Shown here one piece after another: positions 1-64,000 of a DNA stretch of 64,000 bases (positions within the stretch are counted from its first letter, which is position 1; every line of letters starts with the position of its first letter). Source of the stretch: Desulfoscipio gibsoniae DSM 7213 (lineage in GTDB: Bacteria; Bacillota; Desulfotomaculia; Desulfotomaculales; Desulfallaceae). The stretch lies in assembly GCF_000233715.2 (NCBI RefSeq), contig NC_021184.1, forward strand, positions 496,001 to 560,000, written 5' to 3'. The translations under genes and the position numbers were made by a program. The notes under the pieces were generated by a model that did no database searches, was not told the DNA's origin, and worked only from the letters and a program-made list of their open reading frames with translations.

Positions 1-562
1 ACTTGGGGGAAACCTGGGACAATTCGTTTAAAGCCGCGGTCAGCATATCCTGGCTTTTCATTTTTTCCAGTTCTTCCTCGCTGACATCTTCCGTGTCGAA
101 CATAGTCAAGACGATTTGAAAAAACAATTTAATTTTACCCCAAAAGCTTACCCCTCGCCATAACCGCAGCAAGGTGGTATGAATTTCCCGGTCGGCCAGA
201 CAGAGGTTCGCACCTATGTCATTAGCTGATGCAATACCCTGAATCATTTCCTGACCCGGTTGAATGCCAAACTGCCGGGCCAGTCTTTTCTGGTAGGAGG
301 AAAGCACTAAGTTGATTAACAGCAGCATTGCTTTGCCATCTTTAATAATCTTAAAAATGTCTGTGTTTTTCCACTTATCGGCATCAGTTACGGACTGGTA
401 GCGAGGCTGGCATAGCTCCACGCATACTGTATCGGGTTTTTCCCGTTCAATGACCTCTTTAACCTCCTCGGCGCTTCTTTTGGAGACATGGGCGGTGCCG
501 ATAAGAATTATTTCCCTGCCGTCCAGCTTTATGCGGTGTACATTGTCACTGTAAGTGTCCAA
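1..562 (-). CDS. TraB/PrgY family protein, N-terminal part (runs off window)
   Basis: The minus strand is open from a TTG at 562 to the window edge (187 codons). The start has AGGAAG about 7 nt upstream. The N-terminus contains the glycine/histidine signature GTAHVSKRSAEEV followed by a PDTVCVELC stretch and an RY pair, as in the TraB/PrgY/GumN-type family; members carry conserved His and Glu residues in these positions and some are membrane proteins linked to pheromone or peptide turnover. The C-terminal membrane part is outside the window. Its substrate here is unknown. It is divergent from the sigma-54 activator gene; nothing shows a shared function. Confidence 0.75.
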   Translation of the reverse strand, partial: MDTYSDNVHRIKLDGREIILIGTAHVSKRSAEEVKEVIEREKPDTVCVELCQPRYQSVTDADKWKNTDIFKIIKDGKAMLLLINLVLSSYQKRLARQFGIQPGQEMIQGIASANDIGANLCLADREIHTTLLRLWRGVSFWGKIKLFFQIVLTMFDTEDVSEEELEKMKSQDMLTAALNELSQVSPK

Positions 563-781
563 ATTATCACTTCCTAAAGTAGTTTGCTTATAAAACAACT
601 ATAATAATATCATATTTGCGGACGGTTTTAATCTCAATAAGGTGAAACTCTATGATGGCTTTTTTTCTCAAGACACATCGAAAGGTAAAAGACCATTCCG
701 CAAGAATATAGTATGTTGGGCTTTCGAAGCTAAACCAAAATGCTTATTTTTATCAGAATGCGCCATAACGAGGTGTTTGGG

Positions 782-2551
782 ATGCTGGAAAACAACGGTT
801 TGCCTGAAAATGAAATTAATCAATTGAAATTATCTAATTTTTTAGAGTCCCTTTATAATGGTGTGGTGATCATAGATAAAGAAGAAAAAATAATTTATTT
901 CAACCAGGCAGCATGTAAAATTTTCAACATAAAAAGAAGCTATGCCATGGGAAAACCTGTTTTAGATGTGCTGCCAAAGACCGAACTGATTTATGCCTTG
1001 CAGTACGAAAAACCCCGCATAGGGATCAAGTATAAATGGGGTGAAACTTTTATACTGGCCAACCACACACCAATAATTGTTAATCAAAAAGTTGCTGCTG
1101 CGGCCTCCATTTTTCAGGATATATCTGATTTTGAAAAAGTTTCGAATCAGCTGGAAACTGTTCAGGAACTTGCGGCCGAGCTTAATGGCATATTTGATCA
1201 TTCATATGATGGTATTTATGTTACTGACGGAAAGGGAAAAACCCTGCGGGTTAACAAGGCCTATCAGCGTATTACCGGTCTTTCCCTGGAACAGTTGGTG
1301 GGTGAAAATATGAAAGATATCGTTAACCAGGGACTGATCAGTGAATCCATTACCTTTAAAATTTTAAAGGAGAAAAAGGCTTTAACTATTAAACAAACCA
1401 TTAGCACAGGTAAAGATATTTTAGTTACAGGGGTTCCTATTGTTAATAACCAGGGTGATATTGTCAGGGTGGTTACCAACGTTCGTGATATGACCGAATT
1501 GAACAATTTGCATAAGAAACTAGATCAATCCCTTAAATTAAAGGCCCACTTTGAAAAAGAACTTTCCCAGTTAAAGAGAAAATATGAAGGAAACCACCGA
1601 ATAATTGCCCAGAGTAAATTAATGCAAAATGTTTTGGAGCTGGCCTACCGGCTGGCCAAAGTAGATGTTACCGTTTTAATAACCGGGGAATCCGGGGTGG
1701 GAAAAGAGCTTATCGCCCAACTTATTCATGATAACAGTCCCCGGGCCGGTAGAAAGGGAACATTAATAAAAATAAACTGTGGGGCTATACCTGTTGATTT
1801 GCTGGAATCTGAATTATTTGGTTATGAAGAGGGTGCCTTTAGCGGGGCTAAAAAAGGAGGCAAAGCAGGGCTTTTTGAAATTGCCGATGAGGGTACATTG
1901 TTTTTAGATGAAGTTGCGGACCTGCCTATGAGTTTACAGGTTAAATTACTAAGAGTACTACAGGAAGGGGAATTTACGCGTCTTGGCGGTACTAAACCAA
2001 TTAAAGTGAATGTAAGAATCATATCCGCTACTAACAAGGATCTTGAAAAAATGGTGCAGCAAAATCAGTACCGTAAAGACCTTTACTACCGGTTAAATGT
2101 AGTGCCTGTAAATATTCCACCATTAAAGGATCGCAAAGAAGATATATTGGCTTTGATAGCTGCATATCTCAATCTTTTTAATAAAAAATACGGCATGGGC
2201 AAATCCATTGCGCCCAGGGCAATGGATCTGTTGTTGGAATATGATTGGCCAGGTAATGTAAGGGAATTAATTAATACCTTGGAAAGATTAATGGTAACCA
2301 TTAATGAAGATGTAATCTCAGTTGAAGACCTGCCCTCGTTTATGACAGGCATAAATGCCAGCCACAAATACCTGCGGACTGCTTCATTAAAAGATGCCGT
2401 GGCGGAATTGGAAAGGACACTTATTGTCGATGCGTTGAAAAAATACAAAACTACCAGAAAAGCTGCTGAATATCTAGGAATTAGCCAATCAGCGCTGGTG
2501 AAGAAAGCAAATAAATACGAAGTTACTTATACTAAGCGGTGGTCACAGTAA
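782..2551 (+). CDS. Sigma-54 dependent transcriptional activator with two PAS domains
   Basis: 589 aa. Order: PAS about 18-115, second PAS about 134-245, short coiled linker, AAA+ domain with Walker A GESGVGKE at 302-309, the sigma-54 contact loop as GAFSGA at 351-356 (usual form GAFTGA), Walker B LFLDEV about 373-378, and a Fis-type helix-turn-helix at about 540-585. The ATG at 782 is preferred over ATGs at 740 and 758 because GAGGTG lies 6 nt upstream. There is no receiver domain, so a ligand or redox state sensed by PAS is the likely input. The next operon carries a -24/-12 promoter, so this protein most likely activates it. Family is certain; the target is inferred from position. Confidence 0.93.
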   Translation: MLENNGLPENEINQLKLSNFLESLYNGVVIIDKEEKIIYFNQAACKIFNIKRSYAMGKPVLDVLPKTELIYALQYEKPRIGIKYKWGETFILANHTPIIVNQKVAAAASIFQDISDFEKVSNQLETVQELAAELNGIFDHSYDGIYVTDGKGKTLRVNKAYQRITGLSLEQLVGENMKDIVNQGLISESITFKILKEKKALTIKQTISTGKDILVTGVPIVNNQGDIVRVVTNVRDMTELNNLHKKLDQSLKLKAHFEKELSQLKRKYEGNHRIIAQSKLMQNVLELAYRLAKVDVTVLITGESGVGKELIAQLIHDNSPRAGRKGTLIKINCGAIPVDLLESELFGYEEGAFSGAKKGGKAGLFEIADEGTLFLDEVADLPMSLQVKLLRVLQEGEFTRLGGTKPIKVNVRIISATNKDLEKMVQQNQYRKDLYYRLNVVPVNIPPLKDRKEDILALIAAYLNLFNKKYGMGKSIAPRAMDLLLEYDWPGNVRELINTLERLMVTINEDVISVEDLPSFMTGINASHKYLRTASLKDAVAELERTLIVDALKKYKTTRKAAEYLGISQSALVKKANKYEVTYTKRWSQ

Positions 2552-2636
2552 TTGGCGATTCCAATAGTAATCATTGATATAATTTGGCACAATTGCTGGC
2601 GGCCAGCACATTATAAGGATTTTTGTCGATTTTTTT

Positions 2637-2668
2637 CGAATAGCGATTCTAAAGAGAATCGCTATTCG
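2637..2668. promoter_or_regulatory. 14-bp-arm palindrome, likely activator binding site (or terminator)
   Basis: Perfect inverted repeat: CGAATAGCGATTCT (2637-2650), loop AAAG, AGAATCGCTATTCG (2655-2668). Its centre is about 75 bp upstream of the -24/-12 promoter, a usual distance for an upstream activating site of a sigma-54 activator. It also follows the activator gene by 85 bp, but the T-run after it is weak (GATTTTAAAT), which argues against a pure terminator role. A second shorter palindrome, GCTGGCGGCCAGC, lies just upstream near 2594-2606. Confidence 0.55.
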
Positions 2669-2722
2669 ATTTTAAATATAGCTAAAACAGTGAATTTACT
2701 TATAATTTAAATTATTTTCTTC

Positions 2723-2737
2723 TGGCAGGGATTTTGC
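2723..2737 (+). promoter_or_regulatory. Sigma-54 (-24/-12) promoter
   Basis: TGGCAG at 2723-2728, 5-bp spacer, TTGC at 2734-2737: matches the TGGCAC-N5-TTGC consensus at all but one position. It lies 56 bp before the transporter start, directly after the activator gene. It therefore probably drives the transporter, alcohol dehydrogenase and aldehyde oxidoreductase genes as one operon. Confidence 0.8.
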
Positions 2738-2792
2738 GATTATAATTATTTGCTATTGGCCAATAGACAAAAATTTAAGGGAGGATAGTTAT

Positions 2793-4208
2793 ATGGCCAT
2801 TATGTTACCGAGTGCCAGGCGTGAACATGGTGCGGAACAACCATATATACCGCTTGGGATTTTCAAAATAAGGCTGCCCTTTGTTCATTATGGGGTTGAG
2901 GTACCGGAACTTATTCAAGCCATATTTATGTTTGTTACCGGTTTGGCGGCAACCCAGTTTTTGCAGGATATGTTTGGGATTCCTTTTGAGATAGCCTTAA
3001 CAATAGTTCTCTTTCATGAAATAACTTATTGTATCCACCAAATTTTTGGTGACCCCATTGTAGCGGGCTGGATCACCGCAGCTATTCCGCTGACCGTAGC
3101 TTTTTTATCCAAGTATGCCATGGGCGTGGAACGTATTGAGGCGCTTATAGCGTTACAGGTTACTGTCGGCCTATTGTTTCTTTTATTAGGTACAACTGGT
3201 TTAGCTAAAAAGATATTAGACGTTATGCCTGGTTCTATAAAAGCAGGCGTTGTTTTAGGTGCAGGTATTGCCGCTGTAACGGGCAAATACGGCTTTTTAT
3301 CTGCGGCCGCTGGTGGAATTGGTTTTGCCAAGTTTCCTATTTCATTAACAGTAGGTATTATGATTGCCTTCTTTCTTCTATATGCCAAAGGTTTTAAGGA
3401 AATGAAGGCCAAAGGCGGCTCAATAATAGCCGTTTTTGCCAAGTATGGTATGGTGCCCGGTATTATTGGAGCGATGCTTGTGGCCTTTGCCGTGGGTGAA
3501 GCACCTCTACCAAAGATAGACCAGTGGGGCTTTTTCATTCCGCGTTTTGGAGAAGTATTTGCCACCTATTCAGGTTTCGGTATTGGATTTCCCACGTTAT
3601 CAATGTTTATAGCCGCCCTGCCAATGGCCATAGTCGCGTATATCATTGCCTTTGGTGATATCATCATTGGCCAGACGGTAATTGAAAGGGCTAATGAACA
3701 GAGGGAAGACGAATATATAGACATGAACCCTAACCGTACCAATATATTGTGCGGTGTACGTAATATGATTGAAGGTGTATTTGCCCCCACCGTAACCCTG
3801 GCCGGGCCCCTTTGGGCGGCGATGACCGTGTCCATTGCCGAGCGCTATAAGCAAGGTAGACAAGCTATGGATTCCATATTCGGTGGTTCCGGCACCTTTA
3901 ACATCATGAAATTTATCTGCGTTATGTATTTACCACTGGTTGCCATTTTTAAACCCATATTACCCATAGCCATTGCTCTTACTATTATGGTTCAAGGCTT
4001 TGCCTGCTTCTACATTGCCATGGAAATGACTAAAACAAATGAAGAGCGCGGTGTGGCAGGGGTCATAGGCGCCATTTTGGCGGTGGCAGGGGCTACTTAT
4101 GGCCTGGCAGCCGGAATTATACTGTGGTTTGTCGTGGAGAGGCTAGGCACTCAGAAAATTAACGTAGCGCAAAAAGCGGCAGATGCCGAACCTAATGCCA
4201 ACGTATAA
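2793..4208 (+). CDS. Polytopic membrane transporter, possibly NCS2/SulP-fold
   Basis: 471 aa, about 12 hydrophobic segments, cytoplasmic-looking N-terminus. GGGAGG precedes the ATG. Glycine-rich helices and the central GDIIIGQ segment followed by an acidic/Arg-rich loop (EDEYIDMNPNRTN) resemble transporters of the nucleobase/ascorbate (NCS2) and SulP fold, but I do not recognise a substrate signature. First gene after the sigma-54 promoter and 24 bp before an alcohol dehydrogenase, so the cargo is plausibly an alcohol, an aldehyde precursor or a small organic acid consumed by the two enzymes. Other secondary-carrier families are possible. Confidence 0.6.
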   Translation: MAIMLPSARREHGAEQPYIPLGIFKIRLPFVHYGVEVPELIQAIFMFVTGLAATQFLQDMFGIPFEIALTIVLFHEITYCIHQIFGDPIVAGWITAAIPLTVAFLSKYAMGVERIEALIALQVTVGLLFLLLGTTGLAKKILDVMPGSIKAGVVLGAGIAAVTGKYGFLSAAAGGIGFAKFPISLTVGIMIAFFLLYAKGFKEMKAKGGSIIAVFAKYGMVPGIIGAMLVAFAVGEAPLPKIDQWGFFIPRFGEVFATYSGFGIGFPTLSMFIAALPMAIVAYIIAFGDIIIGQTVIERANEQREDEYIDMNPNRTNILCGVRNMIEGVFAPTVTLAGPLWAAMTVSIAERYKQGRQAMDSIFGGSGTFNIMKFICVMYLPLVAIFKPILPIAIALTIMVQGFACFYIAMEMTKTNEERGVAGVIGAILAVAGATYGLAAGIILWFVVERLGTQKINVAQKAADAEPNANV

Positions 4209-4232
4209 AAATTACCATAAGGGGGCTTTACA

Positions 4233-5384
4233 GTGAATTTTAACTCGCATAGTTTTATAATACCAGGCAGGGTTTTATTTGAACAGGGAGGCTTGGCCAA
4301 ACTTTCCGGCGAACTTAAAGCAAAGGGATTGAACAAAGTCCTTCTGGCCTCCGACCGTGGTTTGGAAGCCGTGGGGATGGTTAAACGGTTGGAGGGTTTA
4401 TTAAGCAGTGGCGGTGTGGAATATGTAACCTACTTGGATATTGAGGCCAACCCTTCCACGGAAACAGTGGACAAAGGTGTGCAGCTATACAAGGAAAACG
4501 CCCTGGAGGCTATCGTATGCCTCGGGGGCGGCAGTCCTATGGATACGGCCAAAGCAATTGCGGTACTGGTTACCGGCGGCGGGAAAATTCAGGACTATGA
4601 AGGCGGTCACAAAGTAAAGGGGCCTGTTGCGCCTATCATTGCCATACCCACCACAGCCGGTACCGGCAGCGAAGTTACCCCCTTTGCCGTGATTACAGAC
4701 AAAAGTAAAAACTATAAGCTTACTGTCTTTAGCTATGCAATAATACCTGAGCTGGCTATCCTGGACCCGGAGCTGATCACCACCCTTCCTCCTACGGTGG
4801 CTGCGCCCACCGGATTGGATGCCTTAACCCATGCCGTTGAAGCATATATATCCCAGGCAGCCTATCCCTTTTCCGACGCCATGGCTGAAAAAGCGATGGA
4901 GCTAATCGGCAAATACATTAGAACCTTTGTAGCCAACCGGGCCAATCTCGAAGCTGCTTCAGGTATGCTGTTGGGAAGCATGTTTGCAGGAATTGCCTTT
5001 TCCTGGGCCAGACTGGGCAACGTACATGCCATGGCACACCCGCTGGGCGGGTTCTTTAATATCCCCCATGGTGTAGCCAACGCTGTGCTGCTGCCGGTTG
5101 TTTTGGAATATAATGCTCTGGCCGACCATGGCAAGTATGCCAAAATATTTAATTACATTAAAGATAATAAATTGATTAACGGTTTTACACCTAACGTTTT
5201 AGTTAATGAAATTAGACAATTATCCAATGAATTGGGTATACCCAAAAACCTGACTGAGCTGGGTGTTTCCCGTGAAACCATTCATGATATGGCTATTGAT
5301 GCCATGAAAAGCGGCAATATAATGGTCAACCCCCGTCAGAGTACATTGGCTGATATAGAAGAATTATATCTGCGGGTTTTATAA
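4233..5384 (+). CDS. Iron-containing alcohol dehydrogenase (group III)
   Basis: 383 aa, full length for the family. The NAD(P)-binding signature GGGSPMDTAK is at about 98-107 and the phosphate loop TTAGTGSEVT at about 140-149. Metal ligands are supplied by the DALTHAVEAY region and by HAMAHPLGGFFNIPHG. It interconverts an alcohol and an aldehyde with NAD(P)H in the cytoplasm. It follows the transporter by 24 bp with its own AAGGGGG site and runs directly into the aldehyde oxidoreductase gene, which suggests a two-step alcohol to carboxylate route. The substrate cannot be read from the sequence. Confidence 0.92.
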   Translation: MNFNSHSFIIPGRVLFEQGGLAKLSGELKAKGLNKVLLASDRGLEAVGMVKRLEGLLSSGGVEYVTYLDIEANPSTETVDKGVQLYKENALEAIVCLGGGSPMDTAKAIAVLVTGGGKIQDYEGGHKVKGPVAPIIAIPTTAGTGSEVTPFAVITDKSKNYKLTVFSYAIIPELAILDPELITTLPPTVAAPTGLDALTHAVEAYISQAAYPFSDAMAEKAMELIGKYIRTFVANRANLEAASGMLLGSMFAGIAFSWARLGNVHAMAHPLGGFFNIPHGVANAVLLPVVLEYNALADHGKYAKIFNYIKDNKLINGFTPNVLVNEIRQLSNELGIPKNLTELGVSRETIHDMAIDAMKSGNIMVNPRQSTLADIEELYLRVL

Positions 5385-5417
5385 ATGGCTGACAAATATA
5401 ATTTAAGGGGATTTGCA

Positions 5418-7106
5418 ATGAAATTTATCAGAGTTAATACGCTGACCAATGAAATTACAGAAGCAGCAGCAGCCTCCGAATATGCCGACCTGGGCGGTAG
5501 AGGATTAACTTCCAGCATTATAAGCAAGGAAGTTCATCCCCGGGCGTATGCCCTGGGGGCAGATAACAAGCTGGTTCTAGCCCCGGGCCTACTTACCGGC
5601 ACCAGCGCGCCATGTTCCGGCCGGCTCTCCGTGGGGGCGAAAAGCCCACTCACAGGTACCATCAAGGAAAGCAACGTTGGTGGCCTGGCCGGGCAATATC
5701 TGGCCGGCCATGGCATTACAGCTTTAATATTTGAAGGTAAACCGGAGCGGGAAAAATGCCGCATACTGGTTATTAGCCAAAATGAAATTAAGCTGGAAGA
5801 TAAAAACTCTTTAAGGGGTTTGGGCAACTATGCAGTGGTGGAAGAACTGCAGAGAGAATATGGTTCACAGAATGTCATTTTATCAGTTGGCCCTGCGGGG
5901 GAAATGGGAGCAGCTGTGGCGTCAATTGCCGGCACAGATATGGAAGGCAGACCGTCACGGCATGCCGGTCGGGGTGGCCTGGGGTCTGTACTGGCCAGCA
6001 AGGGCATTAAGGCAATTGTGATAGCTAAACCAGCCAACCCTTTTGTTGAAGCAGCCAACGCTCGACAATTCAAAGAATCTGCCATGGAATTTGCCCGGTC
6101 TTTAAATGAATCAAAAAAAGCGCTGAGAAACTATGGTACGGCGGTTCTTGTAAACTCAGTTAATGGAGTGGGCGGTTTACCGACCCGAAATTTTTCCACG
6201 GGGCACAATGAGGAAGCCCTGCATTTCTGCGGAGAGAGACTGCACGAATTATGCCAGGAGCGCGGCGGCGCCACCGGCCATCCCTGTTCCAGAGGATGTG
6301 CCATCAGGTGCTCGAACGTTTATCACGACGAGGATGGCAATTATGTAACCTCGGGCCTGGAGTTTGAAACCATTGTGTTGCTGGGTTCCAACTGCGGGTT
6401 GAATAACCTGGACGAGATAGCCAAACTGGACCGGCTGTGTGATGATTTGGGCATAGATACTATGGAAATGGGTGTAACCTTGGGAGTAACCATGGAAGCC
6501 GGACTAATGCCCTTTGGTGATTATACCATGATGTGTGAGGCTATTGAATCCGTTGCCAAAGGCACCCAGCTGGGCAAAGTTTTAGGCCAGGGGGCAACCG
6601 TGACAGGAAAGATTTTAGGGGTGGAAAGGGTTCCTGCAGTTAAAGGCCAGGGCATGTCGGCCTATGACCCCAGGGCTCTAAAAGGAACCGGGGTGACCTA
6701 TGCCACATCAACCATGGGGGCAGACCACACATCCGGCAATGCCTTGCCGGGCAGGGGAGGACTGGATTGCCACAAACCCGATGGGCAGGTTAAATTATCG
6801 CAGGAGCTGCAAACTATGACCATGGTCTGTGATATGCTTGGTATCTGCATTTTCGTCGGGCCGCTTCCGGAAAACATGCCCGTGATGACAACACTTTTCA
6901 ACAGCTTCGGAGACCGGCAAGCTGTGCCTGAAGATTTAATGGCCATGGCCAATAAAATTTTAAGCATAGAAACCAGGTTTAATCATGCAGCTGGGATTAC
7001 GCAAAATGACTTGCCCCGGTTTTTTAGAACCGAACCGCTGCCCAATAATAATTTAGTATTTGATGTGGATGAAGAGGAATTAAAACAAATAAATTTTTAC
7101 TGTTAA
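5418..7106 (+). CDS. Aldehyde:ferredoxin oxidoreductase (AOR family, tungsten enzyme)
   Basis: 562 aa. The ATG at 5418 is chosen because AAGGGG lies just upstream; an in-frame ATG at 5385 abuts the previous stop. N-terminal AOR features include RGLTSSI, APGLLTGTSAPCSGR and GAKSPLTGT. The [4Fe-4S] cluster cysteines appear as CSRGCAIRC in mid-protein with the distal cysteine in CDMLGIC near the C-terminus. The enzyme oxidises aldehydes to acids and passes electrons to ferredoxin. Last gene of the sigma-54 operon, followed by a strong terminator. Pairing with the alcohol dehydrogenase implies alcohol oxidation, or acid reduction when run backwards. Confidence 0.92.
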   Translation: MKFIRVNTLTNEITEAAAASEYADLGGRGLTSSIISKEVHPRAYALGADNKLVLAPGLLTGTSAPCSGRLSVGAKSPLTGTIKESNVGGLAGQYLAGHGITALIFEGKPEREKCRILVISQNEIKLEDKNSLRGLGNYAVVEELQREYGSQNVILSVGPAGEMGAAVASIAGTDMEGRPSRHAGRGGLGSVLASKGIKAIVIAKPANPFVEAANARQFKESAMEFARSLNESKKALRNYGTAVLVNSVNGVGGLPTRNFSTGHNEEALHFCGERLHELCQERGGATGHPCSRGCAIRCSNVYHDEDGNYVTSGLEFETIVLLGSNCGLNNLDEIAKLDRLCDDLGIDTMEMGVTLGVTMEAGLMPFGDYTMMCEAIESVAKGTQLGKVLGQGATVTGKILGVERVPAVKGQGMSAYDPRALKGTGVTYATSTMGADHTSGNALPGRGGLDCHKPDGQVKLSQELQTMTMVCDMLGICIFVGPLPENMPVMTTLFNSFGDRQAVPEDLMAMANKILSIETRFNHAAGITQNDLPRFFRTEPLPNNNLVFDVDEEELKQINFYC

Positions 7107-7160
7107 AGCTGTACAAAGGCAACTGCTCTTTATTTATTGAAAAATAATCATAAGCAATTA

Positions 7161-7206
7161 ATAACCCGCCGTAATACTGGATTTGACGGCGGGTTATATT
7201 TTTCGC
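7161..7206 (+). terminator. Rho-independent terminator after the AOR gene
   Basis: ATAACCCGCCGT (7161-7172) pairs with ACGGCGGGTTAT (7186-7197) and is followed by a T-rich tail. It closes the sigma-54 operon. Confidence 0.85.
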
Positions 7207-7528
7207 TTTAAATCTGTGACCGTGTCTTTTGGGGGGGCCAACTTCACTTGTTGCTTTAGTTCTTTAGTTCCAATGCTCTTTGCTCGTCCAGCGTACGCTC
7301 AATGTTGGTAATCATTTTTTCCACTTCCCGAAGTTATCATGATTGTTCAAATATAGAAACATAATAATTCATTGCTTCTTCGGCCTTTTACAGGAAAACA
7401 TCAGAAGCGTAAGAATCTTTTGGTTTGAGTTTTACTTAATTCCCCCCTTTTTTAAATGCCAAATTTAATACAATAATTGTAGCACTCTTGGAAGAAAACA
7501 ACCTCGAGCATTTACATATTGTTATAGC
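7207..7528 (-). pseudogene. Decayed intergenic DNA with a PhnB/VOC-like relic
   Basis: No intact gene. On the minus strand about 7337-7386 reads KAEEAMNYYVSIFEQS between stops, which resembles the N-terminal helix of PhnB/3-demethylubiquinone methyltransferase-like VOC proteins. A second short frame about 7255-7325 reads EVEKMITNIERTLDEQRAL and is not recognised. Stops in every frame indicate a pseudogene. Confidence 0.35.
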
Positions 7529-8062
7529 TTACGTTAATTTATGGTGGATCATAAACAACTCTGATTTTTCTAAAATAGAGATTTGATGATTAAAAAGTGC
7601 TTTAAATCGCAAAGCTGCGCCCGAACTTAATTCACGGGACTGTTCCCCAATCATTACTATTACCCTGCCGGAGAGAACAAAGCATATCTCTGCTGTGTTT
7701 TCATGGAATTTGGGGTCAGATTTAATTTTTGCACCTGCTTTTGCGTGAATATGAAACATTTCGAAATTAGAAAAGATTAAATGTTTCCCTTCAATAATAC
7801 CTTCAAAACCTTCGTAATTTTTCATAGGTTCTGTTCTTGTTTCCTCAAAGCGGGCAATTTCGGCCATTTGAACTAGTTCGCTTGGTAAAAGCTGAAAGAT
7901 GCCGGCCAAAGCTTCGATCGTATCCATCGTGGGATTGCCACCGCCATTTTCAATTTTAGCTATAGTAGCCCTTGTTAGGTCGGCAGCCTTAGCAAGTTCC
8001 TCTGCCGACATGCCTCGTTTCGTGCGAAGGTTTCGAACGATCGAAAAATCCAAGTTTTTCAA
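7529..8062 (-). CDS. XRE-family regulator with C-terminal cupin domain
   Basis: 177 aa. Start is a TTG at 8062 with AGGAGG 8 nt upstream. Residues about 8-60 form an XRE helix-turn-helix (RTKRGMSAEELAKAADLTRA, IENGGGNPT). Residues about 95-175 form a small cupin barrel (HIHAKAGAKI, CFVLSGRVIVMIGEQ). Such proteins are repressors or activators sensing a small ligand in the cupin. The gene is divergent from the CMD gene and the acs operon; the shared promoter region is nearly symmetrical, so autoregulation plus control of the rightward genes is plausible. Confidence 0.88.
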   Translation of the reverse strand: MKNLDFSIVRNLRTKRGMSAEELAKAADLTRATIAKIENGGGNPTMDTIEALAGIFQLLPSELVQMAEIARFEETRTEPMKNYEGFEGIIEGKHLIFSNFEMFHIHAKAGAKIKSDPKFHENTAEICFVLSGRVIVMIGEQSRELSSGAALRFKALFNHQISILEKSELFMIHHKLT

Positions 8063-8088
8063 GTATGCATCCTCCTAGTAAAATATAA

Positions 8089-8126
8089 TTGACAAATTGT
8101 ATAATATATATTACACTAATTGTCAA
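8089..8126. promoter_or_regulatory. Divergent promoter/operator with dyad symmetry
   Basis: Leftward: TTGACA at 8126-8121, 17-bp spacer, TATACA at 8103-8098, leading to the cupin-XRE gene. Rightward: TTGACA at 8089-8094, 17-bp spacer, TACACT at 8112-8117. The two -35 boxes form an inverted repeat (ATTGACAA / TTGTCAAT), so one bound dimer or tetramer could cover both promoters. Confidence 0.6.
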
Positions 8127-8214
8127 TAGATCATCCCAACGGAATTAAACAGTTAAAATGAAAGAAGAAAAACAATTTTAAATGAGCAGAACAAATGAAT
8201 TAACCTATATTTCG

Positions 8215-8350
8215 CACCATATAATCTTCAACATGTACATATATTAATTCTTTTCCGGCTTGACCAGACAGCAGTTATTTGATTTTTCCCAACAGTTCGT
8301 TATTCCAGGTTTTATCGCTGGTGTTACCGTCCAATACTTCGCCATAGGCT
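8215..8350 (-). pseudogene. Relic of an IS4/IS1634-type transposase
   Basis: Minus strand translation contains AYGEVLDGNTSDKTWNNEL followed, after a stop and a change of spacing, by GQAGKELIYV. This pattern (GNTSDKTW then LIYVADSA) is typical of the catalytic core of IS1634-like DDE transposases. Stops break the frame and neither end of an element is evident. Confidence 0.45.
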
Positions 8351-8351
8351 A

Positions 8352-8648
8352 ATGTTCCTGCACTTAAAAGAAATAAGAGATAATTATTTAAAATATTTTG
8401 ATCTCGAACCGGTACTAGGAGACAAATTTATAGATCACTACAATAACATCAATCAAGATGGTGTGTTTGATGCAAAAACAAAGCGTTTAATAGCTCTTTG
8501 CGGAAGTATAATTGCTGGATGCAAGGGGTGTATTTTGGGCCAAGTTGATCATAGCATTAACCATGGCGCGACAGCAAGAGAAATACTTGAGGTTTGCTCA
8601 ATATCAATGTCGTTGGGTGGAACATTGCCGTTAAATGAATTGCCATAA
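8352..8648 (+). CDS. Carboxymuconolactone decarboxylase (AhpD-like) family protein
   Basis: 98 aa. The middle holds CKGCILGQVDHSINHGAT, the CxxC...His pattern of the CMD/AhpD fold, followed by the EILEV helix. These small helical proteins act as hydroperoxide or disulfide reductases or decarboxylases; the role here is unknown. The start at 8352 has only a weak ribosome site, and the C-terminus (SLGGTLPLNELP) is shorter than many family members. It lies 79 bp before acsA on the same strand. Confidence 0.7.
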   Translation: MFLHLKEIRDNYLKYFDLEPVLGDKFIDHYNNINQDGVFDAKTKRLIALCGSIIAGCKGCILGQVDHSINHGATAREILEVCSISMSLGGTLPLNELP

Positions 8649-8727
8649 ACAAAAAAACAAAGGAGGGGTGATTGACGAATTTAAACAGTTGATAAGTTAA
8701 CATACATTAATTTGGGAGGGAGATTAA

Positions 8728-10749
8728 ATGCCAAGGTACAAAGACTCCAACCTGACCAGTCGACCGTCCAATAAAACACCGCGGGTAATCGATCCCAAAA
8801 ACGCCAAACGATCGGTTGATCCTGCGGCTCTGGAAATGATCGACATAGCCAGAGAAAAAGGAGTAATTACCGCTTTTGACCGGGTAGTGGCCCAGCAGCC
8901 GCAATGTCAATTTGGTTATAAAGGTATTTGCTGCCGTTTCTGCATGATGGGTCCCTGCCGTATTAAAGCCGATGAAGGCCCTGCCAGCAGAGGTATCTGT
9001 GGTGCTAATGCCTGGACCATTGTGGCCCGCAGCGTCGGCCTGATGATTCTTACCGGTTGTGCGTCCCACGCCCAGCACGGCAACCACATTGCCCACGTAC
9101 TGCACATGATTGCTGAGGGCCATGCACCGGATTATTCCATTAAAGATCCGGAAAAGCTGATTAGAATATGTAAAAAAGTCGATATTGAAACCGAAGGCAA
9201 AGACATTAACACCCTGGCCAAAGAACTGGCTGAAAAAGCACTGGATGACTTCAAACGCCTTAAAGGTGAAGGCGAAGCCACCTGGACTACCAAGATGCTT
9301 ATTGATAAAAGACTTGAAAATTACCGTGAGCGCAATGTAATGCCACATGGTTTGCATGCAACAATTTCCGATCTGGTTACCCAGGCTCACGTTGGTATGG
9401 ACAATGACCCGGTCAACATAGTATTCAGTGCAGTGCGCGTTGGTCTGGCCGACCTGGCCGGCAAATGGATTGCCACCGATCTTTCCGATATTATCTTCGG
9501 CACACCTCAACCCGTTGTCAGCGAGGCTAACATGGGCGTGCTTGAACCCAAGAAGGTCAATATCATACTGCACGGCCACAACCCGCTGCTCAGCGAAATG
9601 ATCGTCGCCGCAGCCCGCGAGTTGGAAGACGAAGCTAAAGCAGCCGGAGCCGAAGGTATCCAGCTCTCTGGTATCTGCTGTACTGGTAACGAAGTGCTTA
9701 TGCGCCAAGGGATACCCCTGGTTACCTCTTTCTCCTCCCAGGAACTGGCCATTTGTACCGGCGCCGTAGACTGCATGGTAGTTGACGTACAGTGCATTAT
9801 GCCGGGCTTGAACACCGTAGCCCAATGCTTCGGCACTAAACTGATAACAACTTCAGATCTTGTCAAAAACCCCGGTACCATGCACATCGACTATCAGGAA
9901 GCTACGGCCATGGAAAATGCCAAGGAAGTAATTCGTTACGGCATTGAAGCCTTCAAAGAGCGCGGCAACCGACCGGTACACATCCCCAATATTAAGAACA
10001 AGGTGGTAGCCGGCTGGAGCATTGAAGCACTCTTAGAACTGTTCAGCAAAGTTAATCCTGAAAATCCCATCCGGGTACTTAACGAAGCCATTCTTAACGG
10101 AGAACTAAAAGGTGTAGCCTTTATGGTAGGCTGCTCCAACCTGAAAACCTTCCAGGATCAGGCCCACATTGAAATAGCCAAAGGCATGTTGAAAAACGAC
10201 GTTTTTGTTATTTCAACCGGTTGCCATGCCCAGGCCTGCGCCAAGGTCGGCATGATGGATCCGGACAAGGTAGATGAATATTGCGGCGAAGGACTGAAGA
10301 GTTTCCTCAAGCGCCTCAATGAAAAGTCGGGCCTCAAGGTAGGTCTGCCTCCGGTATTCCACATTGGCTCTTGCGTGGACAACTCCCGTGGTGCCGAGCT
10401 TTTAATGCTGATGGCAGAAGATCTTGGTGTAGATACCCCGAAAGTTCCGTTTGTAGCTTCTGCTCCTGAAGCCATGAGTGGTAAAGCTACCAGTATTGGC
10501 ACCTGGTGCTTGGATATCGGTATGCCTACTCATGTAGGTACCATGCCGCCGGTGGAAGGCTGCGACCTTATTTACAGCATCCTTACCCAGATAGCCGGCG
10601 ACGTATTTGGCGGTTATTTTATTCTCGAGCCCGATATCGAAGTATCTATTCAAAAACTGCTTAATGCTCTGGAATACAGAACCTGGAAACTGGGCGTACA
10701 CCGCCGGGTAGCCGAGGATCTGGAAACCAGCCTGTGCCAAAACTGGTAA
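8728..10749 (+). CDS. acsA: Carbon monoxide dehydrogenase, catalytic subunit of the CODH/ACS complex
   Basis: 673 aa, full length, GGGAGGG before the ATG. Cluster B/D cysteines lie near the N-terminus (CQFGYKGICCRFCMMGPC, then GICGANAW). Ni-Fe-S C-cluster ligands are in the middle and C-terminal parts (SGICCTGNE, DVQCIMPG, VGCSNLKT, STGCHAQAC, HIGSCVDN). It interconverts CO2 and CO with ferredoxin; in the Wood-Ljungdahl pathway the CO is passed through a tunnel to AcsB. It precedes acsB by 27 bp. Length and partner point to the ACS-bound form rather than a stand-alone CooS. Confidence 0.96.
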   Translation: MPRYKDSNLTSRPSNKTPRVIDPKNAKRSVDPAALEMIDIAREKGVITAFDRVVAQQPQCQFGYKGICCRFCMMGPCRIKADEGPASRGICGANAWTIVARSVGLMILTGCASHAQHGNHIAHVLHMIAEGHAPDYSIKDPEKLIRICKKVDIETEGKDINTLAKELAEKALDDFKRLKGEGEATWTTKMLIDKRLENYRERNVMPHGLHATISDLVTQAHVGMDNDPVNIVFSAVRVGLADLAGKWIATDLSDIIFGTPQPVVSEANMGVLEPKKVNIILHGHNPLLSEMIVAAARELEDEAKAAGAEGIQLSGICCTGNEVLMRQGIPLVTSFSSQELAICTGAVDCMVVDVQCIMPGLNTVAQCFGTKLITTSDLVKNPGTMHIDYQEATAMENAKEVIRYGIEAFKERGNRPVHIPNIKNKVVAGWSIEALLELFSKVNPENPIRVLNEAILNGELKGVAFMVGCSNLKTFQDQAHIEIAKGMLKNDVFVISTGCHAQACAKVGMMDPDKVDEYCGEGLKSFLKRLNEKSGLKVGLPPVFHIGSCVDNSRGAELLMLMAEDLGVDTPKVPFVASAPEAMSGKATSIGTWCLDIGMPTHVGTMPPVEGCDLIYSILTQIAGDVFGGYFILEPDIEVSIQKLLNALEYRTWKLGVHRRVAEDLETSLCQNW

Positions 10750-10776
10750 AATGCCACGAAAGGGAGGGAAATAGAA

Positions 10777-12972
10777 GTGAGCGAAGCCATTAATTTTGAT
10801 CAAATTTTCGAAGGCGCCATAGAAGCGGGCAAGGAGCCCAAAAAGCTGTTCAAGGAAGCCTACGAGGGCACCATTACTGCCCTTAGCTACGCGGAGATAC
10901 TGCTCAATCAGGCTATCCGCACCTACGGCAAGGATCAGCCCGTGGGCTATCCCGAAACTGCTTACTACTTGCCTGTAATCCGTTGCCTGAGCGGTGAAGA
11001 GGTTAAAACCCTGAGTGATATGGTACCAGTATTGAATCGTATGCGTGCCGCCGTCAGAGAAGAAAAAACCTTTGCCAACGCCCGTAAGTGGGGTGAAGCC
11101 ACCTGGTACGCCGCCGATATTATCGAGGCCCTCAGGTATATTAAAAACACTCCGGAAAATCCACTGCATGTAGCTCCCTGGACCGGGTTCATCGGTGACC
11201 CCGTGGTACGCCAGTGGGGCACCAAAATGGTGGACTGGACTATTCCCGGCTATGCCGTAATTCTTGGCCGCGCCAGGGATTCAATATTAGCCAAAAAAAT
11301 CGTTAACGACTTAATGGGCAAGGGCCTTATGCTATTTCTCTGCGATGAAATCATTGAACAACTCTTAGAGGAAAACGTCAAGCTGGGTGTTGATTACATG
11401 GCTTACCCGCTGGGTAATTTTACCCAGGTAGTGCACGCTGCCAATTATGCACTGAGGGCAGGTATGATGTTAGGAGGTATAAAACCAGGGGCACGAGAAC
11501 TGCAGCGCCAATATCAACGCGATAGACTCCTTGCTTTCGTATTATACCTGGGCGAACACGACATGGTTAAGACCGCCGCTGCCATGGGCTGCATCAACGT
11601 GGGCTTCCCGGTCATCACCGACCAGGAGCTGCCCGAGGACAAGCAAATTAAAGACTGGTTCATCAGCGAGCCCGACTATGACAAGATCGTACAAACCTGC
11701 CTTGAAGTACGGGGCATTAAAATTACCTCTGTGGATATCGACGTGCCTATTACCGTGGGTCCCGCCTTTGAAGGTGAGTCCATTCGTAAGAAAGATATGT
11801 ATGTTGAATTCGGCGGCACCAAGACTCCTGGCTTCGAGCTGGTGCGTATGGCCGATGACACTATTGAAGACGGCAAAATTGAGCTGATCGGCCCGGATGT
11901 CGACACTGTGCCCGAGGGCAGCCGGATGCCCATCGGTATCGTGGTGGACGTATACGGCCGTAAGATGGAAGAAGACTTTGAACCCGTGCTGGAGCGTCGC
12001 ATTCACTACTTCTCCAACTACGGCGAAGGTCTGTGGCACACGGCTCAGCGGGATATCAACTGGATGCGTATCAGTAAAGAAGCCTATGCCAAAGGCTTCC
12101 GCTTAAAGCATATCGGCGACATACTGTACGCCAAGTTTAAGTCTGAATTCTCCGCTATTGTGGACCGTATTGCAGTGACTATTTACACTGATGAACAAAA
12201 AGTGCTGGAAATGCGTGAAATGGCCCGCGATTACTACAAGAAGCGTGATGACCGCCTTAAAGAACTGCGGGACGAAAATGTGGACACCTTCTACTCCTGC
12301 ACCCTGTGCCAGAGCTTTGCGCCCACCCACGTGTGCGTAATCGCCCCCGAGCGGGTCGGCCTGTGCGGCGCGGTGAGCTGGCTTGATGCCAAAGCGGCTT
12401 ATGAAATCAACCCGCACGGTGCCAACCAGCCCGTTCCCAAGGAAGGCTTACTGGACGACTTCAAGGGCCAGTGGCAGTCATTTAATGATTTTTGCTTCAA
12501 TAACTCGCAGCGCAATATAGAGTTTATAAACTTCTATACCATTATGGAATACCCGATGACCTCTTGCGGCTGCTTTGAGTGTATCCTGGCCATGGTGCCC
12601 GAATGCAACGGCTTTATGGTCGTAAACCGGGAGCACAGCGGTATGACCCCGTCCGGTATGACCTTCTCTACGCTGGCCGGTACTATCGGTGGCGGTGCCC
12701 AGATGCCCGGCTTCATGGGTATGGGTAAATCATACCTGTCCTCACCCAAGTTTGTACCTGCCGACGGTGGTCTGGGCAGACTGGTGTGGATGCCCAAGTC
12801 ACTGAAGGAAGAGCTGCGGCCCGCTCTGGAAGAAGCTGCGGAAAACGCCGGTTTGGGTAAGGATTTTATAGATAAGATTGCCGACGAAACCGTAGGTACC
12901 AGCGGCGAGGAAATCATGTCCTTTCTTGAAGAGAAGGGGCACCCCGCACTAACTATGGATCCTTTATTATAA
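10777..12972 (+). CDS. acsB: Acetyl-CoA synthase, CODH/ACS complex
   Basis: 731 aa, GTG start with AGGGAGGG upstream. The A-cluster ligands are visible as CTLCQSFAPTHVC, GLCGA and SCGCFEC in the C-terminal third. It condenses CO, a methyl group from the corrinoid protein and CoA to acetyl-CoA. Translationally close to acsA. The usual next genes (acsC, acsD, acsE, cooC) are absent: a terminator follows within 60 bp. They must be elsewhere if the pathway is complete. Confidence 0.96.
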   Translation: MSEAINFDQIFEGAIEAGKEPKKLFKEAYEGTITALSYAEILLNQAIRTYGKDQPVGYPETAYYLPVIRCLSGEEVKTLSDMVPVLNRMRAAVREEKTFANARKWGEATWYAADIIEALRYIKNTPENPLHVAPWTGFIGDPVVRQWGTKMVDWTIPGYAVILGRARDSILAKKIVNDLMGKGLMLFLCDEIIEQLLEENVKLGVDYMAYPLGNFTQVVHAANYALRAGMMLGGIKPGARELQRQYQRDRLLAFVLYLGEHDMVKTAAAMGCINVGFPVITDQELPEDKQIKDWFISEPDYDKIVQTCLEVRGIKITSVDIDVPITVGPAFEGESIRKKDMYVEFGGTKTPGFELVRMADDTIEDGKIELIGPDVDTVPEGSRMPIGIVVDVYGRKMEEDFEPVLERRIHYFSNYGEGLWHTAQRDINWMRISKEAYAKGFRLKHIGDILYAKFKSEFSAIVDRIAVTIYTDEQKVLEMREMARDYYKKRDDRLKELRDENVDTFYSCTLCQSFAPTHVCVIAPERVGLCGAVSWLDAKAAYEINPHGANQPVPKEGLLDDFKGQWQSFNDFCFNNSQRNIEFINFYTIMEYPMTSCGCFECILAMVPECNGFMVVNREHSGMTPSGMTFSTLAGTIGGGAQMPGFMGMGKSYLSSPKFVPADGGLGRLVWMPKSLKEELRPALEEAAENAGLGKDFIDKIADETVGTSGEEIMSFLEEKGHPALTMDPLL

Positions 12973-13025
12973 GAATTATAGGTTTAAGATATATATATTT
13001 AATTCTTGGCGTTACATTAGACCTC

Positions 13026-13066
13026 CCCTGGCCGATAACAAAATCATTCGGTCAGGGAATTTTTTT
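13026..13066 (+). terminator. Terminator of the acsAB operon
   Basis: CCCTGGCCGA (13026-13035) pairs with TCGGTCAGGG (13048-13057), one wobble pair, followed by AA and seven Ts. Confidence 0.85.
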
Positions 13067-13166
13067 AGTCTAGCATACATGGCACCGCAAATTATATTAT
13101 AGCAATTTGTGTTAAAAGTTATTATGTGGTAAACGTGGTACTTCATTTTATGAGTTTTTCAAATAT

Positions 13167-13353
13167 CTAATCCGGAATCACCATTTTAATTACATACGCA
13201 GGATAATTTTTTGTCATTTTAAAAAATTTGCCATAAAACTCATAAGGGAGTTTTCTCTGGATATGCGGCAAAACTATTTTCCACATAATAATTAAAGATA
13301 TCCATAACCTCTTTCCCATAATCCTGTGTCATTTGTTCAAATTTAACGTTCAA
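13167..13353 (-). pseudogene. Frameshifted GNAT acetyltransferase fragment
   Basis: From a TTG near 13353 (GGGAGAGGGG upstream) the minus strand reads NVKFEQMTQDYGKEVMDIF then NYYVENSFAAYPEKT. After a frameshift it continues PYEFYGKFFKMTKNYPAY and VIK, then stops at 13167. This is the N-terminal part of a GNAT-family N-acetyltransferase; the acetyl-CoA-binding half is missing. The rest of the 12.97-13.38 kb gap holds only the acsAB terminator. Confidence 0.55.
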
Positions 13354-13381
13354 AAAAAACTTCCCCTCTCCCTGATATGTT

Positions 13382-14575
13382 TTATACTTGCTGCACGAAT
13401 TCGCGCAAAACACCGGCAAGGGATTTAAGTCCTTCTACAATTCTGTCCTCCGGCATGTTGGAATAGTTAATTCTGAAGGTGTTTTCTTTGCTGCCGTTGG
13501 GGAAGAATGAACCGCCCGGAACAAAAGCAACATTTCTTTCCAGGCTTTTTTCCAAAACATCCCTTGCATTGACATCGGCAGGAAGTTCAACCCATGCAAA
13601 CAAGCCACCCTGAGGCCTCGTAAAGGTTACTCCTTTAGGAAATTCCTCCTCCATCGTTTTAACGGTTAAATCCCTGCGTTTCCTATATACCTCACGTATT
13701 TTATTAATATGGTCGTCTATTTCATACAATTCAAGGTACTTGGCTATTTCCATCTGGGCAATCGTATTGCATTGTAAATCAGCCCCCTGCTTAACAAGTA
13801 CGTATTTATCAATGGCACTTTTATCTCCGGCAACCCATCCGATTCTATATCCCGGACAAAATGTTTTGGAGAAGGTCCCCAGGCAAAGCACACAGCCTAT
13901 CCGGTCAAAAGACTTCACAGAAGGCAGGGATTCACCTTCAAACCTGAGCTCCCCATAGGGATTATCTTCAACAACCATAACTTGGTGTTTCATGGCTGCT
14001 TTTACAAGTCGTTCTCTTCTTTCTAGGCTCCATGTTCTTCCTGTCGGATTTTGGAATTCAGGAATTATGTATATTATTTTCACCCTTTTGGTACTTTCAA
14101 GAATCCTATCAAGTTCATCAGGTATCATTCCGTCATTATCTGTGGGTACCTCTATAAACTTACATCCATATGCTCTAAACGCACTTATTGCCGCAAGATA
14201 TGTTGGACTTTCACAAAGCACAACATCTCCCTCATCCAGGAAGACTTTTCCTGAAAGGTCCAGTGCCTGTTGCGATCCATTAGTTAAAAGTATATTTTTT
14301 GATGCAAATTCAGTACCCAACCTGGAATTCATCCTATTGGCAATCCATTCTCTCAAAGGCTTATAACCCTCAGTGGTTGTATATTGTAAAGCCCTGGCGC
14401 TTTCTTCTTCAAGCACAATCCGGCTGACTGTTTTAATCTCTTCAACCGGGAAAAGTTCCGGTGCGGGTAGACCACCGGCAAATGAAATTACTTCTGGTTT
14501 TTCGGTTACTTTTAAAATCTCCCTTATTTCCGACGCCTTTAAATACGTCATTCTCTTGGCATATTTAAAATCCAT
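13382..14575 (-). CDS. PLP-dependent aminotransferase, class I/II (2-aminoadipate/aromatic type)
   Basis: 397 aa, full length. The PLP lysine is in GTFSKTFCPGYR, the PLP phosphate and ring contacts in NGSQQALDL and YIIPEFQNPTG, and the C-terminal Arg in FRINYS. Closest in style to LysN/AroJ-like multi-substrate aminotransferases, which use 2-oxoglutarate with aromatic, aminoadipate or branched substrates. It lies 51 bp downstream of the MocR regulator on the same strand, so the regulator probably controls it. Confidence 0.88.
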   Translation of the reverse strand: MDFKYAKRMTYLKASEIREILKVTEKPEVISFAGGLPAPELFPVEEIKTVSRIVLEEESARALQYTTTEGYKPLREWIANRMNSRLGTEFASKNILLTNGSQQALDLSGKVFLDEGDVVLCESPTYLAAISAFRAYGCKFIEVPTDNDGMIPDELDRILESTKRVKIIYIIPEFQNPTGRTWSLERRERLVKAAMKHQVMVVEDNPYGELRFEGESLPSVKSFDRIGCVLCLGTFSKTFCPGYRIGWVAGDKSAIDKYVLVKQGADLQCNTIAQMEIAKYLELYEIDDHINKIREVYRKRRDLTVKTMEEEFPKGVTFTRPQGGLFAWVELPADVNARDVLEKSLERNVAFVPGGSFFPNGSKENTFRINYSNMPEDRIVEGLKSLAGVLREFVQQV

Positions 14576-14626
14576 GTCAGCATCTCCAATATGGCCTTTT
14601 AGCCGTTTAAATATAGTTTGAACCTT

Positions 14627-16144
14627 TTACACGATGGGGTTGATTTCCATATCGGCATAAATCTCATCGTGATCTTTATGATCAATCAATTCTTTCATAG
14701 CCTCACATAATCTCTTAATCCCTTCATTTATGTCCTTAAATGTTGCAAAGGTAAAATTTAAGCGAATAAAGTCGTCACCTTGGCCCGATGTAAAGAAAGG
14801 AGACCCGGGTACGAATGCCACCTTGTGTTCCGCGGCTTTTGAAATCAGCTTTGACGCCGATACGCCTTCCGGGAGTTTGCACCAGATGTAATAACCACCC
14901 CTGGGTCTGTTCCAGAGCAAATCTTTCGGAGCATATTGGGATAGCGCATTGTACATAGCATCCCTTCTTGCCCTATATTCTGCGCAAACTTTATGTATAT
15001 GCGATGCAAAAGATCCGCTTGTGATGAACCTTTCAATGATCCATTGTGACAGACTGTTGGAATGCAAATCCATGATTTGTTTGGCCGCGGCGAATTTTTT
15101 TACAACCTTTTTATGTGCCACAATCCATCCCAATCTCAAACCCGGGTATACAATTTTTGAAAAAGTGCTTAAATAAATAACATATCCGTCATTATCCATC
15201 GACTTCAGCAGAGGGAGGGCATGACCTTCATAACAGAGATCTCCGTAAGCATCATCCTCAATAATGAGAACCCTGTATTTATATGCAAGCTCTACAAGTT
15301 GCTTTCTTCTGTCAAGTTCCATTTCAGTGCCGGAAGGATTCTGGAAAGTTGGTATTGTATATATCAACTTTGGCCTGTATCTTTGCAAAAGCTGTTCGAA
15401 TATATCAATCCTCATACCTTTATCATCAATTGGGATTCCAATTACTCTTGCACCAACTGTTTTAAAGGCCTGAATCGCCGGAAAAAATGTAGGCTCTTCC
15501 ACAACAACCAGGTCTCCGGGATCAATTATTATTCTTGCCGCCAGATCAATTCCCTGTTGTGACCCTGAAAGCAGCATTACTTCATCATATCGGCAGTAAA
15601 CTCCCCTTTTGTGCATTAAACAGCACACAGCTTCACGAAGGGAAGTAAAGCCTTCTGTCGGGGTATGAAGCAAAGCTTTGTAATTCTCTTGCTCGACCAA
15701 TTCTTGCTCAATCCCTTTTAATATTTGTATAGGACCGGTTTCAGGGGAAGCAATTCCGGTAGCAAAAGAAATAACATCTTTTCTGTTTGCCAAAGCCAGC
15801 AAGTCTTTAACCATATAAGAATTAAAATTATTTGCATACTGACTGAAAATCTGATTCCAAGTCGGCTCTTGTGAAGATATGCTGCCAGGATTCAGTTCCT
15901 CGTCGGGGTATGCAAGTACAATGGTTCCATTTCCCACACGCGAACCTACCAATCCTTCCGCTTTTAGCTCACGGTAAGCATTTAATACGGTAGTTCTGTT
16001 TACACCAAGGCTTTCAGCCAACTTTCTTTCCGGTGGAAGACGAAAACCGGGTAAAAGCTCACCGGATAATATTTGACGCCGCACCTGTTCAAAAATCTGC
16101 ACATAGACAGGCGTATCAGCCTCTCTGTTAATTGTCACCCTCAT
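14627..16144 (-). CDS. MocR-family regulator (GntR helix-turn-helix fused to aminotransferase fold)
   Basis: 505 aa from the ATG at 16144; an ATG five codons upstream lies inside an operator-like palindrome and lacks a ribosome site. Residues about 10-75 are a GntR winged helix (YVQIFEQVRRQILSGELLPG, LGVNRTTVLNAYRELKAEG). Residues about 130-490 are a class I aminotransferase fold with the PLP lysine in STFSKIVYPGLR. MocR proteins use the PLP domain as a ligand sensor. The gene is followed by a free-standing aminotransferase of the same fold, a likely target. Confidence 0.9.
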   Translation of the reverse strand: MRVTINREADTPVYVQIFEQVRRQILSGELLPGFRLPPERKLAESLGVNRTTVLNAYRELKAEGLVGSRVGNGTIVLAYPDEELNPGSISSQEPTWNQIFSQYANNFNSYMVKDLLALANRKDVISFATGIASPETGPIQILKGIEQELVEQENYKALLHTPTEGFTSLREAVCCLMHKRGVYCRYDEVMLLSGSQQGIDLAARIIIDPGDLVVVEEPTFFPAIQAFKTVGARVIGIPIDDKGMRIDIFEQLLQRYRPKLIYTIPTFQNPSGTEMELDRRKQLVELAYKYRVLIIEDDAYGDLCYEGHALPLLKSMDNDGYVIYLSTFSKIVYPGLRLGWIVAHKKVVKKFAAAKQIMDLHSNSLSQWIIERFITSGSFASHIHKVCAEYRARRDAMYNALSQYAPKDLLWNRPRGGYYIWCKLPEGVSASKLISKAAEHKVAFVPGSPFFTSGQGDDFIRLNFTFATFKDINEGIKRLCEAMKELIDHKDHDEIYADMEINPIV

Positions 16145-16157
16145 AATAAAATACCTC

Positions 16158-16173
16158 ATTGGATTAATCCAAT
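16158..16173. promoter_or_regulatory. 16-bp perfect palindrome, likely MocR operator
   Basis: ATTGGATTAATCCAAT overlaps the upstream alternative start of the MocR gene. Related half-sites (CAACCAATTTGAT, GATCATCCAATA) follow within 60 bp. Position at the start of the gene suits autorepression. Confidence 0.5.
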
Positions 16174-16188
16174 TTCATTATATTGTTG

Positions 16189-16353
16189 CTATTGCCTGTC
16201 AGCAACAACCAATTTGATTATTTTTAGATCATCCAATATTTTTGTTTTTTGATTTTCGGTAACACCCTGCGTTTTTGCCTGAGAAATGAAATGGTCAACA
16301 ATCGGGTCGGTTATTTCCGCAAAGGTCAGACGAGCGAAAAGTATTGTTGACAT
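16189..16353 (-). CDS. Short uncertain reading frame upstream of the MocR gene
   Basis: A 54-aa frame (starts MSTILFARLTFAEITD, ends LVVADRQ) with no good ribosome site and no recognised family; it may be chance. The rest of the gap to 16478 also holds a 38-codon plus-strand frame at 16406-16522 (begins MDMEKELNFTTHHIFYDE) that enters the brnA gene antisense and looks like a relic. Confidence 0.2.
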   Translation of the reverse strand: MSTILFARLTFAEITDPIVDHFISQAKTQGVTENQKTKILDDLKIIKLVVADRQ

Positions 16354-16478
16354 CCTAATGAAAAAAGTCTATCAGGACAATAGAAACTGAAAGGAATATC
16401 ACAGCTAATGGATATGGAAAAAGAGTTGAACTTTACAACCCATCATATTTTCTATGATGAGATCAGGGATATTTACGG

Positions 16479-16784
16479 TTATCCTTTTGTGGAGCGAATA
16501 TGCTTTCTAAGCGCATCAGGATAATCTTTCCTCAGTTTTTCAACAAGCCAACTTCCAATGAGTGTTTGGTAAGGTATACGCAGTTCACCGGCAATATCTT
16601 TAATAGCGTCCAAAGCATCCTCATCAACTCTGATGCTTATCGGTTTCTTATTCCGACGGGGTGACGTTATCTCTATTTCATCCTCTACCTCTACCAGTTC
16701 GTCCAGATGCTCGGTAGTTGAATGGATTTCCCAGTATCTGGCTTCTTCTTCTTCCGATTTGAAATGTGGAATCTTAGATTTCAT
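16479..16784 (-). CDS. brnA: BrnA-type antitoxin
   Basis: 101 aa from the ATG at 16784 (GAGG upstream). The C-terminal half has the CopG-like DNA-binding pattern PISIRVDEDALDAIKDIA followed by IPYQTLIGSWLVEKL, typical of BrnA antitoxins. It neutralises the adjacent BrnT-like RNase toxin and represses the pair. Toxin-first order with the two genes separated by only 4 bp is standard for this system. Confidence 0.8.
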   Translation of the reverse strand: MKSKIPHFKSEEEEARYWEIHSTTEHLDELVEVEDEIEITSPRRNKKPISIRVDEDALDAIKDIAGELRIPYQTLIGSWLVEKLRKDYPDALRKHIRSTKG

Positions 16785-16788
16785 AATA

Positions 16789-17064
16789 TTATCGCCTCTT
16801 TTTGAAATAATCACGTTCTGTACTTGTCATATCGCGGGCCGTGATAGGTCGAATAGTGCCATTGGATTTGATTTGAAAAACAACCGCTAGAAATCGTCCT
16901 TCGTCGGTTCGGCCAAGAGCAATTTGTCTGTTGGAACGGGTGTTAAGGAACTTAATTGGTCGGTTATAAAAAACGGATTCTACTTCATCTATCTCTACCC
17001 CATGACGAAGTGGTTTCCAGATGTTATGTTCGTCCCATTCGAAACCGTGAATTTTTATTACCAG
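16789..17064 (-). CDS. brnT: BrnT-type ribonuclease toxin
   Basis: About 91 aa if started at the CTG at 17064. Features: HGFEWDEHNIWKPLRHGV and DEVESVFYNRP, then RPITARDMTSTERDYF near the end, all typical of BrnT, an mRNA-degrading RelE-like toxin. The frame is open up to an ATG at 17097, but AGAGGTG (17071-17077) sits 8 nt before the CTG, giving an N-terminus MVIKIHGFEW that fits the family. The start is therefore unusual and needs care. A TATACA/TGTATA-rich stretch upstream may be the operator. Confidence 0.78.
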   Translation of the reverse strand: MVIKIHGFEWDEHNIWKPLRHGVEIDEVESVFYNRPIKFLNTRSNRQIALGRTDEGRFLAVVFQIKSNGTIRPITARDMTSTERDYFKKRR

Positions 17065-17187
17065 TATTATCACCTCTAATATACACTGTATATACATTAT
17101 ATAGCAAGAGATAATAGTTGAGGCTCATTACAGCCCTCCTGAAAAACCGTAAGGAAAAGGTTTAAAAAACAATTTCTATACATATGT

Positions 17188-18321
17188 TTAGCCTTGATAA
17201 TATAAAAGGAATTTAGTTATTGCATTATTAAATCTTTTTAACACATCCTTCTCCCGGTAAACAATTTTTTCTTCATCAAGTACCGGACGGCCGAAACGGA
17301 AAATACCGTCGTTCTCATAGTGTTCAATTGCCGGTAGGCTCTTTGGGGGAGGCCAGAATTCATTTCCTATAGGGAACGGTGTATGGAATGAAAATGTAAT
17401 ATCAGACAAAGTTTCGCTCGAAACTTCTAGATAATATAATGAATAATAGTTTTTATCAATATCAACAATACATTTATTGCATTTATTTATATATTTTTTA
17501 TTATTATCATAATACTCCATCTTATTGAACCCTAAATTATTCCGAAAATCTTTAAAATCTTCGAAGTGCTTATCGCAAAAACTTATATATATCTTGTCAG
17601 GGCTATCAGGCATGTAAAAAGAAAGCTTGGCAAAAGGTGTTTTTGAGAGTAGTTTTACAGATTTGTTTTTTAGTGTGTAACATATCTGTTCTTTTTCTTG
17701 GTATTCAGTAGTGTATTTTATCGCACGTCTACTTTTAAGATTGTTTTCTTTTGCCCAGCGTGAAATCCAGACTGTCCAATATGCAAGTTCAAAAGTAGCC
17801 GCTAGCTCGGGTGAACCTTTGCAGTACCAGGATACCAGGATTTCCTTCCACTCCTGAGCAAAGCTTTGCCTTAAGTTATCGTGTTTAGTTTTTGTGCGTA
17901 AAGCTTTCTTAGCGGCTGTTTTCCTACTATCGGAAACAGACTTTTGATGTTCCGCACGCCACCTTTCAATAGTATCGGGAGAAAGGAGTTGTATATCCCA
18001 TCGGTTGTAAACCGGATGTGAAAGCACTTTACCGTATTTTTTGAACTGTCGGTATTCCACTACCGAGAGTTTTCCTTCTTCCGTCCAGCGCTTGCGCTCA
18101 GTGGTTGTGCAACTGAGAATTTTTTCTAACTCTGTGGGAAATACTGCAAGTTCTTTTTTAAATGTGTTAAAAAATTTTTTGTACAGAATCTCGTTGTCGC
18201 ATAAAAGTGTTGTTATCTCATTAATAAGGTCATGTTTTTTTAATTTCTTATCGTCATCTTTGCCGAGGAAAGCTAAAAGTCTATCTTTTGTGATAAAATT
18301 AAAATAAATTGTCGATATCAT
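17188..18321 (-). CDS. Hypothetical protein, 377 aa, unrecognised
   Basis: No family recognised. Soluble, basic and Trp/Tyr-rich. An N-terminal Lys-rich region includes LLAFLGKDDDKKLKKHDLI; the middle has TERKRWTEEGKLSVVEYRQF and WKEILVSWYCKGSPELAA; the C-terminal half has a single CNKC pair (NKCNKCIVDIDKNYYSLYYL) and a closing FGRPVLDEEKIVYREKDVL. It lies between a BrnTA toxin-antitoxin pair and decayed DNA, with AT-rich composition, so horizontal acquisition and a mobile or defence role are possible but unproven. Confidence 0.5.
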   Translation of the reverse strand: MISTIYFNFITKDRLLAFLGKDDDKKLKKHDLINEITTLLCDNEILYKKFFNTFKKELAVFPTELEKILSCTTTERKRWTEEGKLSVVEYRQFKKYGKVLSHPVYNRWDIQLLSPDTIERWRAEHQKSVSDSRKTAAKKALRTKTKHDNLRQSFAQEWKEILVSWYCKGSPELAATFELAYWTVWISRWAKENNLKSRRAIKYTTEYQEKEQICYTLKNKSVKLLSKTPFAKLSFYMPDSPDKIYISFCDKHFEDFKDFRNNLGFNKMEYYDNNKKYINKCNKCIVDIDKNYYSLYYLEVSSETLSDITFSFHTPFPIGNEFWPPPKSLPAIEHYENDGIFRFGRPVLDEEKIVYREKDVLKRFNNAITKFLLYYQG

Positions 18322-18496
18322 TATTAAACCCCCTGCTATTGTTCTTTAAGATATTAAGGATTATCTTTCCAGAAAAATTATTTACCAACATTCTGCCAAA
18401 CAAATGTTCTAGTGGCAAGGGATTACTGAGCAAAAGGTAAGTTAAAAGGAAAGCGGACACACCTCCTTCGTATTTTGAACCAAAGGAGAAATAATT

Positions 18497-18528
18497 TTAA
18501 TCATTGCCATGCTGTTGGCAATGATTAA
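18497..18528. repeat. Perfect 13-bp-arm inverted repeat
   Basis: TTAATCATTGCCA (18497-18509), loop TGCTGT, TGGCAATGATTAA (18516-18528). It lies in a 270-bp gap 64 bp upstream of the Fpg fragment. Could be an operator or a bidirectional hairpin; there is no T-run. Nothing else is seen in this gap. Confidence 0.6.
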
Positions 18529-18591
18529 TTGACATTATGGGTACAAGGTGAGGTCAGCTAAGATAATCATTAATATGGAGCGGTGACGTAG

Positions 18592-19197
18592 ATGCCTGAA
18601 TTGTCGGAAATTTTTCAGTTGTCCGAACAGATAAACAGGGAATTTAGGAACCAAATAATCAAAGACGTTCATGTAATCGAGGAAAAGTGTCTTAATATGC
18701 CTGCTGCCGATTTCATCAGCATTTTATCGGACAAGCGGATCGAACATATTACATCCAGGGGGAAGTGGGTTTGTATAAAACTTGAGCAGGATTACCGGCT
18801 TCTTTTAAGCCTTGGTATGGGAGGAAATGTTATCCTGCATGAAAATGATCAAACCTTGCCCGACAAGTATCAGTTAAGAATTGATATCCATGACGGGCGG
18901 TTATTAACTATCGGCTTCTGGTGGTTTGGTTATGTACATGCCGTAAATGGCAGCGATTTAGGAAACCATAAGATGACGGCAAAGCTTGGTCATACACCGA
19001 TCAGGGATTCCGGGTTTACGGAAGAACACTTTGTTGGTCTCCTTAAAGGCAGGAAAGGCTCTGTCAAGAGCTTTTTGCTCAACCAGAACAATATCGCAGG
19101 CATCGGGAACGTATATATTCAAGACATATTGTTCAAGGCAAAGATGCACCCCAACAGGAAACTGCAAACCATCACTTTATCATCCTTACGAGCATAA
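18592..19197 (+). pseudogene. mutM: Formamidopyrimidine-DNA glycosylase, C-terminally truncated
   Basis: 201 codons. It starts MPELSE (Fpg/Nei usually MPELPE; Pro2 and Glu3 are the catalytic pair, and Pro2 is kept). GKWVCIKL and LGMGG of the N-domain and NQNNIAGIGNVYIQD of the H2TH motif are intact. The frame leaves homology after HPNRKLQTI; about 70 residues including the zinc finger are missing, replaced by a transposase relic on the other strand. Without the zinc finger, DNA repair activity is unlikely. Confidence 0.75.
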
Positions 19198-19660
19198 GTA
19201 CCATTTCTCCAGATAACGTCGCAACCACATGAGGGGCAGGTACTGGGTCTTTGAACAAGCTGCCGGCGACTAACCCCGACCGTGATTTGTGAATTATGTG
19301 ATAACTGCTGTAATTGTATCTGCAATTGCTCGTTTATCATTTCTAACTCAGCGTTTCTTTTGATCAGTTGAGCTGTAGGATCTTTTTTAGGGCCTGGTTT
19401 TTTGGGTGACAGTGCTTCTCGTAAAGCAGTCTCGGCCTTGTTGATCCAAATATGGATAGAGTCGCGATCTACCTGAAACTGTCTTTCAAGCTCGGCTATT
19501 TTCCGGCCGGCCCAGTATTGTTTTATAATTAGAGAGGATCAAAATGTCAAGGGCTCGGTCGAGTTTGATTGGCTGGGCTTCATGGATAAACTTGATTAAA
19601 ATGAGGGCCGAAGTAGCTGAATTAAGTAAAAAGAGGAAGGTTTTTCTAACCTTCCTTTTT
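19150..19660 (-). pseudogene. Transposase relic (helix-turn-helix plus zinc ribbon) inside the Fpg gene
   Basis: Minus strand reads a helix-turn-helix segment (WAGRKIAELERQFQVD, DSIHIWINKAETALREA), PKKPGPKKDPTAQ, a coiled stretch and a zinc ribbon (CPSCGCDVIWRNGTY). The upstream part (ILIKFIHEAQPIKLDRALD) is in another frame, so one frameshift is present. It ends in the truncated Fpg gene. No terminal repeats found. The DNA from 19661 to 19776 shows nothing further. Confidence 0.5.
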
Positions 19661-19776
19661 AAACCGGTGCCGTTTTGGGCATGACCGCCTGTTCCTGCAT
19701 CTCTTTTGACCTCCTGTGAGGTGTGTGGGGGACGGGTTTTGCCCACCTCCAAAACGGCTTTTATATACTTAGATAT

Positions 19777-20004
19777 TTATGTTTTAATTTCCTTCTTTTT
19801 CCAAATAAGTCTTTGCCTATTTATGTCTTTTATTATTTCCTTTTTTCTACAAAACCTAAAAGATTGTATTAAGTTTATATAATTAGGCGGTTCTTTGGGG
19901 GATTTTAATAGGATTGCAACTCTAAGATATAACTCTTCGTTTTCATTATTATGCACAGGTCCATAATAGAATATAACTGTCTGTTTTAAGTTTATCCTAG
20001 CGCT
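19777..20004 (-). other. Open frame without start codon, unrecognised gene tail
   Basis: About 73 codons end at 19777 with the C-terminus RQRLIWKKKEIKT. No ATG/GTG/TTG start with a ribosome site is present; a stop precedes the frame near 20010. Probably the surviving 3' end of a gene cut off by rearrangement between the transposase relic and the methyltransferase gene. Confidence 0.25.
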
Positions 20005-20025
20005 TCCAACTTACTTTCGAACTCT

Positions 20026-20700
20026 TTACCAAACTAATGGTATCAAACGATAACGTGTCTTTAAACAATAATCTTTATACCCCGTTAAGTCTCGTAACAG
20101 CACTTCTTCTTCGCCTATTATCCTAAATACATTCATCGGTATACAGAGAAGAGCAGGTATTATGGCCCAATAAGAACCAAGCGCAAGAGGGGTGAACAAT
20201 ATCATTAATACCAGCCCCAGGTACATCGGATGGCGAACTATGGCGTAGGGACCGGTTGTTATAACCCGTTGTTCTTTCTCGACTTGTATAACAGTGGAAG
20301 CATAACTGTTTTCCTTAAAAACTAAGATAATAAATATATAGCCTAGAAAAACAATGGCATTCGCAGCAATAACAAGCCAAACCGGTACAGTCGACCAATG
20401 AAAACGAAAATCAAGGCCTGGTATTACGTAACAGAGGAAATATAAGTTTAAGAAGGCGGGAGGTTTTCTCGTAGTTTCCTTTTCTTTATACTGCATTCGT
20501 CTCGACAAAAGTTCGGGACTTTTTTTTAGAAAATAGATCGCAATAAAAAGCGTCAAGACAGAGAATCCCGACCAAAAAATCCATGCCTCCCAAAACCGTA
20601 ACGAACCTGCGGGCATGAATAAGACAGCGCCCAGCACAATCAAAATTATTATCGGCATAAGAAAGGCTTTTTGCTTTGACAATTTAGTATTATCTTCCAT
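20026..20700 (-). CDS. Isoprenylcysteine carboxyl methyltransferase-like membrane protein
   Basis: 224 aa with about five hydrophobic segments. The C-terminal half carries the ICMT/PEMT SAM-binding pattern GPYAIVRHPMYLG and the ending EEEVLLRDLTGYKDYCLKTR plus YRLIPLVW. Bacterial members methylate unknown acceptors in the membrane. AGGAGG precedes the start. It lies 86 bp downstream of the MerR gene on the same strand and is probably part of its operon. Confidence 0.85.
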   Translation of the reverse strand: MEDNTKLSKQKAFLMPIIILIVLGAVLFMPAGSLRFWEAWIFWSGFSVLTLFIAIYFLKKSPELLSRRMQYKEKETTRKPPAFLNLYFLCYVIPGLDFRFHWSTVPVWLVIAANAIVFLGYIFIILVFKENSYASTVIQVEKEQRVITTGPYAIVRHPMYLGLVLMILFTPLALGSYWAIIPALLCIPMNVFRIIGEEEVLLRDLTGYKDYCLKTRYRLIPLVW

Positions 20701-20786
20701 GAAAATTACCTCCTAATCTTGTCTAGGATCTTCTGGATAAATAAATCAAGAGATATCTTTTCCATCCCTCGGCAGCAATTTACCGG

Positions 20787-21656
20787 CTATTTTTTATTAT
20801 CCTTTAACAAAGCCGGGGGGTCACAATCGCCTGCTAAGTTAGTCCCTGAAGCGAGGTATTTTTGGAGAAGTTGCCCGTGCTTTACCTGGGCCGGCGAGAT
20901 AACGTTCGCCACCATGTCATTATATAAGCTTGCAAGAGGTTTTTTTATTCCCGCTTGTTTGCCTAATATCTCCATTAATTGAGGCATACTTTTGATAAAC
21001 TCGGCAGATTCACGGGCCAGAGCTTCAACCTCCGGATCATCTTCCGACAGTTGGGCCAGCCTGGCAAGACGCGCCCCATAATCTAAGGAGATTTGATATT
21101 CTTGGGGATGTGCCTTAAAAAACTCTGCCAAGGCTCGAAAAGTTTCCTGGTAATCCTCACCCCACTGGAAATCATCCAAGATGCTATACACTTTCCGTTG
21201 CTGATCAAAGAGTTCCGGGCAGGTTCGGGCATATTTTTCGATTTGATCCGGTCCCAGTATATCCATAATCATTTGAAAAGAAGGAGATGCAAAACTATCC
21301 TCGTCCAGGGGAACTGTGTCTTCACTCAGCATCTTTTCAATTTTCGCTATTCTTTCTTCAAGGCTTTTTTTCTCGCTTAGAAGTTCGGCTTGCAAAGACT
21401 GTAAGACTTCCCGCAAGGTTTTGTGGTTGTGTATATCTCCCAAGATTTCTTTGGTGCGCTTCAGATCCAACCCCAGGCATTTTAAATGTTTTATTATCTG
21501 CATACGAGTTAACTCCGCAGGTCCGTATAAGCGGTATCCCCCCGAAGAGCGCTCCGGTTCTTGAAGTAGACCAATCTTATGGTAATAGAGAACGGTTTTT
21601 AATGTACTTCCGGTTAATTTTACAAAATCGCCGATTTTAATTCGATTCTCCACCAC
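20787..21656 (-). CDS. MerR-family transcriptional regulator
   Basis: 289 aa. N-terminal MerR winged helix (IKIGDFVKLTGSTLKTVLYY, GGYRLYGPAEL) followed by a coiled coil (about 85-110) and a long C-terminal helical domain about 115-280 without the metal-binding Cys pattern, suggesting an organic ligand. It reads from a MerR-type promoter with an overlong 19-bp spacer just upstream and is likely autoregulated with the methyltransferase gene. Confidence 0.88.
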   Translation of the reverse strand: MVENRIKIGDFVKLTGSTLKTVLYYHKIGLLQEPERSSGGYRLYGPAELTRMQIIKHLKCLGLDLKRTKEILGDIHNHKTLREVLQSLQAELLSEKKSLEERIAKIEKMLSEDTVPLDEDSFASPSFQMIMDILGPDQIEKYARTCPELFDQQRKVYSILDDFQWGEDYQETFRALAEFFKAHPQEYQISLDYGARLARLAQLSEDDPEVEALARESAEFIKSMPQLMEILGKQAGIKKPLASLYNDMVANVISPAQVKHGQLLQKYLASGTNLAGDCDPPALLKDNKK

Positions 21657-21674
21657 TATCCCGCCTTTCTGATT

Positions 21675-21705
21675 ATTATAAACCCCACCCTAAGGGTCGA
21701 GTCAA
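21675..21705 (-). promoter_or_regulatory. MerR-type promoter with 19-bp spacer
   Basis: Minus strand: TTGACT (21705-21700), 19-bp spacer, TATAAT (21680-21675). The spacer holds the dyad ACCCTTAGGGT. A 19-bp spacer with a centred dyad is the hallmark of promoters twisted open by MerR proteins. Confidence 0.8.
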
Positions 21706-22006
21706 CTTGATTCTTGAAAACATGGATTAGGCCTGACCCTAAGCAAATTTGTCCATCATTCTGCACAGTGAAAACCATCTCATTTGATTGTGAGTAAATT
21801 TTTAGATCTTCAGTTTATTTTACTTTTCATTCTAATGATTAAAATGTGGTCTGCCAATCATGTAAACTTGAATGAGTTTATATTGGACATACTGGAACCC
21901 CATTGTTCTTACCAGAGGAATAAATTAGCATTCAACAAATTTTCATTTCTAGTGGGGACAGATGATCAAGGGACAACCAAAATGGAGAAAGAAGGAGGTT
22001 TATGTC

Positions 22007-22147
22007 ATGAAATTTTCCAAAATAAGTGTTATTTCATTGCTCTTAATCAGCTTAATGGTGGTTATTTCCGGTTGCGGCAACGCAACCGGTACAGCCGAAA
22101 AGGACAATACAGCCGCCAAGGCCGGTCAGCGACAATTATATCTTTGA
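22007..22147 (+). pseudogene. Truncated lipoprotein (signal peptide and lipobox only)
   Basis: 46 codons. AGGAGG precedes an ATG; the product has a lipoprotein signal peptide (KISVISLLLISLMVV) and lipobox ISGC, then a short low-complexity linker and a stop. It looks like the first exported residues of a substrate-binding lipoprotein whose body has been lost. Around 22190-22230 the DNA is a CTAT-rich low-complexity stretch; the 21.7-22.0 kb gap shows nothing else. Confidence 0.5.
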
Positions 22148-22298
22148 CGGGCAATAATATACTGTGTTATCAGTGAGATGGAAAAGCAAATTCCTATCTA
22201 TATCTATCCTATTATCTATTCTATCTATTTTAAGCGTCCGTTGATTGTTGGTTCCATATGTGGTATCATGATATTTAAGAAGGTGGTGATAAAAGGAA

Positions 22299-22547
22299 AT
22301 GACGCAATTAGATAAACTATACACACAGATAGTAAACAATCCAAAAGACGTTAAATCCCAAGACCTGGACAAATTACTCCGACGGTTCGGTTTCGACTGT
22401 AGACAACCACGAAAGGGTTCCAGTCATTTTACATATTACCATCGTAAGCTGCCAGACATCCTCTCAATACCGAAAGAACGCCCTATAAAAGCGGTTTATG
22501 TTAAAAAGGCGATAACCTTGATTAAAAAACTAGAAGAAAAAGGATGA
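22299..22547 (+). CDS. hicA: HicA-type mRNA interferase toxin
   Basis: 82 aa. HicA double-stranded RNA-binding-like fold: LDKLLRRFGFDCRQPRKGSS followed by HFTYYH, with the catalytic His in the GSSHF motif. It cleaves mRNA when free of HicB. It is 9 bp upstream of the hicB-like gene, with GGTGGTGATAAAAGG before the ATG. Confidence 0.85.
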   Translation: MTQLDKLYTQIVNNPKDVKSQDLDKLLRRFGFDCRQPRKGSSHFTYYHRKLPDILSIPKERPIKAVYVKKAITLIKKLEEKG

Positions 22548-22556
22548 TATAGAATA

Positions 22557-22916
22557 ATGAAAAACTTAGATTATTACCTCAATATAGATTTCGAGATTAA
22601 ACTTAAAAAACTTTCCGAGGATGAAGGTGGAGGCTGGCTGGCCGAAATTCCTCTACTTCCCGGTTGTATGTCCGACGGGGAAACACCGGAGGAAGCTGTT
22701 AATAATCTAAATCAAGCTAAAAGGGACTGGATAGAGACCTGCCTGGAGCTGGGACGTTCTGTACCCGAACCCAGAGAGGAATATTCCGGTCAACTCAGGA
22801 TAAGGATACCGAAATCCCTCCACCGTACTCTTGCAGAGAGAGCAAAGGAAGAAAATATCAGCTTAAACCAATACATTAGTTACCAGTTATCTCGTGGAAT
22901 CGGGTATAAACGATAA
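22557..22916 (+). CDS. hicB: HicB-type antitoxin
   Basis: 119 aa. N-terminal HicB partial RNase-H fold (EDEGGGWLAEIPLLPGCMSD, GETPEEAVNNLNQAK) and C-terminal ribbon-helix-helix/Arc-like DNA-binding segment (RIRIPKSLHRTLAERA, NISLNQYISYQL). Neutralises HicA and represses the pair. A terminator follows immediately. Confidence 0.88.
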   Translation: MKNLDYYLNIDFEIKLKKLSEDEGGGWLAEIPLLPGCMSDGETPEEAVNNLNQAKRDWIETCLELGRSVPEPREEYSGQLRIRIPKSLHRTLAERAKEENISLNQYISYQLSRGIGYKR

Positions 22917-22946
22917 AAGGCCGAGCATATAAACTCGGTCTTTTAT
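22917..22946 (+). terminator. Terminator after hicAB
   Basis: GGCCGAG (22919-22925) pairs with CTCGGTC (22934-22940), followed by TTTTATT. Confidence 0.7.
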
Positions 22947-23184
22947 TATCCCTTCCTCTCGGCGTTCTTAATTAGCTTCCTCTCTGGCCTCCCCGTGAAT
23001 ACGGCATCATTTTAGGCCCTGACCCCTGCTATTGCGTATCATGTTAATAATACGCAAAATAGAAGACCGGGTTATGCATGCCCGGCCGGTCCAATTTTTT
23101 GGTATAGTCTCAAATTTTTAGTCCGGTAGCGTCTGTATAAAAGGGCATCCCCCGTCCGTAATACTTAGGGCGAAGGCACTTTTT

Positions 23185-23312
23185 TCATATAAGCTGTAAA
23201 ACGTCGTTATAGGTGATAAATACTATCAGCATCAACAGGAATCCAAACCCCACCATGTGGATAAAATTCTCCCGGGCCGGGTCCACGGGGCGCCTCGCAC
23301 CCCCTCATTACC
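23185..23312 (-). pseudogene. C-terminal relic of RseP-type site-2 protease
   Basis: Minus strand reads ARRPVDPARENFIHMVGFGF then LLMLIVFITYNDVLQLI and stops at 23185. This is the last membrane helix and preceding loop of RseP/site-2 zinc proteases; the catalytic HEXXH and PDZ parts are absent. Between hicAB and this relic there is also a hairpin-T stretch at about 23065-23110 (ACCGGG/CCCGGCCGGT, then TTTTTT) that may be a terminator. Confidence 0.45.
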
Positions 23313-23327
23313 TAGGAACACCAACCG

Positions 23328-23447
23328 CTACATTTTTTTGTTTTTTGTAAGTTGCTCCATTATGACGTGATTCAGTGAACCTACTAAGGGGACGAGGCAG
23401 ACAGCAAAAAACAATGCAATGCCTCTAAGAAACTTATTTTTGAACAT
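23328..23447 (-). CDS. Small single-pass membrane protein, 39 aa
   Basis: ATG at 23447 with GAGGTG 9 nt upstream and a TATAAT box about 20 bp further up. Product: a basic N-terminus (MFKNKFLRG), one hydrophobic helix (IALFFAVCLVPLVG) and a charged tail (EQLTKNKKM). Family not recognised; it could be a small peptide gene or toxin-like peptide. Good translation signals set it apart from the decayed DNA around it. Confidence 0.45.
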   Translation of the reverse strand: MFKNKFLRGIALFFAVCLVPLVGSLNHVIMEQLTKNKKM

Positions 23448-23530
23448 AATAAATCACCTCTTATTTACATTATATACAATTTACCAAATTAAGAACATGT
23501 AATTTTATTGGGGGTGATTTTATTGGGAAG

Positions 23531-23749
23531 TATAAGAAATGGACCAAGAATATGCAACTTGCATTCATATGTCGTATCTCCGGCGATCACATTAGCTTTG
23601 TCATAAGCTCCCTAGCCATTTCACTTTCTATTCTTATAGGCTGTCTTTTCTCAGCCATTGCAATTAAGATTATAAAAAGGTTTCTTACTTCTGTAATTAT
23701 TGGAATAATTATTGGATTATTATATGTACCTATATTCTGTTATAAATGA
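23531..23749 (+). other. Short hydrophobic reading frame, uncertain
   Basis: Frame ending at 23749 with two hydrophobic segments (AISLSILIGCLFSAIAIKII, SVIIGIIIGLLYVPIF). The only start with a ribosome site (GGGGGTG) would be a non-standard ATT near 23523; an internal ATG is at 23552. Either a small membrane protein or a gene remnant. Confidence 0.25.
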
Positions 23750-23779
23750 ACTGCTTATAGGTGTGATTAACGAAATTTC

Positions 23780-23895
23780 CTGCAATATGAAGGTTAAAGA
23801 AGGGTATAAAAAGTTTATCGCAAATTTCTATACTCTGGCATTTAATGGGCTCGTAATTCAATGGATGAAGGGCGGTATGAAGGAAAACCCGACTT
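23780..23895 (+). pseudogene. C-terminal relic of a TetR-family regulator
   Basis: Translation includes EGYKKFIANFYTLAFNGLVI and QWMKGGMKENP, the typical last helices of a TetR/AcrR ligand-binding domain. No DNA-binding half is present and the frame then runs into the antisense antitoxin relic. Confidence 0.45.
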
Positions 23896-24159
23896 TTGCG
23901 ACATCGACCTTCCTCCGCATCCTTGCTATGACTTCATCATGTTCAATCAATTGTTCACCTTCAGCAATCTGCTTTTCTGCAACCAGTAACTTGGATTGAA
24001 TTTGATGCGGGCCTCCATGCGTCGAAATGCCGCATGACTCATTACCACTAAATCGGCTTCCCCATTGCGCGTAAGCACTACTGGCTCGTCAAGTTCATGG
24101 CAGAATTTAGAAAAGGCATTATAATTCTGTCGGATTGTTGTAGACGGTTTAATATGCAT
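23882..24159 (-). pseudogene. Phd/YefM-type antitoxin, frameshifted
   Basis: Starts at an ATG (24159) with AAAGGAG upstream. The first 50 residues (SKFCHELDEPVVLTRNGEAD, LVVMSHAAFRRMEARI) are a classic Phd/YefM N-terminal DNA-binding domain. A one-base frameshift then moves the toxin-binding tail into another frame (QSKLLVAEKQIAEGEQLIEH, DEVIARMRRKVD). The toxin gene that should follow is replaced by the TetR relic. DNA binding may persist; antitoxin function is doubtful. Confidence 0.6.
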
Positions 24160-24905
24160 TATGCAGCTCCTTTCACATGCTATTATTCTAACTATATTTC
24201 ATCGTAATTGTGACATAGGTACATCAGAATGAGAACCGTGACACTCACCCCTGATACTTCCGTAATATTGAAGGAAATAAGATAAAGATAAACCGTAAGG
24301 ATCTACAGGAGATATAAAAACGCAGATAATAATTTAGGTTTACTAAAATCTACTAAAATTAACTTGGAGGGTGGCTTCTAAACTAATGGTCAAATAATCT
24401 CCTATTTACAAAAGAACATTCGTAATAGCGAATATTTTTCTGGGATGGGAGATGGGATTATTATTTATTTTTATATATTACTGGAGGGCTGTCTGCAACT
24501 GTTTCCTGATAGCCAGAGGGATGGGAAAGGTGGCGTCAGGATATTAAAGGTGAAGAATAGGTTTATCAAGCCATTTGGGTGTAGTGAAAAGTGCGGAGTA
24601 GTTGTTGTTTAATCTGTATATGAAGGGAATAAATCCCTGTATAATTAGAGTTTCAAAATATTTGTTCCAAAAGGAATAAAAGACAACATTCCTTCATCCT
24701 ACAAGAAGGGTGCTGTCTTTTGTAATTGAAACAAACGCTATGTTTCGGTTTCGAAGACAATTTAAACATCAGAATGTGAAGGTTGCGGAATCAACACTTA
24801 ACAAATAATAAAGCATATTTCAATACATGGCTTGTTTCAATAAGTAGTATACCCAAAAATATTAAAATAGCAACTGGAAATAATTAAAAAAATAATTAAA
24901 AAATA
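24160..24905. other. Long intergenic region upstream of the cas operon
   Basis: No gene supported in about 750 bp. It holds one hairpin with arms AAAAGACAACA (24678-24688) and TGCTGTCTTTT (24711-24721), one mismatch, ending in TTTTG, that may insulate the cas promoter. The rest is AT-rich with short direct repeats (CTACTAAAATCTACTAAAAT near 24343). Confidence 0.5.
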
Positions 24906-24934
24906 TTGACGTATTTTGCTATATACGGTATTGT
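24906..24934 (+). promoter_or_regulatory. Probable promoter of the cas operon
   Basis: TTGACG (24906-24911), 17-bp spacer, TATTGT (24929-24934), 59 bp before the cas6 start. This is the only good sigma-A type match in front of the operon. Confidence 0.6.
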
Positions 24935-24992
24935 CTTATATGGTTATTGATGCAACTAAACAAATATTATAGCATTGAAAGAAGGTGAGAAA

Positions 24993-25691
24993 ATGACGCA
25001 TTACTACTATGAGATCTTATCGACTGTTCGATTTAACCAAGATGTATTCGCAAGTGAGGTGCAGTCTGCTTTGGCACATCTTACCAACAACAGCATGATA
25101 TTTGATGAACAACTAAAGGAGCTTCATCATCAGAATACATTTAAGCACTACGTATTCTGTGCACCCTATCCCCTGGAGGCTGACCGGATCTACCGCAAAG
25201 GAAGAATGTACTGCTTCCACTTGCGTACGCTGAGCCTGGAGTTTGCTCTTAAAATGAAAAAATATTTACCAAAGGCAAAAGGCACAGTTAAGGTTATTTC
25301 AACCGAATTAAATAATTATATTAAAAAGCCTATCACGGAGCTGGTTACATTAACGCCTATTATTTGCACATATAATAATCGCTGCTGGCTGCCGGAGAAT
25401 GGCCTTGGGCTTCTGTCTGAGCGCATACATGTGAATGCGTTAAAAAAGTGTAAAGCTTTGGATGCATCTTTTACTGCGCCGGAAGAACTTTTTTTTGAGC
25501 ATATTGAAATGCTTAATAAAAAACCAATAGTTACCAGCTATAAAGGAAAAGGAGCTATCCTGCTAGGCCATAAAGTGCGGCTGAGAATAAAGCCCTATCC
25601 TTGGGCCCAGCAGTTGGCCTTCATTGCTTTGGCGGTAGGCTTGTTGGAAAAAAATGGACTGGGATTTGGCTACTGTATTGCCGGGAGGTGA
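24993..25691 (+). CDS. cas6: CRISPR-associated endoribonuclease Cas6
   Basis: 232 aa; ATG at 24993 with GAAGGTGAG just upstream (an in-frame start at 24975 is less likely). Two ferredoxin-like halves; the C-terminal glycine-rich loop is NGLGFGYC. Cas6 cuts the pre-crRNA within each repeat. Because the repeats end in ATTGAAAT, the expected 5' handle of the crRNA is that octamer (inference from other type I-B systems). First gene of the eight-gene operon; 4 bp from cas8b. Confidence 0.9.
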   Translation: MTHYYYEILSTVRFNQDVFASEVQSALAHLTNNSMIFDEQLKELHHQNTFKHYVFCAPYPLEADRIYRKGRMYCFHLRTLSLEFALKMKKYLPKAKGTVKVISTELNNYIKKPITELVTLTPIICTYNNRCWLPENGLGLLSERIHVNALKKCKALDASFTAPEELFFEHIEMLNKKPIVTSYKGKGAILLGHKVRLRIKPYPWAQQLAFIALAVGLLEKNGLGFGYCIAGR

Positions 25692-25695
25692 AACA

Positions 25696-27501
25696 ATGCT
25701 AAAGGAACTGCTAAATGAATTTACCAGCCACCAGACTCAATACCCCGAGTTTGATGTAGATACAATGGTTGTACAAAATTACCGGCTAAAACCCGGATTG
25801 TATATCCGTTTAAATGAATATGGCGGGATGGATGAATTTTATGTAACGAAAAAAATGGTTTGGCCCGAAAACGACCCTTTGTTGGAGTGGTTTAAACAAG
25901 CTGATTTTGCTAGCAGTTTGATCGAAATGAATAAACCGGTAGATCCCAAGAAGAAAATCCATAGCAATAATTTGTTCACTTTGTTCTGCAAACACGATAC
26001 CTTTGGGGTGGGAGGTGTGCAATCTGAGTTAAGGGAACATATTGACCGTTATTTCAAGGCCTTGCTTGGTGTCAGGGATAAAGAAAGTGCCGAAATTCTA
26101 AAAACCGCAGGATATGAGCCGCTCCAAGCTGAAACCATTGAGAAAAGCAAAACACGTTTTCTTTCTTCTTTGGAAACGGTAGGAGAAATGATTAATCAGC
26201 ATAACATTAAAGACAACTACTATATTAAACTATTTTTGGATGCTAAATTAAATGACTATATTTATGAAAGCGGACGTTACTTGCTCCCTAAAATATTTAA
26301 CAGTAATAGCTATAATATCAAAAGCAATGATCAGGTGCTTGGGTTATCTAACGTAAATATGGGCATGAATGCTAAAAAGCCCTACTTGGAACACAAAACA
26401 ACGGCATTTAAAGTCCCTTATCGCATCACTGCCGAGGAAGGTGTATTATTACGCAAATTGTTTTTGTGGCTTAATGGACAGGAAAGGGAAGGGAAATCCC
26501 TCTATACCGGTTATTTCCCCATCGGCAAACATGATCATCCGGGACTATTTGCCGTGGCAGGTGAGATGAAAGTGCGTAGATCTGCCGTTTATGTCCATTT
26601 AGATAGGGGAATGGATTTAACGGTGGATGATTATGACTTTCTGCCCAGCTTTAAGGACCGGATGGACAAACCGGTGGTTTTCGAAAATTACCTGGATGTC
26701 TCCAACTATCCGGGCGGAACTCTTAACATGCTGAGCGCTGTGGAGGTACATATCAACACCTATTTGTATGGGGGACAGTTGGTCCGTAATTATTATGTGG
26801 AAAAAATTCAAGTTACTGATAAATTACCTAAAGTGTTGGTCGATCAAATCATGTTGACGCGAGAAGCACTGCATTCCTGGTTAAGGAAGGGAAACGATTA
26901 CCCCATGCAAAACTGTGTCGACAAGGCCACGATGGGAGTGCTCCTGGCCCGACTGCAAAATTTGGGGTATATATCCGCCCTGGCTTATGCACTGAATGTC
27001 CGGTTAGCACTTTTAAATTATTTTCGTGAGGGGGAAAACGATATGGGATATGCCATTGAAGAGGCGTATATTGCCTTAAAAGAAAAAGTCACCAAAACCG
27101 ATAGTAAAAAAGAACATGTTGCCTGCCAAAGTGCTATGGAATTTTATCTGGCGATGGGACAACTCCTTTATTATTATTTCAGTCGGAGCAAAGCCCAGAA
27201 ACTACATTATGATGTGTTGTGGCGCGGGATTGCGTCTGCCAAAAGTGTGGAGGACGTCAAAAGAGAACATCGTAAGCATTTTCAAAAATATGCTTACGAC
27301 ATTGATATTGATTATTCCCGTTTTAACAATATGCTGAGTATCGTATCTTCCTATGAACCTGAAGAAGAGGAACCCATTAACCTGGATGCTCTGTTCTATG
27401 GCTTTGCGGCAAACAGCATTATTTATTATAAGGACAAAGATAAAGATACCAAAGGTAATGAGAATAATAAGGAGGCTGCTGAAAATGAAAAAGGAAAATA
27501 G
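25696..27501 (+). CDS. cas8b: Type I-B Cascade large subunit Cas8b (Csh1-like)
   Basis: 601 aa; ATG at 25696 with GGGAGGTG upstream. Length, place between cas6 and cas7, and local motifs (LKPGLYIRLNEYG, TGYFPIGKHDHPGLFAVAGE) fit the Csh1/TM1802 family. It recognises the PAM and positions the target DNA in Cascade. The acidic/Lys-rich C-terminus (EDKDTKG-like repeats of K, D and N) overlaps the cas7 start by 17 bp, which suggests translational coupling. Confidence 0.88.
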   Translation: MLKELLNEFTSHQTQYPEFDVDTMVVQNYRLKPGLYIRLNEYGGMDEFYVTKKMVWPENDPLLEWFKQADFASSLIEMNKPVDPKKKIHSNNLFTLFCKHDTFGVGGVQSELREHIDRYFKALLGVRDKESAEILKTAGYEPLQAETIEKSKTRFLSSLETVGEMINQHNIKDNYYIKLFLDAKLNDYIYESGRYLLPKIFNSNSYNIKSNDQVLGLSNVNMGMNAKKPYLEHKTTAFKVPYRITAEEGVLLRKLFLWLNGQEREGKSLYTGYFPIGKHDHPGLFAVAGEMKVRRSAVYVHLDRGMDLTVDDYDFLPSFKDRMDKPVVFENYLDVSNYPGGTLNMLSAVEVHINTYLYGGQLVRNYYVEKIQVTDKLPKVLVDQIMLTREALHSWLRKGNDYPMQNCVDKATMGVLLARLQNLGYISALAYALNVRLALLNYFREGENDMGYAIEEAYIALKEKVTKTDSKKEHVACQSAMEFYLAMGQLLYYYFSRSKAQKLHYDVLWRGIASAKSVEDVKREHRKHFQKYAYDIDIDYSRFNNMLSIVSSYEPEEEEPINLDALFYGFAANSIIYYKDKDKDTKGNENNKEAAENEKGK

Positions 27502-28417
27502 AGTGTATGGAATTCTTGCCGTCGGTGCTTATATGGCCAATTTCAATGCCGACCTGTCCGGATATCCCAAAACGACTACCGACAATCATATCTTTGGCAG
27601 CGATAAAGCTCTTAAATATCCGATGAAGCGTATGTGGCAGATGCAAGGTGAGCCGGTACTTTATATTAAAAGCATGAAAAGCATGCAAACTGATAAAGAA
27701 GGCGAAAAGATACAGCCTAGAGATCTGAACGAGAGATATACGTACCTCTTCGGGAATTTGGATGAAAAAACTTCTTCTAAAGAGGTTTTAAGCAGGCTGT
27801 TTTCTGCTATAGATGTCATGAATTTCGGCGCTACTTTCGCTGAGAAAAAACAGAACATTAGCATCACGGGGGCGGTACAAATCAACCAGGGACGCAACCT
27901 TTTTGAGGATACCCATGTGCTGACCCAGGAGATTCTTTCGCCATTTCGCAATTCTAACGAAAAAAGTGAGGAAAAACTGGCATCTTCGATGGGGACCAAG
28001 ATTGTTACTGATGAAGCGCATTATGTATATTCATTTTCAGTTAATCCGGCCAATTACAACGTTTTTATTGAGCTGGCCGACGGCTTTGAGGGTTATACCA
28101 GCGAAGCGTACGAAAAATTCAAATGGGCGGCAAGAGTGGCCACCACAGCTTTTAATACCAATTCCAAAAGCGGGTGTGAAAATGAATTGGCCTTGTTTAT
28201 CGAATTGAAAGAGGACAGCCAATTATTTCTGGCCAATTTGGACCGCTATGTTACGGTACGAAAGAAAGGAGATCATATTCTGTACGACCTGAGCAAACTG
28301 GCCAAAGTTTTAGAACCACGCCAGGGGGAAATCCAATCTGTAGAACTTTACTGCAATTTAGACACTGTGGAGGTAGATTACGGGTCACTTCCGTGCAGTG
28401 TTCAGTCTATTTATTAA
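27485..28417 (+). CDS. cas7: Cascade backbone subunit Cas7 (Csh2-like)
   Basis: 310 aa; ATG at 27485 with AAGGAGG 7 nt upstream, inside the 3' end of cas8b. RRM-fold backbone protein: VYGILAVGAYMANFNADLSG, then QGRNLFEDTH and MGTKIVTDEAHYVYSF typical of Csh2. Several copies coat the crRNA. Followed by cas5 after 12 bp. Confidence 0.92.
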   Translation: MKKENRVYGILAVGAYMANFNADLSGYPKTTTDNHIFGSDKALKYPMKRMWQMQGEPVLYIKSMKSMQTDKEGEKIQPRDLNERYTYLFGNLDEKTSSKEVLSRLFSAIDVMNFGATFAEKKQNISITGAVQINQGRNLFEDTHVLTQEILSPFRNSNEKSEEKLASSMGTKIVTDEAHYVYSFSVNPANYNVFIELADGFEGYTSEAYEKFKWAARVATTAFNTNSKSGCENELALFIELKEDSQLFLANLDRYVTVRKKGDHILYDLSKLAKVLEPRQGEIQSVELYCNLDTVEVDYGSLPCSVQSIY

Positions 28418-28429
28418 GAGGTGGAGACG

Positions 28430-29170
28430 ATGAAAAGTCTGTGCTTCACTCTTTCCGGCCCGGCGGCTTGCTTCCGGCAGCCCGACGTGAACACCCAGGT
28501 TTATTTTACCTATAACAATATTCACAAAGTCGCCTTGCTGGGGCTCTTGGGAGCGGTTTTAGGCTTGAGTGGTTACCGCAATGCCAAACTCCACGGACAG
28601 GAAGAGCGAGTCTTTCCGGAATTCTACGAGGTGCTTTCTTCCCTGCTAGTATCTGTAGTCCCCAATGGTAAAAACGGATATTTTACTAAGAAGATACAAT
28701 ACTTCAACAACAGTGTGGGATATGCTTCTAAGGAAAAAGGCGGTAATTTGCAGGTGCGGGAGCAATGGCTGGAAAATCCGAGTTGGACGATTTTCCTGGC
28801 CCAGCATAATCTGGATGATGTTGTCTGGGACAAGCTTTGCAGCAATCTGCTGCAGGGGCAATGCGTTTATATTCCCTATTTAGGCCGCAATGATTTTCCA
28901 GCCCAAATCGAGGATGTGCTTATGGTGGAGCTTTCTCCTTCAAGACAGTCCCGTATTGATTCGCTGTTTTTGTACGAAGGGGATCTCAAAGCTCTGGATG
29001 GAGGCGGACCTTCCCGGTATTTATTTGTGGAAACGGCTCCGATCGGTTTGGTACCAAACTATAATTTTTATGAATTTAGGCGTTATGTTTTTACCAATGG
29101 TACCATCCCCGAAGCGGCGCTGCCCTCCTTTCTCTATACGGACGGGGATCGACAGTATTGCTTCTATTAA
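28430..29170 (+). CDS. cas5: Cascade subunit Cas5 (type I-B)
   Basis: 246 aa from the ATG at 28430 (AGAGGTGGAG upstream; an in-frame GTG at 28421 is an alternative). N-terminal RAMP strand CFTLSGPAACFRQPDVN and the helix HKVALLGLLGAVLGLSGY are typical of Cas5 of I-B systems. It caps the crRNA 5' handle. Confidence 0.92.
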   Translation: MKSLCFTLSGPAACFRQPDVNTQVYFTYNNIHKVALLGLLGAVLGLSGYRNAKLHGQEERVFPEFYEVLSSLLVSVVPNGKNGYFTKKIQYFNNSVGYASKEKGGNLQVREQWLENPSWTIFLAQHNLDDVVWDKLCSNLLQGQCVYIPYLGRNDFPAQIEDVLMVELSPSRQSRIDSLFLYEGDLKALDGGGPSRYLFVETAPIGLVPNYNFYEFRRYVFTNGTIPEAALPSFLYTDGDRQYCFY

Positions 29171-29200
29171 ATTACAGTGAATTACAGCGAATTACAGTGC
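29171..29200 (+). repeat. Three tandem 10-bp repeats between cas5 and cas3
   Basis: ATTACAGTGA, ATTACAGCGA, ATTACAGTGC in direct succession right after the cas5 stop. Role unknown; may be a slippage product or a binding site in the 84-bp gap. Confidence 0.7.
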
Positions 29201-29254
29201 AGAGAAGTCGAATCGGTTTCGGCTTCCTGTTTGCCTTAATTCGGAGGTTGGCCC

Positions 29255-31639
29255 ATGAAAAAGATTAAATTGATTACCCCGGTGTTGTTGCAAGATGCTC
29301 GTTATCTGGCCCATACCAGGAAAACCGGCGGCATCAGGGAAACGGAAACCCTGTTGGCCCATTCCGAACTAACGCTGCGCTATTACGAGGTGTATTGCGA
29401 GCAGAAAAGAATGGGCGAAATTATCCAAAGATTGATTGCCGCCTGTGGTTTTCGGGGAGAAGAAGCACAAACAGTCTATCTAATGTTTCTATATGCCATT
29501 TATTTGCATGATGCGGGAAAAATCAATCCCCGCTATCAATACGAGGTGTTGGAAAACGCATCGTTTGGAGCCGATCGCAGACAGGCAAGAAATACCCATC
29601 ATGCCCTGGCTTCCGCTTATATTTATATTGATCATATGTACAAGATCCTGCTTAATAATCCATCGGAGGCCGTACAAAAATGCCTGGCAGCCTTTGCCTA
29701 TTGTATCTGTAGACACCACGGAAAATTAGATAACGGACATGATTTTTCTAACCTAGAAACCTGGGATGAAAAATATTACCAAAGCGAACTGGACGGCAGT
29801 ATTTTTGAGTATGTCCGCTATTATATGCAGGAGTCTGGAGTGGTTGAACAGCCGCTCAGCTTCTATATCCTGTGCCGATTGCTATACGCTTTAATTACAG
29901 GCTGCGATTACTGTGCCACACAGGAGTTTATGACAGGCCACTCCATGCGGCCTGCGGTAATTCAAAATGGCGGTGAAAATTTAAAGCGGTGCTACGATGG
30001 CAGCGCTATCTGCCGGAGCATTCGTCAATACCAGAAAGATCCCGCAGCCTTTAGTGGAAATCCGATCAATGCCCTGCGCAATCAATTATTTTTAGAAACT
30101 GAGCAGAACTTGCTGGCCCGGCGAGATGCCCATATATATTACCTGGAAGCACCTACGGGGGCTGGAAAAACCAATATGGCTATCAACCTTGCCCTGCGTG
30201 TTTTGGAGATGGATTCCAAGATAAATAATGTCTTTTACATTTTCCCCTTTAATACCCTGGTGGAACAGACCAGAAAAACCATGCATCCTTTTTTTGGTGA
30301 TCAATTGGTGGTAATCAACTCCATCACGCCGGTTGTGATGGGTAGAGACGACCGCAAAGATAATTATGAGGTGGCCTGGCTGGATCATATTTTTAACAAT
30401 TATCCAATTGTCTTGACTTCTCATATTAACTTTTTCAATGCTTTGTTTGGCTGTGGGCGTGAGCAGTGCTTTCCTTTGCTCAAACTATGCAACAGTGTGG
30501 TGATCCTTGATGAAATCCAAAGTTATAAAAATAGCATTTGGCGGGAGATAATTAGTTTCCTGCAGAGTTATGCTCAACAGCTGCACATTAAAATCATCAT
30601 GATGTCGGCTACGCTGCCGCAGCTGGATCAAATGCTTAGGACGGTGGACGCACAATTTGCCACACTGGTGGAAGATCCGCAAAGGTATTACAGGCACCCG
30701 CTCTTCCAAGGAAGAGTTCGGCTGGATTTTTCTCTGTTGGAAAAAGGGAAGATTACTCTGGAGGAATTGAAAGAAGAAGTTTTGCGTTTCCAGGGTAAAC
30801 GAGTACTGGTGGAATTCATCAAGAAAAGGACAGCCAGGGAATTTTACGAGCTTTGCAAAGAAGCGTGTAATGTTGTTTTGCTTACGGGTGACGACAATGT
30901 TGCCAGGAGGGATCAGGTCATCCGGCGGATCGACAGCGGTGAGAAACTGATTCTCATCGCCACTCAGGTCATCGAAGCAGGTGTCAACATTGATATGGAA
31001 ACCGGTTTTAAAGATATCTCTCTTCCCGATGCCGAAGAACAATTTTTGGGAAGGATCAATAGGTCATGTCTGAATGTCGGAGGTGCTGTTGCTTACTTTT
31101 TTGATTTGGATGATGCATCGTTTATTTACAGGGGGGATGCCAGGCTGAGCTATTCTATCCAGGATCCTGCCATACGGCAAAATCTTCAGAAAAAACAATT
31201 TGGCGAAATTTACGTCCGGGTTTTTTCAGATCTAATTGCTCAAACAAGTAAAGCCAATGAGAAAAACCTGGCTAATCTTGATGAGAATTGTGCACAGTTT
31301 AATTGTAAGAAAATAGAAGAGCAAATGCGCTTAATTGATCGTAACTGGCAGCTTTTTATCCCTTATGTCTGGGAGGACTTGGACGGATATCAGGTGTGGG
31401 AGGAATTCAAGGCTTTAAGCGGCAATCGGGAAATGGGCTACGCTCAGCGTATGGTGGAGTATTCCAGATTGGCACTAAAAATGTCCTACTTTACCTTTTC
31501 GGTATTCCGGGACAAAATTCCCGCCGGTGCCGAGGAATATGGCGGCTATTATTTTATTGATGGCGGGGAGCGTTTCGTCGAAGATGGGGTTTTGGACAGA
31601 GAAGCGTTGGAAAAATATTATGGAGGGATATTTTTATAA
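29255..31639 (+). CDS. cas3: Cas3 helicase-nuclease (HD and SF2 domains fused)
   Basis: 794 aa; CGGAGG precedes the ATG. HD nuclease: His36, HD at 85-86, HH at 115-116 and HH at 154-155. SF2 helicase: Walker A APTGAGKT about 299-306, DEIQ at 419-422 (DEAD-box position), SAT at 451-453, and motif VI GRINR near 600. It unwinds and degrades DNA bound by Cascade. Overlaps cas4 by one base. Confidence 0.95.
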   Translation: MKKIKLITPVLLQDARYLAHTRKTGGIRETETLLAHSELTLRYYEVYCEQKRMGEIIQRLIAACGFRGEEAQTVYLMFLYAIYLHDAGKINPRYQYEVLENASFGADRRQARNTHHALASAYIYIDHMYKILLNNPSEAVQKCLAAFAYCICRHHGKLDNGHDFSNLETWDEKYYQSELDGSIFEYVRYYMQESGVVEQPLSFYILCRLLYALITGCDYCATQEFMTGHSMRPAVIQNGGENLKRCYDGSAICRSIRQYQKDPAAFSGNPINALRNQLFLETEQNLLARRDAHIYYLEAPTGAGKTNMAINLALRVLEMDSKINNVFYIFPFNTLVEQTRKTMHPFFGDQLVVINSITPVVMGRDDRKDNYEVAWLDHIFNNYPIVLTSHINFFNALFGCGREQCFPLLKLCNSVVILDEIQSYKNSIWREIISFLQSYAQQLHIKIIMMSATLPQLDQMLRTVDAQFATLVEDPQRYYRHPLFQGRVRLDFSLLEKGKITLEELKEEVLRFQGKRVLVEFIKKRTAREFYELCKEACNVVLLTGDDNVARRDQVIRRIDSGEKLILIATQVIEAGVNIDMETGFKDISLPDAEEQFLGRINRSCLNVGGAVAYFFDLDDASFIYRGDARLSYSIQDPAIRQNLQKKQFGEIYVRVFSDLIAQTSKANEKNLANLDENCAQFNCKKIEEQMRLIDRNWQLFIPYVWEDLDGYQVWEEFKALSGNREMGYAQRMVEYSRLALKMSYFTFSVFRDKIPAGAEEYGGYYFIDGGERFVEDGVLDREALEKYYGGIFL

Positions 31640-32124
31640 TGCTGACCGGAACGGTAGTCAATTATTATACGCATTGCCAAAGGCAGTGCTGGTTGTTTTA
31701 CCACAATTTAAATCTGGAGGACAATTCGGAAGATGTACGGATTGGCAAGGTACTGCATGAACTAAAAAAGCAGGGAAAAGAAGAGATAGCACTGGACGGT
31801 ATCAAGCTAGATAAATTAACGGCGGAATATGTTACAGAAATCAAAAAATCTGATGCCGATCTGGCAGCGGCCAAGGCTCAATTAGAGTTTTATCTCGTTG
31901 TTTTGCACGATAAAGGAATTATACGCAAGGGGCGTTTGGAATGCCTGGAAAAAAACAAACAAAGCAAAAGCGTTCATACTTTGATGCTGACGGAAGGAGA
32001 GATAGAGGAACGCAAGGTCCAATACCGCCAGATAGAGGAATTTTTAAATCGAGAGCTGCCGCCGCCTCCTATCCGGAAGCCGATTTGTAAAAAATGTGCA
32101 TATTACGAATACTGTTTCATCTAA
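31639..32124 (+). CDS. cas4: Cas4 nuclease (RecB-like, iron-sulfur)
   Basis: 161 aa. One N-terminal cysteine region (THCQRQCW), nuclease residues in RIGKVLHE, the Asp of ALDGIKL, EIKKS and QLEFY, and a C-terminal cluster (CKKCAYYEYC). Cas4 trims prespacers and selects PAMs during adaptation. Directly before cas1. Confidence 0.92.
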   Translation: MLTGTVVNYYTHCQRQCWLFYHNLNLEDNSEDVRIGKVLHELKKQGKEEIALDGIKLDKLTAEYVTEIKKSDADLAAAKAQLEFYLVVLHDKGIIRKGRLECLEKNKQSKSVHTLMLTEGEIEERKVQYRQIEEFLNRELPPPPIRKPICKKCAYYEYCFI

Positions 32125-32184
32125 AGGGAGGGATGGAGGATAGGTAAGAGCAGTGATACCCGATATATTTTTTCAACCGGAGAT

Positions 32185-33147
32185 TTGTATCAGAAGGATT
32201 TTTCAATTGTGTTCCGCAAAGAAGACGGTAATTTTTATCTCCCCATTAAGGATACGCGGGAGCTGTATTGTTTTAATGAAATCACCCTAAGTACAAAATT
32301 GCTTCAACTTTTAGCTAAAGTAGGCATTGTGGTGCATTTCTTTGGTTATTATGAAAATTACATCGGGACATTTTATCCCAAAGAACAATTATTGAGCGGG
32401 AGGCTGACGGTTGCTCAGGCTTTGGCTTATGAGCAAAACAGGTTAAAGATTGCCGGGCCGATTGTTAAAGGGATTGCTAAAAATATTCACTTTGTGCTGT
32501 ACCATTACTACCGGCATGGGAAAAGTGAGCTAAAAGATTATCTGGACTGGCTGCGCAAAGATGTTTCGCGCCTTGCCGATGCTGTCGGCGATATTAAACA
32601 GTTGCTGCGTATTGAAGGGGAAATTTGGGCTCGATTTTATCAGACTTTTCGGTTAATCCTGCCCGAGTCTTTTGCCATGAACAAGAGGGTAAAACGTCCG
32701 CCTGACAATCCCATTAATGCCCTGATATCTTTTGGTAATACCTTGTTGTACACAAAAACAATTACGGAAATTTACCATACCCACTTGAATCAAACTATTT
32801 CTTTTCTGCACGAACCTGCAGAGAGACGTTTTTCTTTAAGCTTGGATTTATCGGAAGTATTTAAACCGGTATTAGTTTATAAAACTATTTTTGATTGTGT
32901 AAACAACCGTAAAATTACAGTGGAAAAGCATTTTGATAAAAAGCTGAATTACGCCTTGCTAAACGAGATTGGACGCAAAACGTTTATTGAAGCCTTTGAA
33001 GAACGGCTGAACCAAACGTTTGAACATCAAACCTTAAAAAGGAGGTGTAGCTATAAACAAGCTATTCGGTTAGACGGATACAAGTTAATTAAGCATATTT
33101 TGGAAGGGAAAAACTTCGTTCCTTTCTGCATGGAGGATAAAAAGTGA
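32185..33147 (+). CDS. cas1: Cas1 integrase
   Basis: 320 aa from the TTG at 32185. The integrase Glu is in RIEGEIWARFY and the His/Asp pair in FLHEPAERRFSLSLDLSE. The frame is open further upstream and encodes a native-looking first beta strand (DTRYIFSTGDLY), but the only codon placed after the strong site GGGAGG is ATA at 32140; the nearby ATG at 32133 is in another frame and stops after four codons. So the start codon is mutated, non-canonical, or the protein begins at the TTG without its first strand. Overlaps cas2 by 4 bp. Confidence 0.9.
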   Translation: MYQKDFSIVFRKEDGNFYLPIKDTRELYCFNEITLSTKLLQLLAKVGIVVHFFGYYENYIGTFYPKEQLLSGRLTVAQALAYEQNRLKIAGPIVKGIAKNIHFVLYHYYRHGKSELKDYLDWLRKDVSRLADAVGDIKQLLRIEGEIWARFYQTFRLILPESFAMNKRVKRPPDNPINALISFGNTLLYTKTITEIYHTHLNQTISFLHEPAERRFSLSLDLSEVFKPVLVYKTIFDCVNNRKITVEKHFDKKLNYALLNEIGRKTFIEAFEERLNQTFEHQTLKRRCSYKQAIRLDGYKLIKHILEGKNFVPFCMEDKK

Positions 33148-33428
33148 ACAAGCCAAATTATAATTATGCAATTGTTTTTTACGATGTGGGCGAGAAACGG
33201 GTTGCTAAAATATTTAAAATTTGCAAACAATATCTGAAACATTATCAAAAATCTGTATTCAGGGGACACATTACCCCGGGAAACTATCTGGAACTTAAAG
33301 GGAAATTAAAGAAGGCTATTGATCCAGACCATGACTTTGTAACCTTTATTCAAACTATAAGCGAGTCTTCTTTCCACGAAGAAAGTATTGGGAATACGGG
33401 AGTTAACCCGGAGTCAATTATTATTTGA
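33144..33428 (+). CDS. cas2: Cas2
   Basis: 94 aa, GTG start overlapping the cas1 stop. Ferredoxin-like dimer protein: YAIVFYDVGEKRVAKIFKIC with the conserved Asp after the first strand, then QKSVFRGHIT. It bridges two Cas1 dimers in the adaptation complex. Last cas gene; the leader begins right after its stop. Confidence 0.93.
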   Translation: MNKPNYNYAIVFYDVGEKRVAKIFKICKQYLKHYQKSVFRGHITPGNYLELKGKLKKAIDPDHDFVTFIQTISESSFHEESIGNTGVNPESIII

Positions 33429-33606
33429 TTTTTTCCAAGTGAGATTATAGAGTTATAATGTTAAGTGTTTGAAAGTAGTGGGGAAGAGGTTCTTTGGATT
33501 ATATTTATTCTGAAAGTGGGGATCACTTGGAAAAATGAGTGCGAAAGCCTGATATAATGCCCCTTAGAGGATTGTTTATAAGGCAGAAAATATCCAATTT
33601 GTCTTG
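33429..33606 (+). promoter_or_regulatory. CRISPR leader
   Basis: 178 bp between cas2 and the first repeat. It contains a perfect 13-bp inverted repeat, TTTTTCCAAGTGA (33430-33442) and TCACTTGGAAAAA (33523-33535), 80 bp apart, and an extended -10 element TGATATAAT about 50 bp before the first repeat, the likely promoter of the pre-crRNA. Location fixes polarity: newest spacers are at 33.6 kb. Confidence 0.75.
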
Positions 33607-36600
33607 GTGGAACCAACACATTTGATGTATTGAAATCGATATGTAGCATAATATACTTAACGTATTATATTAGTGGAACCAACACATTTGATGTATTGAA
33701 ATTTCTAGCCACAGCCACGGATCCACCGCGGCTTTCGTGGAACCAACACATTTGATGTATTGAAATAGGGCTAAAAAGCCCCAGAGATTTACCCTCCCCC
33801 TCGTGGAACCAACACATTTGATGTATTGAAATATGTTGCGTGGGTGGTAAAGAAGAACAAAACAATGCGTGGAACCAACACATTTGATGTATTGAAATAT
33901 CTGCCACTGTGCCCTTGTGTACTCTTGCTTGGTTGTGGAACCAACACATTTGATGTATTGAAATATCAACATTGCTCACTTCCCCCTATTGAAAAATAAA
34001 GTGGAACCAACACATTTGATGTATTGAAATCTTTTTAAACAGTTTTTCATCTAGTTGCCTGGCCACGTGGAACCAACACATTTGATGTATTGAAATAAGT
34101 AAAACCATGCTCTCGTAAAGTGTCCGGTACAAGTGGAACCAACACATTTGATGTATTGAAATAGTGAGGGAGGTGCGATATTTGGAGAGGCCGATTTGTG
34201 GAACCAACACATTTGATGTATTGAAATCTTGGTAGTTAACTGTTTGCAGGTAGTTTTTTAGAGTGGAACCAACACATTTGATGTATTGAAATATTACACC
34301 GTGGGATGATTATTGCAGCGCATTGGCCAGTGGAACCAACACATTTGATGTATTGAAATTCATTACCCCCGTTACCCTTCCTTGGCCTCCCCCGCCGTGG
34401 AACCAACACATTTGATGTATTGAAATTTTTTTAGGTCTTCTTTGATGGAGACAACCAATGCGTGGAACCAACACATTTGATGTATTGAAATAATTTTGTA
34501 CCCCAGATAATGCGCTCCAGCGCCCTGTGGAACCAACACATTTGATGTATTGAAATATATAACAAGTGGTCGGCTTTATCTGCGCAATGCACGTGGAACC
34601 AACACATTTGATGTATTGAAATTTGGTTCTTATTGGCATTCTCATTCTGAATATCTCCTGTGGAACCAACACATTTGATGTATTGAAATATGCTTATCGT
34701 AGCGGTGCCATTTATGGGAACGGTGTGGAACCAACACATTTGATGTATTGAAATGACTTACAGGCGGCCGGACCCAACTACCTGGAGAGTGGAACCAACA
34801 CATTTGATGTATTGAAATCCTTGCCGTCCTTGGCCGGTGGAGCTATGCTGTACGTGGAACCAACACATTTGATGTATTGAAATACGAAATAGGATTCAGG
34901 GTAGACGTTGGTGGCCTTGTGGAACCAACACATTTGATGTATTGAAATATGTTTATATCACTGTCTCCGGAAGCGGTGTAAAAGGTGGAACCAACACATT
35001 TGATGTATTGAAATTCGGTATAAATCAGGGTGTTTTCCCGAGTAAGCGTACGTGGAACCAACACATTTGATGTATTGAAATCATTCATCTTTCCACATAA
35101 GCTCTCTCGCATCCTGTGTGGAACCAACACATTTGATGTATTGAAATACGTTGATATAACCGAAAAGGACCGTGAGCGGTAGTGGAACCAACACATTTGA
35201 TGTATTGAAATTTGTGACGCTCTTTGTAATAATGGCAGCGTGGGCAGGTGGAACCAACACATTTGATGTATTGAAATATCTTTCCAACCCGGCACCATTG
35301 ATTTGCCTTTAAGTGGAACCAACACATTTGATGTATTGAAATAAGTTTGACCCCGCACTCACTAAGACATACGCATACGTGGAACCAACACATTTGATGT
35401 ATTGAAATATCTTTGATTTACCCATCACCCGACCTGCCTTTCCGTGGAACCAACACATTTGATGTATTGAAATTATTTCTGATTCCAGCTTGCTTCGGCT
35501 GGAAAGTGTGGAACCAACACATTTGATGTATTGAAATATGCCATAGACTTTTTTAATAGCTTCATAAATAACGTGGAACCAACACATTTGATGTATTGAA
35601 ATCATCACCGCAGGCCAATTTCCAGGCTGTCTGTCATGTGGAACCAACACATTTGATGTATTGAAATACCGTTACTCCAATCCTGGCGAGGTAGTATATG
35701 ATCGTGGAACCAACACATTTGATGTATTGAAATCTGGTTCACTCTGTAAATAGCGGTAAACTCTGTGTAGTGGAACCAACACATTTGATGTATTGAAATC
35801 TACCCCCGCCCCCTCTCGTCTAACTCAGCTAAGGCGTGGAACCAACACATTTGATGTATTGAAATTTTAATGCCCGAGCACTGGCCGCCCCGCGTTCCCG
35901 GTGGAACCAACACATTTGATGTATTGAAATATAGCACGATCAAATACCCACAGGCCGAGGTTATAGTGGAACCAACACATTTGATGTATTGAAATCTGCC
36001 TATTCGGGAGATTTACCGTATTTGGGGAAGAGTGGAACCAACACATTTGATGTATTGAAATAACAACGTCGGCCCAAAGTCACACCTGTCTATAGCGTGG
36101 AACCAACACATTTGATGTATTGAAATTTTCGAAGAATAGTTTAATAGCCTGGATGTTCCCAGTGGAACCAACACATTTGATGTATTGAAATCAGAATTAA
36201 GTGGGGCGTGTTTGAGAAGTTGGAGTTGTGGAACCAACACATTTGATGTATTGAAATTGTGAAGATTATTAACCTGATTGGTTGTGTCGATGGTGGAACC
36301 AACACATTTGATGTATTGAAATGTGGGGGGATGAACACCTGCTTGCCGATGCCCTGGTGGAACCAACACATTTGATGTATTGAAATAAAAATTGGAGGTG
36401 CGGTAAATGTTAAAAGTGGTTACGTGGAACCAACACATTTGATGTATTGAAATAACTCCAAAACAAGGAAATGACAGGCAAGCAATTCTCGTGGAACCAA
36501 CACATTTGATGTATTGAAATCGAGAATGTACCAGATGAATTTATTGTGCAGGTAAGTGGAACCAACACATTTGATGTATTGAAATAGCTCAACCACTGGT

Positions 36601-38598
36601 AACGTGACCGGTATTTTTGATGTGGAACCAACACATTTGATGTATTGAAATTCGTAACGATGACACCCAGTGGCTCGGTCATGTCCACGTGGAACCAACA
36701 CATTTGATGTATTGAAATACCAGCAGAAGGCGGACATATCAAACCAGCGTGAGGTGGAACCAACACATTTGATGTATTGAAATAAATCAAGGCGTTACTA
36801 CTATGATTATGAAGCCATTGTGGAACCAACACATTTGATGTATTGAAATATGGGCAGAAACACCCAATAAATCCAAAGGCAGGCGTGGAACCAACAAATT
36901 TGATGTATTGAAATAACATAAGGTTTATGTGATGGGAGGTGAGAAAATGTGTGGAACCAACACATTTGATGTATTGAAATTAAAACAAGCCCGACGGTTT
37001 GTCAGGTGGGAAGTTTGTGGAACCAACACATTTGATGTATTGAAATATTCAATATCCCCTTACCTTACCGTCCATCCAAGCAGTGGAACCAACACATTTG
37101 ATGTATTGAAATCTATAAAATAGGGAGGATCAGTATGTTTAACATTGAGTGGAACCAACACATTTGATGTATTGAAATGAGTACATCCGCGTGGCCCTGG
37201 TGGGCTGCACTCTGGTGGAACCAACACATTTGATGTATTGAAATGTTGCCGAATATAGCGCAAGTATTAGTAAGGTATAGTGGAACCAACACATTTGATG
37301 TATTGAAATTGGACAGGATGATGTTGATTGTGGCGATGACCAGTGCGTGGAACCAACACATTTGATGTATTGAAATCCTAGTTGATGGAAAGATCGTTCC
37401 ATTCAACTCTAACGTGGAACCAACACATTTGATGTATTGAAATATGGACTACAAAATTTTCTACTACGAGATTTCACGTGGAACCAACACATTTGATGTA
37501 TTGAAATTAAATAAGGCCTTCGGCAACTACCCAAAGGCCAGTAGTGGAACCAACACATTTGATGTATTGAAATCCGAAATTAATGCTGTTATGTCTCCCA
37601 AAATGTTTGTGGAACCAACACATTTGATGTATTGAAATAACTGATTCTATGGTATCTCTTAATGTGGATCTTGCGTGGAACCAACACATTTGATGTATTG
37701 AAATGGCGATAGGCAAATGTGTACATTTTGTGAAAATCGAGTGGAACCAACACATTTGATGTATTGAAATAGAAGTGGGAGCAGCATAATTACCTAGTGG
37801 AGAAAGTGGAACCAACACATTTGATGTATTGAAATCTGTCGTACTTGGTTCTTGCCATTTCTGAACCTTATGTGGAACCAACACATTTGATGTATTGAAA
37901 TATGCAGGTTAAATCCTCAACTCCGGAAGGTACTGACGTGGAACCAACACATTTGATGTATTGAAATATTTCAACCTGGTTATTACCGATTGTCGATATC
38001 TAAGTGGAACCAACACATTTGATGTATTGAAATCCACCTTTCAGCCGACTGGAGGATATCGCTAATTAGTGGAACCAACACATTTGATGTATTGAAATTA
38101 CCATAGCCATCGCATGTCTGTTAAATGGTGATTACGTGGAACCAACACATTTGATGTATTGAAATTTGCTAGTAAAAGCGAATGCGCTTTTATTTTTTAC
38201 ATGTGGAACCAACACATTTGATGTATTGAAATAGTTCACGTATTCCAGATTTCACACGGGTCATTTTGTGGAACCAACACATTTGATGTATTGAAATAGT
38301 AGATTGGCATGAGCTTCGGGCCTGTGACTATGGGTGGAACCAACACATTTGATGTATTGAAATATATCTGGGCGTCTGTCTGCAAAATGAGGGCGACGTG
38401 GAACCAACACATTTGATGTATTGAAATTTTATTGCATTTTTTATTATCAGTGTTTTCATAATTGTGGAACCAACACATTTGATGTATTGAAATAAATATC
38501 CGGCCGCATCCAGAACATCTTCAACGCCCGTGGAACCAACACATTTGATGTATTGAAATGCCTCTAATCTGCTCTTGAGCTGGGTCCCCTTGTAGTGG
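33607..38598 (+). CRISPR. CRISPR array, block 1 (76 full repeats)
   Basis: 30-nt repeats beginning GTGGAACCAACA and ending TGATGTATTGAAAT. I count 76 full copies from 33607 to 38559, spacers mostly 34-38 nt. After the last copy a 35-nt spacer (38560-38594) and the first four bases of another repeat (GTGG) remain before the transposon. Repeats are near identical; the copy at 36885 has C to A at one position. Several spacers contain gene-start-like sequence (for example GGAGGTG ... ATG in the spacer near 36387-36423), in keeping with viral or plasmid origin. Frames read across the array are artefacts of the repeat. Confidence 0.98.
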
Positions 38599-38720
38599 TG
38601 TAAATAAGCGCATTGTTTCCGCATGAAACAGGCGCTTATTTGCACATTGGAACAGATTGTCTCTATTTTAATGCCGCTGAAATTTGCTAAACTTTTTGCA
38701 GATTACAGCGGAGGTTTTTT

Positions 38721-39284
38721 ATGATTTATTACCATAATTTCTTAGTGGATGTAGCCAAATATGCAGAGCTTGGAAAAGCCAATGAATTTCCTGAATTGGA
38801 CTGCTGTCCGATGTGCCGGGCAAAAATACGTCTGAAACGCCATGGATTTTATAAGCGAAACGCCATCGAATCGGGAGCGGAGATATATCGAATCCCCATT
38901 TGCCGTCTGATTTGCCCAGACTGCGGTAAAACCATTTCCATTTTACCAACCTTTCTTCTCCCATATTTCCAACATACGATGGACTTTATCATCCGTATCC
39001 TGCTTACCTCCTGGATTGCCTATCGTCTTCTATGTTCACGGCAACTGCGTCGATTTTATGAAAAACGTGCCTACGGTAAACTAACTGAGATTGAGCTTTT
39101 TATCAGGGAGCAGGGAAACCGCAAGGCGTTGCCGGATGCGTTAAAAGAAAAAGCCATAAAAATGCTTCAGATGATCCAAGCTTTGGGGAAAGCGACCTTC
39201 GTCAGAAGGTGGTGGGGTCATCGGATTAGCAGTTTTATGGCACATTCATTGTACCACGGTGCGCGCGTGGTGAAAACCATATAA
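38721..39284 (+). CDS. DUF6431-type zinc-ribbon protein of the transposon
   Basis: 187 aa with GGAGG 6 nt before the ATG. N-terminal half has two Cys pairs (CCPMC and CRLICPDC) around KIRLKRHGFYKRN, followed by ISILPTFLLPY and a helical C-terminal half. The arrangement fits the DUF6431 proteins that accompany this kind of transposase. It may bind DNA at the transposon ends or the target; no function has been shown that I know of. Confidence 0.65.
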   Translation: MIYYHNFLVDVAKYAELGKANEFPELDCCPMCRAKIRLKRHGFYKRNAIESGAEIYRIPICRLICPDCGKTISILPTFLLPYFQHTMDFIIRILLTSWIAYRLLCSRQLRRFYEKRAYGKLTEIELFIREQGNRKALPDALKEKAIKMLQMIQALGKATFVRRWWGHRISSFMAHSLYHGARVVKTI

Positions 39285-39387
39285 CGTTACCACATACTTT
39301 TTTCGTCGCCTTATCCATGGGGGTGCCATTATAATGAAGATAATGGTTAGCCGGCTAGCCTACCCGTCACAAGGAGGCTATAACCAA

Positions 39388-40647
39388 GTGGATGAAAGCA
39401 TAAGAGAGAAGATTGCGTTGTTTCGTTATGGGATAATTGCACCGTTATTGAATGAGCAAGTGGATCGGGAGGCTTATTTGGCCGAGCAATCCGCCAAAAA
39501 ACATGAAGTGCCGCATTACGGGGAAAGGACCTATGCTGCCAAGACGATTCTTGAATGGCTTTTGCTTTACCGCAGGCAGGGTTTCGATGGCCTAAAACCG
39601 GCCCGACGCAGTGATCGAGGTCAGCTGCGCACTCTTTCGTCTGATCAACAAGACTATGTACTGGCGCTGCGCAAAGAGCGGCTTTGGATGCCTGTTACTG
39701 TTTTCTATGATCAATTGATTGAACAGGGTGAGGTGTTTCCCAAAGAGGTCTCTTACTCTACAATTCACCGTTTCCTTAAAAAGCAGGGCTTGCTGGGTAA
39801 AGAAACGCCAAAAACACCGGAGCGCAAGCGGTTTGCCCACGCTAAGGTGAATGCACTCTGGCAAACCGATGCAAGTGAAGGACCGCGCCTTCGCATCGGA
39901 GGGAAAGTGGTCCGTACCTACCTGATTGCTTTCATTGATGACTGCTCCAGGCTCGTACCCTATGCGATGTTTGTACCATCTGAAAAATTTGATGGGTTAC
40001 GTATGGTGATGAAAGAGGCATTGATCCGGCGCGGTATTCCAAAGATGGTATATACAGATAATGGAAAAATCTTTCGTTCCCAGATTATGCAATTTGCTTG
40101 TGCTTCTCTGGGGATTCAACTATTACATACCCAAGCCTATGATCCCCAGGCCAAGGGTAAAATAGAACGTATGTTTCGCACGTGCAAAACCAGGTTCTAC
40201 ACGCTGCTCAAAGCAAGTCCGGTCTCCTCGCTGGATGAGCTTAATGAGCGATTCTGGAGATGGCTTGAGGAAGATTACCACCGCAAACCACATGCCTCGC
40301 TGGATGGCCGGATGCCGCTAGAAGTGTATTTGTCACAAGTGGACAGTATTCGCACCGTAGATGACCCCTTAGCACTCGATTCCGTATTTCTCAAGCGCGC
40401 TTTTCGCAAGGTCAAACATGATGCCACCTTTTCCCTTGAAAATCGACTGTATGAGGTACCCGATATTTTTGCGGGACAGAAAGTGGAGCTGCGTTATGAC
40501 GAAAGCGGCGTTCATCTTTATGAGGATGGCAAAGTAGTTGCTCAAGCTGTGGAAGTCAGCTTCCACGACAACGCTCATGTGAAGCGCCAGCGTTCTTCCT
40601 TATCTTTTAAAGAACTGCATGCGAAGGAGGGTGGGGACGGTGTATAA
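39388..40647 (+). CDS. DDE transposase (rve integrase fold, IS481/TniA-like)
   Basis: 419 aa from the GTG at 39388, with AAGGAGG 9 nt upstream; an ATG at 39334 with GGGGGTG is the alternative. N-terminal helix-turn-helix region (YAAKTILEWLLLYRRQGFDG), RNase-H core with DDE residues in WQTDASEG, VYTDNGKIFRS and KGKIERMF, and a C-terminal Mu-type beta barrel (RLYEVPDIFAGQKVELRYDE). It overlaps the ATPase gene by 8 bp, typical of two-component transposition modules. Confidence 0.88.
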   Translation: MDESIREKIALFRYGIIAPLLNEQVDREAYLAEQSAKKHEVPHYGERTYAAKTILEWLLLYRRQGFDGLKPARRSDRGQLRTLSSDQQDYVLALRKERLWMPVTVFYDQLIEQGEVFPKEVSYSTIHRFLKKQGLLGKETPKTPERKRFAHAKVNALWQTDASEGPRLRIGGKVVRTYLIAFIDDCSRLVPYAMFVPSEKFDGLRMVMKEALIRRGIPKMVYTDNGKIFRSQIMQFACASLGIQLLHTQAYDPQAKGKIERMFRTCKTRFYTLLKASPVSSLDELNERFWRWLEEDYHRKPHASLDGRMPLEVYLSQVDSIRTVDDPLALDSVFLKRAFRKVKHDATFSLENRLYEVPDIFAGQKVELRYDESGVHLYEDGKVVAQAVEVSFHDNAHVKRQRSSLSFKELHAKEGGDGV

Positions 40648-41440
40648 AGCTTTTTATTCCCTGGCCGCCGCCCCGTTCTCCAAGGAGTTGAAGGTGTCCG
40701 ATGCCTATGTTTCTACGCCGCATCAGGAAGCGCTAGGGTGCTTGAATTACATGAAACAGGTGCGCGGCATGGGACTTTTCGTTGGTGAACCAGGAGCCGG
40801 GAAAACTTATGCGCTGCGTGTATTTACTGATTCATTGAACAAATCGCTGTACAAAGTTGTCTACTTTCCACTCTCTACAGGATCGGTGAACGACTTTTAC
40901 CGGGGACTGGCCTTCGGCCTTGGAGAGGAACCGAAAAATCGCAAGGTCGATTTATTTCGCCAGATTCAACAAACGATTACGGTTTTGTTTCACGAGCGGA
41001 AGGTCACGCCGGTTTTTATTCTGGATGAAATGCAGATGGCCAAGGATGTTTTCCTGAGTGATTTAAATTTGCTATTCAACTTCCAAATGGACTCGCACAA
41101 CCCATTTATTCTGCTGCTTTGTGGTTTGCCTTATTTGCGGGACCGGATGGCGCTGAACCATAACCGTCCGCTCGCCCAGCGGCTGCTCTTAAGTCACCAT
41201 ATTGAACCGCTGGACAAGGAGGAGGTCAAAGGGTATGTGCTACACCACATGACCCTTGCCGGAGCCAAGCATCCCATCTTTACCGATGCGGCTTTCGAAG
41301 CGATTGCCGCTTGCACCCAAGGTTATCCCCGGCTGATCAACAAACTGGGGACCCACGCCTTGCTGCACGGCTATATGAGGAAAGCCGAACAGATTGATGC
41401 TGAGACCATCCGCATCGCAGCGCAAGAGAATGGGATGTGA
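40640..41440 (+). CDS. AAA ATPase of the transposon (ExeA/TniB-like)
   Basis: 266 aa; GTG at 40640 with AAGGAGGGTGGGG upstream, overlapping the transposase stop. Walker A GEPGAGKT, Walker B VFILDEMQM, sensor LLCGLP and a C-terminal lid (GYPRLINKLGTHALL). Such ATPases (TniB, TnsC, MuB, IstB relatives) choose and activate target DNA for the transposase. Confidence 0.88.
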   Translation: MYKAFYSLAAAPFSKELKVSDAYVSTPHQEALGCLNYMKQVRGMGLFVGEPGAGKTYALRVFTDSLNKSLYKVVYFPLSTGSVNDFYRGLAFGLGEEPKNRKVDLFRQIQQTITVLFHERKVTPVFILDEMQMAKDVFLSDLNLLFNFQMDSHNPFILLLCGLPYLRDRMALNHNRPLAQRLLLSHHIEPLDKEEVKGYVLHHMTLAGAKHPIFTDAAFEAIAACTQGYPRLINKLGTHALLHGYMRKAEQIDAETIRIAAQENGM

Positions 41441-41447
41441 TACCCAC

Positions 41448-41684
41448 ATGATACCACGGAAACGAGATGGGCGAATCTTGTACAATGTCAAAACCGACCG
41501 CTGGGACGTTTGGGATGTTTATTCTAAGCCAGTTGCTTTACATTGCGGAGAGTGCTTCGAGATAAAGCTTGGAGACCACTTTCTGTCCTGCCGGATCGAG
41601 ATGGACTCTGAGTGGGTTATATACCTTAGCAATACCCGGTTCCACTTGCATCCAAAGGTGAGTTATTGGATTCGGGTGGAATAA
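41448..41684 (+). CDS. DUF5348-type small protein of the transposon
   Basis: 78 aa from the ATG at 41448 (in-frame ATG at 41430 also possible; neither has a strong site). Compact beta-rich sequence: RKRDGRILYNVKTDRWDVW, LHCGECFEIKLGDHFLSCRI and a final RFHLHPKVSYWIRVE. Matches what I know of DUF5348 proteins next to ExeA-type ATPases. Role unknown. The 220 bp after it are the right transposon end. Confidence 0.6.
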   Translation: MIPRKRDGRILYNVKTDRWDVWDVYSKPVALHCGECFEIKLGDHFLSCRIEMDSEWVIYLSNTRFHLHPKVSYWIRVE

Positions 41685-41906
41685 ATATACTATACCTTGA
41701 TCTTGTTACGAGGACAAGTCCCTCAAGCAGTCAGTTATTTCCTGGCTGCTTATTTTATGGTAAAAACAGCTGCCGAAATACCGTGATTATGTGATAATTT
41801 TAGTTCGACTATGCTTGATTAATGTGCAAAACATTGGTTTACCCCCCATTTTTCTGCTGCTCTATTTTGCAAATGAGGTGCCGGTTTAATTTGCCAATTC
41901 ACAGTA

Positions 41907-42670
41907 GTGGAACCAACACATTTGATGTATTGAAATCGTCAATGGGAGCTATCGGCTCAACCGGCTCATTTTGTGGAACCAACACATTTGATGTATTGAA
42001 ATTGTTCAAAAACAACCTGATCAACTGACTGTCTGCCAGTGGAACCAACACATTTGATGTATTGAAATACCCAAATGATTACCTGCTTAAACTGGTTCAG
42101 CCATGTGGAACCAACACATTTGATGTATTGAAATATTTATACAAGAGAGTGGGTTATTACTAGGTCCTTGGTGGAACCAACACATTTGATGTATTGAAAT
42201 AGCAGCTAATGAATTTGCAAATCGGCCAGCGCTGACGTGGAACCAACACATTTGATGTATTGAAATAATATCTTGGCCCTTCTTGCCTCGCTTGCATCAA
42301 GTGGAACCAACACATTTGATGTATTGAAATTTTTGCAACGGACATAAATTGTTGCAGTCCGGTGTGGGTGGAACCAACACATTTGATGTATTGAAATACG
42401 TTACCTTGACGTGCCGCAGGTTAGTATTATTCCGTGGAACCAACACATTTGATGTATTGAAATAAATAGAACGCTTTTCCGCACTCCGGGCAGCATGGGT
42501 GGAACCAACACATTTGATGTATTGAAATTTCAAGTCTCTGGTGGAACTCCCCGAGTTTGAACGTGGAACCAACACATTTGATGTATTGAAATAGGGACAC
42601 AATGCTATTCGCACGTTGCGTATTACAAGTGGAACCAACACATTTGATGTATTGAAATGTGTAGATGATG
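41907..42670 (+). CRISPR. CRISPR array, block 2 (12 repeats)
   Basis: Same repeat and polarity as block 1. The first copy is the repaired repeat after the transposon duplication; the last is 42629-42658. It is followed by 12 bases of a spacer (GTGTAGATGATG) that is cut by the group II intron. Spacers 34-38 nt. Confidence 0.98.
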
Positions 42671-43074
42671 GTGCGCCCGGCATGGGCGCAGTCTAACGGG
42701 TGAAAGTCCCGAGTGCGGGTTGATAGTGCCAAGCACATAGCCAAAGGCAAGGGTGTCCATCGCGAGGTGGAATCTGAAGGAAGCCGGAGGCAAACTTCTG
42801 GTCTGACGAACAGGAATCACATTAGGCATGTGTAGGCTGGGTAAGGTTGCCATACAAACTGAAGCCCAAAACTATCCGGAAGCCTACGGTGTAGATGTGG
42901 CAGATAGATGGAAGGAAAGACTGCGTTCTTACCCGGGGAGGTCTCATGGACGTGAGGAGATGAATTTCAAATCACGGTTGAAACAAGATTTGTCATGAGA
43001 AGTCAGCCGAGGCCATAGTACCCGATGAAGTCTACGTCACCGGGGAAGGGCTGAACCTTAGGAGGTGATAGTAA
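42671..43074 (+). ncRNA. Group II intron ribozyme, 5' domains I-IV
   Basis: Non-coding 5' part with typical conserved stretches (GTCTAACGGGTGAAAGTCCC, GGCAAGGGTGTCCATCGCGA, GGAGGTCTCATGGACG) before the ORF in domain IV. The ORF start has AGGAGGTGATAG upstream. Confidence 0.8.
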
Positions 43075-43820
43075 ATGAATGTTACCAAGAAAGGAGCAAA
43101 GTGCAGCCAACTTCCAACAGGCGGCAGCCGTATGGAAGGCTCACCGCAAAAGAATAGTGCGGAACACAAAGGATATGCGGGAGCGCACAATCCTTTAAGG
43201 ATAACTGAAAACAACATCACCAATGCAGACATGTCGAAGGAGAGACTGCTAGAGGAAATTGTGGACAGAAGCAACATGAACAAAGCCTACAAGAGAGTTA
43301 AGTCCAACAAAGGTGCTCACGGAATCGATGGGATGGGAGTAGATAAACTTCTACAATACCTCAAAGAAAACGGAGGCCAACTCAGGCAATCAATTCTGGA
43401 TGGAAAATATTGTCCTAATCCTGTTAGAAGGGTAGAAATACCAAAAGAAGACGGGAAGAAGAAAAGAAAACTAGGAATACCTACGGTGGTGGACCGCGTA
43501 GTACAACAGGCAATAGCCCAAGTACTAACCCCGATATGCGAGAAGCAGTTTTCGGACAACAGTTACGGATTTCGACCCGGACGAAGTGCTCATGATGCAA
43601 TCAGGAAATGCCGAGACAACATAAGCGAAGGATATAACTATGTTGTGGACATGGATCTGGAAAAATACTTTGATACAGTTAATCAAAGTAAACTGGTAGA
43701 AGTATTATCCAGGACGATAAAAGATGGACGTGTAATATCGTTAATCCACAAATATCTAAGAGCAGGGGTAATTATTAAGCACAAGTTCGAAGAAACGAAG
43801 GTCGGTGTACCGCAGGGGGG
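43075..43820 (+). pseudogene. Group II intron reverse transcriptase, N-terminal part
   Basis: About 248 residues: RT0-RT4 motifs, including KSNKGAHGIDGMGVDKLL, RKLGIPTVVDRVVQQAI, SYGFRPGRSAHDAI and VVDMDLEKYFDTVN. It stays in frame up to VGVPQGG and is then cut by the inserted elements. The rest of the protein is at 51206-51886. Excision of the insert would restore the reading VPQGGPLSP. Confidence 0.9.
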
Positions 43821-44009
43821 CTTATGCTAAGCTTTGCATATTCCACCTTGGACAAAACCGCTAACGCGGTGGTAAAACCTTTGAGGTTCTTGAATAATCA
43901 TCTGGCCCATTGCAATATTATAATAATGGTAATACTTTCTTTTGGTCTGTGAGTACCTTAAAATTGTTTTGCAGTTCTACTGCTAATGAATTTTAAGGAG
44001 AGTCACAGC

Positions 44010-44891
44010 ATGGAAAATAAAGAACAGGTTTTACTACGGATGAAAAAAGACATTCTGCTTAGGGGACTGTCAAAAAACACACTTGAGAGTTATACATTAA
44101 ATGCACGGATCTTTCTTGAATACTGCAACCGCCCGGTGGAACAGCTAAATGAATATGACATCCGCAACTTTTTATGGTATTTAATCAATGAAAAAAAAGC
44201 CTCGCCTGGAACTGTTAATACTTACAGTGCAGCTATACGCTTTCTCTTTGCCGTAACCCTTAATCGTACTCTTAATTATCTTCAGATTCCACGCCAGAAA
44301 AAACGTAAAACATTTCCGGAGGTCTTAACGAGAGAAGAAGTATTCTCAATCATCGAAAGCTGCAAAAATATTAAGCACAAAGCAATGCTGATGGTTGTAT
44401 ATAGCTCAGGTCTACGTGTAAGTGAAGCAGCAGCGCTCAAAATACAGCATATCGATTCAAAAAACATGCGAATATTTGTAGAAGATGGAAAAGGAGGCAA
44501 AGATCGTTACACCGTGCTTTCGGCAACCTGCCTTAGTGTCTTACGGGAGTACTGGAAGAGGTACCGCCCGAAAAATCCCGAAGGCTGGCTTTTTCTTGGA
44601 ACGTATAACGTATCCCATATCACTACCAGAGGTATAGCGTTTGCTTTTAATGAAGCTGTAAAGAGAGCAAATATCACAAAAAACGTTTCCATCCATTCCC
44701 TGAGACATTCATTTGCAACACACTTGCTTGAGGACGGTGCCACTCTATTACAGATTAAGGAATTGCTCGGTCATACCAGTATAAAATCTACAACCATTTA
44801 TGTACACCTTGCCAATGTAACCTCAGACATCAAAAGCCCTCTTGATAACTCTCCCGCATATCGTAGTTTAGAGGTTCCTTCAAATGCTTGA
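44010..44891 (+). CDS. Tyrosine recombinase (XerD-like) of the IS91-like element
   Basis: 293 aa from the ATG at 44010 (AAGGAGAG upstream). SAM-like N-terminal domain (LSKNTLESYTLNARIFLEYC) and catalytic domain with Arg in YSSGLRVSEAA, HSLRHSFATHLL, and the His/Tyr segment LGHTSIKSTTIYVHL. Overlaps the transposase gene by 8 bp. Such recombinases accompany a subset of IS91-family elements. Confidence 0.9.
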   Translation: MENKEQVLLRMKKDILLRGLSKNTLESYTLNARIFLEYCNRPVEQLNEYDIRNFLWYLINEKKASPGTVNTYSAAIRFLFAVTLNRTLNYLQIPRQKKRKTFPEVLTREEVFSIIESCKNIKHKAMLMVVYSSGLRVSEAAALKIQHIDSKNMRIFVEDGKGGKDRYTVLSATCLSVLREYWKRYRPKNPEGWLFLGTYNVSHITTRGIAFAFNEAVKRANITKNVSIHSLRHSFATHLLEDGATLLQIKELLGHTSIKSTTIYVHLANVTSDIKSPLDNSPAYRSLEVPSNA

Positions 44892-46011
44892 ATTACAAGA
44901 TATCTTTGCCCAACATGGGAAAACATATCGACTCAACCACAGCCTTTTACTAAATCAAGTGAAAGTTATGCGTGCCATTGAAAATTGTAGAACCTCAGCC
45001 TTAGGTGGTCATACAGATGAGTGTGATGAATGCGGTTTTATCCGTATTTCTTACAACTCCTGCCGTAATCGCCATTGTCCAAAGTGTCAAACTTTAAATA
45101 AAGAACGTTGGATTGAAGCTAGGAAAGATGATTTGCTTAATGTCGGTTATTTTCATGTTGTCTTTACTGTTCCTGATACTTTAAATCCTGTGGCTTATCA
45201 GAACCAGACAGTTGTTTACAACATTTTATTTAAGGCTGCCGCCGAAACCTTATCGGAACTTGCCGCTGACAAAAAATATTTAGGAGCACAAATAGGGTTT
45301 ACAGAAATACTTCATACTTGGGGACAAAACCTTATGTACCACCCCCATATTCACTGTATTGTGCCAGGCGGTGGACTTAATTCTTGCGGTAAGTGGGTTA
45401 ACTCAAGAAAGAAGTTTTTTATCCCGGTTAAGGTTTTGTCAAGAAAATTTAGAGGTAAATTTTTATATTATCTTAAACAAGCTAAGCTTGAATTTTATAG
45501 CTTAATTTCTTATTTACAAGATGATGGTATGTTTAATAATTTTATATCATCGCTTTATCAAAAAGAATGGATTGTCTACTGTAAGCCACCATTTAAAAAT
45601 GCCGGCTGTGTAGTTGAGTATCTCGGACGTTATACTCATCGTGTTGCTATTTCTAATAGCCGTATATTAAAGCTTGAAGACGGTGTTGTTACATTTAAAT
45701 GGCGTGACTATAAGGATAACAATAAGCAAAAAAATATGAATTTAACAGCCGATGAATTTATTCGCCGTTTTCTTATTCATGTACTACCCAATGGATTTAC
45801 CAAAATACGACATTATGGGTTATTAAGTCCAAGAAACAAAGCTACAAAACTTAAACTTTGCAAAAAGCTTACAAATACCTCTATTAATGATAAACCAAAA
45901 GTAAAGCTATCTACACTTGATTTCTTAAAAAAGCTAACTGGTAGAGATTTTTCAATCTGTCCTTGTTGTGGTATTGGTCATCTCAGCAGAGCTTCGCCGG
46001 GGAAAATGTAA
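44884..46011 (+). CDS. IS91-family Y1 transposase
   Basis: 375 aa. N-terminal zinc-binding region (CDECGFIRISYNSCRNRHCP then CQ), the HUH motif as HPHIHC, and the catalytic tyrosine region YLGRYTHRVAISNSRI. C-terminal Cys pair CPCCG. It performs rolling-circle-like transposition. Confidence 0.92.
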   Translation: MLELQDIFAQHGKTYRLNHSLLLNQVKVMRAIENCRTSALGGHTDECDECGFIRISYNSCRNRHCPKCQTLNKERWIEARKDDLLNVGYFHVVFTVPDTLNPVAYQNQTVVYNILFKAAAETLSELAADKKYLGAQIGFTEILHTWGQNLMYHPHIHCIVPGGGLNSCGKWVNSRKKFFIPVKVLSRKFRGKFLYYLKQAKLEFYSLISYLQDDGMFNNFISSLYQKEWIVYCKPPFKNAGCVVEYLGRYTHRVAISNSRILKLEDGVVTFKWRDYKDNNKQKNMNLTADEFIRRFLIHVLPNGFTKIRHYGLLSPRNKATKLKLCKKLTNTSINDKPKVKLSTLDFLKKLTGRDFSICPCCGIGHLSRASPGKM

Positions 46012-46169
46012 CTACATAATGTTGCTAAAAAAATGCCTCTTTATTGGGGAGGGGGGACTTGTGTCTAATTTTTCGTTTGGAAGCTTATTCTTAGCTCTTT
46101 AGCATCCTCGTTTGCTAATAAATCGGTTAATAGTATGTAATGGAAATTTTTATTTCCCCATAGCCTAGT

Positions 46170-46265
46170 GACGAACCCCGCGGTTTCGTCCAATAGAATT
46201 ATCCAAAGTCAGTCAGCTCACGTTATCTCGGAGAGCTTTTTTTGTTTGACTGACTTCGGATAATT
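46170..46265. repeat. Two palindromes at the right border of the IS91-like element
   Basis: First: GACGAA/TTCGTC (46170-46190). Second: an 18-bp inverted repeat with one mismatch, AATTATCCAAAGTCAGTC (46197-46214) and GACTGACTTCGGATAATT (46248-46265), enclosing a smaller AGCTC/GAGCT stem and a T7 run. Could be the element terminus plus terminator. Confidence 0.65.
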
Positions 46266-46341
46266 CGCTATTCATTATGCAAAGTTAATGAATATGCAAA
46301 GTAAACCCAGCAAAACCTTGGGAACTCTACAATATCAAAAG

Positions 46342-47829
46342 GGGAGTGTAAATAATTCCGTGTAAATGGCTTGATCCCGCTATAAACTGGTTAAGCTAGT
46401 AATGGCTCTTTCCCGCTAGGAGGGTAAGGCTCTGCTGGAGAGCAACCTGAGCGCCTAACGGGGTTCTGCCGGGGATAGCAGAGGGGTAACCTGTTGCCCC
46501 TCATCCCTTACATTTATCCTTGAGGAGAACAAAAGCGTAAAACTCAATTTTTTTATATAGCCATCTCTGATTCTATCCTATCACCAAAGTATATGGCAAA
46601 TTGGGAGATGCAATTTTTCCAATCTTTAACTGGCATAGTCCATTTTTTGGCTGCTTCAACGGTGGCCAGGTAAATAATTTTTTTCAGTGCATCGTCTGTT
46701 GGATAGGCAGTTTTAGTTTTGGTTACTTTCCGTAGTTGCCGGTGGTAACCCTCGATGATATTAGTAGTATAAATCATTTTACGGATTTCATATGGGTATT
46801 TAAAATAAGCTGTTAATTCAAGCCAATTCTTCTCCCAAGAACGAATTATAATGGGATGTCTTTTACCCCAGTTTTCTTTGAATATTTCAAAGGCTAACTC
46901 GGCCTCTTCCAGGGTTAACGCCTGGTATACTTGCTTAAGATCAGCCATCAGTTCCTTTTGTTCTTTGTATGGCACATACTTTAGGGAATTACGGATTTGG
47001 TGAATGATACAAAGCTGAATTTCGGTTTTGGGGAAAACCGTGTTTATAGCCTCGGAAAACCCGGAAAGCCCGTCTTTACAGGCAATCAGGATGTCTTGCA
47101 CTCCCCTGCTTTTGAGATCATTACATACGCCAAGCCAAAAGCTAGCACTTTCATTTTCCCCAATCCAGATGCCAAGTATTTCTTTTTGGCCAGCCATATT
47201 TAGGGCCAACACACTATAGGCCGCCTTGTTTATTATCCGGTTATCTTTACGAACCTTGAAATGGATAGCATCAAGAAAAACAATAGGGTATATACGGTCA
47301 AGTGTCCGGGACTGCCACTCTGCAATCATCGGTAGTATTTTGTCTGTTATCTTGCTGACCATGGTAGGGGATACGTCGATACCGTAGATATCCCTCATGT
47401 GGTCCTCAATATCACGTGTAGACATACCCTTGGCGTACATGGCTATAATTTGGTCTTCAAGCTGGTTGGATGTCTTTTCATATTTGCCGATAATCCTGGG
47501 TTCAAATTCACCATTACGATCCCGTGGGATTTCTACTTCTGTCTTGCCAAACTTAGTTTGGATAGTCTTCTTATTGTAACCGTTGCGACTGTTGCCAGTA
47601 TTATTGCCTTCAATGCTGTGTTTTTTATACCCGAGGTGCTCTTCAATTTCAGCCTCGAATATCTGCTGCAAGGTGTCCTTGAATAGATTCTTGAGCATCT
47701 CATGTACGTCTTCTACGGTGCGGCAATCCTTTGCTAATTCCTTGATCGTTTTGTCTTGCATGGCTTGCATAAATGGTCATCTCCTTTATTGGTAGTTATA
47801 ACCATTTACACTAAATTAATTACGTTCTC
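46342..47829 (-). mobile_element. IS256-family insertion sequence
   Basis: 1488 bp. Terminal inverted repeats of about 28 bp share TAATT and GTGTAAATGG (left GGGAGTGTAAATAATT..., right GAGAACGTAATTAATT...). Flanked by the 8-bp duplication ATCAAAAG (46334-46341 and 47830-47837), the size expected for IS256. Removing it rejoins the RIT left end, so it is one of the latest arrivals. Confidence 0.92.
46553..47770 (-). CDS. IS256-family transposase (mutator type)
   Basis: 405 aa; AAAGGAGATG upstream of the ATG. The DDE residues lie in VFLDAIHFKVR, LIACKDGLSGFSEAI and TTNIIEGYHRQLRKVTK. Full length and apparently intact, so the element may still be active. Confidence 0.95.
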   Translation of the reverse strand: MQAMQDKTIKELAKDCRTVEDVHEMLKNLFKDTLQQIFEAEIEEHLGYKKHSIEGNNTGNSRNGYNKKTIQTKFGKTEVEIPRDRNGEFEPRIIGKYEKTSNQLEDQIIAMYAKGMSTRDIEDHMRDIYGIDVSPTMVSKITDKILPMIAEWQSRTLDRIYPIVFLDAIHFKVRKDNRIINKAAYSVLALNMAGQKEILGIWIGENESASFWLGVCNDLKSRGVQDILIACKDGLSGFSEAINTVFPKTEIQLCIIHQIRNSLKYVPYKEQKELMADLKQVYQALTLEEAELAFEIFKENWGKRHPIIIRSWEKNWLELTAYFKYPYEIRKMIYTTNIIEGYHRQLRKVTKTKTAYPTDDALKKIIYLATVEAAKKWTMPVKDWKNCISQFAIYFGDRIESEMAI

Positions 47830-47859
47830 ATCAAAAGATTTACTTTGCATATTTCGTTA

Positions 47860-48873
47860 TCACTTCAAGCTAGACAACCAGTTAAGAAGGCTGGTATTTT
47901 GAGACCAATCGGGAAGATCGCTGTCAACCAATTCAGGGTATGCATTCTCAATTGCCCGCCGCTTGAGTTCGGTATCGCATTTTGCATATACTTCGGTTGT
48001 CTTTATATCTACATGTCCAAGAAAGTCCCGGATATAAATAAGATTGACGCCAGCCTGAAGCAAATGAACACTTTTGCTGTGGCGGAACATATGTGGGGTC
48101 ACCCGTTCAGGTACAATACTCGAAACCTGTCTGGCAGACGTCACATACTTGGAAATGATATAGGAGACACCTTCTTTTGTGAGCTTGTTGTGTTGTTTGT
48201 TGGTGAACAGCAGATAGTCGCTCTTCCACGGCTTTTCGAGCTTGTTTTCATGAATGTAACTATCAAGAAGCGTGGCAGTATTTTTCATCAAAGGTACACG
48301 GCGTGTTTTGTTGCCTTTCCCGGTTAAAACTAAGACTGACGGATCCGTTAATATGACATCCCGCACCTTAAGATCAACCAGTTCCTGTACCCGGCATCCA
48401 GAATCATAGAGAACCGACAGCAACGTAAGGTCGCGGCGCCCTTTGGGTGTAGATTTATCCGGTTGGGACAGCAACAACTGCATGGCATCTGTGTTCAGAT
48501 GCGGAACATCCGATTTAGGCGCTTTTTTAACCGGAATGGATAGCACCTTTTGGAAGTTAGCCAATCCCATCGGTTCTTCATATTGGGCATATCGAAAGAA
48601 TGAATGTATTGCCGTCAGCCTCTGGTTTCTTGTTGAAATGCTGCAATTACGATTGGTTTCAAGCCATCCGAGAAAATCTGCAACCAAATCATGGGTAAGC
48701 ATACGCATGGTCAGTTTTTCAGCGGGTATGTCTTGCTGCTCCTGACAGTATTGGAGTAACAGCTTAAAAGTGTCCCTGTACGACGCGATCGTGTTCTTGC
48801 TTGCATTCTTCTGCGCCGGCAAATATACCGTAAGAAACTGTGTGAGATGTTCCGCAAAGTCAGTGGATTGCAT
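47860..48873 (-). CDS. RIT tyrosine recombinase, third gene
   Basis: 337 aa from the ATG at 48873 (GGGAGGTG upstream; the frame is open further up). SAM-like domain (ASKNTIASYRDTFKLLLQYC), catalytic Arg in YDSGCRVQEL, TPHMFRHSKSVHLL, and LGHVDIKTTEVYAKC with the Tyr nucleophile. Overlaps the middle gene by 14 bp. Stop lies 8 bp from an inner RIT end motif. Confidence 0.9.
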   Translation of the reverse strand: MQSTDFAEHLTQFLTVYLPAQKNASKNTIASYRDTFKLLLQYCQEQQDIPAEKLTMRMLTHDLVADFLGWLETNRNCSISTRNQRLTAIHSFFRYAQYEEPMGLANFQKVLSIPVKKAPKSDVPHLNTDAMQLLLSQPDKSTPKGRRDLTLLSVLYDSGCRVQELVDLKVRDVILTDPSVLVLTGKGNKTRRVPLMKNTATLLDSYIHENKLEKPWKSDYLLFTNKQHNKLTKEGVSYIISKYVTSARQVSSIVPERVTPHMFRHSKSVHLLQAGVNLIYIRDFLGHVDIKTTEVYAKCDTELKRRAIENAYPELVDSDLPDWSQNTSLLNWLSSLK

Positions 48874-49834
48874 CAACCGCACCTCCCAGAGAGGGGATGA
48901 TATCCGGATAGTATCCTTCAAGTTTGATAGTGATGTCCGGAAAAACATCGGCGGTGAGTCTCAGATAATATGCCGTGTCCTTAAAGGAATCGTGTCCCAT
49001 ATATGTTTTCAAAATTGGAAGATACACCGAGAGATCTTTCCCGTCGGCAACCCACTTTTTCAGGCAATGGCAAGCGTAAACATGGCGAAAATCATATATT
49101 CTTGGGCCTTTTCCGCGCCCTCCATGAGAAATGCCGGCTTTCCACAGAAACCGTCTGAAATTATGGTATGCGTTTCCTGCTGTCATTGGTTTGCCGTTAA
49201 GACCTGGGAAAAACCATTTGCTGTCACCTATACCGATAGCATAGTCGCGACAACGAGCTGTAAGTGCGGCTGACATCGGTACAAGTCTGCTGTTATCTTT
49301 TTTTGAATGTTGGATGGACAGTATTCCATCGTTAAGGTTAACGTCTTCCGTTTTCAGCAGCCTTGCCTCTTGCGGTCGGAGTCCACAGGAATAAATCATC
49401 CTGAAGAACACCGGCATGACCAAATGCCTGTAAGGGCATTCACTGACATAATGGCATTGATCTGTGGCACTAAAAAAGCGCAGGAGCTCATTCTCAGTGA
49501 AGATGTACGGAATATACTTCTCCTCAGCTGGGTAATAGCCTTTCGGCAGGATATATGCGTTAATTCCAATGTTGTCCATGTAAATCGCAAGTTGCCGGAG
49601 CGTGGATGCTCTTGCACATTGAGTAGCTTGCGCTTCGTAAAGTTTCTTTGTGCACCAATCGAGAACGATTTCTCGGGTAAGGGCGGTTGCATCGGGATAT
49701 TTTTCAGCTGTGAATATGGAAAACCGCATCAAGTTTTTCGCATCCGCCTCGAATTTATAGCCTATGGCCCGTTTGAGTGAAATATGGTCTGTGATATATT
49801 CGGCAAAAGGTCCTTTGAAAGAAAGGTCATGCAT
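48860..49834 (-). CDS. RIT tyrosine recombinase, middle gene
   Basis: 324 aa. Catalytic Arg in YSCGLRPQEARLL, YDFRHVYACHCLKKW in place of the usual HxLRH box, and MGHDSFKDTAYYLRL. The altered box II is typical of the divergent middle member of such trios. Overlaps the first gene by 8 bp. Confidence 0.88.
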   Translation of the reverse strand: MHDLSFKGPFAEYITDHISLKRAIGYKFEADAKNLMRFSIFTAEKYPDATALTREIVLDWCTKKLYEAQATQCARASTLRQLAIYMDNIGINAYILPKGYYPAEEKYIPYIFTENELLRFFSATDQCHYVSECPYRHLVMPVFFRMIYSCGLRPQEARLLKTEDVNLNDGILSIQHSKKDNSRLVPMSAALTARCRDYAIGIGDSKWFFPGLNGKPMTAGNAYHNFRRFLWKAGISHGGRGKGPRIYDFRHVYACHCLKKWVADGKDLSVYLPILKTYMGHDSFKDTAYYLRLTADVFPDITIKLEGYYPDIIPSLGGAVDAIH

Positions 49835-51065
49835 GAGGAGTCACCTCCGGCATGTCCAGGGCGCATTCCCTCAGCTTGCTTATGTCTACCTTTAAATAGA
49901 CTGCGGTGGAGTCTGTATTGGAATGGCCGAGGATATCTGAAATCACCTCAAGAGGAGTATCGTGCTCAAGCATTCTGGACGCTGCCGTATGGCGAAGAGA
50001 GTGCATTCCGCGGCGCTTTTTCAGCGTTGGCAAATGTGCAATCTGCATATACGATTTAATCAACTGGGATAAATGGTCCCCTTCTGAAAAAGGAAGAAAC
50101 GGCGCCATATGACGAACAAAGATAACGGGGGAATCTACTTTGGGCCGCCCATACTGCAAATAATCTATGACTGCCCAGCCTACTTCCTTCGGTATCGGGA
50201 GGGTAACTGTTTCATGAGTCTTTGACTGTGTGAAGGTCAGCTTCTTTTCCTCCCAGTTAAAATTGGAAAAAGTCAACTGTTTTATGTCGGTAACACGCAG
50301 TCCTAAAATGCAAGCCAATAAAATGATGGCGTAATCGCGTTTTCCCTTGGGGCTTCCGCGGTCGATGGCTCCAATCAGTGCTTTAAGCTCTTCCTTTGTC
50401 CAAACAGACGGAATTCTGGTCTGCTTTCTTGCCTGTACCATCGGCGTTTTTGATGCCAGATCTTCATTCAGGATACCCTTATCGTTCAGGTATCTCAGAA
50501 ATGCCCTGATTGAGCAAATGTTCTGCTCCACGGTTTTGTAGGTGTATCCGACCAGCGTTCTAATGTATCCGTTCACAAGCGGTAGAGTGATTTTGCTGCA
50601 ATTATATATGCCTTGTGCAAGAAGATAATCCATAAATCGCGCCGACTGCTTCACATAGTGGTCGATCGTAACAGACGAGTATTCCTTGCGCTCGCAATGA
50701 TACCTGAAATCCGTGCTGATATCAACATAATACGGATCTGTAAGCAGTTCATGGTGTTTGTAGTACCGCCTCAGCACAACATGATGAAGCTGGAAATCTC
50801 CGATCATCCTTACGACACGGATATCCTGAACATCTCGCTGAGAAAGGGTATTGTCCAGGTCTTTTCGCAATATGTGAAACTGAGTTTCAAGAAAATCTAG
50901 CCCCAACTGCTCCGAAAAGTAGGTTGCGCCTCGTTCTTCTGCGAATTTCAGCAACTTGAGCCAACGCCTTCGGTAAAAGCTCATGGTGCCTTCAACATAG
51001 CCCAGGCGCAACAGTTCATGCTCCAAGTCCTGCAATAATTCTTTAAGTGTTCTTTGCACATTCAT
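49827..51065 (-). CDS. RIT tyrosine recombinase, first gene
   Basis: 412 aa, the longest of the three. Extended N-terminus with LGYVEGTMSFYRRRWLKLL; catalytic motifs CILGLRVTDIKQL, HSLRHTAASRML and LGHSNTDSTAVYLKV. First gene of the trio, about 50 bp inside the inner right RIT motif. Confidence 0.9.
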   Translation of the reverse strand: MNVQRTLKELLQDLEHELLRLGYVEGTMSFYRRRWLKLLKFAEERGATYFSEQLGLDFLETQFHILRKDLDNTLSQRDVQDIRVVRMIGDFQLHHVVLRRYYKHHELLTDPYYVDISTDFRYHCERKEYSSVTIDHYVKQSARFMDYLLAQGIYNCSKITLPLVNGYIRTLVGYTYKTVEQNICSIRAFLRYLNDKGILNEDLASKTPMVQARKQTRIPSVWTKEELKALIGAIDRGSPKGKRDYAIILLACILGLRVTDIKQLTFSNFNWEEKKLTFTQSKTHETVTLPIPKEVGWAVIDYLQYGRPKVDSPVIFVRHMAPFLPFSEGDHLSQLIKSYMQIAHLPTLKKRRGMHSLRHTAASRMLEHDTPLEVISDILGHSNTDSTAVYLKVDISKLRECALDMPEVTPHA

Positions 51066-51205
51066 TCCCCCAGTAATGAATTCTGGGCACTTGCCCTTCT
51101 TTCATTGTTCAAGAATATGCAAAGTTAATCAATTAAGAATTCAGTGTTTATGCTGGATAGAGGGTTTTACTTGGCATTTTAACTTTCTTTGCATAAGGTG
51201 GACCC

Positions 51206-51886
51206 CTGAGTCCGATTCTTAGCAATATCATGCTAAATGAACTGGACAAAGAACTTGAAAGAAGGGGGCACAGGTTCGTCCGCTACGCGGACGACCTAAT
51301 AATCTTCTGTAAAAGTAGGAGAAGTGCAAAGCGCACATACGAAAACATACTTCCATATATCGAGAAGAAACTATTTCTTAAAGTAAATAGAGAGAAAACG
51401 GCGGTTGACTACATAGGTAAAGTGAAATTTCTTGGGTTTGCATTCTACCGGTATAAGGGCAAAGCGAGAGTCAGAATTCATCCGAAATCCGTTGCAAAGA
51501 TGAGAAATAAAGTGAGAGAACTCACCTCCAGGAGCAACGGAATGGGCAATGAAGTCAGAGCAATGAAACTTAGACGCTATATTATGGGGTGGGTCAACTA
51601 CTTCAAGATAGCGGACATGAAGAAGCTATTGTCTACTACGGATGAATGGATGCGAAGACGTATCCGCATGGTTTTCTGGAAACAGTGGAAACGAGTGAGG
51701 ACAAGATTTAAAATGCTCAAATCACTTGGAGTCCACGAACAAAAAGCATGGGAATATGCAAACACTAGGAAAGGCTACTGGAGAACCTCCCATAGCCCAA
51801 TCCTATCCAAATCCCTTAGAAATGATGTACTCAAAGGGTTTGGGTTCCTATTCTTTTCAGAGTATTATCGACAAGTCACAGCGTAA
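51206..51886 (+). pseudogene. Group II intron reverse transcriptase, C-terminal part
   Basis: About 226 codons resuming at GPLSPILSNIMLNELDKELE. Holds the catalytic RYADDLIIF, the thumb (NREKTAVDYIGKVKFLGFAF) and maturase X domain (LRRYIMGWVNYFKIADMKKL), and ends EYYRQVTA. There is no endonuclease domain. Joined with 43075-43820 it gives a standard intron-encoded protein of about 475 aa; split, it cannot work. Confidence 0.9.
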
Positions 51887-51970
51887 ACTAAGGAACCGCC
51901 GTGTACCGAACGGTACGCACGGTGGTGTGGGAGGTCGGCTACTCAACTAATGGGTGGCCTCCTACCCGAT
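51887..51970 (+). ncRNA. Group II intron domains V and VI
   Basis: GAACCGCCGTGTACCGAACG and its pairing partner CGGTACGCACGGTGGTGTGG form the domain V hairpin. Domain VI (GGCTACTCAACTAATGGGTGGCC region) follows with a bulged A, ending CCGAT at the 3' splice site. Confidence 0.82.
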
Positions 51971-52615
51971 TCTATAATCACCTGTTCGGTCTGGTGGAAC
52001 CAACACATTTGATGTATTGAAATTGCAGACATTGCGTTTTCATAAACCACTTTAGCGCGTGGAACCAACACATTTGATGTATTGAAATGTCTGAGCAAAC
52101 ATTGCCACCTGCTCAACCCTTGGGGTGGAACCAACACATTTGATGTATTGAAATCCAATACTGCATATCCTTGGCAAAGGTGAAATGGACGTGGAACCAA
52201 CACATTTGATGTATTGAAATGTGGTTCGCGAACTTCTATTTAAGTGGACTTGACCAGTGGAACCAACACATTTGATGTATTGAAATAGCTAATGTAAGTG
52301 CAAAGATTGGATTAATTAGTTGTGGAACCAACACATTTGATGTATTGAAATACCGGTTAAGCAAAAAACTGAACAGGTAGTTAAGAAGGTGGAACCAACA
52401 CATTTGATGTATTGAAATCCGTTTACACCGAGGTAACCGATGAAGCCAGGAAGTGTGGAACCAACACATTTGATGTATTGAAATAAACCTTGGGGATGCC
52501 AGTAGCCTACGGTGAGTTTGGTGGAACCAACACATTTGATGTATTGAAATTCCTGAGTAGAAAGTGCCTGACGTATAGGCATAATGTGGAACCAACACAT
52601 TTGATGTATTGAAAT
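51971..52615 (+). CRISPR. CRISPR array, block 3 (10 repeats)
   Basis: Begins with the right 23 nt of the spacer split by the intron, then 10 repeats from 51994 to 52615, same sequence and polarity. After the last copy only about 5 bases (ACTAC) remain before the IS3 end. Confidence 0.98.
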
Positions 52616-52860
52616 ACTACAATGGACCCCAATGTCAAGACACGATTTTTTTAAATTCAAAGCGACACTGGGTATAGCATTAACATAAAAACCTTTCCGA
52701 CTGAATGTTTCGATGCGTTAGAAAGACGCAATAAGGTTAATGTATACTGAGCCAACTAATATTTCACAATAATTAGAAAACATGGCGGTCTCCAGAGGGA
52801 GGGGTAGTTATCCCCATTTACAACGCTTAGCCGCCGCTTGCGGTCGGAGCGAAGCGGAGA

Positions 52861-52967
52861 GTCTTGACTCCATGTGCTAGGCTTAATAAACCCGACCGTA
52901 GACAATTGATTTTTTGGCGTATATCCGTCGGTCGGGTTACCCATTAAACAGCACATGGAGTCAAGAC
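52861..52967. repeat. Nested inverted repeats in the IS3 tail
   Basis: Outer arms are perfect 18-mers: GTCTTGACTCCATGTGCT (52861-52878) and its complement (52950-52967). Inner arms are perfect 10-mers: AACCCGACCG (52889-52898) and CGGTCGGGTT (52929-52938). Just left lies CCGCTT/AAGCGG (about 52833-52856). The RNA or cruciform formed would be very stable. It may be a miniature element inserted in the IS, or a structured RNA. Confidence 0.8.
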
Positions 52968-53080
52968 CGGCGGTCTCTTTGTTCACATCAGCTTGCTTAA
53001 GGTTTGACAGCGGTGTTCTCAAAATATTAACTCAGTAGCCAATTGGCCATTTATTTAATCCCCACTTTCAAATATCCTGG

Positions 53081-53947
53081 TTATGCAGATTGCTGTGGTA
53101 AGTTAGTAGTAGCATAATAAACATCCGCTGGAGTCTTCTTGCCAATAGATGTGTGCGGGCGCTCGAAATTGTAATAACGCATGAAAGCAGTAATTCCTTG
53201 GCGGAGAGCACGAGGGGTTTCGTAGTTCTTTAAATAAATATCTTCCCATTTGATGGTTCTCCAAAAGCGCTCTGCAATGGCGTTATCCAGGGCCCTACCT
53301 TTACCGTCCATGCTAATCTTAATGCCATGTTCTTTCAGCGTATTTATATAAACAGGGCTGGTAAATTGACTGCCCTGATCACTATTCAATATGATAGGGG
53401 CTCCGTGCGTTTCGATGGCTTTTTTTACAGCCTTAATCACAAATTCCTTATTCATCGTATCGGAAAGCTCGTATCCAACAATCATTCTGGAATACCAGTC
53501 AATGATGGCCACCAGGTACATCCAACGGCCTTGCATGGCACAATACGTAATGTCGATTCCCCAGACATGGTTAGGGTGGGCCGGTTTGACATTGCGAAGC
53601 AGGTATGGGTATACATACTGGGCCCTATTACGTTTGCTGAGGTTGGGGCCGGGGTAAATCACCCGTATTCCCATTTCCCGCATATATCGTTGAATGCGTT
53701 TGCGGTTGACCTTATAATCTACGCCATCCATGTTATTAATGTCGTCAACAATCCGCCTGGAGCCTTTAAATGGGTGCTGCGTGTGGATCTTATCTATTAG
53801 GTGCTTAATTTCCACTTCGTGTTTAGACACCTTTTTGGCAGTCCAGTATAGACCAGTTCGATTCAAAGATAATAGCCCGGCCTGAGCTTTTATGGTTAAG
53901 TGTGAATTTGAGATATCCCAATCCACCATAGCTTTTCGTTCATTCAC
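53081..53947 (-). CDS. IS3-family transposase OrfB (DDE)
   Basis: 288 aa, GTG start. IS3 HTH_21 region (GLLSLNRTGLYWTAKKV), then rve core with Asp in VWGIDITYCAMQGRW, Asp in ILNSDQGSQFTSP and Glu in AIAERFWRTIKWEDIYL. It starts inside the orfA stop region (GTGAATGA). OrfB is in the +1 frame relative to orfA, so coupling at that overlap is simpler than the usual -1 slip, even though an A9 run is present at 53967-53975. Confidence 0.93.
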   Translation of the reverse strand: MNERKAMVDWDISNSHLTIKAQAGLLSLNRTGLYWTAKKVSKHEVEIKHLIDKIHTQHPFKGSRRIVDDINNMDGVDYKVNRKRIQRYMREMGIRVIYPGPNLSKRNRAQYVYPYLLRNVKPAHPNHVWGIDITYCAMQGRWMYLVAIIDWYSRMIVGYELSDTMNKEFVIKAVKKAIETHGAPIILNSDQGSQFTSPVYINTLKEHGIKISMDGKGRALDNAIAERFWRTIKWEDIYLKNYETPRALRQGITAFMRYYNFERPHTSIGKKTPADVYYATTNLPQQSA

Positions 53948-54248
53948 GGGGTAAGATACCGCCAGATTTTTTTTTAAGCCAATCCAACTGTGTTGTTAGA
54001 CGGCCGACTTGCGCGTATAAGTTTTCGATGGTTTCTTCTTGTTTGCGCTTTTCTTGGGCAGCTGCCTTAGCACTCTTAGAGGTGGCGAATACCTTGTCAG
54101 CGCCTTCTAAGAGCTCCTTCTTCCAGCGGTGTATCACACTGACATGTACCCCGTATTCCGAGGCAATTTCGCCTATGTGGCGTTCTTCTTTTAGGGCTTC
54201 TAAAACGATCTGCAATTTTTGCTCTGGTGACCACTGTTTTTTTTGCAT
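53940..54248 (-). CDS. IS3-family OrfA (helix-turn-helix)
   Basis: 102 aa. HTH_Tnp_1 domain: KQWSPEQKLQIVLEALKEER, then ASEYGVHVSVIHRWKKELLE, then a leucine-zipper-like coil (ENLYAQVGRLTTQLDWL). GGAGCACATCCCC lies before the ATG. Binds the element ends and regulates OrfB. Confidence 0.93.
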   Translation of the reverse strand: MQKKQWSPEQKLQIVLEALKEERHIGEIASEYGVHVSVIHRWKKELLEGADKVFATSKSAKAAAQEKRKQEETIENLYAQVGRLTTQLDWLKKKSGGILPRE

Positions 54249-54375
54249 GGGGATGTGCTCCTTTCACTTCTCAGTTTACTTCGAGATTGGTGTCGCTTAT
54301 CCCCTGCAAAATCGTGTCGCATTTCCTGGGACCATTATATACTGATAGATCAGTCTCATTGGCTATGGTTTTTAA

Positions 54376-55181
54376 GTGGAACCAACACATTTGATGTATT
54401 GAAATATGAGTACGTGAAGGCCAATGAAATCAATAAAATAGTGGAACCAACACATTTGATGTATTGAAATATCTTACCCTTAACCCAAATTAAAGTGTTT
54501 AATTTGTGGAACCAACACATTTGATGTATTGAAATTTATTTCCTGGTTGCGTTTGATTCGGCTGGGTGTAAGGTGGAACCAACACATTTGATGTATTGAA
54601 ATAGAATAGCGGGTGGAACGCCGATATATGCAAACTAGTGGAACCAACACATTTGATGTATTGAAATATTGATATGGAAACAGGAGAAAGAAAAAAGAAT
54701 GAAGTGGAACCAACACATTTGATGTATTGAAATAGGAATACACCAGGCCCGGCCAAGTCTTTGGCGTGTGTGGAACCAACACATTTGATGTATTGAAATG
54801 TGAGCAGAGAAAACAAAAAGCCTCTTTCCTCTAAGTGGAACCAACACATTTGATGTATTGAAATGCAATTCCTGCGCTTTCTCTTTAGTTGGCACGATCG
54901 TGGAACCAACACATTTAATGTATTGAAATTGGTGTAATTGAAGCAGAAATAACCAAAGATGGATGTGGAACCAACACATTTGATGTATTGAAATACATAC
55001 AAACCGGTTGGACTAGAAGGCGGGGGATCAGTGGAACCAACACATTTGATGTATTGAAATTTAGTTAAATCTCTCCTTTATTTAAAAGTTACTACAGTGG
55101 AACCAACACATTTGATGTATTGAAATTAATTATGAGCAACAAGGAAAGGCAAAAGCGACATGTGGAACCAACACATTTGAT
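54376..55181 (+). CRISPR. CRISPR array, block 4 (13 repeats, distal end)
   Basis: Thirteen copies from 54376; the one at 54900 has G to A (CATTTAATG) and the last, 55162-55181, is cut after 20 nt (…CATTTGAT then TTTGAGTC). Repeat decay at this end is expected for the leader-distal, oldest side. Confidence 0.97.
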
Positions 55182-55259
55182 TTTGAGTCTCTGAGTGAGA
55201 TATTTTTAGAAGCAAATGTTAAAATTGATTTCAAAAAGTCCGTATTCGAAACTCTTCTC

Positions 55260-55288
55260 TTGACAAAAAATAATTTACGTGATATTTT
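55260..55288 (+). promoter_or_regulatory. Promoter of the MarR-type gene
   Basis: TTGACA (55260-55265), 17-bp spacer, TATTTT (55283-55288), 50 bp before the start codon. Confidence 0.6.
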
Positions 55289-55338
55289 GTTAACTGAAAT
55301 ATTCGTCATCTGTAATTAAATCCACGAGGTGTTATTTC

Positions 55339-55818
55339 TTGAGCAGCAATATCGATATATACGAATTTATACTGGATAATATTCGGAAGATTGTTGTACC
55401 TGAAGAGCTCATTACCTTAGAACTGTCTATATCCAGGTTTGAGCTTTTAGCCTTAATGCTCTCCGAGAAGCATCAAACTGTCACCATGAGCAACCTGGCC
55501 CAGGGTATGTCTGTGCCTATGAGTACAGCCACCGGGATTGTCGACCGCCTGGTTAAAAAAGGACTGTTAAAAAGAGGCAGGAGTGAAGAAGATCGTAGGG
55601 TCGTGACCGTATCCCTAACGGACAACGGCAAAACTTTAGTTGAGGATTTAAAAAAACATTTCCATGATTTTCTTAACAGGATACGAAGTCTAATCACCAA
55701 AGAAGAATTTGATATGGCTGTGCAATTAATTCGAAAAGTAGTTCTGGGATTCCAAAAAAGTGAAACGAACTCCGATAAAAAACCGGGCCAATACAGAAGA
55801 AACATCGAAATAGAATAA
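55339..55818 (+). CDS. MarR-family transcriptional regulator
   Basis: 159 aa, TTG start with GAGGTG upstream. Winged helix: TMSNLAQGMSVPMSTATGIV, DRLVKKGLLKRGRSEEDRRV and VTVSLTDNGK, the standard MarR recognition helix and wing. Located 117 bp upstream of the ArsA-like gene, with a palindrome in between; it probably regulates itself and that operon. Ligand unknown. Confidence 0.92.
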   Translation: MSSNIDIYEFILDNIRKIVVPEELITLELSISRFELLALMLSEKHQTVTMSNLAQGMSVPMSTATGIVDRLVKKGLLKRGRSEEDRRVVTVSLTDNGKTLVEDLKKHFHDFLNRIRSLITKEEFDMAVQLIRKVVLGFQKSETNSDKKPGQYRRNIEIE

Positions 55819-55855
55819 TAAGTGAATTACGCAATGCAATTTTTTTCTAAATATA

Positions 55856-55870
55856 TTTCGTAATACGAAA
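55856..55870. promoter_or_regulatory. Palindrome TTTCGT-AAT-ACGAAA, likely MarR operator
   Basis: Perfect inverted repeat with 6-bp arms and 3-bp centre, 65 bp before the ArsA-like start. Related ACGAAA/TTACG half-sites occur around it (TTACGCAATG, TCGTAAG). Confidence 0.5.
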
Positions 55871-55935
55871 TAATTATTTATCGTAAGTTATGATGTGCGT
55901 AATAATCGAGCTTAAAATTTAGGGGGAGTGCTAAA

Positions 55936-57123
55936 ATGAGGGTTATTCTTTACACAGGAAAAGGCGGTGTCGGCAAGACCAGTTTGGCCGCAGCAACAGC
56001 TATCGCTTCCGCTGCGTCGGGAAAAAGAACAATTGTGGTCAGCACGGATGCCGCATACAGCCTTGGAGATTCTTTTGACCTGGGATTAAACGATGAGCCG
56101 GTCAAAATACGAGAGAACTTATGGGCCCAGGAAATAAGCGCCCTGTTCAGCGCGGAGAAGAGTTGGGGTAAGGTGCAGGAGTACCTTTCGGCACTGCTCA
56201 TATCTCAAAACATAAAAGACATTACTGAGGAGGAACTGGTTGTTTTCCCGGGTTTGGAAGAACTGTTTAGCATGCTTGAAATCCTTAACCATTGCAGGGA
56301 AGGGAAATACGATGTTTTGATTGTTGACTGCGCCCCCACGGGCGAAACCCTCAGGTTGCTTAGTTTTCCCGAGGTCCTTAAGTGGTGGCTGGAAAAGATA
56401 TTCCCGGTTGAAAAACTCCTACTTAAAATAGCCCGCCCCATATCCAAGCCGTTGTTTGGAGTACCCCTGCCGGGTGATGATACCATGGACAGTATTGCGG
56501 AGTTGTTTCAACAACTCAGGGAAATGCACGAGGTGTTGACCGACCAGGAGGTGACTTCCGTCAGGATCGTGGTAAATCCCGAGAAAATGGTCATCAGGGA
56601 AGCCGAAAGGAGCTTCATGTATTTGAACTTGTATGGTTTCAATACCGACGCCGTGATCGTTAACCGGTTGCTGCCTTCGGTGAACCTGGGACAGTATTTC
56701 GAAAAATGGGGAGAAATACACCATACCTACCTCCGGTACATCAAAGACCAGTTCAACCCGGTGCCTATTTTCACAGTGCCGTTGTTCATGGAGGAAGTTA
56801 CGGGTTTTGAAGCCCTTGAAATAATGGGCAGAGAGTGTTTTGGAGAAAATCCTCCCGAACAGTTCTTTTTCCACGGGCAATCACAGAAGATAAGCCAGAC
56901 TGTTGACGGATATGTATTGGAAATGGCGCTGCCCTTTGTGGAGAAAGGGGCTATCTCACTGTCCCAGAAGGGAGATGAACTTACCGTCAGGGTGGGCGAT
57001 TACAAGCGAAATGTGTTTTTGCCCCGTAAACTTCTGGGACGGGACGCAATAGGGGCAAAACTGGAGGACGATGCACTGAAAATAAGGTTTGGGGGTGTAA
57101 AAAATGACAAACAGAGACTGTGA
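55936..57123 (+). CDS. ArsA/Get3-family ATPase
   Basis: 395 aa. Deviant Walker A GKGGVGKTS at about 8-16, switch I DAAYSLGDSFD, switch II DCAPTGETLR, A-loop around VVNPEKMVIREAER; the C-terminal 75 residues (VLEMALPFVEKG, LTVRVGDYKR, LPRKL) are an HSP20-like ArsA-associated fold. The metal-binding cysteines of true ArsA are absent and no ArsB lies nearby, so arsenite export is unlikely; membrane-protein or cofactor handling is more plausible. Overlaps the next small gene. Confidence 0.88.
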   Translation: MRVILYTGKGGVGKTSLAAATAIASAASGKRTIVVSTDAAYSLGDSFDLGLNDEPVKIRENLWAQEISALFSAEKSWGKVQEYLSALLISQNIKDITEEELVVFPGLEELFSMLEILNHCREGKYDVLIVDCAPTGETLRLLSFPEVLKWWLEKIFPVEKLLLKIARPISKPLFGVPLPGDDTMDSIAELFQQLREMHEVLTDQEVTSVRIVVNPEKMVIREAERSFMYLNLYGFNTDAVIVNRLLPSVNLGQYFEKWGEIHHTYLRYIKDQFNPVPIFTVPLFMEEVTGFEALEIMGRECFGENPPEQFFFHGQSQKISQTVDGYVLEMALPFVEKGAISLSQKGDELTVRVGDYKRNVFLPRKLLGRDAIGAKLEDDALKIRFGGVKNDKQRL

Positions 57124-57334
57124 AGCCTGCCCGGTTAAAGAACTACAAAAAATTCACCGGCTGGTTGAAAAAAGAGTCCTTGAAAAACTGCCCGAAGAAA
57201 TGCGGGAGCCACTGCTAGAAGCTAAAAGGCAAATGCGCCTGGCGTTACGGGGTTTGATCGGGCATGTGTTTGAGGAGAAAAAAGCCTGTAATGAGAAGCA
57301 TCCGGTTGAATCACGCCGTATAGATTTAGACTGA
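57104..57334 (+). CDS. Small Cys-containing protein coupled to the ArsA-like gene
   Basis: 76 aa, GGGGGTG before the ATG, which lies 20 bp inside the ArsA-like gene. N-terminal CEACPV, then an amphipathic helix (RLVEKRVLEKLPEEMREPLL) and a basic helix RQMRLALRGLIGHV. Not recognised; the overlap suggests it works with the ATPase. Confidence 0.7.
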   Translation: MTNRDCEACPVKELQKIHRLVEKRVLEKLPEEMREPLLEAKRQMRLALRGLIGHVFEEKKACNEKHPVESRRIDLD

Positions 57335-57567
57335 AATAAAAAATCATTCGTTGGGAGTTGTGATTGCCATTTCGATTGGACTTTTGTATCTGATTGGTGG
57401 GAAAAAAGCTTTCAATAGAATACAAAACCCTGTTTAACACCGTTTCCCGCTCCGGGCGTAGATATGGTAAGCCGGGGGCTAAGCAGATGCCGGGGGATTC
57501 TAAAGGTGTCCAGGTGCCGTAGTCTGCCAAGATGCACTGTATTTAACTGGAGTGAGGAGGTATTTAC

Positions 57568-58230
57568 TTGAAAGTTTTTGTGTCTTTTATTCTCGTTGCA
57601 TTCTTGGTTCATGTGTTCCTTTACTGGGTTTTTAGGAGTGCTAAAATAAGTGAGCCTACAGAAACCCAGAGACTTAACTGCTATTTGTCTGAATACGATT
57701 TTGATGAAAGGCACAATATTGTTATTCAGTCTTCGCCGGAGAAGGTATTTGAAGCTATTTACAATTTAGACATGAGCAAATCCAAAGTTATCAAACCCCT
57801 TCTGTCATTGCGAAGCATTCCTTACCGTTTAAGCCCGGACAGAAAACCGGAAAAACAAGAGCCATCAGGGTTATCAATTGAGCAATTGATAAAGAATGGA
57901 GGTTTTTTTCTGCTTGAGGAGATTAAAAATCAGGAGATTGTCATAGGACTGGTGGGGAAATTTTGGCACCTAACCGCGGATATGATCCAATTATCAAACG
58001 TTACCAATTTTACTAATTTTAATCAAACAGGTTATGGCAAAGTTGCCTGGAATTTTTACATAGAACAAAATGCCGATGGTACTGTAACATTGTCAACTGA
58101 GACCAGGATTTTATGCCTGGGGGAACAGGCAAAATCCTCGTTCCGTTTATATTGGGCGGTTATAAGGCCTTATAGCGGTTGGATACGGATTGAAATGTTA
58201 AAGATGATAAAAGAACAAGTGGAAAAATAA
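57568..58230 (+). CDS. Membrane-anchored SRPBCC/START-like protein
   Basis: 220 aa, TTG start with GAGTGAGGAGG upstream. One N-terminal membrane helix (VSFILVAFLVHVFLYWVF), then a soluble domain with HNIVIQSSPEKVFEAIYNLD and a closing strand/helix pattern (TLSTETRILCLGEQAKSSFR, RLYWAVIRPYSGWIRIEML) typical of SRPBCC ligand-binding folds. Ligand unknown. The 233-bp gap before it shows no gene. Confidence 0.6.
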   Translation: MKVFVSFILVAFLVHVFLYWVFRSAKISEPTETQRLNCYLSEYDFDERHNIVIQSSPEKVFEAIYNLDMSKSKVIKPLLSLRSIPYRLSPDRKPEKQEPSGLSIEQLIKNGGFFLLEEIKNQEIVIGLVGKFWHLTADMIQLSNVTNFTNFNQTGYGKVAWNFYIEQNADGTVTLSTETRILCLGEQAKSSFRLYWAVIRPYSGWIRIEMLKMIKEQVEK

Positions 58231-58423
58231 CCAATATGGTTTTAAAGTGGTTGGTACCGATACAAACCTTTGGTATATGTTGCGGGACAAATCGTAAAGC
58301 TGAAAAGCACCCATTGGCTTAGTATGGTTTTATCTGATATGCATCGAGAGTACAAATATAAAGTTTTGTACTGAGAATTATGGTAAAATAAAGGTATTCA
58401 TATTCAAGAAAAAGATCGTGGTG

Positions 58424-58834
58424 ATGAGTTTGTATCGTTTTAAAAAGATAGAACATAACGTCATGGAATATATTCCGTTGCTGATTGAAAAAATGAGAAT
58501 TGACGGGGATATTGTAGCCATTTTTCTTTTTGGGTCATACGCGGAGGGAAAACAGACTCCCGTCAGCGATATTGACCTGGCGGTTCTTGTCGACGGTGAC
58601 TTTCCCCCTAGCCGTTATTTTGAAAAAGAGTTAGAATTGCTTGCCATAATAACATCATTACTTAAAACAGATGAAGTAGATCTGGTAATTCTGAATCATG
58701 CTCCACCAGCCCTTTCTTACCGGATATTGAGTAAGGGGCAATACTCTCTCGTCAATTTATTGGGCAATTCCGTTTGGCGAAAAAGAAATTACCACAATGA
58801 AAAATCAGGCAAGGGATGTTCTCTCTTGGTTTGA
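58424..58834 (+). CDS. MntA-like minimal nucleotidyltransferase
   Basis: 136 aa from the ATG at 58424 (two in-frame GTGs precede it; weak ribosome site). GSYAEGKQTPVSDIDLAVLV is the GSx10DxD active site of minimal nucleotidyltransferases, with a third acidic residue in EVDLVIL. These act as antitoxins that AMPylate the HepT RNase. The HepT partner is not seen on either side, and the last 25 residues (NSVWRKRNYHNEKSG) do not look like the family end, so the 3' part may be frameshifted. Confidence 0.75.
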   Translation: MSLYRFKKIEHNVMEYIPLLIEKMRIDGDIVAIFLFGSYAEGKQTPVSDIDLAVLVDGDFPPSRYFEKELELLAIITSLLKTDEVDLVILNHAPPALSYRILSKGQYSLVNLLGNSVWRKRNYHNEKSGKGCSLLV

Positions 58835-59159
58835 TAATTTGAACCACCCTGTACCGACTTGGTATCTGAAAAATTTTATGTTCAATAGATAATGTGTCAT
58901 TCAAGCCGAAAGCACCTTTTGAGCTTCATTTTTATTTTTAGTTTTCCAGTTCTTTCTTTAGCTCTAATACAGTCTTCATAGATAGTCCGGTAAGAGCAGA
59001 TTCCTCAAACGACGGACCCGGGTTTGAAATTGTAGGAATCTATTCCAGATACAATTCGGTTTTTTATATTTTTTAATCTCTTTCTAATCTTATTCACATT
59101 AAAATTAAAGCTTTGGTGGTTATAATCATGTCATAAACGATTTACTGGAGGGGTTTATT
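58835..59159. other. Intergenic region before the UBA-DUF4342 gene
   Basis: No gene. Minus strand about 58940-59015 encodes a short tail (ESALTGLSMKTVLELKKELE then N and stop), an unidentified relic. A TATAAT box lies about 35 bp before the next start. Confidence 0.4.
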
Positions 59160-59711
59160 ATGGCTACCATTGAACAAGTTGAAAAATTAATAGAAAAGGC
59201 AAACGTTACATACGACGAAGCAAAAACCGCGCTGGAAGCTTCAGGTAACGATCTCCTTGACGCGTTGATCTATTTGGAGCGCAACGGTAAAGTTCAGCCG
59301 CCACCAAACGGCGGTTATTACAATTCAAAGAATCAAGCTGAACCGGAAAAAGAAAGTTTCGGCACCAGCCGGGAAAAGAACACGGAAAACGGTAAAACAT
59401 TTACCGGTATAGTAAATAAATTTTTTAAATGGTGCGGCTACATAATCTCCAAAGGTAATGAAAACTCATTTGAGGTTAGGCGAAATGGCAAATACGTGAT
59501 TGCCGTACCGGTAACTATTCTCGTACTGTTTTTAATCTTTGCTTTTTGGTTTATTGTTCCACTTGTTGTAATTGGTTTGTTTTTTGGCTACCGCTACGTA
59601 TTTAAAGGCCCTGATCTTGAGAAAACAGATGTAAACCGTGTAATGGGCACTGCCGCCGATGCTGCCGAAAACTTGAAAAAAGAAATTATAGAGGGTCGTA
59701 AATCTCAATAG
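59160..59711 (+). CDS. UBA-like plus DUF4342 membrane protein
   Basis: 183 aa; GGAGGGG before the ATG. Residues 1-45 form a UBA/TS-N-like three-helix motif (ATIEQVEKLIEKANVTYDEA, ALEASGNDLLDALIYLE). After a polar linker comes a DUF4342 segment (NENSFEVRRNGKYVIAVPVT) and one or two membrane helices (LVLFLIFAFWFIVPLVVIG). Commonly found next to a two-component system, as here (19 bp before the response regulator). Perhaps a membrane signal modulator. Confidence 0.78.
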   Translation: MATIEQVEKLIEKANVTYDEAKTALEASGNDLLDALIYLERNGKVQPPPNGGYYNSKNQAEPEKESFGTSREKNTENGKTFTGIVNKFFKWCGYIISKGNENSFEVRRNGKYVIAVPVTILVLFLIFAFWFIVPLVVIGLFFGYRYVFKGPDLEKTDVNRVMGTAADAAENLKKEIIEGRKSQ

Positions 59712-59730
59712 AAAATATGCAGGTGAATTT

Positions 59731-60408
59731 ATGAATGAGAAGATTCTCCTCATTGAAGATGAGGAAAAACTAGCCCGGTTTATTGAGATGGAGCTATTAT
59801 ACGAAGGATATAAAGTGGAAAAAGCTTACGACGGCCGAATTGGTTTGGATTTGGCTTTGGCCGGCTCCTTTGACATTGTGATCCTGGACATTATGCTGCC
59901 CGGCTTGAACGGCATGGAGGTACTTCGGCGTATTCGCAGAAGTTCCTCCATGCCGGTTATAATGTTGACTGCCCGTGATACCACCGTGGATAAGGTCACG
60001 GGCTTGGATAGCGGCGCGGATGATTATCTGACCAAACCTTTTGCCATAGAAGAACTGCTGGCGCGAATTCGTAACGCATTGCGGAAAAAAGTGAACGTAA
60101 CGATGGTCAAAAGCTTATCCGCTTGTGGTCTCACCCTGGATATAGAACGACATTTGGCGGCGGTAAACAATGTTGCTATAGAGTTAACCAAAAAGGAATT
60201 TAGCCTGCTGCAATTTCTCCTTGAAAATAAAGGAATTGTTTTAACCCGTGAAACTTTACTGGAGAAAGTATGGGGTTTTGACTATACGGGAGATACAAAT
60301 ACCATAGACGTTTATGTCCGTTATTTACGTTCTAAGATTGATGAACCTTTCGGGATCAAACTTATTCACACCGTCCGTGGAGTGGGGTATGTGATTAGAG
60401 ATGAATGA
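59731..60408 (+). CDS. OmpR-family response regulator
   Basis: 225 aa. Receiver with acidic pocket IEDEEK, phospho-Asp in VILDIMLPG, Lys in TKPFAIEELLAR; C-terminal winged helix ending DVYVRYLRSKID and VRGVGYVI. Overlaps the kinase gene by 8 bp, so the two are a pair. Confidence 0.95.
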   Translation: MNEKILLIEDEEKLARFIEMELLYEGYKVEKAYDGRIGLDLALAGSFDIVILDIMLPGLNGMEVLRRIRRSSSMPVIMLTARDTTVDKVTGLDSGADDYLTKPFAIEELLARIRNALRKKVNVTMVKSLSACGLTLDIERHLAAVNNVAIELTKKEFSLLQFLLENKGIVLTRETLLEKVWGFDYTGDTNTIDVYVRYLRSKIDEPFGIKLIHTVRGVGYVIRDE

Positions 60409-61822
60409 AACTAAAAAGGTTAATTCTTCACTGGTTTTTAAACTTAACACCTGGCATCTATCACAGGTGTTTTTGAGTTTCTTATGGATCAATATTATTA
60501 TGCTCTCGCTCTTTGCAGGAGTGCTTGGATATCGCGCTGAGTCATATTTAGCTAACGCGGCTAAAACAATGGCGGAGCAAGACTACATTATTGAAGAAAA
60601 ACCAGAGGGCGTCAAATTGCCCAAGATATTAAATGTCCCATTCCCGGAACATATGCGGGGAGCAATTCGGCAAGTTATTACCGAGCCCGGTACAGATTCC
60701 TTTGGGGAAAATCTTGACGGCATTAAATACAGGGTTTGGGTTGCTTTGCCTGATCAGGGCTCATATTATGCCGTAGAGTACAACATAGGAGATTACCTGT
60801 CGGTATTCTTGCCGGCTTTATTTGTAACAATGATTTTTGAACTCTTGTTTTTTGCCGGCAGCATTGGTAAAGGAGCAAAAGCGATGAAACGTGCTCTCCA
60901 GCCGATTGCTGATTTAACTCAAAGTGCAAAAAACATCAATACAACCCAAACCGCTCAGCCCATTGCACAACTGCGCGACTTAACAGGAACAATCGATACA
61001 ATAAATGCCACAGATTTGGACACGAGAATATCAATCAGCTCAGATCAAAACGAGTTAAAGGATTTAGCAGGTGCGATAAACGGTATGCTCGACCGCATTA
61101 ACGAAGCATATCGTTCGCAGATACGCTTTGTATCTGATGCTTCCCATGAATTACGTACGCCTATTGCGGTCATCCAGGGATATGCCAATCTCTTGGACCG
61201 ATGGGGAAAGAATGACGAAGAAGCTCTCCAGGAATCCATTGAAGCAATTAAAAGCGAAGCAGACAACATGAAGGACTTGGTGGAACAGTTGCTCTTCCTT
61301 GCCAGAGGTGATAATGATTCGATGCAGCTTAGTATGGAGGAAATTAACCTTAGCGAGCTTGTAGCGGAAATAATGCGTGAAACGGTTATGATAGACCCCA
61401 ATCATGAGTTTAAATCAAAGACTGATAGCAACGTTTATACTATAGGCGATATACAGCTGATCAAACAGGCGATCAGGATATTTATTGACAACAGTGTAAA
61501 GTACACTCCCTATGATGGTGCAATATCTGTCACTACGAGCCGTGACGGTGATTATGCAAAAGTAGTAGTCCAGGACACCGGTATTGGCATTCCTCCCCAG
61601 GATATCCCCCATGTATTCGATAGATTTTTTCGTGCTGATGATTCTCGTGCACGCAAGACAGGCGGCACAGGTCTTGGACTGTCAATCGCTAAATGGATAA
61701 TTGACCGGCACCGGGGAACTGTCGAAATCTTAAGCCGCAAGGACATAGGCACAAGAATAATCATCTCATTGCCGGTAATTGCACCGCCTTCCGCGTGGTC
61801 CAAGCTACAGACTGGAAAATAG
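60401..61822 (+). CDS. Sensor histidine kinase
   Basis: 473 aa. Two membrane helices (about 25-45 and 135-155) around a roughly 90-residue extracellular domain, HAMP-like linker, DHp H-box SDASHELRTPIAVIQGYANL, N-box FIDNSVKYTP, G1 VQDTGIGIP, F-box DRFFRAD and G2 GTGLGLSIA. Envelope sensor; stimulus unknown. The UBA-DUF4342 protein may act with it. Confidence 0.95.
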   Translation: MNETKKVNSSLVFKLNTWHLSQVFLSFLWINIIMLSLFAGVLGYRAESYLANAAKTMAEQDYIIEEKPEGVKLPKILNVPFPEHMRGAIRQVITEPGTDSFGENLDGIKYRVWVALPDQGSYYAVEYNIGDYLSVFLPALFVTMIFELLFFAGSIGKGAKAMKRALQPIADLTQSAKNINTTQTAQPIAQLRDLTGTIDTINATDLDTRISISSDQNELKDLAGAINGMLDRINEAYRSQIRFVSDASHELRTPIAVIQGYANLLDRWGKNDEEALQESIEAIKSEADNMKDLVEQLLFLARGDNDSMQLSMEEINLSELVAEIMRETVMIDPNHEFKSKTDSNVYTIGDIQLIKQAIRIFIDNSVKYTPYDGAISVTTSRDGDYAKVVVQDTGIGIPPQDIPHVFDRFFRADDSRARKTGGTGLGLSIAKWIIDRHRGTVEILSRKDIGTRIIISLPVIAPPSAWSKLQTGK

Positions 61823-61974
61823 AAAAACCATATTTGGAAATTAATTACTGGTATTTTTAAGATGTATTTGATGCCAAGTGGAACAAAAAATATTAGCATT
61901 TTTGGTACATTTGATATTGACGTTTACAACATGATAAAATCCACATAAACGGTCACGAAAAACCCGCACAAATG

Positions 61975-62335
61975 GCCAAATAAAGGAAAATAAAACTCGC
62001 CCCCTTTAAATGGCCATTGACAATTTCCCCTGACCCATCCCCGAAGCCTTGATTCACCACCTGTAAAGCCTTCCTCTTCTTGGATGCGTTCAAAGATACG
62101 GTTAGCGGTGTAACGTTGTTTGGGGGGCATTTAGGTTTTCGATTATCCAATCTCTGATGATTGGTACGTATTGCTCTTTAAGTGGTGTCGGCGGAGGTGT
62201 TTTACGTTTGTAACGTGTAGCTTCTTCTAGCGAACCATAAAGTATTTTGCGGATAGTTGCCGGGAAAGAGCAGTTTCTCTAGATATTTGTCTGATTAACT
62301 TATGTTCCCGGTCAATTTTTATTATAGCGGATGCA
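61975..62335 (-). pseudogene. IS21 IstA transposase relic (N-terminal part)
   Basis: Three frames together read an IstA N-terminus: IDREHKLIRQISRETALSR, then RKILYGSLEEATRYKRKTPP and EQYVPIIRDWIIENLNAP, then RYTANRIFERIQEEEGFTGG with ESRLRGWVRG. Two frameshifts and loss of the catalytic core. It occupies most of the 61.8-62.5 kb gap. Confidence 0.65.
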
Positions 62336-62478
62336 GAGGTCGCGATGACATACTCTTTTTTTGAGTTTTTGGTTTTGTAGGAGACTCAATTATAGTAATA
62401 TATGATATTGATATAGGTTAGCTAGAATCGCCTATATTTTATACTTAAAAAGTTTAGAAAAAGAAAAGGGGTGAATTT

Positions 62479-63138
62479 ATGGCATTAATCTTAATTGTTG
62501 AGGATGAAATGCCTATTAATATTTTAATTAATAGAAATCTAAAACTAGTAGGTCATGAGTGTATATCTGTATACGATGGTGAAGGTGTGCTTGAAATTAT
62601 ACAAAGATACACTTTTGATTTAATATTATTGGATATAATGCTACCTAAAATGAATGGTTATGAAGTTTTAGAGACAGTAAAAGAAATGGACATACCCGTT
62701 ATCTTTCTTACATCAAAGAGTTCTCTTTCAGACCGGGTTAAGGGTCTGACATTAGGTGCTGATGATTATATTGTGAAACCTTTTGAAATGTTAGAGTTAC
62801 AAGCAAGAGTTGAAGCTGTGCTTCGTCGAACAAATAAGGAGCAAAAGTTTTTTGTACTGAATAATGTTCGAGTAGATTTAGATGGTCGACAAGCCTTTCT
62901 TAATAATAAATTGGTTGATATTACACCGCAAGAGTTCGATTTGCTGGTGGTTTTGATTCGAAACCGTAATATTGCTCTTTCACGCGATAAGCTATTGGAG
63001 CTGGCATGGGGTTATGATTTTGAAGGTGACACAAGAACGGTTGATGTTCATATCACAAAGTTAAGAAAAAAACTAGGTTTAGGTAATTACATAAAGACAG
63101 TATACAAATTGGGATATAGACTTGAGGTGTTAGATTGA
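62479..63138 (+). CDS. OmpR-family response regulator
   Basis: 219 aa; AAGGGGTG before the ATG. Receiver with EDEM pocket, phospho-Asp in LILLDIMLPKM, Lys in VKPFEMLELQAR; winged helix with DVHITKLRKKLG and YKLGYRLE. AT-richer than the first regulator, so a separate origin is likely. Overlaps the following kinase start. Confidence 0.95.
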   Translation: MALILIVEDEMPINILINRNLKLVGHECISVYDGEGVLEIIQRYTFDLILLDIMLPKMNGYEVLETVKEMDIPVIFLTSKSSLSDRVKGLTLGADDYIVKPFEMLELQARVEAVLRRTNKEQKFFVLNNVRVDLDGRQAFLNNKLVDITPQEFDLLVVLIRNRNIALSRDKLLELAWGYDFEGDTRTVDVHITKLRKKLGLGNYIKTVYKLGYRLEVLD

Positions 63139-64000
63139 AGTTTAGAACATTTATTGCAACCTTTGCCTTATTTTTAATAGTATTCTTCTCTAGTCTACTT
63201 TTTATTTCAGTTTTTATTATTAACAATCAGATGGATATTATAAAGGAGCGTGGAATAAATGAACATTACTTTATTTCATCATCTTTTGGTAAAGATCTCA
63301 TGGCTATAGTTGACAGGGGAGGGAACTTAGGCGATGCAATAGAGCAGCTTTTTAATTTCTATGCAGAGTATTATCAAAAACAAGGTGTGTATTTAGAATT
63401 ACTTTCCCAAGGAAAAATTATATATAGTAATTTACCAGAACGTTCAAATAAATTAACATCTTATGCTATTGAGCCCGGTATTAGAAAAGCCACTTTTCAA
63501 AATATAGGTGATAGTGTTTATTTTAAGGTCGTTGGAGAGTTGCCGGGAACAGATAATAGATTTAGCATCCAGTATCTTCACGATATTTCTGGCAATTTAA
63601 AAGCATGGCAGACAACACAGCGTATTTTATTGTTGGTTGGCATCATATTTACTATTATTTTAGCTGTAAGCCTTCAATTGATTCTCAATCGTGTCTTTGA
63701 ACCACTAGATATGGTATCTATGGCATCAAGAAAAATTGCTAATGGACAATATGATAATCGTATTATCGTGTCTGGTCGTCATGAACTTGCTGAAATGGCA
63801 GAGAGTTTCAATAACATGGCAGAGGAGATTCAACGTCGTATTACCCAATTAGCAGAGGCGTTTGAGCAGAAACAGCAATTTGTGGATAACTTAGCTCATG
63901 AGATACGTACCCCTCTTACTTCAGTTTATGGGTTTGCTGAGTATATCCAGAAAACCACCATTAGCGATGAGGAAAAAATGTTTGCTGCCAGTTATATTAT
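63135..64000 (+). CDS. Sensor histidine kinase, N-terminal part (runs off window)
   Basis: TTG at 63135, GAGGTG 6 nt upstream, overlapping the regulator stop by 4 bp. About 288 codons seen: membrane helix (FIATFALFLIVFFSSLLF), extracellular domain, second helix (ILLLVGIIFTIILAVSLQL), HAMP (FEPLDMVSMASRKIANGQY) and the H-box NLAHEIRTPLTSVYGFAEYI. The ATPase domain is beyond the window. Confidence 0.93.
   Translation, partial: MKFRTFIATFALFLIVFFSSLLFISVFIINNQMDIIKERGINEHYFISSSFGKDLMAIVDRGGNLGDAIEQLFNFYAEYYQKQGVYLELLSQGKIIYSNLPERSNKLTSYAIEPGIRKATFQNIGDSVYFKVVGELPGTDNRFSIQYLHDISGNLKAWQTTQRILLLVGIIFTIILAVSLQLILNRVFEPLDMVSMASRKIANGQYDNRIIVSGRHELAEMAESFNNMAEEIQRRITQLAEAFEQKQQFVDNLAHEIRTPLTSVYGFAEYIQKTTISDEEKMFAASYI

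What the first reader, a model, noticed from the sequence alone, without database searches (positions are those of the whole stretch)
52621..53080. IS3 element with about 460 bp of structured non-coding DNA
IS3 elements rarely carry long non-coding tails. This one holds perfect 18-bp and 10-bp nested inverted repeats with 107 bp span, plus a CCGCTT/AAGCGG stem and GC-rich flanks. It could be a trapped miniature element, an RNA with a role in transposition, or a transcription barrier. It also lies within a CRISPR array where it could affect the pre-crRNA.
Basis: partly seen in the sequence, partly recalled or inferred. Interest (0 to 1): 0.58.

Follow-up and report, generated by a model that had tools for sequence, protein, structure and literature searches.

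The report
Hairpin cassette shared by unrelated transposons
The non-coding tail of this transposon holds a folded DNA cassette that also sits right behind the transposase genes of several unrelated transposon families in related bacteria and has been swapped between them, which suggests a shared, still unknown job in how such elements move.

Summary
The IS3 element (52618-54339, 3-bp duplication TAC, inside a CRISPR spacer) has a non-coding tail with an 18-bp perfect inverted repeat and a nested 10-bp one. A 191-bp piece (52784-52974, "core1") is a conserved module: a model of it finds it or a relative in 19 of 113 genomes of the order. It lies 3' of three IS3 transposase groups (A, B, C) 25-31% identical in protein, while most module copies there stay about 76-89% identical to the window's DNA. 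Diverged relatives (core2, core3) lie behind further IS3 lineages and behind IS256, IS21 and ISNCY genes. In one IS3 lineage, copies 94.6-94.8% identical through both ORFs carry core2 or core3 in the same slot: the tail is an exchangeable cassette. Compensatory changes support the fold; G-U does not consistently exceed A-C, so DNA is somewhat likelier than RNA. No Rfam match, none in the plasmid, phage and E. coli collections for the variants searched, and no description in the open papers searched. The shared cassette is well supported; its function is inferred. Best guess: a folded-DNA site used by host replication during copy-out transposition (about 0.3).

The parts
52618..54339 (-). IS3-family element (lineage 'A'), 1722 bp, ends TACAATGGACC...GGGACCATTATA
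   Evidence: ends fixed by comparing copies at different sites; transposase family
52615..52617 (.). target-site duplication TAC (left); the right copy is 54340-54342
   Evidence: flanks; implies a 35-nt CRISPR spacer
53940..54248 (-). OrfA (102 aa), HTH_Tnp_1
53081..53947 (-). OrfB (288 aa), rve / IS3 transposase
52784..52974 (+). conserved hairpin module 'core1', antisense to the transposase in this lineage
52846..52860 (+). GGAGCGAAGCGGAGA motif on the one-sided 5' loop; contains GCGAAGC (52849-52855) and AAGCGG (52852-52857)
52861..52878 (+). 5' arm of the long hairpin (18 bp, perfect)
   Evidence: compensatory changes
52950..52967 (+). 3' arm of the long hairpin
52889..52898 (+). 5' arm of the nested 10-bp repeat (AACCCGACCG)
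   Evidence: by eye
52929..52938 (+). 3' arm of the nested repeat (CGGTCGGGTT)
   Evidence: by eye
52975..53080 (-). IS-specific stretch between the OrfB stop and the module
   Evidence: mainly lineage-A copies match here
52618..52783 (+). IS-specific stretch between the left end and the module; its first ~47 bp are the subterminal end
   Evidence: mostly lineage-A copies and fragments match; the first ~47 bp also match in other genomes

Best explanation
Shown: a DNA module of roughly 120-190 bp with a constrained fold (outer stem, one-sided loop often with a GNA mini-hairpin, long hairpin CTTGAC...GTCAAG) sits between the transposase stop codon and the terminal repeat of IS elements from several families, travels with them, and has been exchanged between elements whose transposases are unrelated or distantly related. 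Inferred: because it is shared across different transposases and lies in either orientation, it serves a host factor rather than the transposase. It most likely acts as a folded DNA strand while the IS is copied out, helping the host replication machinery (a primosome / single-strand-initiation type site) turn the branched transposition intermediate into a double-stranded circle. The copying step is the speculative part.
For: Module conserved behind IS3 groups A, B, C; related modules behind further IS3 lineages (D, E, F, G, A2) and behind IS256, IS21 and ISNCY. 56 of 85 distinct copies have a transposase or IstB 3' end facing them (six of these are weak, short or distant). Tail swap between IS 94.6-94.8% identical over 1203 bp. 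The module moves inside the IS: pairs of copies 99.9-100% identical over the whole element at different sites. Compensatory changes: 31 cells against 8.4 shuffled, 16 against 5.3, with 4 of 7 outer-stem pairs changed on both sides. No consistent G-T excess over A-C (13/5 and 15/21 cells). Orientation fixed within lineages but differing between them. None of 23 IS4/IS5-type loci shows a module. IS3 and IS256 are named as shown copy-out/paste-in families, with host replication factors expected to process the intermediate (PMC7780238, passages). The loop motif shares AGCGAAGCG with the phiX174 F-G region, which I recall as holding that phage's primosome assembly site; 51 of 5000 shuffles reach such a match.
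Against: No experiment, transcript or intermediate was examined. The module is not general: 1 of 22 IS256 loci and 5 of 9 IS256 matches in the own genome have one, so the contrast with IS4/IS5 is weak. All 9 IS256-linked modules lack the mini-hairpin. AAGCGG was found exactly in 19 of 85 copies (the locator failed or misplaced the stem in many core3 copies). The phiX174 match is post hoc, and AAGCGG itself appears in 23 of 200 shuffles of that region. ICEBs1 sso1 works in one orientation only (PMC4595007, passages), while these modules lie either way. 29 of 85 copies have no facing transposase in view (3 of them within 100 bp of a contig end). That IS21, ISL3 and ISNCY elements are copy-out, and AAGCGG as a PriA-site consensus, are recalled. 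In core1/core2 alone G-T exceeds A-C (13 against 5), and a promoter-like site lies just upstream of the window copy.
Confidence: 0.3

Rival explanations
1. Hitchhiker: the module is a selfish palindromic element that spreads by recombining into the free slot behind transposase genes and gives the IS no benefit.
For: Tail swap; presence in many IS lineages and a 343-bp MITE; 26 of 85 copies with no recognised transposase within 900 bp.
Against: I saw no duplication or empty site of the module itself, though I did not search for one systematically; the fold is kept by compensatory changes, which suggests a function; orientation is fixed within lineages.
Confidence: 0.27
2. Structured RNA: the strand with GGAGCGAAGCGGAGA is transcribed as part of the transposase mRNA tail or as an antisense RNA and controls or protects the transposase message.
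For: Strong fold, covariation, G-U excess in core1/core2 (13 against 5), a promoter-like site at 52719-52748.
Against: Sense in some lineages, antisense in others; promoter-like sites no more frequent than in shuffles (3 against 4.1); no G-U excess in core3 (15 against 21); no Rfam family.
Confidence: 0.2
3. Bidirectional transcription barrier that insulates the IS from neighbouring genes.
For: Strong hairpin, either orientation, placed at the gene end; one terminator-like site at its edge (52964-52976).
Against: Terminator-like sites are no more frequent than in shuffles (2 against 2.1); a plain barrier would not need the conserved loop sequences.
Confidence: 0.12
4. Folded-DNA recombination or attachment site (like an integron attC or a REP used by a Y1 transposase), which explains the cassette swaps.
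For: ORF plus hairpin layout, tail swap, structure kept in the absence of a clear strand bias.
Against: No attC-type core sequences seen by eye (attC consensus recalled); no recombinase common to the loci in the ORF lists, by eye.
Confidence: 0.08

Closest known systems
IStrons (group I intron joined to an insertion sequence; PMC4227781, search listing and abstract start only)
   Same: A structured non-coding element lives inside an IS and travels with it.
   Different: No intron family was detected in the module; one module class is shared by several unrelated DDE transposase families.
Bridge RNA / seekRNA of IS110 and IS1111 (PMC11208160, PMC11187229; search listings and abstract starts only)
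   Same: A long structured non-coding region inside an IS.
   Different: Those belong to IS110/IS1111 recombinases and act in recombination and target choice; here the module is exchanged between IS3, IS256, IS21 and ISNCY elements and lies in either orientation.
Primosome assembly / single-strand initiation sites (phiX174 PAS recalled; pAMbeta1 ssiA, PMC5703833 passages; ICEBs1 sso1, PMC4595007 passages)
   Same: Folded single-stranded DNA, host-factor use, AAGCGG/GCGAAGC-type motif (motif role partly recalled).
   Different: Known ones belong to phages, plasmids and ICEs; none is known to me from an IS; activity untested; IS256-linked modules lack the motif.
REP / BIME / ERIC palindromic repeats and MITEs
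   Same: Palindromic, repeated, intergenic, sometimes solitary.
   Different: REPs are reported as IS targets (PMC1525189, listing only); here the module lies inside the IS ends, in the slot behind the transposase.

Membership tests
IS3 family insertion sequence (the host element) | OrfA/OrfB with IS3-type DDE transposase | tested here: met
   NF033516 255 bits for OrfB, cut-off 160; rve and HTH_Tnp_1
IS3 family insertion sequence (the host element) | terminal inverted repeats and a short direct repeat | tested here: met
   TACAATGG / CCATTATA ends and TAC duplication
Any Rfam RNA family | covariance-model match to the module | tested here: not met
   a group II intron piece outside the module and weak hits far below the gathering scores
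Primosome assembly / single-strand initiation site | stable fold of a single strand, kept by compensatory change | tested here: met
   does not tell DNA from RNA by itself
Primosome assembly / single-strand initiation site | AAGCGG-type recognition motif (recalled) | tested here: inconclusive
   exact in 19 of 85 copies, one mismatch in 25, none in 13, stem not located in 28; absent in IS256-linked modules
Primosome assembly / single-strand initiation site | supports PriA-dependent priming | not testable with these tools
   needs an experiment
MITE | own terminal repeats and target duplication for the module | tested here: inconclusive
   alignments compared by eye show no terminal repeat common to core1-3; in G087 the module sits inside a MITE with other ends; no systematic search for duplications
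Integron attC | R'/R'' core sites | not tested
   only compared by eye with a recalled consensus

The most novel reading that the evidence does not exclude
Unrelated copy-out/paste-in insertion sequences share and trade a folded-DNA replication-start cassette (a primosome-assembly type hairpin) that recruits the host replisome to their transposition intermediate: a portable origin part for transposons.
Probability: 0.2. Interest if true: 0.88.

Novelty: categorically new. Interest (0 to 1): 0.7.

Why it matters
Insertion sequences are usually seen as a transposase plus ends. A structured non-coding cassette that is kept, and traded, across IS3, IS256, IS21 and ISNCY elements would be a third common part, used by a host factor. 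How host replication turns the figure-eight intermediate into a circle is, as far as I know, a weakly understood step of copy-out transposition; a cis element for it would make that step directly testable. Even if the module proves to be a mere hitchhiker, a palindrome that lives behind transposase genes of many families would be a new kind of transposon parasite.

Tried and rejected
Rejected: decayed coding region (the 88-aa frame at 52756-53022 has no match in Pfam or NCBIfam; the DNA shows stem covariation). Rejected: known RNA family. Rejected: chance structure. Not found: core1 in plasmids and phages, core2 in plasmids, core3 in plasmids and phages, one core3 variant in E. coli genomes; core2 was not searched in phages, nor core1 and core2 in E. 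coli. Viral-contig pattern scans gave 0, 3 and 0 hits; by my own estimate the 3 are about what chance gives and I did not follow them. Considered and dropped: a link with the RIT-like recombinase trio or the group II intron near the window copy; L131 has similar neighbours, the other loci listed did not show them by eye. A whole-set RNAalifold run that took in truncated copies was unreliable and is not used. The IS256 set showed that a module is not a general IS256 feature. Rows left out before counts: 7 of 30 IS4/5 and 8 of 30 IS256 loci had no usable ORF and were not printed, so counts are for 23 and 22; alignment A3 holds 23 sequences, chosen by me, without L159 and truncated copies; alignment A4 holds 13 of the 22 core3 copies (near-duplicates and truncated or poorly covered ones left out; copies below 98 bits were not). 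One search misplaced the stem in several core3 copies (for example L188), so its 'none' class is too large.

Full report
WHAT IS THERE. The window lies in a 4,855,529-bp single-contig genome; I recall this size as that of Desulfoscipio (Desulfotomaculum) gibsoniae DSM 7213, and no call confirms it. The element is an IS3-family insertion sequence: OrfB scores 255 bits with NCBIfam transpos_IS3 and OrfA carries HTH_Tnp_1. Comparison of copies fixes its ends at 52618 and 54339, with a 3-bp duplication TAC. It interrupts one spacer of a CRISPR array; without it the spacer would be 35 nt (counted by eye). Between the OrfB stop (53081) and the left end lie 463 bp; the one sizeable frame there has no family match.

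THE TAIL HOLDS A MODULE. In the own genome most of the tail recurs once, at 90% identity, with a second, broken copy of the IS (L002); parts recur at four further places. Among 100 relatives (own genome included) 22 have some match. The long matches go with this IS or a remnant of it, but the stretch around 52777-52974 matches alone, at 76-89%, in other genomes. For four of these (G012, G026, G027, G056) one search found no transposase match at E 1e-60; G009 has a 55% relative; G064, G072 and G087 were not among the 60 genomes. A covariance model of the 191-bp core (R1) finds it or a relative in 19 of 113 genomes of the order and in 4 of 398 genomes sampled across the phylum, two of them outside the order. 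An exact 20-base pattern finds 15 loci among named genomes: Sporotomaculum, Desulfoscipio, Desulfotruncus, Desulforamulus, Desulfotomaculum and two Heliobacterium species.

IT SITS BEHIND DIFFERENT TRANSPOSASES. Reading the loci showed the module just downstream of OrfB in three IS3 groups, here called A (this element), B and C. The pairwise protein identities are 30% (A-B, 157 aa), 31% (A-C, 268 aa) and 25% (B-C, 189 aa), whereas most modules of B and C are about 76-89% identical to the window's DNA, the most diverged B copies 73-78%. In A the module is antisense to the transposase, in B and C sense. A diverged homologue, core2, shares the layout but has stem CGGTATGCT/AGCATACCG in place of CCATGTGCT/AGCACATGG; it lies behind an ISNCY transposase (L132) and behind an IS3 of lineage D (L158; 60% identical to C). 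The further IS3 lineages D, E, F and G are related to C at 46-60% and A2 to A at 53%; F and G are 82% identical to each other. So there are three broad IS3 groups, not eight independent lineages.

THE TAIL IS SWAPPED. Lineage D gives the clearest evidence. The copy in G009 and four copies in G056 (three) and G072 (one) are 94.6-94.8% identical over 1203 bp, through OrfA and OrfB to the stop codon. There the tails part: core2 in G009, a third hairpin class, core3, in the others. Both return to the same right end, 91-93% identical over 68-78 bp. The tail is thus an exchangeable cassette.

CORE3 IS COMMON. Core3 matches in 45 of 113 genomes of the order at E 0.001, some of the matches short or weak. 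It follows IS256 transposases by 26 bp in the own genome, IstB of an IS21 element (L228), further IS3 lineages (L041, L040, L237, L251, L253), and it sits in a 343-bp MITE with six copies in G087. Several solitary copies share flanks that look to me like ISL3-type ends (by eye and recalled). Core1 also follows an IS21 operon, behind a small unnamed frame (L078). In a systematic pass over 85 distinct module copies, 56 had a transposase or IstB whose 3' end faces the module, 3 had one elsewhere within 900 bp, and 26 had none; six of the 56 (L076, L077, L135, L159, L225, L240) are weak, short or distant matches, and 3 of the 26 lie within 100 bp of a contig end. Apart from one weak case orientation is constant within each lineage. 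Pairs of copies 99.9-100% identical over the whole element at different sites show the module moving as part of the IS: lineage C 1587 bp, its G087 relative 1534 bp, IS256 1497 bp, lineage D 1521 bp. The loop motif, searched as a pattern, gave 24 hits in 12 of 113 genomes, at the places of core1 and core3 copies, and none for the pattern read backwards.

THE FOLD IS UNDER SELECTION. On an alignment of core1 and core2 (23 sequences that I chose) two helices hold 97.4% of cells paired and 31 cells with changes on both sides, against 8.4 in shuffles; slid versions reach at most 7. The number of pairs with such changes (6 against 4.9, 140 of 500 shuffles) and the pair types (16 against 15.0) do not exceed shuffles. 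On 13 core3 sequences 91.0% of cells are paired, 8 pairs show changes on both sides (1 of 500 shuffles reaches that), and the outermost stem, which closes the whole module, has 4 of its 7 pairs changed on both sides; one slid version also reaches 8 pairs and more pair types (22 against 20), but 10 cells against 16 and a lower score. The tool warns that related sequences inflate such counts. G-T versus A-C cells are 13 against 5 in core1/core2 and 15 against 21 in core3. A functional RNA should favour G-U on its own strand; the mixed result and the two orientations lean towards a DNA-level structure, without proving it.

MECHANISM. A cis element used with such different transposases most likely serves the host. 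IS3, IS256 and IS30 are named as shown to move by copy-out/paste-in, and host replication factors are expected to turn their figure-eight intermediate into a circle (PMC7780238, passages); that IS21 and ISL3 belong to the same class is recalled. Among 23 IS4/IS5-type loci none shows a module, but only 1 of 22 IS256 loci in the matching set does, so this contrast is weak. The conserved one-sided loop carries GGAGCGAAGCGGAGA. It contains GCGAAGC, the core of an exceptionally stable DNA mini-hairpin (CGCGAAGCG in PMC10527192, passages), and the AAGCGG that I recall as the consensus of PriA-type primosome assembly sites. In core2 the mini-hairpin becomes AC-GAA-GT, AC-GTA-GT or AC-GCA-GT, which keeps both the pairing and the GNA loop. 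The phiX174 F-G region holds AAGCGG (so do 23 of 200 shuffles) and shares a 9-mer with the motif (51 of 5000 shuffles do as well). Against this, the mini-hairpin test is met by 45 of 71 located copies (12.6% expected per copy from mononucleotide shuffles; copies not independent; a few hits are other small hairpins in the same stretch), and the 9 IS256-linked modules lack it. Gram-positive plasmids do use such sites (pAMbeta1 ssiA with PriA, DnaB, DnaD and DnaI; PMC5703833, passages), and a folded single-strand origin is known in ICEBs1, where it works in one orientation only (PMC4595007, passages). I therefore propose, at about 0.3, a folded-DNA site that helps host replication during copy-out, and keep the hitchhiker model close behind.

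NOVELTY. I found no description of such a shared cassette in the listings of the searches (open PubMed Central papers only), no Rfam family, and no match in plasmids, phages or E. coli genomes for the variants searched. ISfinder and subscription literature were not available, so an earlier description cannot be ruled out.

Noticed in passing
window 47860-51065: Three consecutive tyrosine recombinase genes on the minus strand, a RIT-like trio (name recalled); a similar trio stands near core2 in L131.
   Followed up: partly
window 51230-51970: 3' remnant of a group II intron (maturase end plus an Rfam group II intron match at 51894-51970) directly before the CRISPR array.
   Followed up: no
window 46637-47752 (G000:C1:542637-543752): IS256-family transposase in the window with no module found in its locus, unlike five other IS256 copies of the same genome.
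   Followed up: partly
G087 loci L264-L269: A 343-bp MITE (ends TGTAGATTCTCAAATTA / TTAATTTGAGAATTGACA) present six times, with core3 in its middle.
   Followed up: partly
L133 and L127: Lineage-B copies with a large part of OrfB missing that keep the module.
   Followed up: no
L161: A core2-like hairpin between two ordinary-looking genes, with a core3 piece about 1.6 kb away and no transposase found.
   Followed up: no
L068 (G064:C1:590292-590480): A core1 copy without a recognised transposase, beside repeats and genes that look like cas1 and cas2 (by eye).
   Followed up: no
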